From Fimbriimonadaceae bacterium (GTDB lineage Bacteria > Armatimonadota > UBA10988), in contig JADZEX010000033.1 in assembly GCA_020850355.1 (NCBI GenBank), positions 49,764 to 113,763 of the forward strand: a DNA stretch of 64,000 nucleotides. Direction: 5' to 3'. Numbering within the stretch: position 1 is the stretch's first letter; the number at the start of each line of letters is the position of its first letter. The notes below the pieces were generated by a model. It saw only the letters and a list, made by a program, of their open reading frames with translations, made no database searches and was not told where the DNA came from. Positions 1 to 64,000 of the stretch are shown piece by piece. Both the position numbers and the translations under genes were made by a program.

Positions 1-446
1 CCCCCGGGGCCGACCTGGTGCCAGTCCTCCCACTTCCGCCCGTGGTGCTCCAGGCCGCCGAGGCTGGTGCCCAGGAGCTGCTCCCAGCCGCAGTCCTCAG
101 GGTCGCGGTGCTTCGTGACGTGCCACTTGCCCGACCACTTCAGGTCGTACCCGGCGTCGCGCAGCAGGTCGCCGATGGTCGGTACGCCCGCGTAGAGGTC
201 GGTGTGCAGAGCGGCGTGGTTGAGAATGTTGTTGTAGACGCCGTGCCCGCTGGGGTTGAGGCCGGTCTGGAACGTCGCCCGCGCCGGGCAGCAGTGCGCC
301 GTCGGCGTGTAGCAGCGCGTGAAGCGTAGCCCTTCGGCCGCCAGGCGGTCGGCGTGCGGCGTGCGGCAGGGGTGGTCCGGCTGGGTGACCTGGAACTGCT
401 CCTGATCGTTCATGAAGATCAGGATGTTCGGGCGGCGTGGTGGCAT
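1..446 (-). CDS. Sulfatase, N-terminal part (cut by window edge)
   Basis: Type I sulfatase, expected to hydrolyse sulfate esters, probably on polysaccharides. This ORF is not in the ORF track because it runs off the window; I translated it by hand from ATG at 446. It begins MPPRRPNILIFMNDQEQ, the usual first strand and metal-binding loop (NDQ where DDQ is common). CCPAR at residues 52-56 is the C-x-P-x-R formylglycine site, so Cys52 is the residue to be modified. SGKWHVTK matches the conserved GKWH(L/V) active-site segment. About 148 residues are visible of an expected 450-550. There is no obvious signal peptide, so it may be cytoplasmic. It lies 15 bp downstream of the dehydrogenase stop and is probably the last gene of the minus-strand operon. 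Confidence 0.93.
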   Translation of the reverse strand, partial: MPPRRPNILIFMNDQEQFQVTQPDHPCRTPHADRLAAEGLRFTRCYTPTAHCCPARATFQTGLNPSGHGVYNNILNHAALHTDLYAGVPTIGDLLRDAGYDLKWSGKWHVTKHRDPEDCGWEQLLGTSLGGLEHHGRKWEDWHQVGPG

Positions 447-461
447 CGGCGGCTCCTCCGT

Positions 462-1481
462 TCAGGCCATCAGGTGCAGTCGTTCGATCGGGTAGCGGCT
501 GGTCACCGGCCGGCCCTGCAGGTGTTGGTCGAGACCCTCCATCACCAGATCGCCGACCAGCAAGCTGCCATACTGCCCGGTCCCGGCGCGGTGCGGCATG
601 ATCCAGACGTTCGGGCAGGCGCGCAGCGCGTGGTCGGCCGGCAGCGGCTCAGGCTCGGTGACGTCCAGGGCGATCTCAAAGCGCTGCTGCTGCGCCGCGG
701 CCAGCAGCGCGTCGGGGTCCAAAGCACGCGGGCGGGCGGTGTTGATGAACACGGCGCCGTCGCGGATCTGCGCGAACTCGGCCGCGCCGATCAGGCGGTC
801 GGTCTCGGGCGTCTGCGGGTGGTGCATCGAGATGATGTCGGCGCGGCTGAGCAGCTCGTGCAGCTCGACGCGCTCGACGCCCAGCCGGCCGGCCTCGCGG
901 TCGCTGAGGTAGGGATCGTAGACCAGCACCTGGCAGCGGAACGGGCGGAGCATCTCGATCACCATCTTGCCGATGGCGCTCGCCGCAACCAGCCCGACGG
1001 TGGCGCCCAGCAGCCCCTGCGGCTCGCCCGGCACGCTGTCGATCCGCCAGGCCCGCTCGTGCCGACAGGCGTGCCAGAGGGTGCCCCAACGGCGCGAGAG
1101 GGCAATCATCAACCCAATCGTCGCCTCGGCGACGTTGATCCCCAGGCCGATCTGGCCCGCCACGACGGTGATCTGGTGGTCCAGCAGATACTGCGGCGTG
1201 GGGTCCGGGAAGAAGTGCTTCACGCTGCCGGCACAGTGGCCGAAGAAGTGACACTCGGGATGCGCCTGCCAGAACTCGACCGGCACCGCTGGCGCGCCCC
1301 AGACCGTCAGGACCGCCGCCAGCTCATGGCCGGCGCCAAGCGCGATCAGCTCCGCGGTGGTCGGTTTGGTCGCCGGCCAGATCACTTCGTAAAGCGACTC
1401 CAGCCGGGCCGTTTCGCTCGCCCGCAAGGTGCGCGCGTAGGCCTCGCGCGGCATCGCCATCAGAACCGTCCGCTTGCTCAT
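462..1481 (-). CDS. D-2-hydroxyacid dehydrogenase family protein
   Basis: NAD-dependent 2-hydroxyacid dehydrogenase, 339 aa from ATG 1481; the longer ORF-track start is a shadow of the upstream gene. The catalytic triad is visible: Arg in INTARPRALD, Glu in DVTEPEP and His in MPHRAGTG. The dinucleotide loop reads VGLVAASAIG rather than GxGxxG; relatives often have GAS here, so this is divergent but not clearly dead. The substrate cannot be told from sequence. Its ATG overlaps the TGA of the radical SAM gene (ATGA), which implies translational coupling in the 4762-to-1 operon. Confidence 0.85.
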   Translation of the reverse strand: MSKRTVLMAMPREAYARTLRASETARLESLYEVIWPATKPTTAELIALGAGHELAAVLTVWGAPAVPVEFWQAHPECHFFGHCAGSVKHFFPDPTPQYLLDHQITVVAGQIGLGINVAEATIGLMIALSRRWGTLWHACRHERAWRIDSVPGEPQGLLGATVGLVAASAIGKMVIEMLRPFRCQVLVYDPYLSDREAGRLGVERVELHELLSRADIISMHHPQTPETDRLIGAAEFAQIRDGAVFINTARPRALDPDALLAAAQQQRFEIALDVTEPEPLPADHALRACPNVWIMPHRAGTGQYGSLLVGDLVMEGLDQHLQGRPVTSRYPIERLHLMA

Positions 1482-2572
1482 CGCTGCCTGCCTTGCCTTC
1501 CCAGCGCATCCTGCCACCGCTCCAACGCGGCCAGCTCGCCAGCGTTCAGCCGGCGGCCCAAGGTCGCCTCGCCAACCGTGCGGTGCCAGGGCTCGTACTG
1601 CCCCAGCATTCGCGCCCGTACCCCCGGCACCTCCGCCAGGAACCGCGCCACCGGCTCCAGGCAACACGCGGCGTGTCCCGGCAGCGCCACGTGCCGCACG
1701 ATCAGCAGGGCGTCCTGCCGCGCCAGCGCCCGGATCGCGGCGGTCGCGTGCGTCCAGTAGTCGGTGCTTCCAGCCAGCCGGGCAGCGCAGGGCCCGGGGC
1801 CAAACTTGAGGTCGGCGACGTAGGCATCGACCACCCCCTCCAGCAGCGCCAGCACCGCCGGGGTGGCGTGGCTGTGGGTGTTCCAAACCAGCGGCCGGGC
1901 CACCCGCAGCGTCGCCAGCAGGTCCAGAATGGCCGGCAACTGCTCGTCGGGATTGCCGCCGGCCAGGTGCAAGTGACGGGCGTCACTGGCTGCGTCGAGC
2001 GCCGCCGCCAGGGCGGTCCGGTCGGTTGGTGGCCGCTGGCGGGCGTCCCACAGGTCGGGGCGGTAGCACCAGGCGCAGCGCAAGCCGCAACCGGCCAACG
2101 GCAACGCCACCCCGGGCCGCCCCAGCTCCGCTTCCTCGCCCCACCAGCGCTGCGGCGGGTCGCTGGCCAGGGCGGTGCCCAAGCCGCACCAACCCAGCTC
2201 ACCGTGCCGCCGGTCGACCGCGCAGCGGCGGGCGCAGAGGCGGCAGGTCGGCCCCCACAGCCGCGCCGCCAGGGCGCGCTTGACGGCGGTCCAGGCGACC
2301 TCGCCGCGGCCCCGCTGACCCCGCCGGAAGAGCGCCGCGCCGCGGGCGTGCCAACGCCACAGCAGCGGCTCGGGCAAGCCGTCCAAGTCGGCCGGCGCCG
2401 GCAGCGCCACCTGCCCGGCGGCGACCCAGCGCGGCGGACCCAGCAGTCCGTCCGCCGGCTGCGGCGGCGTGGCCCCCAGGGCAGTGGCGGTGACGGCCAG
2501 GGTGTCGGTCAGGTCGGGCAGCACGACGCTGCCGTCGGGGCGGATCAGCAGGGTCTGCGGCCAGCTGCTCAC
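1478..2572 (-). CDS. Radical SAM protein, PflA/PflX-like (COG1313 type)
   Basis: 364 aa from a GTG start. The SAM-cluster motif CGLRCAWC (Cys162, Cys166, Cys169) has CxxxCxxC spacing. It is preceded by CRLCARRC...GELGWCG (about residues 110-130), the extra cysteine region typical of the PflX/COG1313 group of pyruvate-formate-lyase-activase homologues. A glycyl-radical target is not visible in the window, so the role is unknown. The first roughly 100 residues are an unassigned extension. The start overlaps the EI24 stop by 4 bp (GTGA), and the stop overlaps the dehydrogenase start by 4 bp. Confidence 0.82.
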   Translation of the reverse strand: MSSWPQTLLIRPDGSVVLPDLTDTLAVTATALGATPPQPADGLLGPPRWVAAGQVALPAPADLDGLPEPLLWRWHARGAALFRRGQRGRGEVAWTAVKRALAARLWGPTCRLCARRCAVDRRHGELGWCGLGTALASDPPQRWWGEEAELGRPGVALPLAGCGLRCAWCYRPDLWDARQRPPTDRTALAAALDAASDARHLHLAGGNPDEQLPAILDLLATLRVARPLVWNTHSHATPAVLALLEGVVDAYVADLKFGPGPCAARLAGSTDYWTHATAAIRALARQDALLIVRHVALPGHAACCLEPVARFLAEVPGVRARMLGQYEPWHRTVGEATLGRRLNAGELAALERWQDALGRQGRQR

Positions 2573-3330
2573 AGCCGGTTCTCACGCTCCAAGTCGGTGA
2601 CCATCAGCGTCCCGGCGATCACTGCCAGCGGCAGCGTCAGCAGCGACGCCAGCGGCACCAGCAGCACCAGCACGACGCTCATGCCGAGGCCTAAGAAGCG
2701 CGGCTTGTGGCGCCCGTAGACCTGCCAGCGGGCCTTGCCGTGGAGCCCGCGCCGGGACAGCGGCATACCGGCCACCGAGGCCCCGGCAAACACCGCGTTG
2801 GCCAGCCAGCCGAGCACCAGATGCACCACCGAGCCGATCCCCGGGATCAGGTGCAGCACCAGCAGCAGAGCCTGCACCAGCACAAACAGCGTCAGATCGA
2901 CCGCCACGTCGACGATCACCCAGCCGATCGACTTCGCCCAGCGCTTGAAGCCCCGCGCCCCGTCGCGCGGCGGCAGGCCGAGTTCGGTCTCGGTCCCCTC
3001 ACTGAGCAGGTCCACAAACGGCTCGGCGATTAGTTGCGAACCGAAGAAGAAGGCGGCGCCGCTGATCAGCAGCAGCAGCCCGGTCACGGCGGCCTGCGCC
3101 AGCCAGCGGCCGACGCGCTCCATGCCCTCCGCCTGCACCGTCAGCGGCCAGAGCCGGTTGAGCAGCGTGTCGCCCTGGGTCAGCGACAGCCAGACCATCG
3201 CCACCAGCAGCAGGGTGGAGATCACCACCGGCCAGACCGCCAGCTTCTGCAGCTTCGGGCTGCGCGCCAGCAGGCCGCCGGCCCGGAAGATGGCCCCCAG
3301 GCCTTGGTACCACTCGCGAAGGGCGCTCAT
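2569..3330 (-). CDS. EI24 domain-containing membrane protein (CysZ-like)
   Basis: 253 aa from ATG 3330; the upstream ORF extension is a shadow. At least four hydrophobic segments are visible: AVWPVVISTLLLVAMVWLS, TGLLLLISGAAFFFGSQ, DLTLFVLVQALLLVLHLIPG and MSVVLVLLVPLASLLTLPLA. The layout with SQLIAEPFVDLLSEGTE matches the EI24/CysZ family (PF07264), whose members include sulfate permeases as well as proteins of unknown function. No cysteine-biosynthesis genes are nearby, so sulfate transport is not claimed. ATGA overlap with the lipoyl-like gene upstream. Confidence 0.78.
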   Translation of the reverse strand: MSALREWYQGLGAIFRAGGLLARSPKLQKLAVWPVVISTLLLVAMVWLSLTQGDTLLNRLWPLTVQAEGMERVGRWLAQAAVTGLLLLISGAAFFFGSQLIAEPFVDLLSEGTETELGLPPRDGARGFKRWAKSIGWVIVDVAVDLTLFVLVQALLLVLHLIPGIGSVVHLVLGWLANAVFAGASVAGMPLSRRGLHGKARWQVYGRHKPRFLGLGMSVVLVLLVPLASLLTLPLAVIAGTLMVTDLERENRL

Positions 3331-3581
3331 TGGACCTCCTCTGGGCCTGGCGTGATCCACGCCAGCACCGTCTGCGGCGCGGCCGACTCCCCGGCAGCCA
3401 GGCACCGCTCGACCCGGCCGGCGCTCCAAGTTTCCAGCTCCAGAACCGCTTTCGGACCCTCGACCACCACCACGCCCGCCCCGGCCGCGACCACCTGGCC
3501 GTCGGCCACCAGCCACTCGCGCACCGTGCCGGGGCTGCCGTCGCGGTCGAAGCGCGGCATCAGCACCGGGTAGCGGCTCAT
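3327..3581 (-). CDS. Stand-alone lipoyl/biotinyl-like domain protein
   Basis: 84 aa. The whole protein is one lipoyl-type hammerhead: PVLMPRFDRDGSPGTVREWLV at the start, then VVVVEGPKAVLELETWSAG, where Lys44 sits where the lipoylated lysine of the E-x-DKA turn is expected. In 2-oxoacid dehydrogenases this domain is fused to E2; here it is alone and no E1, E2, E3 or lipoate ligase is nearby. It could be a carrier for the neighbouring enzymes or an unmodified hammerhead. Both ends overlap the adjacent genes by 4 bp. Confidence 0.75.
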   Translation of the reverse strand: MSRYPVLMPRFDRDGSPGTVREWLVADGQVVAAGAGVVVVEGPKAVLELETWSAGRVERCLAAGESAAPQTVLAWITPGPEEVQ

Positions 3582-4099
3582 CGCACCAACCGCGAGATCT
3601 GCCGGAAGGCCGGGCTCCCGGCGACCTGCAACTGCTCGAAGAGCACGGCCTCGGTGGCCGCCACGCTGGCCCCGGCGTGGCGCAGGCGGGCCAGCGCCAG
3701 ATCACGCTGTGCCGTCTGCCGCGAGGTCACCGCGTCGGCCACCACCGTCACCGGATGCCCGGCAGCAAGCCCCTCGAGCGCCGTCTGCGTGACGCAGACG
3801 TGGGCCTCCAAGCCCGCCAGGACGAGGGCCCCGTGCGGCGGCAGGGCGGCCCCGAAGGACTCACACCCGAAACAACTGAAGGCCACTTTGGGCAGCGCGG
3901 TTCCCGGCAGGCGAGCAGCCAGCGAGCGAATCGTCGGCCCCAGGCCGGCGGGGTACTGCTCCGTCAGCAGCACGGGCAGCCCCAGCGCGGTCCAGCCGTC
4001 GATCAGCCGCGTGAGGTTGCGCCAGACCGGCCCGAAGGCCGCCATCGCCGGCACCAGCCGCTGCTGCACATCGATGATCACCAGGGTCGGAGCGGTCAT
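3578..4099 (-). CDS. Isochorismatase-like cysteine hydrolase
   Basis: 173 aa, normal for the family. The Asp-Lys-Cys catalytic set is present: Asp10 (VIIDVQ), Lys71 (LPKVAFSC) and Cys102 (HVCVTQTALEG). These enzymes hydrolyse amides or isochorismate-type ethers; the residues do not discriminate further, and no siderophore or nicotinamide genes flank it. Cytoplasmic. It overlaps the lipoyl-like gene by 4 bp and lies 6 bp downstream of the HAD gene. Confidence 0.88.
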   Translation of the reverse strand: MTAPTLVIIDVQQRLVPAMAAFGPVWRNLTRLIDGWTALGLPVLLTEQYPAGLGPTIRSLAARLPGTALPKVAFSCFGCESFGAALPPHGALVLAGLEAHVCVTQTALEGLAAGHPVTVVADAVTSRQTAQRDLALARLRHAGASVAATEAVLFEQLQVAGSPAFRQISRLVR

Positions 4100-4105
4100 C
4101 GGCGG

Positions 4106-4762
4106 TCAGTCTCCCAGCCAGCCGGCGCAGTCGGCGGCGCTGATGCTCCACAGCCCGTCGCGAATCGCCGTGGCCTCGCCGAACCGCTCCGCCGGATGGT
4201 GCGTCGTCACCGCGATGCCGTGCATCCCGCCGCGCACCGCTGCCAGGATCCCGGCCGGGGCGTCCTCAAACACCAGGCAGCGCTCGGGAGCCACTTCCAA
4301 GTCGGCGGCGCAGGCCAGGAAGGTGTCCGGCTCCGGCTTGTGGCGCGAGACATCTTCCATGCCGACGGTGGTCTGGATGTACTGGTCGAGCCCCAGCAGC
4401 GGCAGCGCGAACGCCAGGTTGGCCCGCGGTGTCGAGGAGCCGATCGCCAGCCCCCAGCCCTCCCGCTGCAAGGCGGCCAGCAGCTCGAGGGCGCCGGGGA
4501 ACGGCTGCAGCGTCTCGGCCGCCAGCTCGCGGTAGAGCGCCTCTTTGCGGTCGCTGAGCCGCTGGATCTCGGCGTCGGGCACCGCGCCGCCGAGCATCTC
4601 GGGGATGATGTCGCGGTTGGCGCGGCCGAAGGTGTGCAGGAACCAGTCGGCCGGCAGCGTCAGGCCCAGCTCCGCGGCCAGCACGCGCCAGCTCGCGGCG
4701 TGGCTGGCGGCGCTGTCGATCAGGGTCCCGTCGAGATCGAAGATGGCAGCACGCGGCAGCAC
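4106..4762 (-). CDS. HAD-family hydrolase, beta-phosphoglucomutase-like
   Basis: 218 aa. Motif I is FDLDGTLIDS (Asp9 and Asp11), motif II is GSSTPRANL, motif III Lys is in HKPEPDTFL, and motif IV is FEDAPAG. The helical cap lies between residues 15 and 85, as in beta-PGM and other sugar-phosphate phosphatases. The KPEPDTFL and ED(A/S)xAG pattern is common in this subgroup. Probably the first gene of the minus-strand operon; about 120 bp separate it from the divergent gene at 4885. Confidence 0.88.
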   Translation of the reverse strand: MLPRAAIFDLDGTLIDSAASHAASWRVLAAELGLTLPADWFLHTFGRANRDIIPEMLGGAVPDAEIQRLSDRKEALYRELAAETLQPFPGALELLAALQREGWGLAIGSSTPRANLAFALPLLGLDQYIQTTVGMEDVSRHKPEPDTFLACAADLEVAPERCLVFEDAPAGILAAVRGGMHGIAVTTHHPAERFGEATAIRDGLWSISAADCAGWLGD

Positions 4763-4884
4763 GGCGACTCCTCACCGCCGGCGCAGCGGCGGCCGCTGAC
4801 AGTGTAGAGGCCCCGGCCGGCGACGGCAAGCGGGGAGGCCGGCCGCCGGTCACGGCGAAGTGACGGCCCGAGGACCTCGTCGTG

Positions 4885-6117
4885 ATGAACCGCCAGCACT
4901 TCCTGCAGACCACCCTGGCCGCCGCGCTGACCGCCGCCGTCGGCGCCCAGACGCGCCGCCCGCGGCTCCTGCTGCGGTCGTCTTGGCAGACCGCCAACAT
5001 CGGCGACATCGCCCACACCCCCGGCGTGCTGCACCTGCTCGAGCAGCACTTGCCCGAGGTCGAGGTGCGGCTCTGGCCGTCCAAGGTGGACAACGGTGTC
5101 GACGCCCTGCTGCGCCGCCGCTTCCCGCAGGTGCCCATCGTCCAGTCGACCGCCGAGGTCGCCGCGGCGCTGGCCGAGTGCGACTTCCTGCTGCACGGAT
5201 CGGGCCCCTCGCTGGTTGCCCAGAAGGATGTCGCGCGGTGGGCCCAGGAGACCGGGAAGCCCTACGGGGTCTACGGCATCACCGTCGGCGGCCTCAACGA
5301 CGCGACCGTCGCGGTGCTCAACGGCGCCCGCTTCGTGTTCTACCGCGACACGGTCTCGCTGGCCCACGCCAAAGAGCGCGGCTGCACCTGCCCGGTCCAG
5401 GAGTTCGGCCCCGACGGCGCCTTCGCCACCGACCTCGCCGACGACGCCGCGGCCGACGCCTTCCTGGCCGCCCACGGCCTGCAGCCCGGCCAGTTCCTGT
5501 GCTGCATCAACCGCTTCCGCCTGACGCCCTACTGGCTGGTCAAGCCGAACGTCGCCTACGACGCCGCGAAGGACGCCCGCAACCAGGCCAAGAAAGAAGC
5601 TGACAGCGCGCCGCTGCTGGACGCCATCTGCCGGGTCGTGCGCCAGACCGACCTGCGGGTCTTGCTGTGCCCCGAAGACGCCACCCAGATGGCGATCAAC
5701 AAGGAGATGCTCTACGACCGGCTGCCCACCGACGTCCAGCCGCGGGTCGTCTGGCGGGAGCAGTACTGGCTGACCGCCGAGGCGCTGAGCACCTACCGCC
5801 GCAGTGCCGGGCTGTTCGGCCACGAGATGCACTCCCCGATCATGGCGATCGGCCAGGGCCTCCCGGCGATCGTCTGCCGCTGGGCCGAGCAGACCAGCAA
5901 GGGCTTCATGTGGCGGGACATCGGCCTGGGCGACTGGCTGTTCGACCTCGACCAGCCCGCCGAGGCCGCGCGCGTCGCCGACGCCGTGCTGGCGATGGCT
6001 CAGGATCTGCCCGCCGCCCGGGCCAAGGCCGCCGCGGCCCGCGAAGTGGTGCTGCGCCGGCAGCGCGAGACGATGGCCATCGTCGGGCAGCAGCTGGCCT
6101 CGACAAGCCACCACTAA
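4885..6117 (+). CDS. Polysaccharide pyruvyl transferase family protein, exported-looking
   Basis: 410 aa from ATG 4885 (GTG at 4882 is an alternative; an AGGA lies about 9 nt before the ATG). The N-terminus NRQHFLQTTLAAALTAAVGA resembles a signal peptide of the NRRxFLK type but lacks the twin Arg. The mature part begins LLLRSSWQTANIGDIAHTPG, the NIGD motif of the pyruvyl-transferase (CsaB/WcaK, PF04230) fold. Other family-like segments are DFLLHGSGPSL and FGHEMHSPIMA (conserved H-x-x-I/M-A region). Family members transfer pyruvate from PEP to sugars, which sits oddly with export. Confidence 0.8.
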   Translation: MNRQHFLQTTLAAALTAAVGAQTRRPRLLLRSSWQTANIGDIAHTPGVLHLLEQHLPEVEVRLWPSKVDNGVDALLRRRFPQVPIVQSTAEVAAALAECDFLLHGSGPSLVAQKDVARWAQETGKPYGVYGITVGGLNDATVAVLNGARFVFYRDTVSLAHAKERGCTCPVQEFGPDGAFATDLADDAAADAFLAAHGLQPGQFLCCINRFRLTPYWLVKPNVAYDAAKDARNQAKKEADSAPLLDAICRVVRQTDLRVLLCPEDATQMAINKEMLYDRLPTDVQPRVVWREQYWLTAEALSTYRRSAGLFGHEMHSPIMAIGQGLPAIVCRWAEQTSKGFMWRDIGLGDWLFDLDQPAEAARVADAVLAMAQDLPAARAKAAAAREVVLRRQRETMAIVGQQLASTSHH

Positions 6118-6216
6118 CTTGCCGCTCACCGCGATCGCTCTACTTCCTGACCAGTCGCTCGCTGGAGCTAAGCAGCCGCGCCGAACACTGCCTCCATCGC
6201 TCACGGAGGAGGCATC

Positions 6217-6978
6217 ATGCAGAGACAACGACGCGGCTTCACGCTGATTGAGCTGCTGGTGGTGATCGCCATCATCGCCATCCTGGCGGCGATCCTGTTC
6301 CCGGTCTTCGCCAAGGCTCGCGAGAAGGCGCGACAGACCTCGTGTTTGAACAACCAGAAGCAGATCGGCACGGCGATGCTGCAGTACATGCAAGACTACG
6401 ACGGCTACGTCGTCTACAACTGGTGGGAGTGGCATTGCGACCTGGATCCGTACGTCAAGAACGGTCAGATCTTCGCCTGCCCGAGTTCTGGTCACGCGCC
6501 GCCGGCGCAGGCCACGTTCACCAACTACCCCTTCTCCGACGGCTCGCGTCGCAGCGGCTCGTTCTGGTGCAATGCCCCGGCCTACGGCTCGTCGTGGCCC
6601 GAGATCTACGGCCACTACGGCAAGAACGAAGAGGCCCTCGGCAACTTCGGCGGCGGGTACAGCAGCGGCCTGGCGCAGGACGCCCAGGTTCGCGACCCTG
6701 CCAACATCATCATGATCGGCGAGGTGATCTCATTCGGTGAAGACACCGATGGCGATTGGCGGATCGGGACTTTCCAGAACCGACCCTACTTCGAGGTTGG
6801 CGGCACCTCCTGGAACGAGCTCTGGAACCAGGTCGCCGGCCGGCACAACAACGGCGCCAACGCCATTTTCATGGATGGTCATGCCAAGTGGTACAGCACA
6901 TCCTGGCACCGCTCGGCCGAAGGCAAGCATGCCTGGTGCCCGGCGCGGGAGACCTATGGCGACGCGACGGCGTGGTAG
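6217..6978 (+). CDS. Pilin-like protein with class III signal and H-x9-DG motif
   Basis: 253 aa. The N-terminus [19 protein letters not shown] is a prepilin peptidase site followed by the pilin helix, then [16 protein letters not shown], the form I associate with Armatimonadota. The C-terminal [17 protein letters not shown] is the H-x9-DG motif of the DUF1559-type proteins. A strong GGAGGAGG lies just before the ATG at 6217. Function in the family is unknown; they are thought to be processed like type II secretion or type IV pilus minor pilins and occur in many copies. A decayed relative lies at 63544. Confidence 0.93.
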
Positions 6979-6989
6979 GAGGTAAGACG

Positions 6990-7196
6990 ATGCATCGGTG
7001 CAAGACTCGCCTGCTGCTCGGCTTGTGGCTGCTGGCGGCGCTGGCTGGCTGTGCTCCCCAGGGCGGCTCGCCACGTGAGGCGCTGCCGGTGACACCGGAG
7101 CACGCCAAGCAGAATCAGGACACCTCCAAGGGCAAGACCGAAGAGGTCAAGTCGACGCCGACGACCGCCAACCCGGACGCGGCTGAGAACCACTAG
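6990..7196 (+). CDS. Small lipoprotein
   Basis: 68 aa, start ATG 6990 chosen because TAGGAGG lies 7 nt upstream; the longer ORF-track frame is a shadow. Signal with lipobox: LLLGLWLLAALAGC, Cys21 being the lipidated residue. The mature part is short, charged and Thr/Pro-rich (KQNQDTSKGKTEEVKS) with no domain. Only 11 bp after the pilin-like gene, so co-transcribed. Similar tiny lipoproteins follow pilin-like genes in related genomes as far as I recall; role unknown. Confidence 0.8.
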   Translation: MHRCKTRLLLGLWLLAALAGCAPQGGSPREALPVTPEHAKQNQDTSKGKTEEVKSTPTTANPDAAENH

Positions 7197-7203
7197 TTCG
7201 CCG

Positions 7204-7235
7204 CAGGCGCCCGGCCGAAGCCGGCCGGGCGCCTG
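7204..7235 (+). terminator. Strong GC hairpin, possible terminator
   Basis: Perfect 13-bp stem CAGGCGCCCGGCC / GGCCGGGCGCCTG with a 6-nt loop (GAAGCC), 7 nt after the lipoprotein stop. No T tract follows, so it may terminate inefficiently or stabilise the upstream mRNA. Confidence 0.55.
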
Positions 7236-7250
7236 GCTGGAGAGCCCCCC

Positions 7251-8189
7251 ATGCGCCTCGATCGTCGAGCCCTGTTGACCGCCGGCCTGGCGTCGGCCGG
7301 CCTGCCGAGCCTGGCCCGTGCCGCCGAACCGCGGCGGGTGCTGCGCCTGGCGCACTTGACCGATTGCCACATCCAACCCGGGCCGGGCGAGTCCGGCCTG
7401 GTGCAATGCCTCCACCACGTGCAGGCGCAGACCGACCGGCCAACGCTGATCTTGAACGGTGGCGACAGCATCATGGACTGCTTCGGCCGCGACGAAGCTG
7501 CCACCAAGACGCAGTGGACGCTCTGGCAGACCCTGCTGCGGAACGAGTGCAGCCTGCCGCTGGAGTCCTGCATCGGCAACCACGACGTCTGGGGCGGCCA
7601 CAAGGGCAGCAGCAAGACGACCGGCGAGGAGCCCCTCTGGGGCAAGCGCTGGGCACTCCAGGTCCACGGCCTGAGCGAGCGCTACCGCAGCTTCGACCGT
7701 GCCGGCTGGCACTTCGTGGTGCTCGACAGCACCTACCTCACCGGCCACGGCTACCTCGCCAAACTCGACGAGCCGCAGTTCGAGTGGCTGGCCGCCGACC
7801 TGGCGGCGGTACCGGCGACGACGCCGGTGCTGGTGCTGAGTCATCAGCCGATCCTGGCCGCCTGCGCCTACTTCGATGGTCAGAACGAGAAGAGTGAGAC
7901 CACCTGGCAGGTCCCCGGCGCCTGGATGCACCTCGACGCCCGCCGCCTGAAGGACCTGTTCGTCAAGCACCCCAACGTCAAGCTCTGCCTCAGTGGCCAC
8001 ATCCACCTCGGCGACCGGGTCGATTACCTGGGCGTCAGCTACTACTGCAACGGCGCCGTTTCGGGCAACTGGTGGAACACCACGGCCAGGAGCTACCAGG
8101 AGTGCCCGCCAGGTTACGCATTGGTCGACCTGTTCGACGACGGCAGCCACCGCGTGGAGTACGTGGACTACGGCTGGAAGCCGGCCTGA
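7251..8189 (+). CDS. Secreted calcineurin-like metallophosphoesterase
   Basis: 312 aa. N-terminal LDRRALLTAGLASAGLPSLARA is a Tat-like signal (RR present). All metal-binding motifs are present: LTDCHIQPG (DxH), NGGDSIMD (GD), CIGNHDVWGG (GNHD), LSHQPIL and LSGHIHLGD (GHxH). The domain is the whole mature protein, as in purple-acid or 3',5'-cAMP phosphodiesterase-like exported enzymes; the substrate is not predictable. It sits between a hairpin and the TMEM175-type gene. Confidence 0.9.
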   Translation: MRLDRRALLTAGLASAGLPSLARAAEPRRVLRLAHLTDCHIQPGPGESGLVQCLHHVQAQTDRPTLILNGGDSIMDCFGRDEAATKTQWTLWQTLLRNECSLPLESCIGNHDVWGGHKGSSKTTGEEPLWGKRWALQVHGLSERYRSFDRAGWHFVVLDSTYLTGHGYLAKLDEPQFEWLAADLAAVPATTPVLVLSHQPILAACAYFDGQNEKSETTWQVPGAWMHLDARRLKDLFVKHPNVKLCLSGHIHLGDRVDYLGVSYYCNGAVSGNWWNTTARSYQECPPGYALVDLFDDGSHRVEYVDYGWKPA

Positions 8190-8225
8190 GGTCGCGTCAC
8201 CCTACCGGCGGAGGGTGACGCGGCG

Positions 8226-8804
8226 ATGGGCAAGGGTCGGCTGGAAGCGTTCAGCGACGGGGTGATCGCGATCCTGATCACGATCATGGTGTTGGAGTTG
8301 CACGCCCCGGCGACGGCCGATTGGGCTGGACTGCGGCAGCTCGCGCCGGTCTTCGGCAGCTACCTGTTGAGCTTCGTCTACCTGGGCATCTACTGGAACA
8401 ACCACCACCACCTGCTGCACGCGGCGCGCCGGGTCAGCGGCGGCGTGCTGTGGAGCAACCTGCACCTGCTGTTCTGGCTCAGCCTGATCCCGTTCGGCAC
8501 GGCCTGGCAGGGCCAGACCAACTTCGCCCCGCTGCCGACGGCGGTCTACGGTGGCGTGCTGCTGCTGGCCGCGATGGCCTACTTCGTTCTACAAGGCGCC
8601 ATCATGCGCAGCGACGGCCTGGACTCGCTGGTCGCCCGGGCGGTCGGCCGCGACCTCAAGGGCAAGCTCTCGCTGGCGCTTTACAGCGTCGCGATTCCGC
8701 TGGCCCTGAGCACGCCCTGGCTGGCGACGCTGCTGTTCTGGGCCGTCGCGGTGATCTGGCTGGTGCCCGACCGGCGGCTCGAGCGGGAGCTGCAACCCGG
8801 CTAG
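8226..8804 (+). CDS. TMEM175-family potassium channel-like protein
   Basis: 192 aa from ATG 8226 with GGAGGGTGA upstream. It starts GRLEAFSDGVIAILITIMVLEL, the R-x-x-x-FSDG-x-x-AI signature of TMEM175/DUF1211. Six hydrophobic segments fit one bacterial subunit (two-repeat eukaryotic forms are double length). Bacterial homologues are leak K+ channels with no canonical TVGYG filter. The short gap from the phosphoesterase suggests co-transcription. Confidence 0.9.
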   Translation: MGKGRLEAFSDGVIAILITIMVLELHAPATADWAGLRQLAPVFGSYLLSFVYLGIYWNNHHHLLHAARRVSGGVLWSNLHLLFWLSLIPFGTAWQGQTNFAPLPTAVYGGVLLLAAMAYFVLQGAIMRSDGLDSLVARAVGRDLKGKLSLALYSVAIPLALSTPWLATLLFWAVAVIWLVPDRRLERELQPG

Positions 8805-8856
8805 CCCGACCGGCAGCAGGTTCCCACGAAGTGGCTCGCGGGCCCGCGGCAGGGTG

Positions 8857-8862
8857 TATGAT
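8857..8862 (+). promoter_or_regulatory. Possible -10 element (TATGAT)
   Basis: TATGAT lies 18 nt before the GTG start at 8881, with a GGAG ribosome site between. No convincing -35 is visible at 17 bp. Confidence 0.3.
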
Positions 8863-8880
8863 GGGCCACGGAGATCTGTC

Positions 8881-9819
8881 GTGCGTTGGATTCTCTGTGG
8901 TTGCCTGTGGGGGGCGGGGTTGGCCGCGCAAGCGGCGCCGGATGCGGTCTTGTTCGTGCGTGAGGGGCGAGTGTGGGTCTTGCCGGCGGGGGCGACCGAG
9001 CCGCGGGCGGCGCTCAGCGACGACCCCGGTTGGGTCTATGCCCAGCCGACCTGGGTCGACGCTGAGACCTACTTCGTGATGCGCCTGAAGGGCGGCGAAC
9101 TGCGGCGGTCGCAGGTCGGTATGGCGGGGCTGCCCGAAGAAGGCGAGTATCCGGCCGCTGAGGTGCAGTGGATCGCGCCGGCTGGCGGCGCCTTCAACCT
9201 CGGCGCCAGCACGGCGCAGCGGCTGCTGGCGGTGACCAAGCTCGGCGACCCGAAGGAAGGTGTCTTCAAGGCCTTCTTGACCTGCGCGCCGTGGGACGGC
9301 GACTGGCCGAAGTCGAAGGTCTACCTGACCTTTGCCGAAGAGCAGTCCCGGCTGTTGGCCCGGGTGCGCTTCGCAGCCGATGGCAAGCGGGCTTTCGTGC
9401 CGAGCTTCACCGACGCCTTTGGCGTGCCCCTGGCGCTGCTCGACGTGGCCGCCAACAAGCTGCTGACGCCCTACTGGCTGGAGCACACCTGGCTGGTCGA
9501 CCACCTCGAGAGCCCGCGCGTGAGCTGCGGCGCCTGGCTGCGCGATGGGCGTCTGGTGCTGGGGGTCGACGGCCGCGGGGTCTTCCTGCTGGACGAGGCG
9601 AGGCGGGCGGTGGTGGCCCTCGACGTCGCCGCCGACGGGCGGACCAGTCCGCACGACCTGTGCGTCGGCGCCGATGGGCGGAGCCTCTACTACGGCGTCG
9701 ACGTGACCGACGAGGATGGTCGCGACCAGAGCGAGATCCGCTACTGGAACGGTAGCGACCCGCCGGTCAAGCTGTTGGCCAACGCCGGCTGGCCCGACGC
9801 CGCTCCGGCGGCGCAGTGA
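8881..9819 (+). CDS. Secreted protein, probable beta-propeller (TolB/WD40-like)
   Basis: 312 aa from GTG 8881, chosen because CGGAG lies 8 nt before it and the sequence then starts with a clean signal peptide (RWILCGCLWGAGLAAQAA). The mature part has repeated blade-like segments such as VLFVREGRVWVLPAG, ARVRFAADGKRAFVPSF and GRSLYYGVDVTDEDGRD, the D/G-rich turns seen in TolB- and lactonase-type propellers. No catalytic motif is recognised. It precedes the M23 peptidase by 30 bp and is likely co-expressed. Confidence 0.65.
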   Translation: MRWILCGCLWGAGLAAQAAPDAVLFVREGRVWVLPAGATEPRAALSDDPGWVYAQPTWVDAETYFVMRLKGGELRRSQVGMAGLPEEGEYPAAEVQWIAPAGGAFNLGASTAQRLLAVTKLGDPKEGVFKAFLTCAPWDGDWPKSKVYLTFAEEQSRLLARVRFAADGKRAFVPSFTDAFGVPLALLDVAANKLLTPYWLEHTWLVDHLESPRVSCGAWLRDGRLVLGVDGRGVFLLDEARRAVVALDVAADGRTSPHDLCVGADGRSLYYGVDVTDEDGRDQSEIRYWNGSDPPVKLLANAGWPDAAPAAQ

Positions 9820-9849
9820 CGCCAGCCTGGTGCGATTTGGGAGAGGCTG

Positions 9850-11151
9850 ATGGCGCTGGCCTGGTCGCTCTGGCTGAGCCTGGTGGCCGCGGTCGGCCCG
9901 ACTGCGACGGTGCTGCCCGCACTGCCGGCGATGGCCGAGCCGACGGTGCTGCTGCAGGGCGAAGTGCGCACCGCGCGGTCGGTCGGCGGCCGGGTCGAGC
10001 TGCTGCTGCGCGCCATCGGCCTTGACGATCAGCCGCCCCGGGAGCTGGCCACGCCGCTGCCAGTGCTGCTGCTGACGGGGCCCTTGGCCAGTCGGTGGGC
10101 CAGCGCCTGGGGCAACCCGGCTGACCTGCAGCCGGGCGCTGGCGTGGCGCTCCGCCTGGCCGCGACCGCCGCCGAGCCCCCGGCACTGCTGCCGCCGGTC
10201 GCCCTGGCGGTGCAGCGCGGGCCGGTCTGGCAGGCCCTCGACGAGCGGACCGCCGCCGGCCCGCCGGCCGAAGCCGACGGCATCACCAAGCTGGCGGTGA
10301 CGGTGCCACTGGTCTTCCCGGTGCTGGGCCGCGTCGACCTCAGCGACACCTTCCTGGCGGCTCGCGACGGCGGTCGGCGGCGGCATCACGGACAGGACCT
10401 GATGGCCCCCAAAATGCGCCCACTGCTGGCCTGCTTCGACGGCCTGGCCTACCCCCGGCGGGGGCGCGAGGCGGGCGGGAGTTGCTCGCTGGTGCTGCGC
10501 GGCGACAACGGCTGGGAGGCCTTCTACGTCCACGTCAACAACGACACCCCCGGCACCGACGACGGCCTGGGTGGGGCGGTCTACGCCTTTCCCGAGCGGA
10601 TCGCCGACGACGGCACCCGGGTCGCGGCCGGCGAGCTGATCGGCTGGGTCGGCGACAGCGGCAACGCTGAACAGACCGCTTCGCACTGTCACTTCGAGCT
10701 GGCCAACGGCGCGACCCGGGTGGTCTACAACGCCTTCCCGTCACTGCGCGCGGCGACCCGCCTGGCGCAGCCGCGGTCGCTGCTGCCGGCCGTCACGGCC
10801 GCGTTGCCGGCCGGCGAACAGGACTGGGACGGCGTGCTGCTGCCGCCAGCCACGGCGGACGGCCCCCCGCGGCTCTGTGTCCGCGCCACGCGCCAGGCCA
10901 AGGGCTGCCAGCCGACCCTGGTGCCGTTGACCGTGCCGGTCGACCTGCCGGCGGAGCTGCCCTGCGAAGTGCTCGGACAACCCGGCCTGCCGGCCCCGCG
11001 CGAGCTGCTCGCCGCCGGCGCCGCGGTGGTCCTGCGCGGCCGCCTGGCGACCGGCGTCCTGCGCCCGACAGCGGCCTGGGTCGAGGCCGTCGGCCTGGTC
11101 GCCACGCCAGCGCTGCAAGCAGCCTTGAGCGCCGACCGGCCGGAGCGCTGA
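9850..11151 (+). CDS. Secreted M23-family metallopeptidase
   Basis: 433 aa. Signal-like N-terminus (LAWSLWLSLVAAVG). The central domain carries RHHGQDLMAPK (His180 and Asp183, the HxxxD zinc ligands) and SHCHFEL (HxH), with YVHVNND between, which is the full LAS/M23 set. These enzymes cut peptide cross-links in peptidoglycan. The N-terminal 140 and C-terminal 120 residues look like beta-rich accessory regions and are not assigned. The gene ends 4 bp from the convergent gene at 11156, so the two may share transcript ends. Confidence 0.85.
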   Translation: MALAWSLWLSLVAAVGPTATVLPALPAMAEPTVLLQGEVRTARSVGGRVELLLRAIGLDDQPPRELATPLPVLLLTGPLASRWASAWGNPADLQPGAGVALRLAATAAEPPALLPPVALAVQRGPVWQALDERTAAGPPAEADGITKLAVTVPLVFPVLGRVDLSDTFLAARDGGRRRHHGQDLMAPKMRPLLACFDGLAYPRRGREAGGSCSLVLRGDNGWEAFYVHVNNDTPGTDDGLGGAVYAFPERIADDGTRVAAGELIGWVGDSGNAEQTASHCHFELANGATRVVYNAFPSLRAATRLAQPRSLLPAVTAALPAGEQDWDGVLLPPATADGPPRLCVRATRQAKGCQPTLVPLTVPVDLPAELPCEVLGQPGLPAPRELLAAGAAVVLRGRLATGVLRPTAAWVEAVGLVATPALQAALSADRPER

Positions 11152-11155
11152 CCGC

Positions 11156-13282
11156 CTACGGCGCGACGTAGACCTCTCCCGGAGCGAGCTGCCGCCAGGC
11201 GCCAGCGATCCATCCGGCGGCCGGCGCGTTGCTGAGGTTGGCGGCGACCTGCTGGCCGCGGAAGCTGGCGCAGAGCACCCCCGGGGCGGGTTCGCTGGTT
11301 TGCAGGGTGGTCACGGCGGTGGCGTTGGCGGTCTGACCGGGCAGCAGCAGCAGGGCCTGGCTGGTCAGCAGCCGGCCGGCCGGCACCGCGCCGAGGTCGC
11401 GCTGGTAGCAGCCAGCCACGGCCTGTTCCAGGCGGGCCCGCTGGTAGCGGTGGGCGGCCCAGTAGTGCAGCCGCCCGCCGCTGCCGACGATGCCGAGGCG
11501 CTGATCGACATTGACCCAGGCCGAGTCCAGCGGCTGCCAGGCATCGGGCGCGGCCGTGGCGCCTGGGACCTCGAGCCAGCCGAAGCTGCCGCGTAGCCGG
11601 CGGACGTTGGGGTGCAGCGGGCCGGCGTCTTCGTTCAGCAGCGTCACCAGCCCGGTGGCCAGCTCGCGAACCGTCACCGCCTGCCGCGCGGCCAGGCGCT
11701 CCAGGTAGAGCACCGGCAGGCCCGGCAGGCTGACCAACGCCAGGCGCTGTTCCAGCCGCCCCTGGCAGCGGCTGACCACCGCACTGACAGCGATCTGGTC
11801 GGGGCCGGGTACCACTATCTTCGAGACCACCCGCGGCGCATCGTCGGGCGCCTCGGCGATGGCGATCCGCCCGATCAGGCCGCGTTCGCTGGGGCTGGTC
11901 AGCCAGGTATCGCCGTTCGCCCAGACCAGGCCCATGACGCCATTGGCCCAGGTGAAGCTGGCGGCCTTGGGCCCGCTGCGGTGCAGCGCGAAACCGCCCT
12001 TCTCAAAGACCTGCACGCCTGCTTGAGCGCGGTCGTAGGCGGCGGCGTGGAGTGGCTGCGGGCCGTCGCCAGCCAGCCGGTGCAGCAGCACCAGCTCGGC
12101 GTAGCGCGCGATCATCTCCTCTTCGGCATTCGGGTAGTTGAACTCCCGCGCGTCGTACAGCCGTCCGTCGTCGAAGCGGCGGTGCATCCGGCCGAGGTTG
12201 TCGAGGCAGGCCTGTTCGAGATAGGCTGAGGCGGGCTCGCCGCCGAGCACGCTGAGCAGCGCCGAGAGCAGCAACGGCACGTCCAGCCGGTGCGGCCACC
12301 AGTCCTGGCCGTTGACGTACAGACAGCCCCCATCGCGGGCAGTCAGGCGACGCAGCACCGCCGCGGTCTCGCCAGCGTTGAAGAAGCAGGCGGCCGGGAC
12401 CGGCCGGCCGGCGTGGAGATAGAGCAGCGCATTGCGCAGGTTCAGCGCGCTGGTCGAGAGATAGTCAGGATGCACCCGGCCGTGGTTCTCCAGCGTGAAG
12501 TCGTCGTGGATCGTCACCACGCTGAGCCGCTCGCGCAGCGGCCGGCCGTCAACCACCCGCGTCGAATCGCGGTCGGCGGCTCGCACGAAGCCGTTGAGCA
12601 TGTAGACGATGGCCCGCTCTTGCCAGGCCGCCGCGTGCGGATGCTGCGGCCAGGCGACCGCCGCCAGGGCCAGGACCTCGGAGTTCCAGGCGTTCTCCTC
12701 GGCTTTGGTGTCGCCCACCACGCCGTGGTCGGGCGGACGGGTCAGGAAGCGGTCGGCCTCGTGAGCCACAGCGCGGGCGACCAGGCGGCGGGTCTCGGCG
12801 TCGAGCAGATCGTCGGCCAGCCAGGCGGCCTGGCCAGCGATGGCGGCCCAGAACGCCGACTGCCAGGCGTCGCCCCAGGGCTGGCCATCACCGGTGCGCC
12901 CCCCATTGGCCCGGTGCGTGGCGCCGAGATAGCGCAACAGACCGCGCAAGTCGACCACCGCCTGGTCTCGCGAGCAACCGGTCAGCGCGGCGTCCCAGGC
13001 CTCGAGCAACAGCACGGCGTACCCCAACGCCACGGTGGCGTTCTGCCGCACGGCATGCTCGTTGTGGTCGTCGCGCTTGTGGAACCGCCCGCCCGGCACA
13101 CTCGGCGCCTCCCTGATCCGGGGCGCGGTCAGCCGCAGATACCGCGCCAACCGCGCCTGCGCCTCCCGCGCCAGCGGCGTCCAAGGCCCCAAGGCGACCC
13201 GTGGAGCCGGCCCCACACGGTCCAGCCCACCCTCCCCGGCCGTGGCAACCAGCGCGAAGGCAAGCAAAGGGGTCAGGACCAT
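11156..13282 (-). CDS. Secreted alpha/alpha-toroid protein, polysaccharide-lyase-like (unconfirmed)
   Basis: 708 aa. Residues about 30-420 are helix-rich with Trp/His/Asn motifs typical of (alpha/alpha)6 toroids (HKRDDHNEHAVRQNA, TIHDDFTLENHGRVHPDY, DWWPHRLDVPLLLS). The rest is strand-rich, as in heparinase or alginate lyase families. I cannot name a family. Oddity: the start codon and first codons (ATG GTC CTG ACC CCT TT) lie inside a repeat that recurs 75 bp upstream, so the true start may differ; the hydrophobic stretch LTPLLAFALVATAG would act as a short signal. Last gene of the 15223-to-11156 operon. Confidence 0.6.
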   Translation of the reverse strand: MVLTPLLAFALVATAGEGGLDRVGPAPRVALGPWTPLAREAQARLARYLRLTAPRIREAPSVPGGRFHKRDDHNEHAVRQNATVALGYAVLLLEAWDAALTGCSRDQAVVDLRGLLRYLGATHRANGGRTGDGQPWGDAWQSAFWAAIAGQAAWLADDLLDAETRRLVARAVAHEADRFLTRPPDHGVVGDTKAEENAWNSEVLALAAVAWPQHPHAAAWQERAIVYMLNGFVRAADRDSTRVVDGRPLRERLSVVTIHDDFTLENHGRVHPDYLSTSALNLRNALLYLHAGRPVPAACFFNAGETAAVLRRLTARDGGCLYVNGQDWWPHRLDVPLLLSALLSVLGGEPASAYLEQACLDNLGRMHRRFDDGRLYDAREFNYPNAEEEMIARYAELVLLHRLAGDGPQPLHAAAYDRAQAGVQVFEKGGFALHRSGPKAASFTWANGVMGLVWANGDTWLTSPSERGLIGRIAIAEAPDDAPRVVSKIVVPGPDQIAVSAVVSRCQGRLEQRLALVSLPGLPVLYLERLAARQAVTVRELATGLVTLLNEDAGPLHPNVRRLRGSFGWLEVPGATAAPDAWQPLDSAWVNVDQRLGIVGSGGRLHYWAAHRYQRARLEQAVAGCYQRDLGAVPAGRLLTSQALLLLPGQTANATAVTTLQTSEPAPGVLCASFRGQQVAANLSNAPAAGWIAGAWRQLAPGEVYVAP

Positions 13283-13414
13283 TTTCTGATCACCTCAGTC
13301 CAGCGGCAGGCCCGCGAGGCTGGTCACCCAGTCCCACAGAAAAGGGGTCAGGACCATTTTCTGAATCTTACTGCAACTGCAGGCCCGTGACGCTGGTCAC
13401 CCAGTTCCAGGCGG
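13266..13414. repeat. 75-bp imperfect tandem duplication carrying a gene tail
   Basis: Motif AAAGGGGTCAGGACCATTTT plus CTGA occurs at 13266-13289 and again at 13341-13364. Each copy is followed (plus strand) by a related tail: CAGGCCCGCGAGGCTGGTCA versus CAGGCCCGTGACGCTGGTCA. Read on the minus strand, both tails encode a C-terminus: LWDWVTSLAGLPLD-stop (13295-13339) and AWNWVTSVTGLQLQ-stop, the real end of the esterase gene. The extra copy looks like the tail of a lost paralogue. Confidence 0.85.
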
Positions 13415-14264
13415 TCTGCCGGGCCGGGCTGGGGCGCAGCAACCAGCGGTCGGTGTGGGGGTGGATGGCCAGGTCGTTGGGGAACGGGCCGAGGATCTGC
13501 GACACCGGGACATCGAGGAAGGTGAAGCTGGCCAGGTCGACCCGGCCGGTGAGGTAGTCGCGGAGGCCGGCGGTGCCGCCGTTCTGGCAGACCAACGCCG
13601 GCCGGCCGGCGTGGCGCTGCAGGCGTGCCGTGGCGGCGGCGCGGTAGGTGGCGAGCGGCGCGCCCCAGGTGGTGCCGCCCCACTCCCGTTCGCCGTCGTA
13701 ATGGTCGTGGCTCACCAGCCCGCACCAGAGTGGGGCGATGCGGTCGTCGTGCAGGCCGAGGTAGTTGACGCCGATGGCGCCGCGCGAGAAGCCGCACAGC
13801 AGCACGCGGGCCGGGTCACCGCCCCAGGCCGCGCAGCTCCGTGGCACCTCGCGCCGGGCGTAATCGAGGGTCGCGCCGACGTCGCCCCACCAGGTCTCCT
13901 GGTTGCGCTGGTGGTCGGCCGCGACGTAGGGCAGCACCAGCCAGATGGCCCGTCCGGCGGTCAGTCCGTAGCCCAGCGCGGCGCCCTCGACGAGGCCGCT
14001 GGAGCCGAGCGTCGGCGCCTGATTGCCGGTGTACTCGACGACCACCGGCCAACGCTGCCCGGCGGCGACGGCGGCCGCGGTCCAAGCGGGCGGCAGGTAG
14101 AGCAGGTGGTGTACCGCCGTGCCAGCGTACTCCGGCGCGGTCACGCTGACGCGCTGCCCGGCGGCGGGCGGCCCGGCGCCCAGCGGCGGCACCGTCAGAT
14201 CCCCCGGCGCGGCCAGTAGCAGAGCGCTCCAGAGCGGGTGGAGCAGGGGCAGCGCGGCGATCAT
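13368..14264 (-). CDS. Secreted alpha/beta-hydrolase, esterase-like
   Basis: 298 aa from ATG 14264, which overlaps the upstream stop (ATGA). Signal: MIAALPLLHPLWSALLLAAPG. The nucleophile elbow CGFSRGAIG (G-x-S-x-G) and the HGS-like region VVVEYTGNQAP indicate an alpha/beta hydrolase of the PhaC-depolymerase or feruloyl-esterase style; IHPHTDRWLL near the end could supply the catalytic His. Substrate unknown. The last codons are duplicated just downstream of the stop. Confidence 0.78.
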   Translation of the reverse strand: MIAALPLLHPLWSALLLAAPGDLTVPPLGAGPPAAGQRVSVTAPEYAGTAVHHLLYLPPAWTAAAVAAGQRWPVVVEYTGNQAPTLGSSGLVEGAALGYGLTAGRAIWLVLPYVAADHQRNQETWWGDVGATLDYARREVPRSCAAWGGDPARVLLCGFSRGAIGVNYLGLHDDRIAPLWCGLVSHDHYDGEREWGGTTWGAPLATYRAAATARLQRHAGRPALVCQNGGTAGLRDYLTGRVDLASFTFLDVPVSQILGPFPNDLAIHPHTDRWLLRPSPARQTAWNWVTSVTGLQLQ

Positions 14265-15223
14265 TCGGGCCGCCGTAGCGCCGCCAGCCACTCGGCAGCC
14301 TGTTGTGGCGTCGGGTGACGCGGCGTGTCGCGCAGGCGCCATTCGACCTGCAACCAGGGCTGCTCACCGGCCCGAGCGACCGGTGAGGTGTGCTCCAGCT
14401 CCAGGTAGCCAACCACCCCGGCTGGGCGCGATCCATCGGGTTCGGGGCTGGCATAGATCTGGGCGCGGCTGCCCAGCGCCCAGGTGCGGTCGCCCGAGGC
14501 GGCCACGGTGCGCAGACTGAAGAAGCTGCGGCCGACGGTCACGGCGAGGCTTTCGGCGTCGACGAAGCTCTTCTGCGCGACGCCGCCGAGGCGCTGGAAC
14601 TGCAGCACGCGGCCGTCGCGCCGCGGCGCGGGGAGGGCCGGGTTGGGGCCGTTGTGGACGCCGTCGCCGCCGGCATCGGGAGCCAGGCGGGCCCAGACCG
14701 TGGCGACCGGCGGGACCTGCGCAATCGACCAGACCCCCAGCCCGCTGAGGTCGGCACCGTCGTGCGGCAGCAGCCGCGAGGTCAGCGTCACCGCCGTGCC
14801 CGCGGCGGACAGTTGGATCAGCCGCTCGGCGCGGCAGCCGTGGCCGTCGACCAGCGGCCCCTGCACCAGCAGGCCGTCCGGCCGGGCGGTGCAGGTGTAA
14901 GCCTGGCTGCTGCTGTCGCCCGGCGGCGGCCAGCCCTTGGCCCGCCGCGGCCAGCCGTCCTGCGGCCAGACCCAGACCTTCTCGCCACCCCAGTTCGGCC
15001 AGCCGGCGGCGTCCCAGACCGTGCCATCGGGCCGGCGGCCGATCCAGAGGACGTTCTCCCGGCCGACGAAACCGTAGCGCAAGACACGGCCCAGCCGCGG
15101 CACGAAGATCAGCTCGACCTGCGGGTTGGCGAGGCGCCAGGCGGGCCCGAGGCCCTCCCAGTCGTCCACCGCCGTCGGCGCCACCGGCGTGGCCAGCAGG
15201 GTCAGGGCAGTCCAGAACAGCAT
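14261..15223 (-). CDS. DUF4380-like secreted protein (mutarotase-like fold)
   Basis: 320 aa from ATG 15223 (GGAG 8 nt upstream) with signal MLFWTALTLLATPVAPTAV. LANPQVELIFVPRLGRVLRYGF and NWGGEKVWVWPQDGWP are the hallmarks of DUF4380 proteins, which have a galactose-mutarotase-like beta-sandwich and often sit in polysaccharide loci. Enzymatic activity in the family is not established as far as I know. Probably first gene of the three-gene operon, coupled to the esterase. Confidence 0.78.
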   Translation of the reverse strand: MLFWTALTLLATPVAPTAVDDWEGLGPAWRLANPQVELIFVPRLGRVLRYGFVGRENVLWIGRRPDGTVWDAAGWPNWGGEKVWVWPQDGWPRRAKGWPPPGDSSSQAYTCTARPDGLLVQGPLVDGHGCRAERLIQLSAAGTAVTLTSRLLPHDGADLSGLGVWSIAQVPPVATVWARLAPDAGGDGVHNGPNPALPAPRRDGRVLQFQRLGGVAQKSFVDAESLAVTVGRSFFSLRTVAASGDRTWALGSRAQIYASPEPDGSRPAGVVGYLELEHTSPVARAGEQPWLQVEWRLRDTPRHPTPQQAAEWLAALRRPE

Positions 15224-15289
15224 CGTGCGGCTCCGCCGGAGGCGTTCGGGCAAGGGACGGGGGATCCTGCCGCGACGGCTGGCACCGGT

Positions 15290-15559
15290 CTACCTTCGCC
15301 GGTAGGCATCCCGGCGGTGGCCGACCCAGGTGATGGTCACTTGGCGGCTCCGGTCGTCCACAAGGTACACGACGCGCTACTCACTCCACCGCAGACGATA
15401 GCGCGGCGGCTCCCCGCGTAGCTTGCGCCCGAGCGGCGGCGCGGGGCGGGGCTCCTGGGCCAATGCTCGGATGGCCGCGACCAGTTCGCTGCGCACTTCT
15501 CGGGGGAGGTCGGCGAGCTGCCGTTCGGCGGGGCGGAGGATCCGCAAGTCGTAGGCCAC
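15290..15559 (-). pseudogene. RelE/ParE-type toxin interrupted by TAG
   Basis: From GTG 15559 the frame encodes YDLRILRPAERQLADLP and GRKLRGEPPRYRLRW, then TAG at 15377-15379, then continues in frame RVVYLVDDRSRQVTITWVGH to the true end at 15290. RelE toxins normally read YRLRxGxYRVVY at this place, so the amber most likely replaced a Tyr codon (TAC/TAT). Full length would be 89 aa, normal for the family. The truncated 60-aa product lacks the C-terminal catalytic strand, so the toxin is probably inactive. Confidence 0.85.
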
Positions 15560-15563
15560 TGAC

Positions 15564-15815
15564 CTAGGTCTCGGCGAGGCGGCGCTCCGCCGCGGCCCAC
15601 GGCACGGGCTGCTCCCCGCGCTCCTGGACTGCCGCCTCGGCCGCCAGCGAGGCTGCCAGCAGGTCAGCATCCTCCTGTGCGTCGAGCTCCTCCAGACGCG
15701 CCAGGTCGTCGAGCGGCACCACGGCCAACTGCAGCCCTTCGCGCTGCACGACCGCCCGCCCACCAGCCGCCACCGTGCGACAGGCCGCCTCGAAATCCGC
15801 CATCGGTTGCGCCAT
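15564..15815 (-). CDS. Phd/YefM-like antitoxin
   Basis: 83 aa from ATG 15815 with GGAGG upstream. The pattern DFEAACRTVAAGGRAVVQREGLQLAVVPLDDLARLEELD is the Phd/YefM N-terminal dimerisation and DNA-binding fold (operator binding and autoregulation), followed by a variable toxin-binding tail. It ends 4 bp before the GTG of the broken toxin, the usual antitoxin-toxin order. With the toxin damaged the antitoxin may persist as a relic. Confidence 0.8.
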   Translation of the reverse strand: MAQPMADFEAACRTVAAGGRAVVQREGLQLAVVPLDDLARLEELDAQEDADLLAASLAAEAAVQERGEQPVPWAAAERRLAET

Positions 15816-15846
15816 CGTCCTGCCTCCGACCCCGCGCCTGTCGAGT

Positions 15847-15852
15847 AGTATA
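15847..15852 (-). promoter_or_regulatory. -10 element for the toxin-antitoxin operon
   Basis: TATACT on the minus strand, about 32 nt before the antitoxin ATG and compatible with a 25-nt leader containing GGAGG. No good -35 is visible, as is common for autoregulated TA promoters. Confidence 0.45.
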
Positions 15853-15960
15853 AAGCAACCCCGCCGGGCGCTGCCACTGCTCGTCCCGCCGGGAACTTCC
15901 AGCCCGCCCTCGACGCTGTCATCCTTGGTGACGCCGCCACCGGATCGCGGCGGAGGGCAA

Positions 15961-16743
15961 ATGAGCGAGAGCGAGTCCGCCCGGACCGCGCTGTTGCGCG
16001 TCGAGGGGTTGTCGAAGTCGTACCGCCGGCTGTTGGCCGTCAGCGAGCTCAGCTTCGAGGTCCACAGTGGCGAGTTGCTGGGGCTGCTGGGCCCTAACGG
16101 CGCCGGCAAGACGACCGTGCTGCGGTGCATTGCCGGGATCATCCGACCGTCGGCCGGGCGGATCACCATCGGTGGCCAGGATCTGGCGCGAGAGCCGCTG
16201 GCCGCCAAGCAGCAGTTGGCCTTCGTGCCGGAGGTGCCGAATCCGTACGAGCTGCTGACCGTCGGCGAGCACCTCGAGTTTGTCGCCCGCGTCTTTGGCC
16301 TGGCCGACGGGGCACCGCAGCGGGCGGCCGAGCTGCTGCAGCGGCTGGACCTGCTCGAGAAGCGCGACGAGCTGGTGCAGACGCTGTCGAAGGGCATGAA
16401 GCAGAAGCTGATGATCGCCTGCGGCTTCGTTCACGACCCGCAGGTGATCCTGTTGGACGAGCCGATCATCGGGATCGACCCGCGCGGGCAGCGGGCCATC
16501 AAGGACCTGCTCGACGAGGCGCGGCGGGCCGGCAAGGCCATCCTGATCAGCACCCACATTCTGGCGACCGCCGAGGAGCTCTGCGACTCCGTGCTGATAC
16601 TGAATCGCGGACGCAAACTGGTGATGGGCACCCTGGCCGACTTGCAGGAATCGTTGAAGATGAGCGCCGACGCGACGCTCGAGGAGCTGTTCCTGGAGTT
16701 GACCGAACCGGAGGAACCCGATGCGGCTGCTGCTTCAGCATAG
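15961..16743 (+). CDS. ABC transporter ATP-binding protein
   Basis: 260 aa from ATG 15961 (CGGAGGG just upstream); the longer ORF is antisense to the antitoxin. Walker A GPNGAGKTT, Q-loop region FVPEVPNPYELLT, signature LSKGMKQKL (variant of LSGGQ), Walker B VILLDEPIIGID and switch His in ISTH are all present. The FVPE(V/D) and LSKGMKQK pattern is typical of exporters of the CcmA/EcsA/NatA class. It overlaps its permease gene by 23 bp, so the two form one transporter. Confidence 0.92.
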   Translation: MSESESARTALLRVEGLSKSYRRLLAVSELSFEVHSGELLGLLGPNGAGKTTVLRCIAGIIRPSAGRITIGGQDLAREPLAAKQQLAFVPEVPNPYELLTVGEHLEFVARVFGLADGAPQRAAELLQRLDLLEKRDELVQTLSKGMKQKLMIACGFVHDPQVILLDEPIIGIDPRGQRAIKDLLDEARRAGKAILISTHILATAEELCDSVLILNRGRKLVMGTLADLQESLKMSADATLEELFLELTEPEEPDAAAASA

Positions 16744-18340
16744 TCGACGCCAGTTGCAGCATGGGCTGCTGGCCTTTCGCCACTCCCGCCGGCGGCTCTG
16801 GACGCTGCTGCTGGCGGCGCCGCTGGTGTTGTTGATGCTCGCGGTGCTGGCGTTCCAGCAGTTCGCTCTGGCGCAGCGGCACGGTCTGCCCGCGGCCAAC
16901 CCGGAGCTGGCCCACGCCGCCAGTCTGGTGCTGCTGACCCTGATCACCGTGATCAAGCTGAGCATGGCCAGCCGCGGGCAGACGCTGCCGTTCACGGTCA
17001 GCGATGTCGACCTCCTCTTCAGCAGCCCCCTGCCGCCGCGGCAGGTGGTGCGCTGGAAGCTGCTCCACGATCTCGCCTCGACGGCTGGGGTGGCGCTGCT
17101 GGCAACCTTCTACGTGCGCGCCAACAGCGTCCCGGTCGGCATCGCGCCGGGCTGGCAGCCGCTGGCCCTGCTGTACCTCGGTCTGCTGCTCTACCTGGCT
17201 CTGCTGAGCCTCGGCAGCACCGTCGCGTTTCTGCTGCAGGAGCGGTTGGACGGCGAGCGGCGCTGGGTGGTCAAAGCGCTGTTGACGGCGCTGGCGGTCG
17301 GCGGTGGCTTGCTGGCGGCCGCACCGCTGCTGGCCGAGCAAGGTCTGGGCTGGCTGGTGCAGCCGCTGCAGGCGGGGCTGTCCGTCCTGCTGCAACCGCT
17401 GCTGGCGGCCAGCCGCGTCGCCACCGTCGGCTCGCTGGGCTGGCAGCCGGCGCTGCTCTGGGATTACGCCCTGCTGCTCGGCCTGAGCGGCCTCGCCTGG
17501 TGGTGGATCGAGCGCGGCGCCGAGGGGATCTGGGAGCCTGCCGCCAACACCGCGCCACTGCGGGCGACGCTGCGCCAGGCCGCCCGCACCGGCGATTGGC
17601 GCGCGCTGCGGCAATCCAGTGGTTGGCGCCCGGCCAGCCACACGCCGCAACGCCTGCACGCGACCGGCTGGCGCACGCTGGCGGCGCGGTTGCGGCTCGA
17701 CAAGGCCCGTAGCAGGACCCGCCTGGCTCGCCTGGTTGGCCCGCTGGGATGGTGCGGTCTGTTGCTGCTGGCCAACCGCCTGAGTGCGTCCCAAGATCCC
17801 GAGCTGGCGCTGCTGGCGCCGGGCCTGGTGGTCTACTTCGCGTTCCTCTGCAGCGCCGTCACCGGCACGGCGATGCAGCTCGAGTTGCGGCAGGTTGACA
17901 TCCTCAAACCCCTCCCGCTGCCGACCTGGCAGATCGTCGCGGTGCTCACCGCGGTGCCGCTGCTGCCGCTGATCGTGGGGCTGACCAGCCTCCTGCTGCT
18001 GTTGCCGCTCGCCGCGCCGGGGCTCAACGCGCCGCTCTGCCTCGGCCTGGCGGTGGCGCTGCCGGCCTTCGTGCTGGCCGAAGGCGTCCTGCAGGAGCTG
18101 GCCGGCGTGGTCTTCCCGGGCCTGGGCGACGTGTCGCAGCGGCTGGCGATGGGCATGGCGACGTTGGCGGGAATGGCCCTCTTCCTGCTGCCGGGCGCAG
18201 TGGTCGGGGGCGTCGCCAAGAGCCTCGGCTGCTCCTTCGTGCTCAGCGGCGCGGCGGCCGCGGTGGGCTTCCTGATTCCGGCCCTGCTCGGCCTGGGGGC
18301 CATTGTCTGGCTGCTCGGGCGGCACGATCCGACCGACTGA
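16721..18340 (+). CDS. ABC exporter permease (putative ABC exporter family)
   Basis: 539 aa. It opens LLLQHSRRQLQHGLLAFRHSRRRLW and then VSDVDLLFSSPLPPRQVVRWKLL, the feature of the putative ABC-exporter permeases (PF16962-like, EcsB/YthQ style). About a dozen hydrophobic segments are visible, including WTLLLAAPLVLLMLAVLAFQ and AMGMATLAGMALFLLPGAVV. No substrate-binding protein is nearby, consistent with export; cargo unknown. Convergent with the type III Res gene, 43 bp apart. Confidence 0.82.
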   Translation: MRLLLQHSRRQLQHGLLAFRHSRRRLWTLLLAAPLVLLMLAVLAFQQFALAQRHGLPAANPELAHAASLVLLTLITVIKLSMASRGQTLPFTVSDVDLLFSSPLPPRQVVRWKLLHDLASTAGVALLATFYVRANSVPVGIAPGWQPLALLYLGLLLYLALLSLGSTVAFLLQERLDGERRWVVKALLTALAVGGGLLAAAPLLAEQGLGWLVQPLQAGLSVLLQPLLAASRVATVGSLGWQPALLWDYALLLGLSGLAWWWIERGAEGIWEPAANTAPLRATLRQAARTGDWRALRQSSGWRPASHTPQRLHATGWRTLAARLRLDKARSRTRLARLVGPLGWCGLLLLANRLSASQDPELALLAPGLVVYFAFLCSAVTGTAMQLELRQVDILKPLPLPTWQIVAVLTAVPLLPLIVGLTSLLLLLPLAAPGLNAPLCLGLAVALPAFVLAEGVLQELAGVVFPGLGDVSQRLAMGMATLAGMALFLLPGAVVGGVAKSLGCSFVLSGAAAAVGFLIPALLGLGAIVWLLGRHDPTD

Positions 18341-18383
18341 GTTGCTCGTGCTGGCCCTGGGCGGCGGGGCGGCGCCGTGCCGA

Positions 18384-21350
18384 TCAGATGTCGCCGGCTG
18401 ACACGACCACCTGGAAGTCTACCCCCAACGACTCAAAGTGCCGTTGGCCGCAGCGAACCTTGTCGGCCTCGCTGGTGCGCAGCTTCAGGAAATCGCGCGT
18501 GCCCTTCGTCTCACGCACCATGTACAGGGCCTGCCCATTCGCTTTGACGATGGCCCAGTCCGGGTTGTACTTGCCGACCGGCGTGTCGATCTCGAACCAG
18601 CGGGGCAGCTTCACGAAGAGCTTGATGTCCTCGCGCTGGTCGAGCTGGCGCGCGAACTCGAGCTCGACTTCCGAATCATAGACCACGTGGTCGTAGATCG
18701 ACTTCGCCACCTCCAGGGCGTTGAGGTAGTTGATCAGCTCCTCGTTCTCGAACAGCACCATTTCCCACTCGGCCCGCGAACCGTGGCCGTCGATCCGCTC
18801 GTACTTGATCCCATCGACCACCAGGCGGTGGAGTTCGTGCTTCAGGATCGTGGCCACTTGGTCGAGGAAGCGCTGCGGATTCTGGAACAGCTCGTCCAGC
18901 CGACCCGACTCCGTGAGGATGCGCACGAGCGTCGAGCGGGTCAACTCGGTCTCGTTCTGAAGGTACGCGAGGATGTCTGGGACCGGCGCCCGGCTGGCCA
19001 CGCGCTCCGCAGCGGCGCTCACTGCCGTGGTCGTAATCCCGCCTCGCTGGACGTGCAGCGCGCCGGTCTCCACCTGGATCTGCGGGGCGGCGACCCGCTC
19101 CATCTGCCTGACCGCGCGCACCGCCTGCCGCACCAGGTCGTCGGTCTTGAACTCCACGCGGTAGGTGGTCTTCGGTTTGATGCGGTCCCAGAGGGCCCGG
19201 AACTCCGGGCTCAACTGCGCTTCCTTGTTGAGCACGGCTCGGCCTTCCTGCTTCTCCCGGCGGATGTGGCGTTCGATCTGGTAGGACGACAGCAGATCGA
19301 CCACGGCGGGCACCAGGTCGTGGAAGGCGTCGGGCAGCTCGATCTTGAACCCCGGCCGGCGCGGGTCGAAGGCCGGCTGGATGCGACCGTCGCGGTCGAG
19401 CATCCGCTGCTCCACCAAGGACTGGTGGATCGCTCCGGCAGCGGCGCGGCCGATGGGTTGCTCCACGCCATCCACGACCTGCACCAGCCGCGCCAGCGCC
19501 GTCAGCGGCACCTTGCCAAAGGTCACGCCGCAGTCCTCTTCGTATTCGGTCTGGAGGGCCCTGGCGAACTCTTCGTAGCTCTCGTTGGCCATCACGTACA
19601 GCCTGTTGACCGCCTCGTCGAACACCCGCGCGCCCGTTTGGTCAACCGGCAGCCGCAGCCCGCGTCCGATCTCCTGCCGCTTCTTGAGCGTGCTCTTCGT
19701 CTCATTCAGCGTGCAGATCTGGAACACGTTGGGGTTGTCCCACCCCTCGCGCAAGGCCGAGTGGCTGAAGATGAAGCGTAGGGGCTCGTCCACCGAGAGC
19801 AGCCGCTCCTTGTGGCGCATGATCAACTCATACACGTCGTCGTCGGCCTGGGTGTCGCCGCGCGTGTCCTTGTAGCCGCCCTTCTTGTCTTCGGCGAAGT
19901 AGCCGTTGTGGAGCCGCTCAGGCGGCTCGGCCAGCCACGGCAAGGCGGCGCGATAGTGCTCCTCGCGAGCGAGGGCAGCCAACTCCTGCTCGAAGGCCAC
20001 CGCGAACTTGCCGGCGGCCCCGTCGCTGCCCCGGTAGTTGGCGACGCGGTCGATGAAGAACAACGACAGCACCTTGATGCCGCGCTCCCGCACCTGCAGT
20101 TCCTTGTCCAGGTGCCTCTTGATGGTGTGGCGGATCTGCGTGCGCCAGACGTCGTCGCGCAACCCGCCGTGCTCCTGCCCTGGTGCCAGCCGGAGGCCGT
20201 TGCTGAACAGGACATACTCGTTGCCCGGCTCGGCGCTGATCTCGGCCACCTCGAAGCCCGTCTGGTAGGCGGCGCGTTCGTTCGAGAGCGAGTGAAGGTC
20301 CGCCCCTTGGGTGACGGTGCGAGTGACCTCCTTCACCTTGCCGTCGCCCTGCTCGTGGAACCTCAGCCTGGCCTTGATGCCCTTGGTGTAGTCGATCCCC
20401 TCGACCCGGACGAACGCCTCGTTGGCCGCTCCATCCGCCATGGCGCTGGCGACCACAATCTGCTTCACCAGCCGCAGCTCGAACGCTCGCACCGGATCCA
20501 GCCGGTAGACCAGGTTGTACGGGTTGCGGTGCGTCGCCGAGTAGCGCAGGGTGCAAAGCGGGTTGAGCTCCTGAATGGCCTCCTGCGACTTCTCGGTCGA
20601 ATCCACCGACTGCGGCTCGTCGATGATCACGATCGGCCGCGCCGCCTGCACGTAGTGGATCCAGGCATGGCCGTTGGCCCCGTCCTGCTCGCGGTAGATC
20701 ACGTTGCTCTTCAACTCGTCGGCGGTGCCCGTGAAGTTCTTGCGGAAGGCGTCGATGTTGATCACCATCACCTGCAAGGTCGTGCCCGTGGCAAAGTGCC
20801 GCAGCCGGTTGACCCGCCTGGCGTCGTAGACGAAGTGCTCAAAGGGTGGGTTGTTGTAGAGCGCGCCGAAGTGGTCGGCGGTGATGGCGATGTTCTTCAG
20901 CACCCCTTCGCGAATGGCCACGCTGGGAACCACAATCACGAACTTCTGGAAGCCGTAGCGGTGCCACAGCTCGAAGATGGTACGCAGGTAGACGTAGGTC
21001 TTGCCCGTGCCGGTCTCCATCTCGACGGAGAAGTGCGGCACGCGGCGCGGCTGGTTGGCGACCGGGTCGAACAACTCCCACGCCGCCAGCGGCTCCGTGG
21101 GGTCCTGCACTTCGAGGTCGTGCCGCGCCTGCACCGTGCGGGTGTTCGCGTTCAGGCGATCGGCGGCCAGCAGCAGCCGGTTGCCGACGCCCAACTCGGT
21201 GCTCTCCTGCCCCGCCAACAGCCCGCCCCAGTCGCCCGTCCGGATGATGGCGTACTCCAGCGGCCCCTGGGGCTGCCCGTCGAACAGGTCGCAGACCGCC
21301 GCCACGGCGTCGAGCTGGAACTGCTGATTCGCGTCGAACTGGAGCTTCAT
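18384..21350 (-). CDS. res: Type III restriction enzyme, Res subunit
   Basis: 988 aa, standard length. Helicase part: Walker A in METGTGKTYVYLRT (about residue 111), DExx box IIDEPQS (about 244), SHSALREGWDNPNVF and the motif VI-like QEIGRGLRL. C-terminal PD-(D/E)xK nuclease: YNPDWAIVK followed by MVRETKGTRD near residue 950. With Mod it would translocate on ATP hydrolysis and cut near paired asymmetric unmethylated sites. Last gene of the three-gene defence operon; about 100 bp with a hairpin repeat separate it from mod. Confidence 0.93.
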   Translation of the reverse strand: MKLQFDANQQFQLDAVAAVCDLFDGQPQGPLEYAIIRTGDWGGLLAGQESTELGVGNRLLLAADRLNANTRTVQARHDLEVQDPTEPLAAWELFDPVANQPRRVPHFSVEMETGTGKTYVYLRTIFELWHRYGFQKFVIVVPSVAIREGVLKNIAITADHFGALYNNPPFEHFVYDARRVNRLRHFATGTTLQVMVINIDAFRKNFTGTADELKSNVIYREQDGANGHAWIHYVQAARPIVIIDEPQSVDSTEKSQEAIQELNPLCTLRYSATHRNPYNLVYRLDPVRAFELRLVKQIVVASAMADGAANEAFVRVEGIDYTKGIKARLRFHEQGDGKVKEVTRTVTQGADLHSLSNERAAYQTGFEVAEISAEPGNEYVLFSNGLRLAPGQEHGGLRDDVWRTQIRHTIKRHLDKELQVRERGIKVLSLFFIDRVANYRGSDGAAGKFAVAFEQELAALAREEHYRAALPWLAEPPERLHNGYFAEDKKGGYKDTRGDTQADDDVYELIMRHKERLLSVDEPLRFIFSHSALREGWDNPNVFQICTLNETKSTLKKRQEIGRGLRLPVDQTGARVFDEAVNRLYVMANESYEEFARALQTEYEEDCGVTFGKVPLTALARLVQVVDGVEQPIGRAAAGAIHQSLVEQRMLDRDGRIQPAFDPRRPGFKIELPDAFHDLVPAVVDLLSSYQIERHIRREKQEGRAVLNKEAQLSPEFRALWDRIKPKTTYRVEFKTDDLVRQAVRAVRQMERVAAPQIQVETGALHVQRGGITTTAVSAAAERVASRAPVPDILAYLQNETELTRSTLVRILTESGRLDELFQNPQRFLDQVATILKHELHRLVVDGIKYERIDGHGSRAEWEMVLFENEELINYLNALEVAKSIYDHVVYDSEVELEFARQLDQREDIKLFVKLPRWFEIDTPVGKYNPDWAIVKANGQALYMVRETKGTRDFLKLRTSEADKVRCGQRHFESLGVDFQVVVSAGDI

Positions 21351-21363
21351 TGGCGATCCTCTA

Positions 21364-21447
21364 TCTCACGCAGAGACGCTGAGCCGCAGAGAGGCCGAGT
21401 CCGAATGCCGAGATTCCCATAGTCGTTCTCTGCGCCTCCCCGTGAAC
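21364..21447. repeat. Intergenic hairpin element, copy 1 (CACGCAGAG family)
   Basis: CTCACGCAGAGACGCTGAG at one end and TTCTCTGCGCCTCCCCGTGAA at the other form imperfect inverted ends. Same family as the elements at 23407 and 29543. Sits between mod and res, so it would be in their mRNA. Confidence 0.7.
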
Positions 21448-21453
21448 AACCAC

Positions 21454-23373
21454 TCACACCGTCTTGAACTTCACCACGCCCTGGCTGCGGAAGATCTGCA
21501 CGGCGTTGGTCTTGAGCTGGTCGTTGCCGGCGAAGCCCGCGTCGAGGCAGACCACCCGCTCGGGCTGCCGCTCGGCGATCGCGCGGATCAGCTCCAGCGT
21601 CAGCTCACGCTCCAGGCACAACAGCAGCCCCCCGTCAGCCACGCTGTAGACCACCTTGCCCGCCACGGTCAGCGTCTCCACCGGTGCGGTCAGGGGGAAG
21701 CCCTCCTTCAGCAGTATCTCGAACAGCAGGTCCTGCTCGCCGCGCCCCTCGCGAATGTGGTCGACGTGGAGGCTGAGTTGCTGCGCCAGCCCGTCGGCAT
21801 CGTGCGACGCGTCCGCGTCCCAGGTGGTGAAGTTGGACTGGTCGAGCTTGAAGACCCGGAATCCCAGGTCCGCCGGGGCCGGCGCCGCCTCGAACAGACT
21901 GCCCTGCGGCGCGCTCGCTTCCGGCGTCAGACGCTGGATCACCCGGCGCACCCGCTCTTTGGTGATGTCGGCGATGGTCGGGTAGTCGTCCCGGCCGGTT
22001 GGTTCGGGGAGTTGGACAAGGACGAACTTCCGGCTGCCGCCATCCGCGCGGTTATGGGCGAGCACGGCGTGGGCCGTGGTGCCCGACCCGGCGAAGAAGT
22101 CGAGGACGATATCGCCCGGCCGGGTACAGAGTTGCAGTAGTCCCGTAAGCAACTCTACGGGTTTGGGGAAGCTGAAGGGACTGCCATCGCCAAAGAGATC
22201 TTGTAGCTGCTGCGTGCCTTTTGTTGCCGTGCCGTAGGTGGCCGCATCGAACCATGACGTAGGAACCTCGCCATATTCGCGCTTCTCTCTGTAGAACACC
22301 TTGAGTTGTGGACCGGCGTTGCCAGAAGAACCGAATACAATCCGCTTGTCCGCCAACAGTTCGTGATACTTCGGTTCCTCGGTCCGCCAACACCGCCCTT
22401 TGGGCGGCATTCGCCGCTCCCCGGTATTAGGGTTGACGATCTCGTACGTCAGGTTCGGGCGGATGTTGGGCGCATCGAACGGGTCGGCTTTCCACGGGCC
22501 GCGCGGGTCGTTGTCTGGATTGGTGTACCGCGATGGGTCAACAGGCGCGGGATACGCGGCGAAACTTGGCAGTCTGTGCCACACATCGCGGTTGGTCTCC
22601 TTGAGGCGGCGGTGCTCCTTCCGCCGCACCTTCGCGTAAGCGACGAGGTACTCATGCTGAACGCTCAGATCGGTATCGCCAGCGACGGATTCCCTCGACT
22701 TCCATGGAAGTTGTGCAACCAGGTTCTCGGCGCCAAAGACCTGATCGCAGAGAAGCCGTAGATTGGCAGCCTCGCCATCATCAATGCTCACCACGACAAT
22801 CCCGTTGTCGGCGAGCAGGTTCCTCGCCAGATACAGCCGCGGGTACATCATGTTCAGCCAGTTGGAGTGGAACCGCCCGTCGGCCTCCGTGTTTGTGCTG
22901 AAGGCGCGTCCGGCGGCGTCGACCTGTCCGGTCAGCGCGAGGTAGTTGCGCAGGCTGTCGGCGTAGTCGTCGGGGTAGATGAAGTCGTGGCCGGTGTTGT
23001 AGGGCGGGTCGATGTAGATCATCTTGACCTTGCCCAGGTAGGACTTCTGGAGCAGCTTGAGCACCTCCAGGTTGTCGCCTTCGATGATCAGGTGCTCGGT
23101 GGTATCGAAGTTGACACTCTCCTCGGGGCAGGGGCGGAGGGTGGCGAGCGTCGGGGTCTGAATAGCGCGGAAGCAGTCGGCCTTGCCGGGCCAGGTCAGG
23201 CCGTAGCGCTCCTTGCCGACATCGACCATCTCACCGAGGGCCAGGCGCAGGCGGTCGAAGTCGATCTGGCCGCCTTCGGTGCGAACCTCGGGGAACAGGC
23301 GGAGCAGCTCCGCGCGCTTGTCGGCGGTGAGGTCGTGGGAGCGGAGGTCGAGGGGTTCGGGCTGGTCGTTCAT
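21454..23373 (-). CDS. mod: Type III modification methyltransferase (adenine-specific)
   Basis: 639 aa from ATG 23373 (GAGGAG upstream; 23394 possible). DPPYNTG at residue 122 (motif IV) comes before the SAM-binding VLDFFAGSGTTAHAVL (about residue 430), the beta-class order of type III Mod proteins, which make N6-methyladenine. The region between them, with WKSRE-type segments, should hold the target recognition domain. It protects host sites and directs Res. Flanked on both sides by copies of the hairpin repeat. Confidence 0.93.
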   Translation of the reverse strand: MNDQPEPLDLRSHDLTADKRAELLRLFPEVRTEGGQIDFDRLRLALGEMVDVGKERYGLTWPGKADCFRAIQTPTLATLRPCPEESVNFDTTEHLIIEGDNLEVLKLLQKSYLGKVKMIYIDPPYNTGHDFIYPDDYADSLRNYLALTGQVDAAGRAFSTNTEADGRFHSNWLNMMYPRLYLARNLLADNGIVVVSIDDGEAANLRLLCDQVFGAENLVAQLPWKSRESVAGDTDLSVQHEYLVAYAKVRRKEHRRLKETNRDVWHRLPSFAAYPAPVDPSRYTNPDNDPRGPWKADPFDAPNIRPNLTYEIVNPNTGERRMPPKGRCWRTEEPKYHELLADKRIVFGSSGNAGPQLKVFYREKREYGEVPTSWFDAATYGTATKGTQQLQDLFGDGSPFSFPKPVELLTGLLQLCTRPGDIVLDFFAGSGTTAHAVLAHNRADGGSRKFVLVQLPEPTGRDDYPTIADITKERVRRVIQRLTPEASAPQGSLFEAAPAPADLGFRVFKLDQSNFTTWDADASHDADGLAQQLSLHVDHIREGRGEQDLLFEILLKEGFPLTAPVETLTVAGKVVYSVADGGLLLCLERELTLELIRAIAERQPERVVCLDAGFAGNDQLKTNAVQIFRSQGVVKFKTV

Positions 23374-23406
23374 CGGGGGCTCCTCTTCGCGCAAAGGCGC
23401 CGAAAG

Positions 23407-23535
23407 GACTCACGCAGAGACGCGGAGACGCAGAGACTCAAGGTTCGGCCAAGAGCAACCGTCGCGGCAGCCCCACGAGGTGAGACCCGGTGACCCCAAC
23501 CCGGACCGGCCGTTCTTTGCGCCGCCGCGTGAGTC
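23407..23535. repeat. Intergenic hairpin element, copy 2
   Basis: Terminal inverted repeat GACTCACGC at 23407 and GCGTGAGTC ending at 23535, with the CAGAGACGCGGAGACGCAGAG core. It ends 1 nt from the SNF2 gene stop and fills the SNF2-mod gap. Confidence 0.8.
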
Positions 23536-23536
23536 A

Positions 23537-26422
23537 TCAGTCCAGGCTCCAACGGATGGTGAAGAGCGTCGCCTGCTCCAGGCTTTGCTCCAGACGGCGG
23601 CTGATCTCGTCGAGCAGGGCGTCCTTCTGGTGCTCAATCTCGCGGACGGCCTGGTCGTAGGCGCGCCAGGCGTCGTCGCGCTGGCCTTCGAGCGTGCGTT
23701 TGGCGCGTTGGCGCTCCAGCTTCTCGGGCAGTGTCGGCGCGAAGCGTGCGGCCTTGGTGGCTTCCTTCAGCTCCAGGTCCAAGCCGTCGAGTTCAGCCTT
23801 CAAGGCAGCGCGGCGGTCCGCCGCCCAGCGGTCGAGCTTGTCCAGCTCGGTGTCGAACCAGCGGCCGTTGCGGGCCGCCAGGTCCTCCAGCAGCGCGGCG
23901 TGTTGGTGACCGAGGGCGGCTTGGAGCGTGTCCGCCACCTCGATCGGTACGGCGAGTTGGTCCCGGGCCGCCGCCGGCAGGTCGAAGAAGCGGCGGCACT
24001 GGTCGGGCTCCAGCAGGTCGCCGCTGTCGGTGACCCCGGCGAGCACCAGCAGTTCCTCGGTCTCAAGGGCGCGGAGCACGACGCGCGTCACCGTCAACCA
24101 GCCGCGCTGGCCACGGAGCGGCGTCAGGGCCGCGATGTTGCGGCCGCTGCCCGTGTAGTTGAAGACCACCTGCGCCGGGGGCACGGCCAGGGTCTTGCCC
24201 AGTTCCAGCACGCGCTGCGCCAGCGGATGGCCGACGCGGTAGGTGTTGGCGTCGTCGACGCCCTTGCCCAGACGGTACGGCCCGGGGTGGATCCGCTCGC
24301 CCGGGAACGGGTTGGTGTGCAGCGTGAAGCGGTAGCCCGTCGGGTCGAAGTGCGCGTAGGGGTCGAGCAGATAGCGGGTGAGCAGCCACAGCCGTTCGTT
24401 GAAGCGGTCGAGCAGGTCATGGCTCTGGATGCGGACCTTCTCGACCACCTCCTGGTCGAAGTTGTCCAGGAGCAGTTCGCGGGCGTCGCGCTGGCCCGCC
24501 GCGATCTGGTCGCCGAGTTCCCGTTGGAGCTGGTCGAACTCGAACTGGATCTGCTCCGGGGTGCGGCACTGCTGGTAGATGGCGGCGATGCGCTTCTCGA
24601 AGTCGACCCCGGACTCCACCACGCCCAACACCTCGTCGCTGGCCCCGAACACGCCGTCGAACAGGCGGAACTTCTCGTCGAGCAGTTGGTAGACGCGCTG
24701 GTCGGCGGCGTTCCGGCGGTTCAGGAAGTTGACCACCACCACATCGAACTGCTGGCCGTAACGGTGGCACCGCCCGATGCGCTGCTCGATCCGCTGCGGG
24801 TTCCAGGGCAGGTCGTAGTTCACCACCAGATTGCAGAACTGCAGATTGATGCCTTCGGCGGCGGCCTCGGTGGCGATCAGGATCGCCGCGTGATCGCGGA
24901 AGTGCTCGACCAGGGCGGCGCGCATGTCGGCGCTGGGCGAGCCGCTGATCCGGTCGGTGCCGGCGTGCCGCTGCAGCCAGTGCTGGTAGATCGCCTTGGA
25001 GGCGCGGTCGGCGTTGGTTCCGTTGAATAGCATCACCCGCCCCGCGAACTCCGTCGCTTCGAGCACGCGGCAGAGATACTCCTGGGTCCGGCGCGACTCG
25101 GTGAAGATCACGGCCTTCTGCTGCAGCGTGGCCGCGCCCTGGCGTTGTTGGGCTTCGGCGGCGGCAGCGAAGCCGCGGCGGAGGGCGGTCAGCAGCACCT
25201 CGCCCTTGGAGTTTCGGACAATGGAACGCGCGAGCTGGTGGAAGCGCTGCAGGCTTTCCTTTTCCCGGCGCAGGGCGGCCAGCGCCTCGGGCGGGAGGTG
25301 GACGATCGGCCGTTGCCCCGGCCGGTCGTCGTCCTCGTCCCACTCGTCAGCCAGCTCGTCGTACTGCTCCCACTCGTCAGCCAGTTGCTGCGGAGGCTGA
25401 TCGACCGCGGCCTGCTGGTCCTCGGCGGCCTGCAGCTTCTGCACCAGGCCTGCCAGGGTGGCCGTGATGGCGTAGGTGGAAGAGGCCAGTAGCTTGCGCA
25501 AGATCAGCGTCATCAGCGAGCGCTGACTGGCGGGCAGCGCGTAGAGTTGCGCGCCTTGGAGGTAGTCGGAAACGAGGTCGTAGAGCTCCTGTTCCGCGTC
25601 GCTGGGGACAAACTCCTGCACCAGGGCGTGCCGGTTGGTGTACTTGACGTACTCCAAGACCTGGCGGCGCAGCGTCCGCTTGCACAGGGGCCGGAGGCGT
25701 TCTTTCAACTCACTGAAGTCGTCGTCGCGGCCCAACCGCGCGAAGCGCGCGCGGTAGGTGCCCAGGTCGCCGAAGGCGAACTCGTCGATGATGCTGACCA
25801 GACCGTACAGCTCGAGCAGCGAGTTCTGGAGCGGCGTGGCGGTCAACAGCACCTTCGGAAACGGCTCGACCGACTGCTTGATCGAGGCGGCGATCTTGCT
25901 GGAGCCCTTGTACACATTGCGCAGCCGGTGTGCCTCGTCGACCACCACCAGGTCCCACTTCGTCTGGCGGATGTAGGGCTCTCTGGAACGCGCGAACTGG
26001 TACGAGCAGAGCACCACGGCGGGTTGCTGGAACGGGTTGAGGTTGCCCGCCTTGATGGTCTCGTTGAAAGTGCGGGCCTCCAGAATGGCGGTCGGCAGAA
26101 AGAACTTGTCCTCCAACTCCTGGGCCCACTGCTTGCGCAGGTTGGCCGGCAGGATCACCAGCAGACGCCGTCGGCGCTCCGCCCAGTTCTGCGCCAGCAG
26201 CATCCCCGCCTCAATGGTCTTGCCCAGGCCAACTTCGTCCGCGAGGATCGCACCCTTGGAGAACGGGTTGCGGAAGGCGAACAGGGCCGCCTCGACCTGG
26301 TGCGGGTTGAGGTCGACCTGCGCATCGGCCAGCACGGTCGCGAGCTTCTCAACGCTGTCGGAGGCGTGGCGACGGGTCAGTTCGTGTGCCAGATAGGTGG
26401 CATGGTAGTTCGTTAGAGTCAT
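23537..26422 (-). CDS. SNF2-family helicase linked to the type III R-M genes
   Basis: 961 aa from ATG 26422 (26443 possible); the 1573-aa ORF extension is antisense to the next gene. Motifs: ILADEVGLGKTIEAG (Walker A), VVVDEAHRLRN (DEAH), LLTATPLQNS, then the C-terminal helicase lobe with IATEAAAEGINLQ and IEQRIGRCHRYGQ. The last 300 residues are coiled-coil-like (LKEATKAARFAPTLPEKLERQRAKRTLEGQ). SNF2 plus Mod plus Res is a recurrent neighbourhood in bacteria as I recall, and resembles DISARM DrmD in this subunit only. Probably assists restriction or acts as a DNA translocase in defence. Confidence 0.88.
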   Translation of the reverse strand: MTLTNYHATYLAHELTRRHASDSVEKLATVLADAQVDLNPHQVEAALFAFRNPFSKGAILADEVGLGKTIEAGMLLAQNWAERRRRLLVILPANLRKQWAQELEDKFFLPTAILEARTFNETIKAGNLNPFQQPAVVLCSYQFARSREPYIRQTKWDLVVVDEAHRLRNVYKGSSKIAASIKQSVEPFPKVLLTATPLQNSLLELYGLVSIIDEFAFGDLGTYRARFARLGRDDDFSELKERLRPLCKRTLRRQVLEYVKYTNRHALVQEFVPSDAEQELYDLVSDYLQGAQLYALPASQRSLMTLILRKLLASSTYAITATLAGLVQKLQAAEDQQAAVDQPPQQLADEWEQYDELADEWDEDDDRPGQRPIVHLPPEALAALRREKESLQRFHQLARSIVRNSKGEVLLTALRRGFAAAAEAQQRQGAATLQQKAVIFTESRRTQEYLCRVLEATEFAGRVMLFNGTNADRASKAIYQHWLQRHAGTDRISGSPSADMRAALVEHFRDHAAILIATEAAAEGINLQFCNLVVNYDLPWNPQRIEQRIGRCHRYGQQFDVVVVNFLNRRNAADQRVYQLLDEKFRLFDGVFGASDEVLGVVESGVDFEKRIAAIYQQCRTPEQIQFEFDQLQRELGDQIAAGQRDARELLLDNFDQEVVEKVRIQSHDLLDRFNERLWLLTRYLLDPYAHFDPTGYRFTLHTNPFPGERIHPGPYRLGKGVDDANTYRVGHPLAQRVLELGKTLAVPPAQVVFNYTGSGRNIAALTPLRGQRGWLTVTRVVLRALETEELLVLAGVTDSGDLLEPDQCRRFFDLPAAARDQLAVPIEVADTLQAALGHQHAALLEDLAARNGRWFDTELDKLDRWAADRRAALKAELDGLDLELKEATKAARFAPTLPEKLERQRAKRTLEGQRDDAWRAYDQAVREIEHQKDALLDEISRRLEQSLEQATLFTIRWSLD

Positions 26423-26623
26423 CAACTCCGGCCCGCCCGGCATCGGCCGCTCGGCCCACTGCTGCTGGTCCGGCTGGCGCGACCCTGCCCACGCGGTCCC
26501 GGTTCGCGTCCGGCGGCGCGTCTCCTCCCGCCGGCGGGGCGGACGCTCTACGCCGGTTCGCCCTCCGTAGCTCGCCGCAGGAGTCACCGGCGGCGGCGCG
26601 AAGTCATGGGCAGGACGAACCCG

Positions 26624-28339
26624 ATGGACACGCCTCCCGCCGACATCCGCTATCTGCCCACCGGCTGGGCGATTCCGAAGGAGCAGTACTGCGACCAGCC
26701 TTATGTGGTCGTTTGCCGCGACGGCACCTGGGTCTGTGTGTTGACCACCGGGCGCGGCGTCGAGGGGGAGCCGGGGCAGCATGTGATCTCGACCACCTCG
26801 CGCGATCAGGGGCGGACCTGGAGCGCGCCCGTGGACATCGAGCCGGCGGCCGGGCCGGAGGCGTCGTGGGTGATGCCGCTGCTGACCGACTACGGGCGGA
26901 TCTACGCGTTCTACGTCTACAACACCCACAACCAGCGCACTGTGATCAGCGAGAGCGGGCCGATCAAGCGGGTCGACAGCTTCGGCGACCTGATGTGCAA
27001 GTGGAGCGACGACCAGGGGCAGAGCTGGTCGGCCGAGCGGATCGCGGTGCCGATCCGCGAGTTCGCCTGCGACCGGCGCAACGTCTACCAGGGCCGGGTG
27101 CGCTTCTTCTGGGGCGTCGGCAAGCCCTGGACCGACCGCGGGCAGGCCTTCATCGGCCTGTCGAAAGTACACGGCTTCGGGTACGGCTTCTTCACCGGCA
27201 CCGAGGGGATCTTCCTGCGCTCCGACAACGCCCTTACCGAGCGGGATCCGCACCAGGTGGTCTGGCAAACGCTGCCCGACGGTGACGTCGGGCTGCTGTC
27301 GCCGCTGGGGCCGATCGCCGAGGAGCATAACGGCGTCGCGCTCAGCGACGGGTCGCTCTACTGCACCTATCGCACGATCGATGGCTGGCCCTGCCACGCC
27401 TACAGCCGCGATGGCGGGCACACCTGGACGCCGCCCGAGTACATGACTTACTCCCCCGGCGGTCGACGCGTGCGCCACCCGCGGGCAGCCAACTTCGTCA
27501 AGAAGGCGGCCAATGGCAAGTACCTCTACTGGTTCCACAACCACGGCGGCAAGTGGTACGACGACCGCAACCCGGTCTGGGTGCTCGGTGGCGTCGAGCG
27601 CGACGGGCTGCTGCACTGGTCGCAGCCGGAAGTGCTGCTGTACGACGACGACCCGCGGGCCCGGATGAGCTATCCCGACTTCATCGAGGACCAGGGCAAG
27701 TACTACTTCACCGAGACTCGTAAGGACATCGCGCGGGTGCATCCGGTGGACCCCGAGCTGCTGGAAGGGCTCTGGAACCAGGAGACCGCGGCGACGGTGG
27801 CCAGCAAGGGGTTGGTGGTGGACCTGGCGGGCGACGCCTGCGGCCCGAATGCCAAAGCCCCGGCGCCGCGGCTGGGCGACTTCGAGAAGCGGGCCGGCCT
27901 GGCCGTCGACTGCTGGGTGCGCTTCCGCGACCTCACCGCGGGGCAGGTGTTGGTCGATGCCCGCCGGCCGAGCGGCAAGGGCTGGGCGTTGGTAACAACC
28001 AGCGACGGCACGTTCGGCGTGGTGCTGAGCGACGGTCGCACACGGGCCAGTTGGGACGCGGATCCAGGGACGGTGACGCCAGGCAAGTGGCACCATGTGG
28101 CGGTGATCGTCGACGGTGGCCCGAAGATCATCTCGTTCGTGGTCGACGGTGTGTTCTGCGACGGCGGCGAGGTGCGGCAGTTTGGCTGGGGGCGCTTCAG
28201 CCCCCATCTGCGCGAGGTGAACGGCGACGAGCACCTGACGGTGGCGCCGCGGCTGCACGGCGAGTTGGCGCGGCTGCGGGTCTACAACCGGCTGCTGCGG
28301 ACCGCCGAGGCGGTCAGCAACTACCGCGCCGGGCGATGA
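26624..28339 (+). CDS. Sialidase-fold (BNR/Asp-box) protein with C-terminal LamG-like domain
   Basis: 571 aa from ATG 26624 (AGGA 9 nt upstream; ATG 26606 possible). Three Asp boxes are visible: SRDQGRTWSAP, SDDQGQSWSAE and SRDGGHTWTPP, marking a six-bladed sialidase-type propeller (about residues 15-370). Residues about 410-570 look like a LamG/concanavalin domain (GKWHHVAVIVDGG, LARLRVYNRLL). There is no clear signal peptide and catalytic Arg triad assignment is unsure, so glycan cleavage is only probable. ATGA overlap with the next gene. Confidence 0.8.
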   Translation: MDTPPADIRYLPTGWAIPKEQYCDQPYVVVCRDGTWVCVLTTGRGVEGEPGQHVISTTSRDQGRTWSAPVDIEPAAGPEASWVMPLLTDYGRIYAFYVYNTHNQRTVISESGPIKRVDSFGDLMCKWSDDQGQSWSAERIAVPIREFACDRRNVYQGRVRFFWGVGKPWTDRGQAFIGLSKVHGFGYGFFTGTEGIFLRSDNALTERDPHQVVWQTLPDGDVGLLSPLGPIAEEHNGVALSDGSLYCTYRTIDGWPCHAYSRDGGHTWTPPEYMTYSPGGRRVRHPRAANFVKKAANGKYLYWFHNHGGKWYDDRNPVWVLGGVERDGLLHWSQPEVLLYDDDPRARMSYPDFIEDQGKYYFTETRKDIARVHPVDPELLEGLWNQETAATVASKGLVVDLAGDACGPNAKAPAPRLGDFEKRAGLAVDCWVRFRDLTAGQVLVDARRPSGKGWALVTTSDGTFGVVLSDGRTRASWDADPGTVTPGKWHHVAVIVDGGPKIISFVVDGVFCDGGEVRQFGWGRFSPHLREVNGDEHLTVAPRLHGELARLRVYNRLLRTAEAVSNYRAGR

Positions 28340-29526
28340 GCTCGATTGCGGCGGGCGAGGCAGCCCTGGGTCTGTTGCGGCTGGTCCCGGCGCGGGCCTT
28401 GCAGCAGGTGGCTACGTGGCCGGCGGACCGTCGCGAGGCCACGCGCGCCGCGATCTTCATCCACGGTGCGGCCGGGGTGTTGTGGCAGCACCTGGCCCCG
28501 GCGGTGACCGGCGCGCCGGATCCCTGGGTGGCGGCGTTGGCGGAGCAGGCGGCGCGGCTGGCAACGCGGGTCGCCGCACTGCGTGAGGAGCTGCAGCGGC
28601 TGCTGACCGCCGCCCGTGCGCGCGGGTTGCGGCTGCTGCCGCTGAAGGGCTCACAACTGCTGCTCTGGCCCGACCTGCCGGTGACACTGCGGCCCCAGGC
28701 CGACACCGACGTACTGGTGCGACCGGCCGAGCTGCCGGCGACCTTGCGCCTGCTGGCCGACCTCGGCTATGCACCCTACCCTCGGCGGCACAAGCCGCGC
28801 GACCAACGCTGGTACCTGCAGTCCCGCGGCTGCGCGGTCCAGGACTGGCAGGGCGAGAACATCGCCAACCCGCACTGGCTGGAGGTCGGCTGCACCGCCG
28901 CGCACTGGCACGCCGGCCTCGGGGGCGACCTGACCGCCGCGCTGTGGGCTGGGGCCACCGTCGCCGGGCGACTTGACCCAGCCCGGCTGCTGCGACACCT
29001 GGTGCTCCACACCGCCCTCGACCTGCTGCGCCGTTCCGGGCGCTTTGCGCAGCTTATTGCCCTTGGCTGGGTGCTGCAACGGCTCGGACCGGCCGCGGCA
29101 GGCCGCCAGATGGCCACTTGGCAGCAGCCCGGCTGGGCCCGACTGGCCTGGGCGGTGTTGACCCTGCAGCAGCGCTACCGGCCGGTGGCGCTGCCGCCGG
29201 AACTGATCCCGGCCCTCGCCCGTGATGTGCCCCGGGCGCTCGGAGACCTGATCGCCGGGCAGCCGCTGAGCTACTTCAGCTACTGCGACCCACGGCGTGG
29301 CGAGTGGCACGCGGAGCGCGCCTGGCTCGACCCTGGCCTGCCCCGCTGGCGGGCGGCCCGCGGTCGTCTGGTGATGTCGCCGCGGGAGTTCGCCGGTACC
29401 CGACTGCCGCCGGTCATGCCGCACTACCCGGGCTACCTGCGGGAGCGACTGCTGGCCCTGCTCAGACCCCACCGCAGTTCGCGGCAGCCGGGCGCTCCAG
29501 GCACGGCCACCAGTACGCCTGGGTAG
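28336..29526 (+). CDS. Nucleotidyltransferase family protein (NTP_transf_5-like)
   Basis: 396 aa from ATG 28336, overlapping the previous stop. The core LLPLKGSQLLLWP followed by LRPQADTDVLVRPAEL matches the LKG...R-x-x-D-x-D pattern of the putative nucleotidyltransferases of PF14907, often found near polysaccharide genes. The C-terminal half is helix-rich and unassigned. The family role is undefined. The gene is followed by a hairpin repeat and a 530-bp non-coding stretch. Confidence 0.7.
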   Translation: MSSIAAGEAALGLLRLVPARALQQVATWPADRREATRAAIFIHGAAGVLWQHLAPAVTGAPDPWVAALAEQAARLATRVAALREELQRLLTAARARGLRLLPLKGSQLLLWPDLPVTLRPQADTDVLVRPAELPATLRLLADLGYAPYPRRHKPRDQRWYLQSRGCAVQDWQGENIANPHWLEVGCTAAHWHAGLGGDLTAALWAGATVAGRLDPARLLRHLVLHTALDLLRRSGRFAQLIALGWVLQRLGPAAAGRQMATWQQPGWARLAWAVLTLQQRYRPVALPPELIPALARDVPRALGDLIAGQPLSYFSYCDPRRGEWHAERAWLDPGLPRWRAARGRLVMSPREFAGTRLPPVMPHYPGYLRERLLALLRPHRSSRQPGAPGTATSTPG

Positions 29527-29542
29527 CGGAACGGGTGGATGA

Positions 29543-29662
29543 TCTCACGCAGAGGCGCGGAGACGCAGAGTCCATCAAGAAGAAGGTAGCGGAAAGGTCA
29601 AGACGGCCGCTCCGCTAGCCTACTCCTTTCCGACCTCTGCGGCTCTGCGGCTCGGCGTGAGA
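29543..29662. repeat. Intergenic hairpin element, copy 3
   Basis: TCTCACGCAGAGGCGCGGAG at 29543 and the inverse CTCTGCGGCTCGGCGTGAGA ending at 29662. Inner arms GGAAAGG / CCTTTCC extend the hairpin. About 120 nt, non-autonomous MITE/REPIN-like. Confidence 0.8.
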
Positions 29663-30193
29663 CCGCCTGAATCACACCGCAACCACGAAGCGCGATTCCT
29701 TGGAGTCGTCACGCCGCCCAGCCGTTACCGGCGGCCGGAGTCGGCCGGGCCGCGAGTCGACAGCGGGTGGCAGCCGCGACCGCCGCAAGGCCGTCCGAGC
29801 GGCCTGGCAGCCGGGTTCGGCGCGGCGCGCCGGAGCGGCCGGTGGGACGTCGGCGCAACCCCCGGAGAGCCCACCAACCCGCTCCGGCTGTGGGTTACTA
29901 CCGCCCCGCGCGCGGCCGCGCCGAGGAGTCGACGGCGAGCACCGCGCAACCTCCGGTGAGATCCTCACCGTGTCGGCTCCGCCTGGCTTCCAGAGCGGAT
30001 CGGATGGGCCAGCCGGGGACCCGGCCGCGGACGGATTATGTTGACCGCACCGATCCGGGAGGAGGGCGATTCACGGTAGCCAAACAGAGCTTCGCCGGCG
30101 TCGTCGGCGAAGCTCGAAGGGTGGAGCGGAGGCGTCACCTCGGGTGGAGCGGGGTGTCTTATCCGGTAGAGCGAGCGCCATCAGGAGGCAGCG
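29663..30193. other. Long intergenic region, no gene recognised
   Basis: About 530 bp with very high GC and no ORF with good coding character in any frame (Arg/Pro/Ala-rich junk on both strands). I checked by eye for RNase P, tmRNA, SRP and cobalamin-riboswitch signatures and found none. It contains a perfect 11-bp hairpin GAGCTTCGCCG / CGGCGAAGCTC at 30087-30115 without a T tract, about 80 nt before the small gene at 30194. Confidence 0.55.
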
Positions 30194-30409
30194 GTGACTC
30201 TCACAGCGCGCAGCGTACAGCGGTTCACACGCACCGAGCGGCGGGTCTACCAGGCCGCCGTGCAACTGGCCGCCGAGCACCCCACGGGGATCGACGCGCC
30301 GATGCTGGCCGGCAGCCTGGCGTGCGACGAAGAGCGCGCGGCGGCCTGGCTGCAGTGGCTGCGCGCGACCGGAGACTTCGGCCCGGCTGACGAACAGCCG
30401 GCCGCTTGA
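30194..30409 (+). CDS. Small hypothetical protein, winged-helix-like
   Basis: 71 aa from GTG 30194 with a good AGGAGG 5 nt upstream. RFTRTERRVYQAAVQLAAEH followed by APMLAGSLACDEERAAAWLQWL reads like a three-helix DNA-binding fold, but no family is recognised. Its TGA overlaps a TTG that could start the next ORF. A perfect hairpin lies in its presumed leader. Confidence 0.5.
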   Translation: MTLTARSVQRFTRTERRVYQAAVQLAAEHPTGIDAPMLAGSLACDEERAAAWLQWLRATGDFGPADEQPAA

Positions 30410-30438
30410 GCGGACCGGTCGCCCGGCGGACCGGTCGG

Positions 30439-31437
30439 ATGCAGCCGATGGCGCGGCGCTACCTGCTGTTGGTGTTGCTGGGCTGCGGCGCGGCGGCCTG
30501 GGTCCGTCATCACCCGGCTCAACCGCGAGTCGTCGCGCCGCTGGCACCCCAGGCCACCCCAGCGCCCCGCGCTGACGGCTTTCCCCCACCCTGGTGGCCG
30601 GCCTACCTGGCCCACTACCTGCCCCCACGCGAGGGCCTGCGGTACCGCTTGACCACGCCGGACCAGATGCCGCAGGTTTGGGTGGCGGGCGGCACCTTCA
30701 CGATGGGCAGCAGCGCCGCCGAGATGCAGCAGGCCCTGCGACTGCGCCAGCACGACGCCCATGCCCAGACCGACGACCCCACCGACGAGCAGCCGGCGCG
30801 CCGCGCCGTGGTCAGCGGGTTCTGGGCGGACCTGCACCACGTCACCGTGCGCCGCTTCCGGGCGTTCGCCAAGGCCACCGGCAGCAAGATGCCAACGCTG
30901 CCCGAGTGGTGCGGCGAGGACCATCCGATGATGATGGTGACCTGGACCGAGGCGGCCGCCTATGCCCGCTGGGCCGGTCGCCGGCTGATCACCGAGGCGC
31001 AGCACGAGTACCTCGGCCGCGGGGGGCACCACGGTGAGCTGTACCCCTGGACCACCGCCGAGACGCCCGCCGTTGGCGGTGGCAGCGTGGCCGATGAGGC
31101 CTTCCTCCGCCGCTACCCCGGCCGCCTGATCTTCAAGGGCTACGACGACGGCTTCGTGTTCACCGCGCCGAGCGGCAGCTTCCGCCCCAATGCCTACGGC
31201 GTGCTCGACATCGGCGGCAACGTCTGGAGTTGGTGCCGCGACCTGTACGACACCGACTGGTACCAGCGACGTCCCGAGCGCGATCCGCTGAACCAGCGCG
31301 CCGGCCAGGTGCATAGCTGCCGCGGCGGGTCGTACTACCGCAGCCCCTACGACCTGCGGGTCGCCAACCGCGGCCACTTCACCGCCGCCACGCGGTACAA
31401 CTGCCTCGGCTTCCGGCTGGTCTCGCCCCCGGACTGA
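30439..31437 (+). CDS. SUMF1/FGE-fold protein, probably not an active formylglycine generator
   Basis: 332 aa from ATG 30439 (ATG 30448 and a coupled TTG 30406 are alternatives). N-terminal anchor MARRYLLLVLLGCGAAAWV, then the FGE-sulfatase fold: VAGGTFTMGSS, VTWTEAAAYARWAGRRLITEAQHEY, DIGGNVWSWCRDLY and CRGGSYYRSPYDLRVANR...GFRL. True FGE has two cysteines after RGGS (RGGSxxCxxxYC); here these positions are Arg and Asp, so it is likely a sugar-binding or structural relative rather than the enzyme that activates the sulfatase at 1..446. Confidence 0.82.
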   Translation: MQPMARRYLLLVLLGCGAAAWVRHHPAQPRVVAPLAPQATPAPRADGFPPPWWPAYLAHYLPPREGLRYRLTTPDQMPQVWVAGGTFTMGSSAAEMQQALRLRQHDAHAQTDDPTDEQPARRAVVSGFWADLHHVTVRRFRAFAKATGSKMPTLPEWCGEDHPMMMVTWTEAAAYARWAGRRLITEAQHEYLGRGGHHGELYPWTTAETPAVGGGSVADEAFLRRYPGRLIFKGYDDGFVFTAPSGSFRPNAYGVLDIGGNVWSWCRDLYDTDWYQRRPERDPLNQRAGQVHSCRGGSYYRSPYDLRVANRGHFTAATRYNCLGFRLVSPPD

Positions 31438-31440
31438 CGC

Positions 31441-33138
31441 TCACCAGGTCAGCGTGTAGTCCGGCCGGTCCGACAGCTCCACGACCGTCCGCGAGCGATC
31501 CCCGAAAGGCTCGGCCAGTTCGCTGGCCGGCACCCACTGCGTCGCCACGAGGTCGGCGCGGTAGATGTCGCGGGTCGGCTCGAAGCCGGGCACCTGCGAC
31601 CAGTGGCGCCACATGCCGTGGACCTCGCCCGCACGCACCAGCGGCTGCTCGCCCCGCCGGATGCGGTCTCCGACGCGGCGGGCGACCAGCACGCTGACCT
31701 GCTCTTCGCCGTGCCGGATGGCGACCAGGTCGCCGTCGTGGCGGCTGAGGATCGGTCGGCCGCTGAAGCAGCAGTGGAAGACCTGGCTTGGGGCTGGCCC
31801 GGCGGCCCCGCGCAAGGCGTTCTCGGCCTGCGTCAGGGCGGCGGCGGTCTCGTCGTAGAGACGGTTGGCGCGTTCGACGCGCGCGATGTCGGCGGTGCGG
31901 TCGGCGGCGGCGGCCGCCATCATGGCGGTCGCCTCGGCGTAGGCCTCTTCGGCCCGTTGCAGCGCGGCGCTGGCCGGGCGCGAGGTCTGCTGGTGCAACT
32001 GCTGCAGCACCGTCGCCAGCCGGTCGGCCAGCTCGCCGGCCCGCGGTGAGGCGGCGGCGAAGCTGCGTCCGAGCCGCCGCCGGGCGCCAGCCTTGACCAC
32101 CGCCCACCAGGCCACCAGGCCCAGCAGGACCGCCGCCAGGCCACCCACGACGGGTCCCAGCGGGAACGGTCGGGGCGCCGGCGGCGAGGTGGGCGGCGGC
32201 GCCGGCAGGGGCGTCGGCGGGGCGGTCGATTCCGTGGCTGGCGGCTGCGGCGGTGCTGGCAGGGCGTCGGCGACGGCCAGCGCGGCGCGGGTCAGGCGGG
32301 CCGCCAGGCTCTGCTCCTTGGCCGGCCTGGCCAGCGCCTGCTTGACCTGCTGGGCGGCCTGCTGCGGCGTCAGGGTCGGGTTGTAGACCGCCACCTGGCC
32401 ATCGGGGCGACCCGCCAGCAGCAGCACATCGTCGGCCAGCTCGGCGGCCTCAAACAGCCGTTTCGCTTCGCTGGCCACCGGCGCCGCCGCCGGCAGCAGC
32501 GCCACGCGGATCTGCAGTCGCTTGCCCTGCACCCGCTTCCCCAGCGCCCGGAGACTGCGCTGGTCGGCCGCGGTCGGCAACTTGATGCCCTTTGCGACCA
32601 CCAGGGTCTCGCCGCGGCGCAAGCCGGTCACCAGGGGATCGCCGCTGGGCTTGACTGGCTTGGCGGGCTTGACCGGCGCCGGTTTGGCCGCCGGCTGCCT
32701 CGCGGCTTTGGCCGGCGGCTGGTCGGGTGACGCCACGGGAGGGTCGAGCGCGGAGTCGAGGACCGTCATGGTGTTGTTGCGGGCGGTCTTCCAGGCGCCG
32801 TCGAACTCCGTCTTGGACTTCGCGAAGAGCAGCAGCGGGTCGATCTCCTTGGCCTTGGTCAGCTCGTCGCGCGCGACGGCGTACTCCTGCAGGCCCAGGT
32901 TGGCCAGCGCGTGCAGGTACCGCGCCTGCGGGTTCTGCGGCGACTTCTGCACCACCGCGGCGGCCTTGCTGGCGGCCGGCGCGTACTGCTTCTGATCGAT
33001 CAACTGGCGGACCTCGCGCAGCGTCGTCAGCGTCGCGGTGTCCTCGGCCTGCAGGGTCCCGCCGCAGCCCAACAAGGTGGCGGTCAGCCAGGCCAGCAGC
33101 GGCCAGCCGGCGCGCTGCCAGCGCCTCAGGATGCCCAT
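31441..33138 (-). CDS. Lipoprotein with TPR-like region and transmembrane segment, unknown function
   Basis: 565 aa. Signal with lipobox LLAWLTATLLGC (Cys25). Residues 40-115 resemble TPRs (YAPAASKAAAVVQKSPQNPQARYLHALANLG). A Pro/Lys linker follows (about 135-165). Residues 170-275 resemble a TPM-like domain (VALLPAAAPVASEAKRLFEAAELADDVLLLAGRPDGQ). After a Pro-rich stretch there is one membrane helix (GPVVGGLAAVLLGLVAWWAVV), a coiled-coil-like part and a C-terminal beta region. No family recognised for the whole. Starts 4 bp after rmlB. Confidence 0.6.
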   Translation of the reverse strand: MGILRRWQRAGWPLLAWLTATLLGCGGTLQAEDTATLTTLREVRQLIDQKQYAPAASKAAAVVQKSPQNPQARYLHALANLGLQEYAVARDELTKAKEIDPLLLFAKSKTEFDGAWKTARNNTMTVLDSALDPPVASPDQPPAKAARQPAAKPAPVKPAKPVKPSGDPLVTGLRRGETLVVAKGIKLPTAADQRSLRALGKRVQGKRLQIRVALLPAAAPVASEAKRLFEAAELADDVLLLAGRPDGQVAVYNPTLTPQQAAQQVKQALARPAKEQSLAARLTRAALAVADALPAPPQPPATESTAPPTPLPAPPPTSPPAPRPFPLGPVVGGLAAVLLGLVAWWAVVKAGARRRLGRSFAAASPRAGELADRLATVLQQLHQQTSRPASAALQRAEEAYAEATAMMAAAAADRTADIARVERANRLYDETAAALTQAENALRGAAGPAPSQVFHCCFSGRPILSRHDGDLVAIRHGEEQVSVLVARRVGDRIRRGEQPLVRAGEVHGMWRHWSQVPGFEPTRDIYRADLVATQWVPASELAEPFGDRSRTVVELSDRPDYTLTW

Positions 33139-33142
33139 CGGG

Positions 33143-34144
33143 TTACCCCTTGCGTCCGTAATGCTGCTCGAAGAAGGCGCGCCCGCGGGCCTTCATCTCG
33201 CGCCACCACTGCGGATGGTCGACGTACCACTGGACCGTCGCCCGCAGCCCGTCCTCGACCGGCACCACCGGCTCCCAGCCGAGGGCGCGCAGCTTGCGGG
33301 AGTCGACACAGTAGCGCACGTCGTGGCCGGGGCGGATCTTGTCCTGGTCGATGAACCGCAGCAGCTCCTCGCCCTTGCCCACCACCTGCAGCACCAGCCG
33401 GGCGTTCTGCACGATGTTGCGCTCGTTGTCGGCGCCGATGTTGTAGGCCTCGCCCGGCTCGCCGCGCTCCAGCACGGTCTCGATCCCGGCGCAGTTGTCG
33501 TCGACGTGCAGCCAGTCGCGAGTCGCCGAGCCGTCGCCATAGATCGTGATCGGCTGGTCCTCCAGGGCTTGCGTCGTGAAGAACGGCAACTGCTTCTCGG
33601 GGTACTGGTAAGGCCCGTAGTTGTTGGAGCTGCGGGTGATCAGCACCGGCAGCTTGTAGGTCACGAAGTAGCTGAAGGCGAGGCGATCGGCGGCGGCCTT
33701 GCTGGCGGCATACGGGCTGCTCGGCCGGAGCTCGTCGGTCTCGCCGCTGGAGCCGTGCGGCACGGGGCCGTAGACCTCGTCGGTCGAGATCATCAGGAAC
33801 CGCTCGACGCCCAGCGCACGCGCCGCCTCGAGCAGGGTGTAGGTGCCCATCACGCCGGTCCGCAGGAACTCCTGCCCACCGTACAGGCTGCGGTCGACAT
33901 GCGACTCGGCGGCGAAGTGGACGACCTGCTGGCAGCCAGCCATGGCGCGCTGCACCACCGCCGCGTCGCCGATATCGCCGGCGATGAAGGTGACCTGGTC
34001 GCCGAGCGGGTCGAGGTTCTCGCGGCGACCGGCGTAGGTCAGGGCGTCGAGCACGACCAGCTCGTCGGCCGGGTGGCGCTGCGCCCAACGCAACACGAAG
34101 TTGGTGCCGATGAACCCGGCTCCGCCAGTGACCAGCAGCCTCAT
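33143..34144 (-). CDS. rmlB: dTDP-glucose 4,6-dehydratase
   Basis: 333 aa, family length. Rossmann motif TGGAGFIGTNFV, AESHVDRS, the catalytic STDEVYG (Thr-Asp-Glu) and YAASKAAAD (YxxxK), then TRSSNNYGPYQYPEK and GDGSATRDWLHVDDN, all characteristic of RmlB. It converts dTDP-glucose to dTDP-4-keto-6-deoxyglucose for rhamnose and other deoxysugars. No rmlA, C or D neighbours. It overlaps the GH26-like gene by 4 bp (ATGA). Confidence 0.93.
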   Translation of the reverse strand: MRLLVTGGAGFIGTNFVLRWAQRHPADELVVLDALTYAGRRENLDPLGDQVTFIAGDIGDAAVVQRAMAGCQQVVHFAAESHVDRSLYGGQEFLRTGVMGTYTLLEAARALGVERFLMISTDEVYGPVPHGSSGETDELRPSSPYAASKAAADRLAFSYFVTYKLPVLITRSSNNYGPYQYPEKQLPFFTTQALEDQPITIYGDGSATRDWLHVDDNCAGIETVLERGEPGEAYNIGADNERNIVQNARLVLQVVGKGEELLRFIDQDKIRPGHDVRYCVDSRKLRALGWEPVVPVEDGLRATVQWYVDHPQWWREMKARGRAFFEQHYGRKG

Positions 34145-35412
34145 TGCGCCCTCCTCACCTCGACAAAGACCGGCTCCGAGACGACCGGCTCGAGACCGTC
34201 GCGGTGGACCTGCACCTGGACGCTGTAGCGCCCGGGCTCCAGCGCCCCGGGGTCCCACCGGATATGGTACGGCTGCCGGTTGGTCAGGTAACGACCCCGC
34301 CCATCGATCAGCAGCCCGACATACCGCACATCCCAGTCGGCCGGCACAAACACGCCGAGCTCCACCGGCCCGCTGACCACCTGGCCCTGGCGCAGGCCCT
34401 GCAACCCGAACAGCGGTGCCACCACGGGCGGCTCCGGCCGGCTCGGGGCCGGCGGCGGCGGCGTGGCGGCGACCTCGCCGATCACGCGGCTCCGCCAGTA
34501 GTCCCCACCGGTCAAAGCGCGGTAGGCTTCCAGCACCAGCGGCTCGTTGGTCAGGGCGTAGTTGTTGCCGTTGATCTTCTCGCGCGCGCCGTCCAGGCTG
34601 AACCAGTTGATGCCCTTGACCCGCGGGAACTGCGCCGGCAGGCTCTGGTAGAGCGCGCTCATCTTCTCCACGGCGAAGCTCGGCGTCGGCCCGCCCACCA
34701 CGTTGCAGAAACTGGTGGCCGCGTACTCGCAGACCATTACCGGCTTGCGCTCGGCGAAGACCTGGTAGAACGTCCGCAGCACGTCCCGCGGGTCGCGCAG
34801 CGCCGCCGGCTGGGCCCGGTCTTCGTTGTGGTAGACCACGCTGTAGAGGGTCACGCCGACCCAGTCGACCCACTCGTCGCCCGGGTAGTAGGGCAGGTAA
34901 GACTCCGGCGAGCCCGCCGCGACGCACCACACCAGCGCCACGTTGGGGGCCTCCTCGCGGATCACCCGCGCCAGGATCCGCCACTTGTCGACGTACGGGA
35001 TCGGATTGCCGCCGTAAGCCTCCCAGTCGCCATTCATCTCGCTCGCGAAGCGCAGGAAGATCGGCACCCCGGCCGCCCGGGCGGCGCGGGCCCAGTCGCG
35101 CAGGTAGGCGTTGTCGCGCACCGCGCCGAGGCCGGCGTTCGGCTCGAAGCCGATGTGAGCGGCCGCGTCCTGACGTTTGACGCGGCTGATCCAGGCCTCC
35201 GGGAAGGGCATCCCGTAGCCGCTGTAGGTCATGAAGCAGGCGTGCTTCTTGCCCGTCAGCCGTTCGAACAGGGCGAGGTCGCCGCGGCAGACCGGGTCGT
35301 TCTCGACGAACGCCCCAACATAGCACCCGACCGGAGGTTCGTACTTCGCCAACGCCTGCTGCGCCGCGGCCGCGCGCAGCAGCAGACCCAGGATCACGAC
35401 ATGTCGCAGCAT
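34141..35412 (-). CDS. Secreted GH26-like glycoside hydrolase
   Basis: 423 aa from ATG 35412 with signal LRHVVILGLLLRAAAAQQ. GH26-type catalytic residues: acid/base Glu in RFASEMNGDW and nucleophile Glu in VMVCEYAATSF. Other clan A features include WCVAAGSPESYLPYYPGDEWVDWVGVTLYS. A C-terminal Ig-like domain (residues about 330-423; VVSGPVELGVFVPADW) follows. Likely beta-mannanase or related endo-acting enzyme. The start seems leaderless (see promoter feature). Confidence 0.85.
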   Translation of the reverse strand: MLRHVVILGLLLRAAAAQQALAKYEPPVGCYVGAFVENDPVCRGDLALFERLTGKKHACFMTYSGYGMPFPEAWISRVKRQDAAAHIGFEPNAGLGAVRDNAYLRDWARAARAAGVPIFLRFASEMNGDWEAYGGNPIPYVDKWRILARVIREEAPNVALVWCVAAGSPESYLPYYPGDEWVDWVGVTLYSVVYHNEDRAQPAALRDPRDVLRTFYQVFAERKPVMVCEYAATSFCNVVGGPTPSFAVEKMSALYQSLPAQFPRVKGINWFSLDGAREKINGNNYALTNEPLVLEAYRALTGGDYWRSRVIGEVAATPPPPAPSRPEPPVVAPLFGLQGLRQGQVVSGPVELGVFVPADWDVRYVGLLIDGRGRYLTNRQPYHIRWDPGALEPGRYSVQVQVHRDGLEPVVSEPVFVEVRRAQ

Positions 35413-35418
35413 GGCCCC

Positions 35419-35424
35419 ATTATA
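35419..35424 (-). promoter_or_regulatory. -10 element TATAAT giving a leaderless transcript
   Basis: Perfect TATAAT on the minus strand with GGGGCC between it and the ATG. Transcription starting about 7 nt downstream would begin at the A of the start codon. No Shine-Dalgarno precedes this ATG. The -35 is poor. Confidence 0.6.
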
Positions 35425-35504
35425 CCCGGCTGGCGCGTTGCGCGGTCTGAACAGCCTGTGGCCGCGAGCCGCGCGGTATGGCACAATGCCGCCCGGAGAC
35501 CGTG

Positions 35505-37955
35505 ATGCTGGCACTCGGCCTGGTGGCCGCGCTGTTCGCCGCGCCCGATGGCAACCTGTTGCTGAACCCCGACTTCAGCTTCCACAGCTTCGACAACTCG
35601 CGCAGCGGCAACGCCACGGCCTGGCGCAGCGGCAGCGTGCCTTGTTGGCAGAGCGACGGTTACGACCAGGTGCAGGTCCAGCGCGGCCCGCGCGTCAGCG
35701 GCTGGCGGACGGCCTTCCCGGTCGACGGCGTGGCGCAAATCCGACCCGGCCGCCGCCTGGCGCAACTGGTGCTGCTGGCCGAGGCCGGGCTCGACCACGG
35801 TGACCGCGTCAGCCTCTCGGTCCACGGCTTCCAGCGCGCCCCCGATTGCCTCGCCGTGCGCCTGCACCTGGTCCGGCTCGACAGCGCCAGCGGCGACTGG
35901 AGCCCGGCCGAGTTCGGCGTCGACGACCCGCGGCGCTTCCCGAAGCACAGCCGCGGCGACCTGATCTGGGGCCTGAGCAGCGAGCAGCTCTCCGGCGCCA
36001 GTGGCCACTTCACCACCAGGGTCGAGAACGTCGAGGTGGCGGGCGCCTTCACCGAGGCCGCCAACAGCTCCACTGACCAGCCCAACACCATCGGGCTGGC
36101 GGTCGAGCTGGTCAACCGCAGCACCGATCAGGACGTCTGGGTCTACGCCCCCTGCCTCGCCGCCGGCGCCACCGCCCGCGACCGCTTGCCGGCCGCGCGG
36201 GCCCTGCCCACCGCCTACCGCGGCCTGCCGAACACCATTCGCAAGCTCTGGCGCGGGGAGCCGCTGCACCTGATCGTGATGGGCAGCAGCATCGACCGCG
36301 CCAGCGCCAATCCGCCGCTTTACTACTACGACGAGAACCCCGCGTCGGCCACTTTCAAGCAGCCCCTGACCGGCCGCGACTTCGATGGGGCCCGCGTCGG
36401 GCATCCCGAGTGGAACCCCTACATCGCCCGCTGGCAACACTACTACGGCTACTCCGGCTGGCTGCGCCGGGCCCTGCTGGCGAAGTACGGCTACCCGATC
36501 CAGAAGCTCTTGCTGAACGTGATGGCCTGCGACGGCTCGTCGATCGGCGAGTCGCACTCCGGGCTGGCCAGCTATGCCGGCCTGGCGCTGCCGCCGAATC
36601 CCGAGTTCAACGGGCACGCCGCCGGCCAGACCTGGCAGGAACTCTATCCCGACCTCTTCGCTCGCCCGGGCGGGCCGCGGCCCGATCTGGTGATCTTCGG
36701 CAGCGGCGCCAACGAGAAGGTCGACACGCCCGACGAGGTCGCCGCCTTCGAGGGCGCCATCCGCTGGTTCCAGCGCCACTACCCGGGCCTCGAGTTCGTC
36801 TTCTGCATGTGGCAGAATCGCGAGAGTTACACCGCCAACACCGGCGCCCTGGCGGAGCTGGCCCTGCGCTACCAGATCCCGCTGCTGGACCTCGGGCAAC
36901 TGCTCAACCTGACCACGCGCTACTGCAACAGCTACGCCCTGGTGCCCTCCGACGGCCACCCGCAGGCCGCCGCTCACGAGCTCTGGGGCCGGCTGCTGGA
37001 GCGCGCCTTCGACGTCACCGATCCGGTCGCCGCCGGCACGGCGCAGGTGCTGCTGCCGGAACGGCTGAACCCCTACACCGTCGGCTGGGAGGGCGAGGCG
37101 ACCACCTACCCGGCGGCCAGCCCACGGATCCATGAGGGCACCGCGCTGATCTTGGACGACTGCACGGTGAATCTCTGGGCGGCGTCGACCGAGCCGGCGG
37201 TGGAGGTGCGGCTGGACGGTCAGACCGGACCGGGCGGCAGCCGGCGGCGACCCTCGCCACAGCGCGACGAACGCAACTCGACTTACGCCTACGGTCGCCT
37301 CAGCCTGGGCGACCGCCATCTGGTCGAGGTGCTGCCGCCGGCGAAGTTGGCGGCCGTCGACTGCAAGAGCGTCCTCAACCGGCAGTTCTGCTCCGTCGCC
37401 AGCGCCCGCTGGGAGAAGGGCCTGCTGACCCCGACGCCCCACGCCAGCGCCTGGGGCGCGCCGTACGGCGACCAGCAAGTGCTGCTGCCGGTCGGCGGCA
37501 CGTTGCGCCTGGAGACCGTCGGCACCGACCTGGCAGTGGCCTGGGTCGACCGCCCCGACGGCGGTACGCTGCAGGTCAGCGTGGATGCTGCCCCGCCCGT
37601 GGCGATCGCCACCAACCAGCCCTTCGCGGCGGTGGGCGGGCCGTTGTTCCTCGAGAACCGCCGCGGCCTGCGGGGCCTGCCGTACGGATGGCACGCCCTG
37701 ACCCTGACCGCCAGCGAGGCGCCGGTGGCAGTGTTGGGAGCGTTCAGCTACGACACCCGCCCGAACCGCGCCGCGGAGCGCGTGCAGCGGGGCTTCGCCG
37801 CGCCGGGCGAGCTGGTGCGCTTCGAGCCACCCTTCGCCAGCCGGCCAATGCTGCGGACCAGCGGCGGCCTGCAGGCCCGCCTGGCCGACGTCAGCGCCAG
37901 TGGTGCGACCTTCGCCGGCACCGCCGCCGGGAGCTGGGAGGCGGTCGGCGAGTGA
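35505..37955 (+). CDS. Large secreted SGNH/GDSL hydrolase
   Basis: 816 aa from ATG 35505 (GGAG 6 nt before; the first 9 ORF-track residues precede it). Signal LALGLVAALFAAPDG, then a CBM-like beta-sandwich (LLLNPDFSFHSFDN). SGNH blocks: block I VMGSSIDRAS (Ser nucleophile in a GSS variant of GDS), block III FGSGANE and block V PSDGHPQAAAH (Asp and His). A C-terminal 300-residue beta-rich region follows. Probable carbohydrate esterase (deacetylase). Divergent from the GH26-like gene, 92 bp apart. Confidence 0.8.
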   Translation: MLALGLVAALFAAPDGNLLLNPDFSFHSFDNSRSGNATAWRSGSVPCWQSDGYDQVQVQRGPRVSGWRTAFPVDGVAQIRPGRRLAQLVLLAEAGLDHGDRVSLSVHGFQRAPDCLAVRLHLVRLDSASGDWSPAEFGVDDPRRFPKHSRGDLIWGLSSEQLSGASGHFTTRVENVEVAGAFTEAANSSTDQPNTIGLAVELVNRSTDQDVWVYAPCLAAGATARDRLPAARALPTAYRGLPNTIRKLWRGEPLHLIVMGSSIDRASANPPLYYYDENPASATFKQPLTGRDFDGARVGHPEWNPYIARWQHYYGYSGWLRRALLAKYGYPIQKLLLNVMACDGSSIGESHSGLASYAGLALPPNPEFNGHAAGQTWQELYPDLFARPGGPRPDLVIFGSGANEKVDTPDEVAAFEGAIRWFQRHYPGLEFVFCMWQNRESYTANTGALAELALRYQIPLLDLGQLLNLTTRYCNSYALVPSDGHPQAAAHELWGRLLERAFDVTDPVAAGTAQVLLPERLNPYTVGWEGEATTYPAASPRIHEGTALILDDCTVNLWAASTEPAVEVRLDGQTGPGGSRRRPSPQRDERNSTYAYGRLSLGDRHLVEVLPPAKLAAVDCKSVLNRQFCSVASARWEKGLLTPTPHASAWGAPYGDQQVLLPVGGTLRLETVGTDLAVAWVDRPDGGTLQVSVDAAPPVAIATNQPFAAVGGPLFLENRRGLRGLPYGWHALTLTASEAPVAVLGAFSYDTRPNRAAERVQRGFAAPGELVRFEPPFASRPMLRTSGGLQARLADVSASGATFAGTAAGSWEAVGE

Positions 37956-37961
37956 GCGCCG

Positions 37962-39002
37962 TCAGCGCTGCCAGTGCTCGCGCAGGTAATCGATGTAGAA
38001 CAGCGCGTTGTCGACCGGCACGTTGCTCGGGATGTGGTTGCCGACCGCCCAGATGAAGCCGGGGCAGTCCTTCACCACCGCCAGACTGCGGTCCATCTCG
38101 ACGCGGATGTCTTCGCGCGTGCCGAAGGTCAGCGTGCGACAGTCCACATGGCTCCCGACGATCGCCTTGGTCTGGCCGTACTTCTCGACGCAGTAGTCCA
38201 GCGAGGTCGTCGGCTCGAAGATCAAACCGTCGGCGCCGGCGGCGTAGATGTCGTCGATGAACTCGGTGAAGGTCCCGTCGCTGCAGTAGAGGACAATCTT
38301 GCCAGCCTCGTGGAGCGGCTCCCAGAGCTTGGCATAGCGCGGGAAGATGACCTCTCGGTAGAAGTCCGGGTGCATGAACGGGCCTTGCGTCCAGACCATG
38401 TCGTCGTGCTGGATGATCACCTCGACCGAGGTCTTGGCCCAGGCCTGCATGTGGTGCAGCGTCAGGCGGAAGAAGCCGTCGAGGACCTTCGTGAAGCGGT
38501 CGGGCTGGCTGGCCCCGAGCAGCAGCATCTCCCAGCCGAAGGTCTGGATGGCCCCGGAGACGATGCTCTTGTAGTAGCCCCCCGGCCAGACCTGGTGCGG
38601 CCGCGCCGCCTGGCTGGTGGTGTACCAGCGCTCGTAGTAGTCGACCAGCTCGTCCATGTTGGGCAAGCCGTATTCCTCGACAGCGTCAAACTCCAGGACG
38701 TCGTCAATGTCGACAAACGGGCACGGCGCCGCCTCGCGGCGGTCGACCCCATCCTCCAAGAACTCGGCGTGGCCCATGTCGGTGACCCGCCCGCGCGCGT
38801 GCCAGCCGACCGGCCCGTCGTTGACGGTCCAGATGAAGTCGTAGTCCCAAGCCTCCTCGAAGGCCGTCATCGCCCCCGAGTCGGTCCGCGGATCGCGCCC
38901 GGTGACCGCGCGCGCCAGGGCGTAGTTGCTGCAGTACTCCACATGCGCCAGCCGCGGCGTCGGCTCCAAGCGCAGCGTCCGGATCCCAATGTCGTAGCTC
39001 AT
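37962..39002 (-). CDS. Uroporphyrinogen decarboxylase (URO-D) family protein
   Basis: 346 aa. URO-D/MtaA-like barrel features: IIQHDDMVWTQGPFMHPDFYREVIFPRYAKLW, GADGLIFEPTTSLDYC, IVGSHVDCRTL and FIWAVGNHIPSNVP. The DD...G...P pattern and the end motif N-H-x-x-x-x-x-P resemble cobalamin- or corrinoid-linked methyltransferase relatives rather than HemE, which carries an N-terminal substrate-binding R-P-x-W-x-M-R segment missing here. Such paralogues are abundant in Armatimonadota and Planctomycetes. Convergent with the SGNH gene. Confidence 0.82.
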   Translation of the reverse strand: MSYDIGIRTLRLEPTPRLAHVEYCSNYALARAVTGRDPRTDSGAMTAFEEAWDYDFIWTVNDGPVGWHARGRVTDMGHAEFLEDGVDRREAAPCPFVDIDDVLEFDAVEEYGLPNMDELVDYYERWYTTSQAARPHQVWPGGYYKSIVSGAIQTFGWEMLLLGASQPDRFTKVLDGFFRLTLHHMQAWAKTSVEVIIQHDDMVWTQGPFMHPDFYREVIFPRYAKLWEPLHEAGKIVLYCSDGTFTEFIDDIYAAGADGLIFEPTTSLDYCVEKYGQTKAIVGSHVDCRTLTFGTREDIRVEMDRSLAVVKDCPGFIWAVGNHIPSNVPVDNALFYIDYLREHWQR

Positions 39003-39172
39003 CGCCCGCTCCCGCCGCGCGCATGTACAACGTGCTTGCCAAACCGCCCGGCCGCCTGGGGTTGCGACACAGGGACGTCACCTTTTGGCATAGAGGAGGG
39101 TGGTAAGGGGGACTTAACCTGGTGGGGGCGCTGGGCGGGTAGACTTCCGCCGCGGGCGGAGCGTTGCGAAGC

Positions 39173-40012
39173 ATGACGGTGTCGGCGAGCAGCGGCGAAC
39201 TGACGGTCGAGGGCTGGGTCGTGGCGGGTGCGCCGCCAGCGACGGCGTTGCCGGTCCAGCGGCTGGGCCGTGAGGAGGTCTTGCAGCGCTACCCGCTGCT
39301 GGCCGGCTGCGACCTCAGCGGCGCCCGGCTGACCGGGTTGTGGCTCGAAGACGCCGACCTCCGCGGGGCCCTGCTGGCCGGCGCCGACCTCCGTGGCGCG
39401 GTGCTCCGCGGCGCCCTGCTGCGCGATTGCGACCTGCGCGGCTGCGATCTGCGGGGCGCCAGCATGGAAGGCGTCGACTTGCGCCGCGTGACCGCCGACG
39501 AAACCACGCTGCTCGACCCGAAGTGGCAGGTGGTGCTGCAACTGCTCTACACCGCCGACGGCGAGACGGCCGCCCTGGCCGGGCAGGACCTGACCGCCAT
39601 CAGCCTCCCCGGCGCCGACCTCTGCGACGCCGACTTGCACCAGGTCAGCCTCCGCTCGGCCCAACTCAAGGGCGCCGCGCTGCGTCGGGCGCGACTCTGT
39701 GGCAGCGACCTGCACTGCGCCAACCTCGTCGCCGCCGACCTGCGCCAGGCCGATCTGAGCGATGTCACGCTGAGCTGGGCCGACCTCAGCGGCGCGCGGC
39801 TGAGCTGCGCCCGGCTGATCGGCAGCCGGCTCGGCGGGGCCAACCTGCGCGGCGCCTGCCTCCACGCCGCCGACCTGCGCGGCGCCGATCTGAAGCTCGC
39901 CAACCTCACCCAGGCCGACCTCCGCCGCGCCGACCTCACCGGCGCCGACCTCAGCGGCGCCAAACTGACCGGCGCCCGACTGGCGTTGGCGGTCGGCCTA
40001 CCGGCAGACTGA
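39173..40012 (+). CDS. Pentapeptide-repeat protein
   Basis: 279 aa from ATG 39173 (TTG 39164 possible). Two runs of A(D/N)LxG-type repeats: GCDLSGARLTGLWLEDADLR onward (about 45-105) and DLTAISLPGADLCDADLHQV onward (about 135-270), separated by a 25-residue non-repeat segment LLDPKWQVVLQLLYTADGET. The right-handed quadrilateral helix is often a protein-DNA mimic or scaffold; no role assigned. No signal peptide. A fragment of its 3' end recurs at 42186. Confidence 0.9.
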   Translation: MTVSASSGELTVEGWVVAGAPPATALPVQRLGREEVLQRYPLLAGCDLSGARLTGLWLEDADLRGALLAGADLRGAVLRGALLRDCDLRGCDLRGASMEGVDLRRVTADETTLLDPKWQVVLQLLYTADGETAALAGQDLTAISLPGADLCDADLHQVSLRSAQLKGAALRRARLCGSDLHCANLVAADLRQADLSDVTLSWADLSGARLSCARLIGSRLGGANLRGACLHAADLRGADLKLANLTQADLRRADLTGADLSGAKLTGARLALAVGLPAD

Positions 40013-40144
40013 GCGGCTGGACCCACCCCGCGCCCCGACAGCGCTGCCGGGGCCCGCCGCAGCCACCTGCCGCGAGCTTTGCATAGTGTCGCCGGCTGTA
40101 TTGCCCTTGTCAGTGGCAGGACACAACATGCGGGAAACCACTGA

Positions 40145-40174
40145 TTGAGACCGCCAAGCCTGGAGTGCTAGACT
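40145..40174 (+). promoter_or_regulatory. Promoter for the first HTH gene
   Basis: TTGAGA, an 18-bp spacer, then TAGACT preceded by TG (extended -10, TGCTAGACT). Predicted start near 40181, giving a 20-nt leader to ATG 40201. Confidence 0.6.
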
Positions 40175-40200
40175 AGCGACACCAAGGGTGGGTGAAGCCA

Positions 40201-40440
40201 ATGCAAGGCGGTGTCGCGATACGTCCGGGGGGGGGGGGCAAGTGCAAGGTCCTATCAATGGCGGAGACGCGGGCGTTGCAAGCGGTGGCCGACCATGGCT
40301 GCCTGCAGCGCGCGGCCGTGGCGCTTGGCGTCTCCTACAAGACGGTGGAGTCGCAGCTCATGGCATGTCGAAGCAAGCTCGATAGCATCTCGACGACGCA
40401 AGCCGTGGCCACGGGGCTACGCGAGGGCCTGATCACTTAG
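40201..40440 (+). CDS. Small LuxR-type HTH protein, copy 1, with G12 tract in 5' region
   Basis: 79 aa from ATG 40201, or 60 aa from ATG 40258. ETRALQAVADHGCLQRAAVA then LGVSYKTVESQL and RSKLD form a GerE/LuxR C-terminal helix-turn-helix without any sensor domain. Alignment with copy 2 (LSMAETRALQ against LSEAETKALQ) suggests translation starts upstream of the internal Met, through a 12-G tract at 40227. One-base slippage there would change the frame for a start at 40201. Probable small transcription regulator, target unknown. Confidence 0.7.
   Translation: MQGGVAIRPGGGGKCKVLSMAETRALQAVADHGCLQRAAVALGVSYKTVESQLMACRSKLDSISTTQAVATGLREGLIT
40227..40238 (+). repeat. Poly-G tract (G12)
   Basis: Twelve consecutive G in the 5' part of the HTH gene. 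Current length keeps ATG 40201 in frame with the HTH. Tracts this long commonly slip. Confidence 0.9.
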
Positions 40441-40588
40441 CCGAACCAGCCGCTGCGGTAGCACGTCACCCGGCCGGTCGGCCGCGCTGGCGATGGCGGT
40501 GGTGGGTCATCGGCGCCCTTGCTTGACCTGGCGCGAGCGCAGGCAGGCCCGCGCTCCTGGTAGCGGCAGCGACCCGTGGAGGTTAGCT

Positions 40589-42055
40589 ATGCAAACCAAA
40601 GTAGCCAGTTTTGCCTTTGCCAGTCTACTTCTGGCGATGGTCGGGCAACCCGGTGCGAGCGCTGCGGATCGGCTTCGATCCCCCGCTGTGTTCGTCGACG
40701 GCTCCGCGCTCGTACCGGTCCGCCAACTGGCGGAGACGCTGCAGGCCAGGCTGGAGTTCGTTGACCCGAGGATCACCATCGCCGTGGTGGGCTAGCGGAT
40801 CGACCTGCTGCTCGGTAGTGGTAGCGCCAGGGTCACCAACGAGGCGGGTACCTGGTCGTTGGCCTTGCCCGTCGCGCCGCGCGAGATCGGCAACGTGGCT
40901 TATGTGCCTCTGCGGGTCGTCGCCGAGCAGTTCGGTGCCAGCGTGAGGCTGCATGAGACCGAAGGCGTTCTCAGCGTTGTCGCCGGCGAGCAGACCGTGC
41001 TGATCGAGGTCGGCCCAGGCGGTCAGCGGCCGGCGCACGCCATCATCCAGGCCGACTACGCGGCTGCCCTGCGGAGCGACACCGTAGCGGCTTGGAAGGC
41101 CTTCCTGGCCAAGCGGCCGGACGCATCCCTGACGAACGAAGGCCGGCAGCATTTGGGGCAGGCGATCAAGCGACTGGCCGACGCGGACTGGCAGGCGGCG
41201 GAGAAGCAAGGCTCCGAAGACAGCCTGTACGGTTTCGCGGAGCAGCACAGCGACGACCCACGGGCATCCGCGGCTCGGCTCCGGGCTGGCGATCTGGCCT
41301 GGCAGGCGCTCGGTGCGAAGCCCGCTGAGGCCGGGTACGCCCGCTTCGTCGAGCGGTATGGACCTGACCCTCGGAGCCTGGAGGCGCGCGCCAAGCTGGC
41401 GGATTACGCCTGGACGCGCGCCACCGCAGCGGACACGCCTGAGGCCTACGACAACTTCCGACGCAAGCACGTGGGCGATCCGCGGGCAGCGATCGCAACC
41501 CAACGGATTGGGGGCGAGGAGATCACCGTCTACGAGGCACAGCAACGGGGGCTGGTGACCGCCCGAGTAACCGGCAGCGGCCTGGGCGAGGTCCGGCTGA
41601 GCCTGACGCGCACGACCAATCGGCGCCTGCGGGTCATTGTGCCTGCCGGCGCGTACTTCGTCTGCCAGGGCGGCGGTGCGCAGAACATGGTCGGCGGCCG
41701 GCAGACGACCGTGGACCTCGTCGGATCGGCAACCGCCTCGCTCAGCGTGCCGGCGTCGTGCGCCAACATGCACCTGGACACGCCCAACTGGTCCACCAGC
41801 TTCGCCATCCGTCCTTCGCCAGAGGGCAGCGAACTGGCGCGACTGATGGAAGTCATCGGCCGGGAGCAGCCATCCGAAGTCGTGGCGCAGGTAGCCGTGT
41901 GGGCGGTCACCGACAACCCGACGCGCGCCGAGCTGATGTCTACCTACGTCACAAACTTCGGAGGCCCAGCCGCAAGCCAGGCCGACCTGAATGCGGCCGC
42001 TCAGCTACTTCGCAAGGCCGGTATTGAGCCAACCGGCAAGCACCTGTTCTACTGA
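40589..42055 (+). pseudogene. Stalk-domain (copper amine oxidase N-like) protein broken by TAG
   Basis: ATG 40589 with a good GGAGG 7 nt upstream. Signal FAFASLLLAMVGQPGASA, then a stalk domain of the PF07833 type: AVFVDGSALVPVRQLAETLQ...FVDPRITIAVVG, TAG at 40793-40795, then in the same frame RIDLLLGSGSARVTNEAGTW and AYVPLRVVAEQFGASV. The rest (residues 150-310) has helical repeats like AFLAKRPDASL / FAEQHSDDPRASAARLR / FVERYGPDPRSLEAR, and ends in a beta-domain with AVWAVTDNPTRAEL. Full frame 488 codons. The internal stop makes the secreted product a 68-aa fragment unless read through; it could also be a base-call error. Confidence 0.85.
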
Positions 42056-42185
42056 GGCACCAGCCGCGCACTACCAAACCACACCAGGGGGCCGGCGACT
42101 GGTGCCCACCTGGTCAGCGGCAATCGGCGCGGGGCCTGCTGCCACGGCGCCGGGCTCCGCGCCCGCTGGGTTGCCATCAGCCAGA

Positions 42186-42265
42186 CCCACCCAGGCCGAC
42201 CTCCGCCGCGCCCACCTCACCGGCGCCAAACTGACCGGCGTCCGGCTGGCGCTGGCGGTGGGTCT
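42186..42265 (+). pseudogene. Remnant of the pentapeptide-repeat gene 3' end
   Basis: CACCCAGGCCGACCTCCGCC and following bases match the last 100 bp of the gene at 39173, with one repeat unit missing. The translation QADLRRAHLTGAKLTGVRLA compares with QADLRRADLTG...AKLTGARLALAVG. No start and no stop at the old position. The rest of 42056-42466 shows nothing else recognisable. Confidence 0.8.
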
Positions 42266-42466
42266 CGAGTCCGGGGGCAACCCGCAGCGCCCGCAGCGCG
42301 TCACAGGACACGCCGTGGGTTACCTGCAACAGGACTAGCCAGCATTCTCTGAAAGACTGCTACCTCCGGGAACTCACCCATGGTCACCACCGAACCTGAT
42401 CAGACAAAACGGCGACGTCACGGGTGGGTGATCGCAGTGGAAGGCAATGCCGAGGAGGGCGCAGGG

Positions 42467-42679
42467 ATGTTGGCTCAGACATGCGAAGCTCTGTCGGAGG
42501 CTGAGACCAAAGCGCTGCAGGCGCTTGCCGATCATGGCTGCGTGATGCGTGCGGCGAAGGCGCTGGGTGTCGCATACAAGACCGTGGAGTTGCAGTTGGC
42601 GGCCTGTCGTAGGAAACTCGACTGCGTCTCGACCGCACAAGCCGTGGCCAAGGGCCTGCGCCAGGGACTGATCAGGTGA
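42467..42679 (+). CDS. Small LuxR-type HTH protein, copy 2
   Basis: 70 aa from ATG 42467, chosen because GAGGAGG lies 8-9 nt upstream; the ORF-track start at 42380 has no ribosome site. SEAETKALQALADHGCVMRAAKALGVAYKTVELQLAACRRKLD is a paralogue of copy 1 (about two thirds identical over 55 residues by eye). No poly-G tract here. Followed by a strong terminator. Confidence 0.75.
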   Translation: MLAQTCEALSEAETKALQALADHGCVMRAAKALGVAYKTVELQLAACRRKLDCVSTAQAVAKGLRQGLIR

Positions 42680-42705
42680 GCAGCGGAGGTCGCGCGCACC
42701 TCACA

Positions 42706-42745
42706 GCGCCGGCCCGGCCGATCGGCCCGGGCCGGCGCGTTTGGG
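42706..42745. terminator. Bidirectional terminator
   Basis: 12-bp stem GCGCCGGCCCGG / CCGGGCCGGCGC, then GTTTGGG. Lies between the HTH gene end (plus) and the lipoprotein gene end (minus). Confidence 0.7.
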
Positions 42746-42754
42746 TGTCGGTCG

Positions 42755-43774
42755 TTAGAGGAAGAGCAGGTCGTTGCCGCCGCCCACCCAGGCGACGGTC
42801 TGTCCGTCGAGGTCGCCGCTGATCGTCCCCAGGGTGGTTCCGTCGCTGGCGCGGAACGTGCCGCTGACGACGCCGCCGGCGGCGATGGTCAGATTGAGGG
42901 TCATCCCGCTGGCGTTGTCACCGTTGATGCTGCCCGTCACGGACAGCAAGTCGCCGTCCTCCACGCTCGAGATGGTCCGCAGGCTGGCGACGTAGCCGGT
43001 CCACCACAACTGGCCGTCCACGAGATCGCCGAAGCGGTGGTTGTCCGTCAGGTCGAGCGTGAGGTCGTCACCGCTCCAGGTGCCACCCAACTCGCCGCTG
43101 CTCTCCAGCCGGAAGAACACGGTCCCGGTCTCGCTGGCGGCGCGCTGGTTCCAGTGCTGGCTACCACGGATCGAGCCGCTGCCCTCGGATCCCGAAGCGC
43201 TCAGTGACAAGCCCATCGAGACAGACGCATTGCCGGTTTGACCGTCATACGTGAAGGGCACCGTGCCGCCGATACTCATGCTCAGTGACGCGGAGTTGGC
43301 CCCGGCGCGGATGTTGACGGTCACATTGACGCTGGTGGTCGCCGTGGTGCCGGTCATCGCCAAGTCGGCCGTGGTGTCGGTCTCGGTGTAGTTGCCGGTC
43401 CACGAGAACGACTCACCGTTGACGGTTGAGGTGAACTGAATCGCCTCGCGGCCGCGGGACGCGACGGGGCTGCCGGCAACCAGCCGGCGCGCCGCCAGCA
43501 GCGCCACGTCCGAGGCTGCCCGGTTACTGCCGCGCCGGCTCATTGCCGTGCTGATGGCGCTGCCTAGGGCGCCGGCGAACTGGCTCGGCGAGTCGAAGTC
43601 GCCCAGCCCGACCGTATCGTCGTTCAGGTCAATCGGCATCGCGATCGCCAACGCCTGCTCCTGCGCCGTGAGGCTGGTCGGGGTGAAGCTGGGCCATCCC
43701 TCGCCTCCACCGCCGCAGCCCGTCAGTCCACCACCCAGCACACAGCCGATCCAAAGCCAACTCAATCGTCGCAT
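42755..43774 (-). CDS. Lipoprotein, Ser/Thr/Gly-rich beta protein
   Basis: 339 aa from ATG 43774 (AGGGA upstream). Signal and lipobox LWIGCVLGGGLTGC. The mature protein is strand-rich with repeated short motifs (FSWTGNYTETDTTADLAMTG, VNVTVNIRAGANSASLSMS, LGGTWSGDDLTLDLTDN), suggesting a beta-barrel or jelly-roll. No family recognised. Probably surface-attached. Confidence 0.65.
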   Translation of the reverse strand: MRRLSWLWIGCVLGGGLTGCGGGGEGWPSFTPTSLTAQEQALAIAMPIDLNDDTVGLGDFDSPSQFAGALGSAISTAMSRRGSNRAASDVALLAARRLVAGSPVASRGREAIQFTSTVNGESFSWTGNYTETDTTADLAMTGTTATTSVNVTVNIRAGANSASLSMSIGGTVPFTYDGQTGNASVSMGLSLSASGSEGSGSIRGSQHWNQRAASETGTVFFRLESSGELGGTWSGDDLTLDLTDNHRFGDLVDGQLWWTGYVASLRTISSVEDGDLLSVTGSINGDNASGMTLNLTIAAGGVVSGTFRASDGTTLGTISGDLDGQTVAWVGGGNDLLFL

Positions 43775-44124
43775 CGCAGTATCCCTTCTGCGTGTCTGTT
43801 GCCACCGACGGCAGTCGATGGTCCGAGGCTGAGCCGCTTCCACCCCGGCCAGAATCGGGCGCCGCCCGACCCCGACGCTGGCTGAGCCGGAGTCTAGTCC
43901 CGAGGCGCCAGCCCGGGATAGTGGTGAAATCCCCTAACCTCAGCCACGCCGCTGCAGGCCGGGCCGGCGCTCCAGCCCAGGATCTGGACTCGCTCTGATT
44001 GGCGGTTCGTGGATTTCCCCAGTTGACCATCGGCTCTGGATGGGTACAGTTGGCCGCAGGCCGGGGCAGGGGCCTGCTTCGGTCGGTTTCAGACACTCGC
44101 AGGACGATGCCTAAGGAGGCTGAC
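43775..44124. other. Divergent intergenic region
   Basis: 350 bp between the divergent lipoprotein and membrane-protein genes. Besides the promoter below it contains a 7-bp hairpin GCAGGCC / GGCCTGC at 44056-44077, right at the predicted 5' end of the rightward mRNA, where it could protect the transcript. Nothing else recognised. Confidence 0.5.
44023..44050 (+). promoter_or_regulatory. Sigma-70-like promoter for the gene at 44125
   Basis: TTGACC, 16-bp spacer, TACAGT. Predicted start near 44057 gives a 68-nt leader. Confidence 0.5.
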
Positions 44125-44676
44125 ATGAAGCGAATCATCTCGCCGCTGCTGGCGCTGACGTGCGTGGCGCTGCTGAGCGGGCCGGTGCGGGCCGAAGGCG
44201 GCAAGAAGGACCCGACCATCTCGGGCTGTCTGTCGTTCTTCGTCGGCCTGGGGTCGGGGCACTACTATGCCCAGGACGGCAAGGCGCCGATCTTCACGGC
44301 GGTGGAGCTGGGCTTGCTGGGCGGTACTGTGGCCACCGCCAGCGACTCGCCGGGGCTGGCGGTCGGGTTGTGGACTGGCCTGTTCGCGTTTCGGATCTAC
44401 GAGGTGGTGGACGGCATCGGCGCCGCGAAGCGCTACAACGCACGGCACGGCCTGGCGTTTGACAGCCCGTTCCGGGCGCCGAAGGTGGGCGTGACGTTTG
44501 GCGAGGCCTTCGGCGGGGTCAACAGCGCCCGCTACTCGGCGCTGTACGCGACGGGTGGGGCGAATCGCGACCTGGCTCTCAGCATGGGCCAGTCGCGCAG
44601 CTACCTGCCGACCTGGCAGTTCACCATCCCGACTGACGCCCCGGGCGTGGGCTTGAGCTTCAACGGCTCGTTCTGA
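44125..44676 (+). CDS. Small exported or membrane protein, unknown function
   Basis: 183 aa from ATG 44125 with AAGGAGG upstream. Signal MKRIISPLLALTCVALLSGPVRA. SGCLSFFVGLGSGHYYAQDGKAPIFTAVELGLLGG resembles the P-G-x-G-(H/Q)-x-Y membrane motif of DUF5683-like proteins; a second hydrophobic helix follows (GLAVGLWTGLFAFRIYEVVDGI). The C-terminus is polar and ends in Phe (SFNGSF), which could also suit an outer-membrane strand. Ends before a strong terminator. Confidence 0.6.
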   Translation: MKRIISPLLALTCVALLSGPVRAEGGKKDPTISGCLSFFVGLGSGHYYAQDGKAPIFTAVELGLLGGTVATASDSPGLAVGLWTGLFAFRIYEVVDGIGAAKRYNARHGLAFDSPFRAPKVGVTFGEAFGGVNSARYSALYATGGANRDLALSMGQSRSYLPTWQFTIPTDAPGVGLSFNGSF

Positions 44677-44709
44677 GGCCTACTGGGCAACGTACGCAAC
44701 GCATACCCT

Positions 44710-44747
44710 GGCCCGCCCGGCAACCTGCTGGGCGGGCCCTTTGTTGT
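44710..44747 (+). terminator. Rho-independent terminator
   Basis: 9-bp GC stem GGCCCGCCC / GGGCGGGCC followed by CTTTGTTGT, 34 bp after the stop at 44676. Confidence 0.75.
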
Positions 44748-44766
44748 GCGGCGTGGTCGGCCGCGC

Positions 44767-45684
44767 CTAGAGGCGCCGCAGGCGCTTGGAGCGCGAGGCG
44801 GGGGCCGTGCCGCCGGGACCGCGGACCTGCTGGGAGAGCTTGACCAGCTCGTCCAGCGGGGTGTCGCTGGAGACCAGGCTGAGCTGCCAGGGCCCCTCGG
44901 ACCAGAGCGCGATCCGCACGCCGTCGCGTTCGGCGACCCGCACGGCGGGGTTGCTGGAGGGGCGGAAGCCCTCCAGCCGGGCAGCGCCCTGCGGGTCGTA
45001 GACTTCGACCAGGGTGAGGTCGGCGGGCTGCTCGCGCTGCATCACGAAGACCGCGGCGACCTGGCCGGGCACCACGGTGGGGCAGGTCGTGCAGCCGCTG
45101 ACCTGCGCCCCGAGGGCGACCGGGTTCGGCGCCGGCACGGGTCGTCCGACGCGCTGTTGGAGCGTTGCGGCGAGCTGTTCCGGGTCGGCCTGGCGGCCGG
45201 GCTGATTGGCGAACGACTCGCGCCAGCGGAGGTGGCCGGAGGCCAGGCTGGCAGCGCTGATCACGACTTGCGGCGGCGCCGGGCGTGACGTGCTGGCGCT
45301 GAAGGTGGCCGACAGGCTGCCGTGCCGCGGGAGGTTGGCCGGCACGAAGGTGGCGATGGCCGCGGCGGCGGCGGCGAAGGCCAGGAAGGGCTTCCAGCGC
45401 CGTGCCAGCGGGGCGCGGCGCGGCAGGGCGCTGACCTCTTGCAGCGGCTGCGCGTCGATCGCATCGAGGCCGGCCTGGACCTTCGCCAGCAACGCGACGG
45501 GGACCGCCTGGGCCGGCAGCGCGCGGCGCGAAACAGCCTTCACGGCGTGCAGCACCGACAGCTCGCGGGTCACTTCGGGATCGGCCAGCAGCCGCGACAG
45601 GGCGATCTGTTCAGCGGCCGTCAGCTCGTCGTCGACCGCGGCGGAGAGTAACTCGGGGTCCCAGGTCGAACGCGGCTCACTCAC
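44767..45684 (-). CDS. Anti-sigma factor (membrane-anchored)
   Basis: 305 aa from GTG 45684, overlapping the sigma gene end by 8 bp. The N-terminus WDPELLSAAVDDELTAAEQIALSRLLADPEV is an RseA-like anti-sigma domain without the zinc motif HxxxCxxC. One membrane helix follows (WKPFLAFAAAAAAIATFVP, about residues 100-118), then a periplasmic part with VSGCTTCPT and a region like MucB/RseB (VAAVFVMQREQPADLTLVEVYD). It should hold the ECF sigma inactive until an envelope signal. Confidence 0.85.
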   Translation of the reverse strand: MSEPRSTWDPELLSAAVDDELTAAEQIALSRLLADPEVTRELSVLHAVKAVSRRALPAQAVPVALLAKVQAGLDAIDAQPLQEVSALPRRAPLARRWKPFLAFAAAAAAIATFVPANLPRHGSLSATFSASTSRPAPPQVVISAASLASGHLRWRESFANQPGRQADPEQLAATLQQRVGRPVPAPNPVALGAQVSGCTTCPTVVPGQVAAVFVMQREQPADLTLVEVYDPQGAARLEGFRPSSNPAVRVAERDGVRIALWSEGPWQLSLVSSDTPLDELVKLSQQVRGPGGTAPASRSKRLRRL

Positions 45685-46273
45685 CGTCCATCTCCCGCAG
45701 GTACCCGCGCTCGCGGGCATACTGCTCCAGCGCCTGCCGCAGCAGGCGGCGGCCGCGGAACAACCGGGACCGCACCGTGCCGATCGGCACCTGCGCAATG
45801 TCGGCGATCTCCTGGTAGGTGTAGTCCTGCAGGTCCGACAGCACCACCACGATCCGGAACTCCAGCGGCAGGCTGGCGATCGCCGCTTCCACTTCCTCGT
45901 CCAGCAGGTCGTCGAAGATGGCCGGCTCGGGGGTGTCGGCAGCGGTCAGCAGCCGGGCCCCCGCCAGCTCGGCCTCGCGCTCGACGTCTTCGTAGGCAAT
46001 CGCGTCGACGGCGCGCTCGCTGCGGCGGAAGCGGTTGATGCAGTAGTTGGTCAGAATCCGGAACAGCCACGCTTTGAAGTTGGTGCCGGGCTGGAAGCCG
46101 CCGAAGGCGCGGTAGGCGCGCAGAACGGTGTCCTGCACGGCGTCTTCGGCATCGGCGGGATTGCGGACATACCCGAGGGCTGTGTTGTAGAGCGACTTCA
46201 GCAGCGGCTGCAGCAGGCGCTCGAACTCGGCGCGCCGCAGCTCCACCTCGCGCGGGGTGGCCGGCGGCTGCAC
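45677..46273 (-). CDS. ECF sigma factor (RpoE-like)
   Basis: 198 aa from GTG 46273 (GGAGGGG just upstream); the longer ORF runs into the promoter. Region 2: NPADAEDAVQDTVLRAYRAF and NFKAWLFRILTNYCINRFRR. Region 4: LPLEFRIVVVLSDLQDYTYQEIADIAQVPIGTVRSRLFRGRRLL. No extra domains. It directs transcription of an envelope-stress type regulon and is translationally coupled to its anti-sigma partner. Confidence 0.93.
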   Translation of the reverse strand: MQPPATPREVELRRAEFERLLQPLLKSLYNTALGYVRNPADAEDAVQDTVLRAYRAFGGFQPGTNFKAWLFRILTNYCINRFRRSERAVDAIAYEDVEREAELAGARLLTAADTPEPAIFDDLLDEEVEAAIASLPLEFRIVVVLSDLQDYTYQEIADIAQVPIGTVRSRLFRGRRLLRQALEQYARERGYLREMDGE

Positions 46274-46311
46274 AGAACCCCTCCGCTCCAGGCTGTCCGC
46301 CTGGCTGACCG

Positions 46312-46340
46312 AGTATAGCACACCGCTCCGCGGGCGGTCA
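46312..46340 (-). promoter_or_regulatory. Promoter of the sigma/anti-sigma operon
   Basis: Minus strand: TGACCG, 17-bp spacer, TATACT, about 39 nt before the GTG start. The -10 is good; the -35 is a weak TTGACA relative. It overlaps the ORF-track extension, supporting the shorter start. Confidence 0.5.
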
Positions 46341-46484
46341 CTGCTCGGCAGCCGCCGTGGCGCCGGCGCCGGCGCTGGCCGCGACATCACCTGCCATGCC
46401 CAGTCCATTGGCTCTACCTCATAGGGCAGGAAACCCCAGCAGCGGCGCGAAGTTCCCGCCTGCGGTGACCTGCAGGAGTTCTCG

Positions 46485-47981
46485 ATGGACAACCCCGGCG
46501 GCTTCGGCTTCGCCAACTACGCCACCCTGGTGCTCTACTTCGCGGCGATGCTCGGGGTCGGCGTCTGGGCCAGTCGGCGCGTCAAGAGCTCCGAGGGCTA
46601 CTTCATCGCCGAAGGCCGCCTGCCGGCGGTCTTGGTCGGCTTGTCGATGCTGGGCACCTACCTCTCGGCGACCACCATGATGGGCCTGCCGGGGAAGGCC
46701 TATGGGCCTGAGGACCTGACCTGGAGCATCCAACTCCCGTTCCTGCTGGTGACCGCCTTCGTGATCACCCGCTTCGTGCTGCCGGTCTTCCGCGCCGCTG
46801 GCGTGGTCAGCGTCTACCAGTTCCTCGAGCAGCGCATCCACCTGGCCGCCCGGCTGCTCGCCTCGGCCAGCTTCATCGCCCTGTCGGTCGCCCGGATGGG
46901 GCTGGCGGTCTACCTCCCGGCCCTCGCCTTCTCGCAGTGCGCCGGGCTCAGCCTGCACTGGTCGATCCTCGGGATGGGCGTCGTGATGACGGTCTACACC
47001 GTGATCGGTGGGATCGAGGCGGTGATCTGGACCGACGCCATTCAGGTGGTGATCTTCGTGGTCGCCGCGGTCTACAGCATCGCCGCCATCCTGGTGCGTT
47101 GCGCCGGGGGCGACTTCTGGGCGATCGCGGCCGAGCACCACAAGTTCCGGATGATCGAGCCGGGCTTCGACCTCTCCAAGCCGGTGACCCTCTGGCTGAT
47201 CGTCGAGACGATCTTCTCGACCATCCGGATCTACGGTTCGCAGCAGGACATGACCCAGCGCTACCTCACCACGGAGTCGACCAAGGAAGCCAACAAGTCG
47301 GTCTGGGTGGCGATTCTGGGGTACATCCCCCTGGGCTACCTGTTCTACTTCATCGGCGCGGCGCTGTTCGTGTTCTACCAGATCCACCCCGACCCGCGCC
47401 TCGCCGAGATCAAGCCCGACGCCATCTACCCCTACTTCGTCGCTACCCAGTTGCCGCCGGGGCTGGCCGGACTGGTCGTCGCCGGCATCTTCGCCGCCGC
47501 CATGTCGACGGTCAGCTCGCTGATGAACAGCACCTCGACGGTCTGCGTGCTGGACTTCTACAAGCGGCTCAGCAAGCGCGAACGGCCCGATGCCGACTAC
47601 CTCAAGGTGGCGCGCTGGTTGACAGTCCTGTGGGGTGTCTCGACCATTGTCCTGGCCTACGCGATGCAGAACATCAAGTCGGCGCTGGACACCTGGGTCA
47701 AGATCATGGGCTTCACCAGCAACGGCGTCCTGGCGCTGATGGTGCTGGCCTTCCTGCCGCCCAAGATCACCCTCTGGCCGGGTGTGATCGGCTTCGTCGT
47801 CGCCAACTTGACAGCCTGGCTGGTGACCTTGCCCGGCGTCACGCAGCCGCTCTTGGGGGTCGAGAAGGTCGCCCCGCAGATCCTGGTGCTGGTCGGCGCT
47901 CCGCTGGGGGTGATCGTCGGCCTGCTGGCGCAGACGCTGGCGAACGCCACCCGGCGGGCGCCGACCTTGGCCGACCAGTGA
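46485..47981 (+). CDS. Sodium:solute symporter (SSS family)
   Basis: 498 aa from ATG 46485 with AGGAG 6 nt upstream. Thirteen-helix LeuT-fold layout: NYATLVLYFAAMLGVGVWASRRVKSSEGYFIAEGRLP, LSATTMMGLPGKAYG (TM2 sodium region), YTVIGGIEAVIWTDAIQ (the conserved GG-x-x-A-V-x-W-T-D SSS signature) and AAAMSTVSSLMNSTSTV (TM9, Na2 site). Imports a sugar, carboxylate or similar solute with Na+. The rhamnulokinase 1.8 kb away hints at sugar, but this is weak. Confidence 0.92.
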   Translation: MDNPGGFGFANYATLVLYFAAMLGVGVWASRRVKSSEGYFIAEGRLPAVLVGLSMLGTYLSATTMMGLPGKAYGPEDLTWSIQLPFLLVTAFVITRFVLPVFRAAGVVSVYQFLEQRIHLAARLLASASFIALSVARMGLAVYLPALAFSQCAGLSLHWSILGMGVVMTVYTVIGGIEAVIWTDAIQVVIFVVAAVYSIAAILVRCAGGDFWAIAAEHHKFRMIEPGFDLSKPVTLWLIVETIFSTIRIYGSQQDMTQRYLTTESTKEANKSVWVAILGYIPLGYLFYFIGAALFVFYQIHPDPRLAEIKPDAIYPYFVATQLPPGLAGLVVAGIFAAAMSTVSSLMNSTSTVCVLDFYKRLSKRERPDADYLKVARWLTVLWGVSTIVLAYAMQNIKSALDTWVKIMGFTSNGVLALMVLAFLPPKITLWPGVIGFVVANLTAWLVTLPGVTQPLLGVEKVAPQILVLVGAPLGVIVGLLAQTLANATRRAPTLADQ

Positions 47982-47998
47982 TCACGGCGTCAGACGCG

Positions 47999-48165
47999 TC
48001 AGGTTGAGGTCGTCGCTGCCGAATCGTCCTGGTCGAAGTCGACCGCGGCGCCGGAGTCGCTGGCGGACGCCCCGATCTGGCGCTGCAGGCCGACGCCAGC
48101 AGCACCAGGCCGGTGCAACCCAATCCCAACGCCATCGCCCGACTCTGCCAGTTGCGGATTCGCAT
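47999..48165 (-). pseudogene. Tiny lipoprotein with probable single-base frameshift
   Basis: ATG 48165 (AGGGA upstream) gives MRIRNWQSRAMALGLGCTGLVLLASAC, a lipobox signal. Adding one base next to the Cys codon joins it to QRQIGASASDSGAAVDFDQDDSAATTST-stop (TGA at 47999), an acidic tail in the next frame. As it stands the first frame runs on into the SSS gene antisense. The 167-bp length is one base short of whole codons. Confidence 0.5.
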
Positions 48166-48183
48166 GGTCGTCCCTGCCCTCTT

Positions 48184-48696
48184 CTACTGCACCACCACGC
48201 CGACATCACCGCCCTGCCGGGGCACCACCACAGTGAGCGTGCCGCTGCGGCCGGACTCGCGTTCAGTTGCACGCACCGTGGCGGGCCCGGAGGCGACGCC
48301 AGTCACCTGGGTCGTGCTGCCGGTGCTGCTGTCGCGACTGAGGTTGCTGCCGCCAGCGGTGACCGGCCAGGTGATCGCGTTGCTGCTCCCCAGGGTCACG
48401 GGCTGGCCGTTGCTGTTGGTGGCCGTGGCGGTCAGGGTGAGGCTGCTGCCAACCGCCACGGAGGCCGGGTTCGGGGTGATCGCCAGGCTGGTGATCGTGT
48501 TGGCCCTCGCCAAGGTGCCGTCGTCGCGGTAGCCGGCCACCATGTCGATCGCCAACGTGCCGGTCGCCTGCGCCGTGCCGCTGGCATCGTTGCTGGGGAA
48601 GGCGGTCGCTCGCAGCGTCGCCGCAACCCGCCGGACCAAGCAGGACCAGCGCACCAGCCAGTCCAGCCAGGTGGTGCGTGAGCGAGGCCTCGTCAT
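48184..48696 (-). CDS. Ig-like (BIG2) domain protein with disturbed signal region
   Basis: 170 aa from ATG 48696 (GAGGGGAG upstream). Residues about 65-160 are a BIG2-type domain: [36 protein letters not shown] and [16 protein letters not shown]. The N-terminus reads [20 protein letters not shown], not a signal; the other frame reads [20 protein letters not shown], a proper lipobox. Two compensating indels could therefore have scrambled a lipoprotein signal. Upstream of the tiny broken lipoprotein and likely co-transcribed. Confidence 0.6.
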
Positions 48697-48865
48697 CAGT
48701 GCTCCCCTCACCCGACGGCGGCCCGCGACGGGCCAGATCAGGCAATGGCACGTGGTATGGCGATTAACGAGGCCGCTGTCAGGAATAGTCGCAGCGGCCC
48801 GCGAGCGGCGCCGCCGGTTGTCGTGGGTGGCCGTTGGCGTCACGCTGGCGGCTGAGAGTGGTGGC

Positions 48866-49732
48866 ATGGGAATCCTGCTGGGACGTCAGACACGGGTGCT
48901 GGTGCAAGGGCTGACTGGGCGTGAGGGCAGCTTTCACGCGCAGCAGATGATCGCCTACGGTACCAAGGTCGTGGCAGGGGTGACGCCCGGCAAGGGCGGG
49001 GGCACGCATCTGGAGGTGCCGATCTTCGACACCGTCGCCGGGGCGGTGGCCGCGACCGGCGCTGAGGCGAGTTGCATCTTCGTGCCGGCGGCCTTCGCGG
49101 GAGACGCTATCTGCGAAGCGGCGGAGGCCGGCGTGCCGCTGATCGTCTGCATCACCGAGGGCATTCCAACCGCCGACATGATCCGTGCCTGTGCCTACGT
49201 GAAGGCCCGCGGCGCGCGGCTGGTGGGGCCGAACTGCCCCGGTCTGTTGACCGTCGGCGAGGCCAAGATGGGGATCATCCCGCCGCAGATCGCCAAACCC
49301 GGAGTGGTTGGAATGGTCAGCCGCAGCGGCACGCTGACCTACGAGGCGGCCGACCTCTTGAGCCGCGCCGGACTGGGCTTGACGACGATTGTTGGAATCG
49401 GCGGCGACCCGGTGCTGGGCACCCGCTTCGCCGATGTGCTGCCCCTCTTCGAAGCCGATCCGGCGACCCGCGCGATTGTGCTGATTGGCGAGATTGGCGG
49501 CACCGACGAAGAGGCCGCGGCGGCGCTGGTGCCGCAACTCAGCAAGCCGGTGGTCGGGTTCGTCGGCGGGCGCAGCGCCCCCGAGGGCAAGCGGATGGGC
49601 CACGCCGGGGCGATTGTCTCGGGCAACCTGGGCACCGCCGCCAGCAAGGTGGCCGCGCTGGAAGCGGTCGGCGTGGCGGTGCCGCTGACGCTGGCCGAGA
49701 TTCCGGGCTGCGTCGCCAAAGCGCTGGGGTAG
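48866..49732 (+). CDS. sucD: Succinyl-CoA synthetase alpha subunit
   Basis: 288 aa from ATG 48866; the ORF-track extension lies over the BIG2 gene. CoA-binding [28 protein letters not shown], and the phospho-His loop [12 protein letters not shown] (catalytic His) are diagnostic. TCA-cycle enzyme making ATP/GTP from succinyl-CoA. The beta subunit (sucC), normally adjacent upstream, is absent here and the neighbours are unrelated. Confidence 0.95.
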
Positions 49733-49795
49733 ACGGCAGGAACCGCTGCCCGGCGTGCCGAAGCTCCCACCACCTGAACTCGGTGAGGTGAGCAG

Positions 49796-51283
49796 ATGGC
49801 GGCGGTCAAGACGTTCATGGCATTCGACCTCGGCGCGGAAAGCGGCCGCGGCATTCTCGGTCGGTTCGACGGCCGCCGGCTGGACCTGGAAGTCGTCCAC
49901 CGCTTCGCCAACCCGACGGTCAAGCTGTTGGGCACCCTGCATTGGGACACCCCGCGGCAGTTCAGCGAGCTGGTTGAAGCCCTGCGGATCTGCGCTCGCG
50001 AGCACACCACCGACCTGGCTGGGATCGGCGTCGACACCTGGGGCGTCGATTTTGGGCTGTTCGGCCGCGACGGCAGCTTGTTGGGCCTGCCGGTCCACTA
50101 CCGCGACGCCCGCACCGACGGCATGCTCGACGCGGCCTTTGCGGCGCTGGGACGCGAGCGGATCTTCGAGCGGACCGGCATCCAGTTCATGCAGCTCAAC
50201 ACGCTCTACCAGCTCCTGGCCCTGCAGCGGCAGGGCGCGCCGGCGCTGGAGGTGGCCGAGCGGCTGCTGTTCATGCCCGACATCATGAACTACTGGTTCA
50301 GCGGCGTGCAGACCAGTGAGGTCAGCATCGCCAGCACCTCGCAGTGCTGGGACCCGCGCGCCCGCGACTGGTGCCGCGACTTGCTTGACGACCTGCAGAT
50401 TCCCTCGCGGATCGTCCCGCCGGTGGTCGAACCGGGCACCGTGATCGGCGCGCTGACCGCCGAGCTGCAGGCCGACACCGGGCTCGGCGCGGTGCCGGTG
50501 ATTGCGCCGGCCTGCCACGACACCGGGTCGGCGGTGGCGGCCGTGCCGGCGATCGGCAACCGCCACGCCTACCTCAGCTCGGGCACCTGGAGCCTGATGG
50601 GCCTCGAGAGCCCGACCCCGCTGATCAGCCCGCAGACGCTGGCGCTCAACTTCACCAACGAGGGCGGGGTCTGCGGCACGGTGCGCTTCTTGAAGAACAT
50701 CATGGGCCTCTGGCTGGTGCAGCAGACGCGCGCCGCGCTGGCCCGCGCCGGGCAGGATCGCGACTACGCCACGCTGACCGCCGAGGCGGCCGCCGCGCCG
50801 GCCTTCGGGCCGTTGGTCGATCCGGACTCGCCGCTCTTCCTGAATCCGCCCGACATGCCCGCGGCGATTGCAACCTTCTGCCAGCAAACCGGCCAGCGGC
50901 CGCCGGAGAGCGTCGGCGCGACCGTGCGCTGCTGTCTCGAGAGCCTGGCGCTGAAGTACCGCTGGGTCGTCGAGCGGCTCGAAGAGGTGCGCGGCAGCCG
51001 CCTCGAACAGCTCAACATCGTCGGCGGCGGGACGCAGAACAAGCTGCTCTCGCAGCTCACCGCCGACGCCACCGGCCGCCCCGTGGTGGCCGGCCCGGTC
51101 GAGGCCACGGCCACTGGCAACCTCCTGTTGCAGGCCCTGGCGATCGGCGAACTGGGCAGCCTGGACGAGGTCCGCGCGGTGGTGCGGGCGTCGTTCGAGC
51201 TGGAGACCTTCACGCCCAACACCGCCACCGCGGGGGCGTGGGACGGCGCTTGGGAACGCTTCCAGAAGCTCCTCGGCGCGTAG
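49796..51283 (+). CDS. rhaB: Rhamnulokinase
   Basis: 495 aa. FGGY-kinase features with the rhamnulokinase pattern: FMAFDLGAESGRGILGRFDG at the start, GVDTWGVDFGLFGRDG, HYRDARTDGM, HDTGSAVAAVPA and LNIVGGGTQNKLLSQLTADATGRPV. It phosphorylates L-rhamnulose to L-rhamnulose-1-phosphate. rhaA and rhaD are not in the window. It follows sucD by 63 bp. Confidence 0.9.
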   Translation: MAAVKTFMAFDLGAESGRGILGRFDGRRLDLEVVHRFANPTVKLLGTLHWDTPRQFSELVEALRICAREHTTDLAGIGVDTWGVDFGLFGRDGSLLGLPVHYRDARTDGMLDAAFAALGRERIFERTGIQFMQLNTLYQLLALQRQGAPALEVAERLLFMPDIMNYWFSGVQTSEVSIASTSQCWDPRARDWCRDLLDDLQIPSRIVPPVVEPGTVIGALTAELQADTGLGAVPVIAPACHDTGSAVAAVPAIGNRHAYLSSGTWSLMGLESPTPLISPQTLALNFTNEGGVCGTVRFLKNIMGLWLVQQTRAALARAGQDRDYATLTAEAAAAPAFGPLVDPDSPLFLNPPDMPAAIATFCQQTGQRPPESVGATVRCCLESLALKYRWVVERLEEVRGSRLEQLNIVGGGTQNKLLSQLTADATGRPVVAGPVEATATGNLLLQALAIGELGSLDEVRAVVRASFELETFTPNTATAGAWDGAWERFQKLLGA

Positions 51284-51349
51284 CGGAAGGTGCGCCGGCC
51301 GCCGGCGCGGGAGGGCACCCTGGGGTGCCGGTCTGACGAGGTAGACACG

Positions 51350-51733
51350 ATGCGATTGCACTGGATCCTGGCCTGCCTGGGCGCTCTGCTGCTGCTGGCT
51401 GCCTGCGGCCCGAAGGAAGAGACCGTCTCGGAGATTCCGACCCCGGCGCCCGGCGCCGTGCCCACCCCGCCGCCGTCGACGGTCGCCACGCCGGCCGCCG
51501 AGGGTGGTGTCTTCGCCGATGACAGCAAGGCCGCCCCGGCCGACCTGTCGGGCGAAGCCAAGGCGATGGGTGGGGCACCGGCGGCGGCTGGCGCCGCCCC
51601 CGCGGGTGCTGCTCCGGCCGCTGGCGGCGCGCCCGCTGCCGGCGGTCCCGTTGGTGACGAGGGCGGCAAGGCCGGCGCCCCGCCGGCGGGCACCGACCCG
51701 GGTGGCAAGCCTGAGCCGTTGGCCGGCGGGTAG
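51350..51733 (+). CDS. Ala/Gly/Pro-rich lipoprotein
   Basis: 127 aa from ATG 51350 (GAGGT upstream). Signal and lipobox ILACLGALLLLAAC. The mature part is low complexity (GAPAAAGAAPAGAAPAAGGAP), likely a flexible surface or wall-spanning tether. No domain. Confidence 0.7.
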   Translation: MRLHWILACLGALLLLAACGPKEETVSEIPTPAPGAVPTPPPSTVATPAAEGGVFADDSKAAPADLSGEAKAMGGAPAAAGAAPAGAAPAAGGAPAAGGPVGDEGGKAGAPPAGTDPGGKPEPLAGG

Positions 51734-51752
51734 CCTGCCACGGACAGCAGCG

Positions 51753-51795
51753 TCCGACCGAGCTCGCCCGCGGCAGGCTCGGTCGGATGCTCTTG
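51753..51795 (+). terminator. Hairpin, probable terminator
   Basis: 11-bp perfect stem TCCGACCGAGC / GCTCGGTCGGA, then TGCTCTTGCC, 20 bp after the lipoprotein stop. Confidence 0.6.
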
Positions 51796-51829
51796 CCTGG
51801 ACTGGCCCGCTGGAGGCCGGCGAGGAGCG

Positions 51830-52258
51830 ATGCTGATGGCCCGCTGGAGCCTGCAACGACTGCTGACTGCTCTCCTGGCCGGCGGCTTCGCGATGCTCTG
51901 CGCAGACACGATCTGGGAGCACCGCGGCGAGCTGGCCGAGCACCCACCCGCCTGGCTGCCGATCGTCTGCAGCGGCCTGCTGACGGTGCTCTTGCTGGCG
52001 ACCGTCCTCGTCTGGCGGCCGGCGCTGCGAACCGCGGCCCGCTGGACCGCTGTCCTGCCGCTGCTGGTCGGCTTGACCGGCTGGGTGCTGCACAACGAGG
52101 ATCGCCTCGAGAGCGGCGACCTGACCGCCCTCCTGCCGCCGCTGCTGGCGCCGTTGGCGTTCTGCGGCCTGGCGGCGCTGACGTTCCTGGTCTCGTCCAC
52201 CCGCTGGCCGGAGAGTTGGCCCAGCGTGACCGCTCGAGCGGAGGAGCACGATGCCTAG
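51830..52258 (+). CDS. Small integral membrane protein
   Basis: 142 aa, GAGGAG immediately upstream. Four hydrophobic segments: LLTALLAGGFAMLCADTI, WLPIVCSGLLTVLLLATVLVW, WTAVLPLLVGLTGWVL and LLPPLLAPLAFCGLAALTFLV. No family recognised. Overlaps the next gene start by 8 bp, so the two are likely translated together. Confidence 0.65.
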   Translation: MLMARWSLQRLLTALLAGGFAMLCADTIWEHRGELAEHPPAWLPIVCSGLLTVLLLATVLVWRPALRTAARWTAVLPLLVGLTGWVLHNEDRLESGDLTALLPPLLAPLAFCGLAALTFLVSSTRWPESWPSVTARAEEHDA

Positions 52259-53954
52259 AATCTGGTGGCTGCCGCTGCTCGCCGCCGCGGCCGGCGGTGC
52301 TGCCGAACTGCCGAACGCCGGCTTCGAAGCCGCCGGCGCGGGCGGTTTCGACGCGTACGTCAGGAACGGCTGGCAGCCGGAAACGGGCGACAGCTTGCTG
52401 GGCTTGCCGAACCAGTGGAGTGCCTACCAGTGGGGCGACGTCGGGGCCGGCTGGAGCGTCACCGTCGAGCAGGGCGCCGGCCGCCAGGGCAGCGCTGCGC
52501 TACGTGCCTTGAACCGCGGCAGTGCCGCCCGTGCCGGAGCCTACTCGCGCGCCGCGCTGACCCCCGGCACCTGGCGCCTGGCGGTCTGGGCGCGCACCGC
52601 GCCGGGCCAGACCGGCAGTGCCGCCATCTACCTCGCCAACACCTACTCGCGGCCGACCAGGCTCAGCGAGCAGTGGCGGCAGATCACGGTCCAGGCGACC
52701 GTCGCCGAGGCCTCGGCGGCCGCCGAGGTCAACCTGCAGAGCCGCTCCAGCGGCGGCGTCACCGTGTGGTTCGACGACGTCACCCTGGAACTGGTCGCAG
52801 CGGGCACCTACCACTTGCAGGCCGACGACCGCGCCGACCGACCGCGGACGCTGCTGTTCTCGCCGATCAACGTCAACTACCTGCGCGACCACGCTCGCGA
52901 GGCGGCTGGCTGGGGCTTCCGCGGCTTCCTCTTCGACGACCTCTTCTGGAGCTGGGGCTCGGACGTCTGGGCGGTCGACAAGGACCCGGCCAGTCGCGGC
53001 GAGGACGACCGGCTGCTGGCCGAAGTGCGCGCCTGCAACGAGGCCTGCCGCGCCGTCGGGATTGACAGCAACTTCGTCAAGGTGGCCTTCTACCAGGAGC
53101 TGCCCGACTGGTTCGACGACGCCGCCTGGGCCGCCATCGGGCGCAACTTCCGGGAGGGTGCCCGCTTCGCCAAACTGGCCGGCTGCCTGGGCGTGGCGAT
53201 CGACACCGAGTACATCGCGCAGCAGTACAGCCCCGATTGGCCGGGCTACCAGGCCGCGCAGCGCCCGCTGGCCGACCTCAAGGCGAAGGTCCGGCAGCGC
53301 TGGCAGACCGTGATCGCGGGGATGTACGCCGAGTGGCCCGAGCTGGTGCTGCTGACGCTGCCGGAGGGGATGCTCTACTACGGCGAGCTGTACGGCGACC
53401 TGTTCCAGGGCTTCCTGGCGGCCGCCGCCGCGGCCGACGCGCCAGGCGGGCTGCACATCATGACCGAGGGCACCTACCATACCACCGACCCGGGTGGCCT
53501 GGCGGGGTATCCCGGCCGAATCGACGAGTGGATCGCCGACGAGTGCCCGGAGCCGTTGGTGACCTGGTGGCGCCGCCGCGGGAGCGTCGTGCTGGGGGCC
53601 TGGCCAATGGGCTACTACCGCGAAGTCCACGACGCCGCCGGCAAGATGCTCGGCTACAGCGGCCGGCAGGAGCAGTTTGGCGACCAGATCGTCGGGTCGT
53701 ACGCCGACAAGAGCGCCTGGTACTCGCCGGAGGTCTTCGCGAAGCAGATGGCCGGCCTCAACAGCTATTCGCCGCGCTTCAACTGGATCTACGGCCACGG
53801 CTGCGTCTGGTGGCAGTACAGCGAGGCGGACAAGGCCAAGTACACCGCCGGCGTCCACCAGGCCCTCTCGAACGCCCTGCTCCCGACCGCGCCGAACCTC
53901 GCCGCCTACGCCGCGGTGATCCGGGCCCCGCAGCGCCTCGTGCGGCAGCCGTAG
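52251..53954 (+). CDS. Secreted CBM plus TIM-barrel-like glycosidase-type protein
   Basis: 567 aa. Signal IWWLPLLAAAAGGAAE; residues 20-185 a CBM-like beta-sandwich (LPNAGFEAAGAGGFDAYVRN, VTVWFDDVTLELV); residues 200-555 read like a barrel (FRGFLFDDLFWSWGSDVW, GVAIDTEYIAQQY, PEGMLYYGELYGDLFQG, FNWIYGHGCVWWQYSE). Acidic residues at strand ends are plausible catalysts, but I cannot assign a GH family. The last 13 codons (AVIRAPQRLVRQP plus stop) lie in the 63-bp repeat that recurs at 56646. Confidence 0.65.
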   Translation: MPRIWWLPLLAAAAGGAAELPNAGFEAAGAGGFDAYVRNGWQPETGDSLLGLPNQWSAYQWGDVGAGWSVTVEQGAGRQGSAALRALNRGSAARAGAYSRAALTPGTWRLAVWARTAPGQTGSAAIYLANTYSRPTRLSEQWRQITVQATVAEASAAAEVNLQSRSSGGVTVWFDDVTLELVAAGTYHLQADDRADRPRTLLFSPINVNYLRDHAREAAGWGFRGFLFDDLFWSWGSDVWAVDKDPASRGEDDRLLAEVRACNEACRAVGIDSNFVKVAFYQELPDWFDDAAWAAIGRNFREGARFAKLAGCLGVAIDTEYIAQQYSPDWPGYQAAQRPLADLKAKVRQRWQTVIAGMYAEWPELVLLTLPEGMLYYGELYGDLFQGFLAAAAAADAPGGLHIMTEGTYHTTDPGGLAGYPGRIDEWIADECPEPLVTWWRRRGSVVLGAWPMGYYREVHDAAGKMLGYSGRQEQFGDQIVGSYADKSAWYSPEVFAKQMAGLNSYSPRFNWIYGHGCVWWQYSEADKAKYTAGVHQALSNALLPTAPNLAAYAAVIRAPQRLVRQP

Positions 53955-53978
53955 CTTCCGGCGGCAGGCCCGGCCGGC
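53916..53978. repeat. 63-bp direct repeat, left copy
   Basis: CAGCGCCTCGTGCGGCAGCC and flanks, 60 of 63 bases identical to 56646-56708. Contains the 3' end of the gene at 52251. Confidence 0.9.
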
Positions 53979-54110
53979 AGGCCTCCAGCTCGCTGTGTCA
54001 CAGCGTCCCCGGCTCGGTCGTGCCTGGACCAACCGCCCAGGTTACGACAAGAGTCGCGGCCCCACGTTAGGAGGTTGGCCAGCCGGTGCGAGGGCTTGCC
54101 GCGCAAGTCA

Positions 54111-54140
54111 TTGACATGCCTCTCGCCAGCGTTGTACGCT
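54111..54140 (+). promoter_or_regulatory. Possible promoter of the cassette
   Basis: Perfect TTGACA at 54111 with TGTACG/TACGCT 16-18 bp downstream. About 150 nt before the hydrolase ATG. The rest of 53979-54290 shows no gene. Confidence 0.4.
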
Positions 54141-54290
54141 CACCAAGCCACGGCGGCCATCGCGGCCACGATGCCTGGCAACGGGGAAGGGTCGGACGTG
54201 TGGCGGCGGTCCGCAACCACGTGCCGACCCGGTGCAGTGGGACCGCCGCAGCCAGCGAACGCTGGAGTCACGCCGGAAGGGGTTCGGACC

Positions 54291-55676
54291 ATGGCACTGA
54301 AGCTGCCGGACGAGGTCTTGCGTGATGCGACGATCTGGGGGTTCCGAGCTGGCTTCGACGACCAGGACTTCCTGAAGAGCCTCCACAGCCCGCGCTGGGG
54401 CGAGCGCTTTGGGGACGCCGCTCAGCCGCTGCCCACGGGTCGGCCCTTGCACGAACTGATCCGGGCGATCTGCCAGGAGCACGACATCGCGCAGCCCTTC
54501 GTCTGGGCCAAACTGGTTGGCGAGACGAGCTTCCTGACCGCGCCGGAGCCGCCGGGCAAGGGTTACAAGGCGCCGCTGGGGTTTGACTGCCCCGATGACG
54601 GGCGAGATCCGCGGCCGCAGTACTACGGCGTGCTCCGCAACCTCCAGGGCGGCATCGCGTGGTGGCGCCGGTTCCTGGACAAGTGGGACTGGCAACGGCG
54701 GCTGCGGTGCGGGCTGGCGGACATCAATGTCAGCGCTGAGGGCCAGCGGGTGCGCCGCCAGACTGTCAGCCCCCGGACCGCGGCCGAGGTCGCCTACCTG
54801 ATCTACACGCCGCATCTATACAGCCTGCACGACTTCCACACGATCTGGCGCCAGCGCTTCGCGGGGCAGCTTGAGCCGCCCGTGCAGGTTGTCCTGCCTG
54901 GGCTGCCGGCCAGTCGTTTCACCTGGCCGGTGGCCCAGATGCTCTCGCGCCGGGTCAATGTCACGCTTCACGGCCGGAGCGTGCATCGCCCTGGCGACGT
55001 CCGCCACCATAACGTCTTCAAGGGCTACACCGAGTGGGGCACCAACGGTCACCGCGGGGTCGGCGACGCCGTGGACCTGTTCTGCCCTGCCAACACGGAG
55101 GTCTTCGCGATTGGGGACGGTTTCCAGACCAGGTGGCGCAATGACCTGACCCGGCAAGAGGTGATCTACCTCGAAGGCGACGGTTGGCTGGCGGTCTACG
55201 CGCACATCGATGCCGTCCATGAGGGTCAGCAAGTGGCCGTCCAGCGCGGCGAGGTCGTGGGCCGCGTGCGACCCGACCTCGCCGACCCCCACCTGCACTT
55301 CGAGTTGTGGCTCGACGGCCAGGCGGTCGCAGCCCAGGATCCCGCCAGCCTCCGCGACCTGATGGCGCACCGCCTGGGGTTGGCTGAAGTGGCGCCGGTG
55401 CGGCAGGAGCCGCGAGTGATCGTCGCCAAGCCCGCCGGGAGCGAGCCGAGTGCTGACGGGCTGCTCTACTGCCCGCTGCCATCCCGTTGGGACAGCCAGG
55501 CCAACCAGGCCGAGGTCGACTCCGCGGCGTTGGCCGAGTGGCTGGGCACCTCCATCGGCGGTCTGCCGAAGTATGCGCCGCTCCGCGAGGCCCTGACAGC
55601 GATGGGCGTGACAGCGAGGTTCGACCTGACGCACCTGCACGCCGCCAACCCGCGGATCTACGTCTTCACGGGGTGA
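54291..55676 (+). CDS. Peptidoglycan hydrolase: lysozyme-like plus M23-like domains, no signal peptide
   Basis: 461 aa. Residues 50-135 resemble a soluble lytic transglycosylase: ELIRAICQEHDIAQPFVWAKL, then VGETSF with Glu78 as candidate acid, and YYGVLRNLQGGIAWWRRFLD. Residues 240-345 are M23-like: NGHRGVGDAVDLFCPANTEV, YAHIDAVHEGQQVAVQRGEV and DPHLHFELW (HxH). The first zinc ligand is ambiguous: His254 is four residues further from Asp262 than in typical HxGxD, with GDA inserted. A C-terminal 110 residues is unassigned. Lack of a signal suggests release by lysis, a dedicated secretion route or cytosolic storage. Confidence 0.72.
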   Translation: MALKLPDEVLRDATIWGFRAGFDDQDFLKSLHSPRWGERFGDAAQPLPTGRPLHELIRAICQEHDIAQPFVWAKLVGETSFLTAPEPPGKGYKAPLGFDCPDDGRDPRPQYYGVLRNLQGGIAWWRRFLDKWDWQRRLRCGLADINVSAEGQRVRRQTVSPRTAAEVAYLIYTPHLYSLHDFHTIWRQRFAGQLEPPVQVVLPGLPASRFTWPVAQMLSRRVNVTLHGRSVHRPGDVRHHNVFKGYTEWGTNGHRGVGDAVDLFCPANTEVFAIGDGFQTRWRNDLTRQEVIYLEGDGWLAVYAHIDAVHEGQQVAVQRGEVVGRVRPDLADPHLHFELWLDGQAVAAQDPASLRDLMAHRLGLAEVAPVRQEPRVIVAKPAGSEPSADGLLYCPLPSRWDSQANQAEVDSAALAEWLGTSIGGLPKYAPLREALTAMGVTARFDLTHLHAANPRIYVFTG

Positions 55677-55746
55677 GACGACCTGAGCAGCGCCGCAGGC
55701 GCCAGCCGCGCTCGGCCCACCGGACCGTGACAAAGGGGATCACACG

Positions 55747-56649
55747 ATGTCAGCGACCGTCGGTCAAGGGGATCTGCAAGTTACCACTCTGAACGGCCTG
55801 GGTCCGCCGCCCGGCTCGGCGGCGGACCTTGACCGGATCTACCAGTACGTCGTCCGAATCGGGGCGGAGGCGCAGGCCTGGTACCTGCAGAAGAAGTCCC
55901 GCCCGGCCACGTTCGCCTGTAGCTTTCGCTTGTGGGCGTCGTTGATGGCTGCCCTCGGGGCGCTGCTGCCGCTGATCGACGGGCTGGTGCAGAGCTACTC
56001 CAGCCACCGCATTCCCCCGATGTGGGCTTCGGTGGCGATCCTCCTGGCGGGGGCGTTGTTGGGCATGGACAAAGCCTTCGGCACCACCAGCCGCTGGATG
56101 CGGATGGTGACCACCGCGATGAAGCTGCGCAGCATCGGGGTCGCGTTCGAGCTGGATTGGGCGGCGGCGCGGGCGGCGCTGGGGGAGCGCGAGCCCACCG
56201 CTGCGGAGGCGGTCCAGTTGATCCACCTGGCGCGGCAGGCCGCGAGCCGGATCTGTGGGGCGATCGAAAGCGAGACGGCCTCCTGGGCGCAGGACCTGGT
56301 GGCGAGCCTCAAGGAGCTGGACAAGCCCCCAGGTGGGCGAGGCTGGACCGACCCGCCGCGGCCGGAGCCACCGACTGCGACCGTGGGACCAACCGGCGCG
56401 GTGCGAGTCGAGATCACCAACCACACCGCAGAGGATGACGGTTGGTCGCTGACCATCGGCGAGATCAAGGTGCAGTCGGTTGCGGGCGATCTGGTGGTGC
56501 TGGCCAACGTCCCGGAGGGCCAACTCGCGCTGCAGGCGTGCCCGGCACGCGATGGGGCCAGGCGAGCCGTCGAGCAGCAGGTGACCATCGTCGGCGGCGA
56601 GACCACCGTCGTCAAGCTGGAGTGGCCAGCCCTCCCGGCCGCGCCGTGA
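55747..56649 (+). CDS. SLATT-like two-helix membrane protein with C-terminal beta domain
   Basis: 300 aa. Residues 25-135: YQYVVRIGAEAQAWYLQKKS, then TM1 FRLWASLMAALGALLPLIDG, TM2 MWASVAILLAGALLGMDKA, then a helix MVTTAMKLRSIGVAFELDW; this W-Y-x-x-K / two-TM layout matches SLATT domains, proposed pore-forming effectors in nucleotide-sensing conflict systems. Residues 215-300 are a PEGA- or CARDB-like beta domain (VRVEITNHTAEDDGWSLTIG, VTIVGGETTVVKLEW). No signal peptide. The stop lies at the left end of the right-hand direct repeat. 70 bp after the hydrolase gene, so one operon. Confidence 0.65.
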   Translation: MSATVGQGDLQVTTLNGLGPPPGSAADLDRIYQYVVRIGAEAQAWYLQKKSRPATFACSFRLWASLMAALGALLPLIDGLVQSYSSHRIPPMWASVAILLAGALLGMDKAFGTTSRWMRMVTTAMKLRSIGVAFELDWAAARAALGEREPTAAEAVQLIHLARQAASRICGAIESETASWAQDLVASLKELDKPPGGRGWTDPPRPEPPTATVGPTGAVRVEITNHTAEDDGWSLTIGEIKVQSVAGDLVVLANVPEGQLALQACPARDGARRAVEQQVTIVGGETTVVKLEWPALPAAP

Positions 56650-56708
56650 TCCGCTCCCCGCAGCGCCTCGTGCGGCAGCCGTAGCTTACGGCGGCAGGCC
56701 CGGCCGGC
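56646..56708. repeat. 63-bp direct repeat, right copy
   Basis: Same 63 bases as 53916-53978 with three changes. It keeps the reading frame VIRSPQRLVRQP-stop (TAG 56682), a second version of the gene-52251 C-terminus, and a palindrome GCCGTA-GCT-TACGGC. It also contains the stop of the convergent gene. Confidence 0.9.
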
Positions 56709-57957
56709 GGATCGGCGGCACTGGCTGCAGGACCGCTGCCAGGTCGGGATCGAGGCGCTGCTGGTGGACCCGGTCGGCGAGCTCGGCGACCGCGGCGCAA
56801 GCCAGTTGGGTGGCGTCGCAGGCCGTCGTCGGGGGCAGGCTGCGGGGCAGGTCCCAGCGCTCGATGCCTGTGCCGGCGGGCAGTTCTGGCCAGGTCGCGG
56901 CGTGCTCGCCGGCCACTGCGGCCAGGTAGGCCCGGTCGGGATTCAGGCGCACCCAACGCGCCGCCGCGGCGCGCCAGCCGGACCAGGCGGCCCAGAGGTG
57001 CGGATGGTCGGGCGCCGCCTGCTGGTGATCCGGCTCCTGGCCCAGGACCATCGCCAGCAACTCCGGACGGTTGACCACCGCCCGCGCGAAGTTGCCCGCG
57101 GCGTTGCGGCGAGCCCAGAACTCAGCGGCTTCGGCCGCGCGCAGCAGGTGCGCCGGCCAGTCGGGCAGCAGTTGGCGCTGGGCGGCCGCCTGCAACAGGC
57201 CGGTCGGGTAGACGTAGCGCGGCAGCGCGCCGCCGCCCGGTGCCGGCAGCGCCGCCGGCACGAGGTCGGTCGGGCTGGCTTGCCCGTCGCGGTTGGTGTC
57301 GAGGTAGAAGGCCCCGTAGACCAGCCCCCCGCTGCCCGGCAGGGCCAGCCCCGGGGCGAAGCGCAGGACGGCCCAGTCGACCTCGCCGGTGAGCGGGTCG
57401 TAGGCACTCAGCGCGCCGTCGCCCAGGCCACCGCAGAGCACCGTCGGGGCGCCGTCGCCGACTGGCGTCTCCCAGGTGGCGACCCAGGCCACGCCCTGCA
57501 CAGCGCGGTCCTGCTCGGCCAGCACCAGCACGGCGCTGTTGCCGCCGTTGTCCCAGCCCAGCAGCCCGACGGCGCGGACCGCCGGCTGCAGCGGCGCGGC
57601 GATCTGCGGCAACCGCCGGCCGTCGCTGGCGGCCAGGTCGCCCTGGGCGAAGCGGATCACCTGCGCCAGCACGGCGGTGGCGCGCGGCCCGCGGAGGTCG
57701 GACAGCGTGCCGGCGGGGAACTCGAAGCGCAGGTCGACGCAGCCCAGGGCGGCCAGCGGGGCCGCCAGCCGGCGGCGGTCACCGGGCCCCCAGCCGCCCG
57801 GAACCTGCACCGCCACCGGCGCCACCGCGCCGTACCGGCCCGCGGCCGGCAGCGCCAGGCGGACGGCGATGCTGAGGTCGCCCGCGGGCAACGTCAGGTC
57901 GACCTCACGCACCGCGGGGGCCAGGCCGCAGAGCAACGCCAACAGGAGGCCGGTCAC
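56686..57957 (-). CDS. Secreted protein with dockerin/EF-hand-like motif, hydrolase-like
   Basis: 423 aa from GTG 57957 (GTGA overlap with the upstream stop). Signal TGLLLALLCGLAPAV. VAPVAVQVPGGWGPGDRRRLAAPLAALGCVDLRFEFP and VGLLGWDNGGNSAVLVLAEQ suggest an alpha/beta-hydrolase-like domain with a G-x-N-x-G elbow instead of G-x-S-x-G, so possibly non-catalytic. DTNRDGQASPTDLVPAAL is a dockerin-type calcium loop. The stop TAA lies in the right-hand 63-bp repeat. Confidence 0.6.
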   Translation of the reverse strand: MTGLLLALLCGLAPAVREVDLTLPAGDLSIAVRLALPAAGRYGAVAPVAVQVPGGWGPGDRRRLAAPLAALGCVDLRFEFPAGTLSDLRGPRATAVLAQVIRFAQGDLAASDGRRLPQIAAPLQPAVRAVGLLGWDNGGNSAVLVLAEQDRAVQGVAWVATWETPVGDGAPTVLCGGLGDGALSAYDPLTGEVDWAVLRFAPGLALPGSGGLVYGAFYLDTNRDGQASPTDLVPAALPAPGGGALPRYVYPTGLLQAAAQRQLLPDWPAHLLRAAEAAEFWARRNAAGNFARAVVNRPELLAMVLGQEPDHQQAAPDHPHLWAAWSGWRAAAARWVRLNPDRAYLAAVAGEHAATWPELPAGTGIERWDLPRSLPPTTACDATQLACAAVAELADRVHQQRLDPDLAAVLQPVPPIRRPGLPP

Positions 57958-58943
57958 CGCGGGATCTCCATCCAAACCGCACGCTCGGCGGCCTCCCGCG
58001 CGCGCAGCACAACGTCGGTGAGCTGGTAGCAGTCGGCCGCGCTGATGGGGTGCTCGCCGCGGCCGGCGAGTTCGTCCAAGAAGGACCCGAACAGGCTGCC
58101 CGTGGCGTTGGCGGGCAGCTCCCGCGGCTCGCCCTGGGCCGGCAGCAGGGTCACCTTGCCGCCGATCGTCTCGATCACGCCCCGCTCGCCAGCCAGCCGC
58201 AGGCGGTCGTCGCCGTGGCTCGCGGCGCTGCCAGGTCGCAGGTAGTCCAGCCGCACATCGGCCAGCGCGCCATTGGCGGTCTGCAGCAGCAGCGTGGCGG
58301 TCTCCTCCATCTGGCCAGCCCCCGGCAGGCCGCTGTTGCGCTGCTGCGCGGCGACTCGCACGAACCGTTCGCCGCTGGTCCACTGCAGCAGGTCCAGCGG
58401 GTGGATGCCGATGTAGGGGATGGTCCCGCCGAAAGTCGCCGGCTGCTGCATCCAGGCCGGCCGCTGTCCGCGCTTGTAGGACTTCTGGCCGGACAGCAAC
58501 AACGGCCGGCCGATGGCCCCGGCCGTCACCTCGCGGCGGATCGCCTGATAGGGCCCCTCGAAGCGCATCGTCAGCAGCATCGACAGCCGCACCCCGGCCG
58601 CCGTGATGGCCGTGCGCACCCGGTCGAGGTCGGCCAACTGAATCGTCAACGGCTTCTCGGCGACGATCTGCCAGCCCCGTTGGGCCGCCGCGAGGAGGTG
58701 CTCCGCCCGTGAAGCGTTGTCTTCGGCCAGCACCACAATCTGAACGTCGCGGTGCGCCAGCAGTTCGTCCAAGTTGGGCGTCACCAGCGTCTGCGGATCG
58801 ACCGCCGGGTGGCTCTTGAAGCGGTTCAACGCGCCGCCGTCGTCATCCCAGACGGCCGCCAGCCGCACCTCCTCGCGGCGGACGATTTCGTCCAGGCAGG
58901 TGCTCTGGTGGCCCTTCAGGCCGATCAGCGCGACATTCGTCAT
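57954..58943 (-). CDS. Gfo/Idh/MocA-family oxidoreductase
   Basis: 329 aa. N-terminal Rossmann: VALIGLKGHQSTCLDEI (G-x-x-G-H-x-x variant), NAS in LAEDNASRAEHLL and the conserved EKP in IVAEKPLTI. The C-terminal domain has GGTIPYIGIHPLDLLQW, matching the G-x-x-x-D-x-G-x-H-x-x-D-x-x-x-W signature approximately. NAD(P)-dependent sugar or inositol oxidoreductase. 4-bp overlaps with both neighbours. Confidence 0.9.
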   Translation of the reverse strand: MTNVALIGLKGHQSTCLDEIVRREEVRLAAVWDDDGGALNRFKSHPAVDPQTLVTPNLDELLAHRDVQIVVLAEDNASRAEHLLAAAQRGWQIVAEKPLTIQLADLDRVRTAITAAGVRLSMLLTMRFEGPYQAIRREVTAGAIGRPLLLSGQKSYKRGQRPAWMQQPATFGGTIPYIGIHPLDLLQWTSGERFVRVAAQQRNSGLPGAGQMEETATLLLQTANGALADVRLDYLRPGSAASHGDDRLRLAGERGVIETIGGKVTLLPAQGEPRELPANATGSLFGSFLDELAGRGEHPISAADCYQLTDVVLRAREAAERAVWMEIPR

Positions 58944-59860
58944 GAGCCCTTCTCCGTGGCCGCGGCCAGGTCACCGGCCAGCAGCTCGAGGTCGAACGCC
59001 TCCAACCGGACCCGACAATCGTAGTACGTCAGCGTCACGCCGACCAGCCGCAGCGGGTCGACCAGCAGGATCCCCAACTGCGTCGCCAGCGCGGTCAGCA
59101 GCGCGCTGCCGGGCGACCCATCGAGGCCAGCGGCGCCGCCCAGGAGCGTCGCGGGCAGGCGCACGTAGGCGGTCAGCAGCAACACCAGCAGTTGCAGCAC
59201 GCCGTAGAGCGCCAGGATCCGCCCGCGGCACGGCCAGGCCAGGTCGAGGCTGCGCCAGAGACCGCCCCAGCGACGCCCTTCGAGCACCACCGCCGCCGGC
59301 ACGAAGCCACAGACCGTGCTGTAGGCCAGCAGGACCAGCGCCAGCGCGGGCACCCACAGCACCGTCGCCAGCCCGACCACCGCGGCCAGTTGCTGTTCAC
59401 CACCGCTCCAGCGCAGCAACGCCAGGCTCGCCAGCACGACCAGCACCAGGACCAGCAGCAGCAGCCCGAGCAGCGGGCCGGTCAGCAGCGCCAGCAGCCC
59501 GACCAGCGGCCGCGCCTGCCGCCACACGCCGCGGTAAGCCGCCAGCACACTGGTCGGCCGGCCGAGGTAGCGCTCGGAGACCGCGATGGTCAGCGCGCCG
59601 GTCGCCAGCGGCGACAGCAGCACGGTGTGCAGCACGAACAGCGCCAGACCGAGGCCGGCGGTGAGCAGCGTCGCCGGCTCACCGGCGGCGCCGGGGGCGG
59701 TGGTCAGCGAGCGCACCATCAACGGCGTGGCCAGAGCCACAAACGGCAGCGCCGCGACGGCGTAGATGCCCAGGAAGGTGGGCAGGTTGCGACGGTACAG
59801 CTCGACGCTGTGGTCGAGCAGTTCCCCGACACTCCGTGGCCGCAGCCGCTGGGCGCTCAT
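58940..59860 (-). CDS. Multi-pass membrane protein (GPDP-membrane-domain-like)
   Basis: 306 aa. It begins RPRSVGELLDHSVELYRRNLPTFLGIYA and ends VTLTYYDCRVRLEAFDLELLAGDLA, the usual frame of the membrane proteins related to the glycerophosphodiester-phosphodiesterase membrane domain and DUF975. Six hydrophobic segments. Function unknown in this form. Follows the ABC exporter genes by 42 bp. Confidence 0.7.
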   Translation of the reverse strand: MSAQRLRPRSVGELLDHSVELYRRNLPTFLGIYAVAALPFVALATPLMVRSLTTAPGAAGEPATLLTAGLGLALFVLHTVLLSPLATGALTIAVSERYLGRPTSVLAAYRGVWRQARPLVGLLALLTGPLLGLLLLVLVLVVLASLALLRWSGGEQQLAAVVGLATVLWVPALALVLLAYSTVCGFVPAAVVLEGRRWGGLWRSLDLAWPCRGRILALYGVLQLLVLLLTAYVRLPATLLGGAAGLDGSPGSALLTALATQLGILLVDPLRLVGVTLTYYDCRVRLEAFDLELLAGDLAAATEKGS

Positions 59861-59902
59861 CGCCGCCTGCTTCGGGCCGCCGCCCGGCAGCCCTCCTGCC
59901 GC

Positions 59903-61702
59903 TCAGGCCTGCAGCCGCCAGTAGGCGCCACGCGCGGCCAGCAGTTCGGCGTGGGTGCCGCGCTCGACGATCCGGCCAGCGTCGATCACCAGGATCTGGT
60001 CGGCCTGCCGAATCGTGCTCAGGCGATGCGCGATCACGAAGCTGGTACGGCCAGCCATCAGTCGCAGCATCGCCTCCTGCACCTGCACCTCGGTGCGCGT
60101 GTCGACGCTGCTGGTGGCCTCGTCCAGGATCAAGACCGCCGGGTCGGCCAGCAGGGCGCGGGCGATCGCCAGGAGCTGGCGCTGGCCCTGGCTGAGGTTG
60201 TTGGCTGCCTCCGACAGCGGCGTCTCATAGCCGTGGGGCAGGTGCCGGATGAAACCCGCGGCGTTGGCCAGTTCGGCGGCCTGCTCGACCTCGGCGTCGG
60301 TGGCATCGAGGCGGCCGTAGCGGATGTTCTCGCGGACGGTGTCGGCGAACAGGAAGGTGTCCTGCAGCACAATCCCCAGCGCTCGCCGCAAGTCGGCCTT
60401 CGGGATGGTCGCCAACGCGCGGCCGTCGATGCTGACGAGGCCGGCATCGATCTCGTAGAACCGCGTCAGCAGGTTGATGATGGTCGTCTTGCCGGCACCG
60501 GTGTGGCCGACCAGGGCGATCATCTGCCCCGGCGCGGCGCGGAAGCTGACCTCGCGCAGCACCGGCTGGGCCGGGTCGTAGCCGAAGGTGACGTCCTCGA
60601 AGACGACCTCGCCGCGGACCGCGCCGAGCGCGGCGACGGTCGGCGCGGCGTCGCAGTCGGCCGGCTCGTCGAGCACCTCGAAGACCCGCTCGGCGCCGGC
60701 CAGGGCCTGCTGCACCAGACCGTAAAGGTTGGCAATCTCCAGGACCGGCCGGGTGAACTGCTGGCTGTAACCGATGAACGCCGCGACCAGCCCGACGGTG
60801 GCCTGGCCACGGATCACCAGGTAGCCGCCAACGCCGGCCAGAATCGCGAACCCGCAGTTGCGCATGAACTGCATACTGGGCCCGATGATGCCGATCAGCA
60901 GGCTGGCCCGCAGGGCAACCTGCCGCAGCCGCTGGTTGGCCTCTTCGAACGCCGCAATGGCCTGCGGTTCGTGGCGGCAGACCAGGATCACGCGCTGCCC
61001 GGCGACGGTCTCCTCGACCAGCCCGTTGAGCTCGCCGAGCACCGCCTGGCGGTCGCGGAAGCCCTGCCGGGTGGCCTTCGCGAGGGCCCGCGTGGTGAGC
61101 AGGATCACCGGCAAGGTGACCACGCTGGCGAGCGCCAGATGCCAGTTCAGGCTGAGCATCACGACCGCCGCGCCGACGATGCTAAGCAGACTGGCGAAGA
61201 GCTGCGTGACCTGCTCGCCGAGCGTGCTGCTGACCAGTTCGGTGTCGTTGGTCAGGCGGCTCATCAAGTCGCCGTGCGGGCGCTGGTCGAAGAAGCGCAG
61301 CGGCAGCCGTTGGAGGTGGGCGAACAGCTCGCCGCGGATCTGCCGCACGGCGCGCTGCGAGACGCGGATCATCAGCAGCGCCTGCACCCAGCCGCAGAGC
61401 GTGTTGGCCAGGTGGACGCTCAGCAAGACCGCCAGAACGTGTGCCAGCCGGCTGAGATTGTGGGCCCGGATGCCCTGGTCGATGGCCTGGCTGACCAGAT
61501 AAGGCCCACCCAGGCTGAGCCCGGAGGTCACTGCCGTGAGCAGCAGCGCGGCCGCCAGCGGGGTGCGGTAAGGCAACAGGTAGCGCCCCAACCGGCGCGC
61601 CGCGCCACGGGCGTCGCTGGCGCTGGCGCCGCCGAACCCGGCCATGAACCGGCCCGGGCCGATGGCCGGCGCTTCGCGGCTGCGGCGGGGGGCGCTGCTC
61701 AT
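59903..61702 (-). CDS. ABC exporter half-transporter, catalytic partner
   Basis: 599 aa. TMD with six helices (about 40-340), then NBD: Walker A GHTGAGKTT, signature NLSQGQRQL, Walker B VLILDEATSSVD (catalytic Glu) and switch His in IAHRLST. The LSQGQ signature together with a canonical Walker B and His is what the TM288-like subunit of heterodimeric exporters has. Overlaps its partner gene by 4 bp. Likely drug, lipid or peptide export. Confidence 0.9.
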   Translation of the reverse strand: MSSAPRRSREAPAIGPGRFMAGFGGASASDARGAARRLGRYLLPYRTPLAAALLLTAVTSGLSLGGPYLVSQAIDQGIRAHNLSRLAHVLAVLLSVHLANTLCGWVQALLMIRVSQRAVRQIRGELFAHLQRLPLRFFDQRPHGDLMSRLTNDTELVSSTLGEQVTQLFASLLSIVGAAVVMLSLNWHLALASVVTLPVILLTTRALAKATRQGFRDRQAVLGELNGLVEETVAGQRVILVCRHEPQAIAAFEEANQRLRQVALRASLLIGIIGPSMQFMRNCGFAILAGVGGYLVIRGQATVGLVAAFIGYSQQFTRPVLEIANLYGLVQQALAGAERVFEVLDEPADCDAAPTVAALGAVRGEVVFEDVTFGYDPAQPVLREVSFRAAPGQMIALVGHTGAGKTTIINLLTRFYEIDAGLVSIDGRALATIPKADLRRALGIVLQDTFLFADTVRENIRYGRLDATDAEVEQAAELANAAGFIRHLPHGYETPLSEAANNLSQGQRQLLAIARALLADPAVLILDEATSSVDTRTEVQVQEAMLRLMAGRTSFVIAHRLSTIRQADQILVIDAGRIVERGTHAELLAARGAYWRLQA

Positions 61703-63435
61703 GCCAGCTCCTCCCCGACCGCCACCTGCGAGCGGACGATCTCCTGGTAGATCGCGCTGCCGGCGAGCAGTTCGTCGTGGGTGCCGGCCGCCACCAGGCG
61801 GCCATCGTCGAGCACCAGAATCGTGTCGGCCCGGCGCATCGTGTTGACCCGCTGCGCCACCAGCAGCAGCGTCGGATGGTCCGGCCAGGCCGCCAGGCCG
61901 TCCAGGATGGCCGCCTCGGTCAACGCGTCGACGGCGCTGGTGCAGTCATCCAGCAGCAGAATCTGCGGCTGCGCCACCAGCGCCCGGGCAATCGCCAGGC
62001 GCTGCTTCTGACCGCCCGAGAGGTTCACCCCGCGCTGCCCCAGCATCGTCTCGTAACCATCGGGCAGGGCGACGATGAACTCCTCGGCCTGCGCCAGGCG
62101 CGCCGCGGCCTGCAGGTCGGCGTCGCTGGCGGCGGGGTTGCCGTAACGCAGGTTGTCGCGGATGCTGCCCGAGAAGAGCACCGCCTCTTGCAGGCCCAGG
62201 CCGACCAGCCCCCGCAGATCGCGTTGCGCCACCGTCCGGACATCCAGGCCAGCCACCCGCACCGCGCCAGCGCTGACGTCGTAAAGGCGCGGCAGCAGGT
62301 AGAGCAAGGTCGATTTGCCCGAGCCGGTCGACCCGACCACCGCCACGGTGCTACCCGGGGCGAGCGTGCAGGTGAGGTCACTGAGCACTGGCGCCTCGCC
62401 GCCCGGGTGGGTGAAGCTGACGCCCGTCAACTGCACCTCGCGCCCGGCCGGCAGCGGCTGCGGCGAGGCCGGATCCTGCACGGCGGGGACCGTCTCCAGC
62501 AGCTCCAGCAGGCGGCTGGAGGAGGCCTCGGCGCGGGTCACCTGCATCAGCAACATGCCGACCCAGAGCAGCGAGAAGAGCATGTCGGTGAGGTAGTTCA
62601 GAAACGCCAGGATGGCGCCCACCGGCAACACGTTGCGGGCGACCAGGTGGCCGCCGAACCAGAGCGCGCCGACCAGGCCGGCGTTGACCAGCAGCATCAG
62701 CAGCGGTCGCAGCCCGGCCAGCAGACTGGCCGCCTCGACTCCGGCCGCCTGCAAGCTGCCGCTGGCCGTCTCGAAGCGGCCCACTTCGTGCTCGCTGCGG
62801 ACGAAGGCCTGCACCACCCGGACCCCCGCGAGGTTCTCCTGAACCACCGCGTTGAGGCGGTCGAGGCGCTCCTGGACGACCTTGAACAGCGGCTGGGCCC
62901 GCACCACGGTGAAGCCGAACAGCGCCACCACCGTCGGCAGCAGCACCGCCAGCAGCGGCCAGAGCTGCGGACAGGTGTGGATCGCCATCAGCAGCGACCC
63001 CAACATCAGCAACGGGGCGCGGACCAGGATCCGCAGGAACATGCCGACGGCGTTCTGGACCTGATCGACATCGTTGGTCAGCCGGGTGATCAGACTGCCC
63101 GTCTCGAAACGGTTGAGGTCGGCCAGGCTGAGCGCCTGGACCTGCCGAAAGACGGCCGCCCGGAGGTCGGTGCCGTAGCCCAGCGAGGCGAAGGTGGCCG
63201 CTACCGTGCAGCCGATCCCACCGACCGCACCCACGGCGGCGATCAGCAACATCAGCGCGCCGGTCCGGCCGATCAGAGCGACGTCGCCCGTGGTGATCCC
63301 CTGGTCGACAATCAACTGCAACAACCGCGGTTGGCAGAGGTCCATCGCCACTTCGAGCGCCATCAGCAGCGGCGCCAGCAGCGCAGCCGTGCGGTACGGT
63401 CGCAGGAATCGGCCGAGCCGGCGAAACGACTTCAT
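61699..63435 (-). CDS. ABC exporter half-transporter, degenerate-site partner
   Basis: 578 aa. NBD: Walker A GSTGSGKST, signature NLSGGQKQR, Walker B ILLLDDCTSAVD with Asp in place of the catalytic Glu, and switch VAQRVNT with Gln in place of His. These two changes are the degenerate site of TM287/BmrC-type subunits, so it pairs with the downstream subunit as a heterodimer with one active site. First gene of the five-gene minus operon. Confidence 0.9.
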   Translation of the reverse strand: MKSFRRLGRFLRPYRTAALLAPLLMALEVAMDLCQPRLLQLIVDQGITTGDVALIGRTGALMLLIAAVGAVGGIGCTVAATFASLGYGTDLRAAVFRQVQALSLADLNRFETGSLITRLTNDVDQVQNAVGMFLRILVRAPLLMLGSLLMAIHTCPQLWPLLAVLLPTVVALFGFTVVRAQPLFKVVQERLDRLNAVVQENLAGVRVVQAFVRSEHEVGRFETASGSLQAAGVEAASLLAGLRPLLMLLVNAGLVGALWFGGHLVARNVLPVGAILAFLNYLTDMLFSLLWVGMLLMQVTRAEASSSRLLELLETVPAVQDPASPQPLPAGREVQLTGVSFTHPGGEAPVLSDLTCTLAPGSTVAVVGSTGSGKSTLLYLLPRLYDVSAGAVRVAGLDVRTVAQRDLRGLVGLGLQEAVLFSGSIRDNLRYGNPAASDADLQAAARLAQAEEFIVALPDGYETMLGQRGVNLSGGQKQRLAIARALVAQPQILLLDDCTSAVDALTEAAILDGLAAWPDHPTLLLVAQRVNTMRRADTILVLDDGRLVAAGTHDELLAGSAIYQEIVRSQVAVGEELA

Positions 63436-63491
63436 GCGGACTTCCGCCGCCTAGCATAGCACGGCGCGGGGCTGCCGCCCCAACAAGCCGA

Positions 63492-63519
63492 CGCCCCGCT
63501 GGCAGTTGCCAGCGGGGCG
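63492..63519 (-). terminator. Hairpin downstream of the pilin-like fragment
   Basis: Perfect 13-bp inverted repeat CGCCCCGCTGGCA / TGCCAGCGGGGCG. On the minus strand it follows the stop at 63544 and is followed by TTGTT. Also upstream of the ABC operon. Confidence 0.65.
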
Positions 63520-63543
63520 CGCAGCATCACCAGGAAGTGTCCG

Positions 63544-63885
63544 CTAGTCGGCTTCGATGGTCTGAAGGGTGCGCACCTGCTGGGCGTTCTCCTTGACCAT
63601 CTCGGTCCGCTTCAGCCACTTCACGTGCCCGTCGCAGAAGGTCACGTTGAGGCCTTCGTTGTGGCGGTCGGGCCAGTAGGTCATCGGCTGATGCGCGGCG
63701 ATGTTGGCCCAGCCGTACTCAAACACACCGGTGAAGTCGACGATGATGGCTGTCCCCGCCACGTCAACCACCTGGGCCAGCGCCCGTCCGTAGGGCGGGT
63801 TGGCGTTGACCCCCGCCACGCCGCTGCCGGCATGGTAGCAGACATTGAAGGCGTAGCCGAGCGCGAGGGTGTGGGCGGGTGCGAG
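63544..63885 (-). pseudogene. 5'-truncated pilin-like (H-x9-DG) gene remnant
   Basis: The open frame ends at TGA 63886-63888 upstream. It encodes HTLALGYAFNVCYHAGSG, then ALAQVVDVAGTAIIVDFTGV, then RHNEGLNVTFCDGHVKWLKR (H-x9-DG) and a normal C-terminus. About 110 of an expected 230-300 residues remain; the pilin signal and first half are missing and replaced by unrelated sequence from about 63886. Translation from the internal ATG 63819 would give only a 91-aa tail. Confidence 0.75.
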
Positions 63886-63898
63886 TCACAGCGTAGGG

Positions 63899-63991
63899 TC
63901 AGGCGGCGCGGGGCCGGCGGACGGCTGGGTCGGTCAGCTCGTCGGCCAGGACGGTCAGCAGGGCGGTCAGACCGTCGGGGCTCCAGTTCAT
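63899..63991 (-). pseudogene. 30-aa ORF, possible transposase N-terminal remnant
   Basis: ATG 63991 to TGA 63899 encodes a peptide containing DGLTALLTVLADELTDPAVR, similar in feel to the N-terminal segment of ISAs1/IS4-type transposase accessory domains (LLxVLxxxxDPRxRRGR...). Not in the ORF track. Ends exactly where the pilin-like remnant begins. Low confidence. Confidence 0.3.
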
Positions 63992-64000
63992 GCCGGCTCC

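Follow-up and report, generated by a model that had tools for sequence, protein, structure and literature searches.

Can a tiny regulatory gene be switched on and off by the gain or loss of single bases in a run of twelve Gs close to its start codon? This question is raised by a G12 tract in a stretch of DNA of 64,000 nucleotides (hereafter the window) from a Fimbriimonadaceae bacterium. A check of the sequence finds the tract exactly where the original prediction had placed it, between ATG 40201 and the helix-turn-helix (HTH) of the encoded protein.

40201 to 40440, plus strand: mini-regulator 1, 79 amino acids with a single LuxR/GerE-type HTH; ATG start at 40201, TAG stop.
40227 to 40238, plus strand: the G12 homopolymer tract, part of the Pro-Gly-Gly-Gly-Gly codons in the disordered N-terminal tail.

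Counted from the first base of ATG 40201, the tract begins 26 nt downstream. The reading frame from this ATG passes through the tract as CCG GGG GGG GGG GGC, enters the HTH and ends at the TAG at 40438-40440, and the translation of 40201-40440 is MQGGVAIRPGGGGKCKVLSMAETRALQAVADHGCLQRAAVALGVSYKTVESQLMACRSKLDSISTTQAVATGLREGLIT.

How unusual is such a tract? We scanned the draft assembly of this genome (6.67 Mb in 117 contigs, 95% complete), in which G12 is the longest G/C run and the sole run of at least 10. Elsewhere in the genome the longest G/C runs have exactly 9 bases and number five, lengths of 10 and 11 being absent; in the 64-kb window no other G/C run is longer than 6. The continuation probabilities of runs in a 464-kb sample are 0.12-0.2 at lengths 4-6, and a geometric extrapolation from the G7 and G9 counts, made after the tract had been seen, gives about 0.03 expected runs of at least 12 per genome. 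G12 is an outlier, though not an impossible one. In Campylobacter, poly-G tracts of at least 7 inside ORFs define candidate phase-variable genes (the PhasomeIt cut-off; PMC6321876); the present tract, with its G/C length of 12, exceeds this cut-off for hypermutability and lies inside an ORF, in frame after ATG 40201.

The shorter runs of this genome show where long runs are usually found. Most G/C runs of 7 fall within called genes, where they are spread along the gene length, with no general enrichment near gene starts. None of the five runs of 9, in contrast, is inside a called gene, and some precede a start by 28-165 nt. Their absence from called genes suggests that long slippery runs are selected against there. 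Since the 9-runs are all outside called genes while the 7-runs are mostly coding, a G12 in coding sequence is exceptional, and the rival reading that places it in a 5′ leader is still live. A G9 of this genome (L012:1501-1509 on contig C100, minus strand) precedes the called start of a 1353-nt gene by 28 nt; the N-terminus of this gene resembles a signal peptide, and the G9 is also in frame with an upstream ATG.

Is mini-regulator 1 a real gene? A paralogue of it is located 2.2 kb downstream, together with a gene remnant.

42437 to 42679, plus strand: mini-regulator 2, the tract-free paralogue; start at GTG 42437, or at ATG 42467 with SD GAGGAGGG.
42185 to 42265, plus strand: duplicated 3′ end (remnant) of a pentapeptide-repeat gene, a copy of the end of the upstream gene 39164-40012.

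Because the 3′ end of the pentapeptide-repeat gene recurs at 42185-42265, the paralogue evidently arose by tandem duplication of this gene end plus the regulator. It lacks the tract and, as had been claimed, can be aligned upstream of the internal Met: the conserved coding sequence (CKVLS) starts upstream of ATG 40258. The alignment extends over both flanks of the tract with a length difference of 3 nt, and the frame is therefore kept between the copies; the paralogue sequence at the tract position is also G-rich (GGCGCAGGG). A comparison of the last 65 codons shows 52 base differences between the copies, of which 28 are at third positions; dN is 0.19, dS 0.95 and dN/dS 0.20. This ratio, together with the coding conservation upstream of ATG 40258, indicates that mini-regulator 1 is a real gene under purifying selection.

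Other measures were also applied to the ORF. A codon model scores the ORF frame at 0.2 versus -44 and -41 for the other plus-strand frames. Codon usage favours the ORF frame strongly over the other five frames, although this usage is not typical of the genome; mini-regulator 1 was overlooked by a simple gene finder. We also scored both copies against a profile built from nine relatives, of which eight belong to other genomes of the phylum and one to this genome; mini-regulator 1 reaches 57.7 bits and the paralogue 61.7 bits. Between both mini-regulators lies a Cu-amine-oxidase-N1 domain gene (40589-42055) with an in-frame TAG at 40793-40795. The reading frame and the domain match of this gene resume beyond the TAG, which is therefore a nonsense mutation, a polymorphism or an assembly error.

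Next, what kind of protein is encoded? On its own, mini-regulator 1 scores 12.8 bits against GerE (PF00196), below the Pfam cut-off of 23.5 bits. All 11 aligned family members match GerE, the best with 1.6e-14, and the profile with relatives finds DegU, GerE, LiaR, VraR and NarL in the PDB. In an AlphaFold2 model from a two-row alignment (mean pLDDT 69), helices are predicted at residues 20-32, 35-42, 46-60 and 65-74, which is the four-helix fold of GerE and NarL. The top Foldseek folds are the DNA-binding domains of DegU, VraR, LiaR and GerE, with TM scores by target of about 0.67-0.69 and a probability of 1.00, at E-values of only 0.06-0.1. The domain is best described as a LuxR/GerE-type HTH. 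The assignment to the LysR-type regulators (PF00126) was rejected, with an HTH_1 score of 25.3-25.5 bits versus a cut-off of 26.6 and no effector domain; a LysR-type protein is expected to combine an N-terminal winged HTH with an effector domain in about 300 amino acids. HTH-only short ORFs of 62 amino acids occur elsewhere in the phylum, including in another family, and stand-alone mini-regulators are therefore not unusual there. The N-terminal tail is unconserved between the two copies and predicted to be disordered. Residues 1-15, including the Gly run, have pLDDT values below 50, so that any in-frame tract length is probably tolerable.

Where does translation of mini-regulator 1 start? Three features bear on this question.

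40145 to 40174, plus strand: sigma-70-like promoter TTGAGA-18-TAGACT with an extended -10 TG; a consensus match only.
40191 to 40195, plus strand: Shine-Dalgarno-like GGTGA, 5 nt before ATG 40201; the block is kept in the paralogue.
40258 to 40260, plus strand: ATG inside the ORF, past the tract and in the HTH frame, with a weak Shine-Dalgarno sequence.

The extended -10 site that had been proposed is present, but the distance of 20 nt given for it needs correction, as the site ends 26 nt upstream of ATG 40201. Given its position, the putative transcription start point is about 20 nt upstream of this ATG. It is the only such promoter-like site in 2.9 kb, while shuffles give 0.3 expected. The Shine-Dalgarno duplex of ATG 40201 reaches -9.6 kcal/mol including upstream bases, in about the best 5% of random windows. 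For ATG 40258 the value is -3.8 kcal/mol, about the median of random windows, and this codon is not conserved, being Glu in the paralogue. Between the tract and the HTH helices, ATG 40258 is the sole in-frame start, and no usable HTH-frame start was found between the tract and this ATG. Just upstream of it, the CKVLS residues change in a coding-like manner, with four of six changes in third codon positions. The L-S/T pair at the helix 1 start, also upstream, is kept family-wide.

Because coding constraint precedes ATG 40258 and no start intervenes between it and the tract, ribosomes most likely cross the tract in the G12 frame from ATG 40201. The earlier claim that the tract is translated thus most likely holds, for a gene that is real and constrained. 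Two points in the sequence would speak against this: between the paralogues, mini-regulator 1 shows no third-position bias in its first five codons (none of five), and the strongest Shine-Dalgarno sequence of the paralogue belongs to ATG 42467, a more internal start than GTG 42437.

What does a slip of one base do? In silico, G11 and G14 yield 76-77 amino acids of unrelated sequence and G10 and G13 yield 60-61, in each case without the HTH, whose loss was scored against the profile for G11 and G13. A one-unit change removes the HTH from the product of ATG 40201, while the internal ATG 40258 is still available. The original prediction had stated that ATG 40201 falls out of frame and that only ATG 40258 is left. 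The former is correct, and ATG 40258 is indeed the only HTH-frame start downstream. It is not the only remaining start, since upstream GTG codons enter the frame: GTG 40188 at G11 and G14, and GTG 40211 at G10 and G13, both with poor and badly placed ribosome sites. Initiation at ATG 40258 is independent of the tract and yields a 60-aa protein with all four predicted helices. As predicted helix 1 starts exactly at this Met, initiation there would not be fatal to the fold. The “off” state could consequently be a short, low-level isoform rather than nothing, and “off” may mean “low”.

We propose that G12 is a start-proximal translational contingency tract and that mini-regulator 1 is switched by slippage, a reading to which we give about even chances. 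Translation from ATG 40201 would run through the twelve Gs, which would encode a floppy Gly linker. Slipped-strand mispairing in replication would then add or remove one G. With G12, and also with G9 and G15, the product would be the 79-aa LuxR/GerE-type DNA-binding protein, longer or shorter by one residue per three bases. With G11 or G13, an out-of-frame peptide of 61-76 amino acids without the HTH would be made, and the regulator would be off, or down to leaky initiation at ATG 40258. Beyond the tract, its frame, the constraint, the predicted fold and the slip consequence described above, we infer that slippage is frequent and reversible enough in nature and that the switching is used. Reversible phase switching at G12 is plausible but unproven, and the locus is a credible candidate for a contingency locus of known kind.

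Several observations count against this contingency reading. The genome encodes MutS and MutL homologues, which should lower single-base slippage, and slippage may for this reason be slower than in Campylobacter, which is not known to have the MutS/MutL mismatch-repair pathway. There is one tract and not a phasome. The location of the five G9 runs outside called genes makes a position in a 5′ leader the base-rate expectation, against a coding switch, and repeats of about 12 are sequenced and assembled inaccurately. A protein search of 291 genomes of the phylum gave no orthologue with a tract, only distant HTHs, and protein searches of genome contigs and viral contigs gave no orthologues.

Might the tract have no selected role? 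A G-rich codon run could have drifted and slipped to twelve in a tolerant, disordered tail, so that switching would occur without being selected; we regard this neutral origin as possible, though on the unlikely side. The unconserved, disordered tail agrees with it, as do the single occurrence of such a tract in the genome and the paralogue, which is tract-free yet G-rich at the same position. The in-frame TAG in the neighbouring Cu-amine-oxidase-N1 gene also agrees with it, in that part of the locus may be decaying. However, the HTH is under purifying selection (dN/dS 0.20), with a profile score of 57.7 bits against 61.7 bits for the paralogue, and the length of twelve gives the correct frame. 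Moreover, GGG-GGG-GGG-GGC persists though synonymous changes could interrupt the run, and the other long runs, those of 9, are kept outside called genes.

Might the tract instead be untranslated? With a start at ATG 40258, G12 would lie in a 77-nt leader, where its length would tune translation or RNA structure with no frame switch. We consider this improbable. The G9 runs outside called genes, the homologous 62-aa HTH-only ORFs in another family of the phylum, the beginning of predicted helix 1 at Met 40258 and the best Shine-Dalgarno sequence of the paralogue, serving the more internal ATG 42467, all point this way, and the espR leader tract is a precedent (PMC11898584). Nevertheless, ATG 40258 is unconserved and has a weak Shine-Dalgarno sequence, a start there would lose the conserved Leu-Ser, and the CKVLS segment upstream of it changes like coding DNA.

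Finally, a sequencing or assembly artefact, from poly-G read ends or a wrong run length, is very improbable. In its favour are the draft state of the genome (117 contigs), the occurrence of long G runs at contig ends or next to N gaps in some relatives, and the reduced rate at which short-read platforms detect homopolymers of 8 (PMC11140927). Against it, 24 kb separate the tract from the end of the contig, the paralogue can be aligned to both flanks, a length of 12 gives the right frame, and the assembly has no other run of at least 10.

Do related genomes carry comparable tracts? In a genome of the same family (G001), the sole run of at least 9 is a G10, located 17 nt into a 509-aa ORF.

L117:1-1527, minus strand: 509-aa ORF of G001 with G10 at its 5′ coding end; a possible three-state phase-variable gene.

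By eye, this ORF appears to encode a signal peptide; its matches to Ig-like and carboxypeptidase-regulatory domains are weak, below the Pfam cut-offs. Two ATGs, 5 nt apart and in different frames, precede the G10: this length opens the second ATG, G8 and G11 open the first, and G9 and G12 open neither. The two-ATG arrangement resembles the multi-start repeat genes of Haemophilus. In both of these well-assembled genomes, members of one family, the longest run is start-proximal and in frame, which raises, but does not prove, the contingency-locus reading. More doubtfully, the family may use a few start-proximal poly-G contingency tracts, here as a switch of a regulator and its regulon, and in G001 as a switch of a secreted Ig-like surface protein with three states (start 1, start 2 and off).

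Very long G/C runs in draft genomes of two relatives, G003 (L092, L094, L099) and G055 (L058), are near contig ends or N gaps and are probably sequencing or assembly artefacts. A phylum-wide phasome drawn from the long G runs of relatives was rejected, given these positions of the G003 runs and no consistent start-proximal pattern in the rest. In a distant relative, a C10 (L016:566-575), which is G10 on the coding strand, occupies the Shine-Dalgarno position of a divergent sigma-factor-like ORF. This C10 was rejected as a parallel, as it lies about 5 nt upstream of that ORF and outside the HTH gene. No synteny with L147 was seen.

Most of what is known about homopolymer contingency loci comes from host-associated pathogens. 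If the switch proposed here is real, the mechanism would also operate in a largely uncultured lineage with high G+C, and a poly-G tract in the gene of a tiny DNA-binding protein would subject an entire regulon to random switching. Our literature search found no paper joining phase variation and Armatimonadota.

How does the locus compare with known systems? GerE of Bacillus subtilis (PDB 1fse) and the C-terminal HTH of LuxR and NarL are, like mini-regulator 1 in its predicted fold, four-helix LuxR-type domains, and GerE is likewise a stand-alone protein of about 74-79 amino acids. The relationship is remote, with 25-27% identity in the Foldseek alignments. GerE is not known to carry a G tract.

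In Mycobacterium tuberculosis, a regulon is tuned through a homopolymer that precedes the regulator gene espR (PMC11898584). The two cases share a high-G+C genome and one homopolymer at a small DNA-binding regulator, but the espR tract belongs to the 5′ UTR and modulates translation (PMC11898584), whereas the tract described here is most likely coding and would give on/off control. Homopolymers at 5′ ends have been proposed as a general device for gene inactivation, as in the poly(A) of inlA (PMC2831843). Such tracts and G12 are both start-proximal coding homopolymers at which a slip truncates or garbles the protein early; in the survey of 5′ tracts, poly(A) and poly(T) are enriched at the 5′ ends (PMC2831843), while here the tract is poly-G and its target is a regulator. 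In Campylobacter NCTC 11168, all poly-G/C tracts of at least 8 vary, and most are within ORFs (PMC6321876). The intragenic poly-G tracts of Campylobacter and G12 have in common a poly-G on the coding strand inside an ORF, a length in the hypermutable range and a frameshift upon the change of one base (PMC6321876). A Campylobacter genome carries many such tracts, most of them of 9-10 bases and with observed variation (PMC6321876), in contrast to the single tract of 12 here, known from one assembly of a genome with 70% G+C, MutS and MutL.
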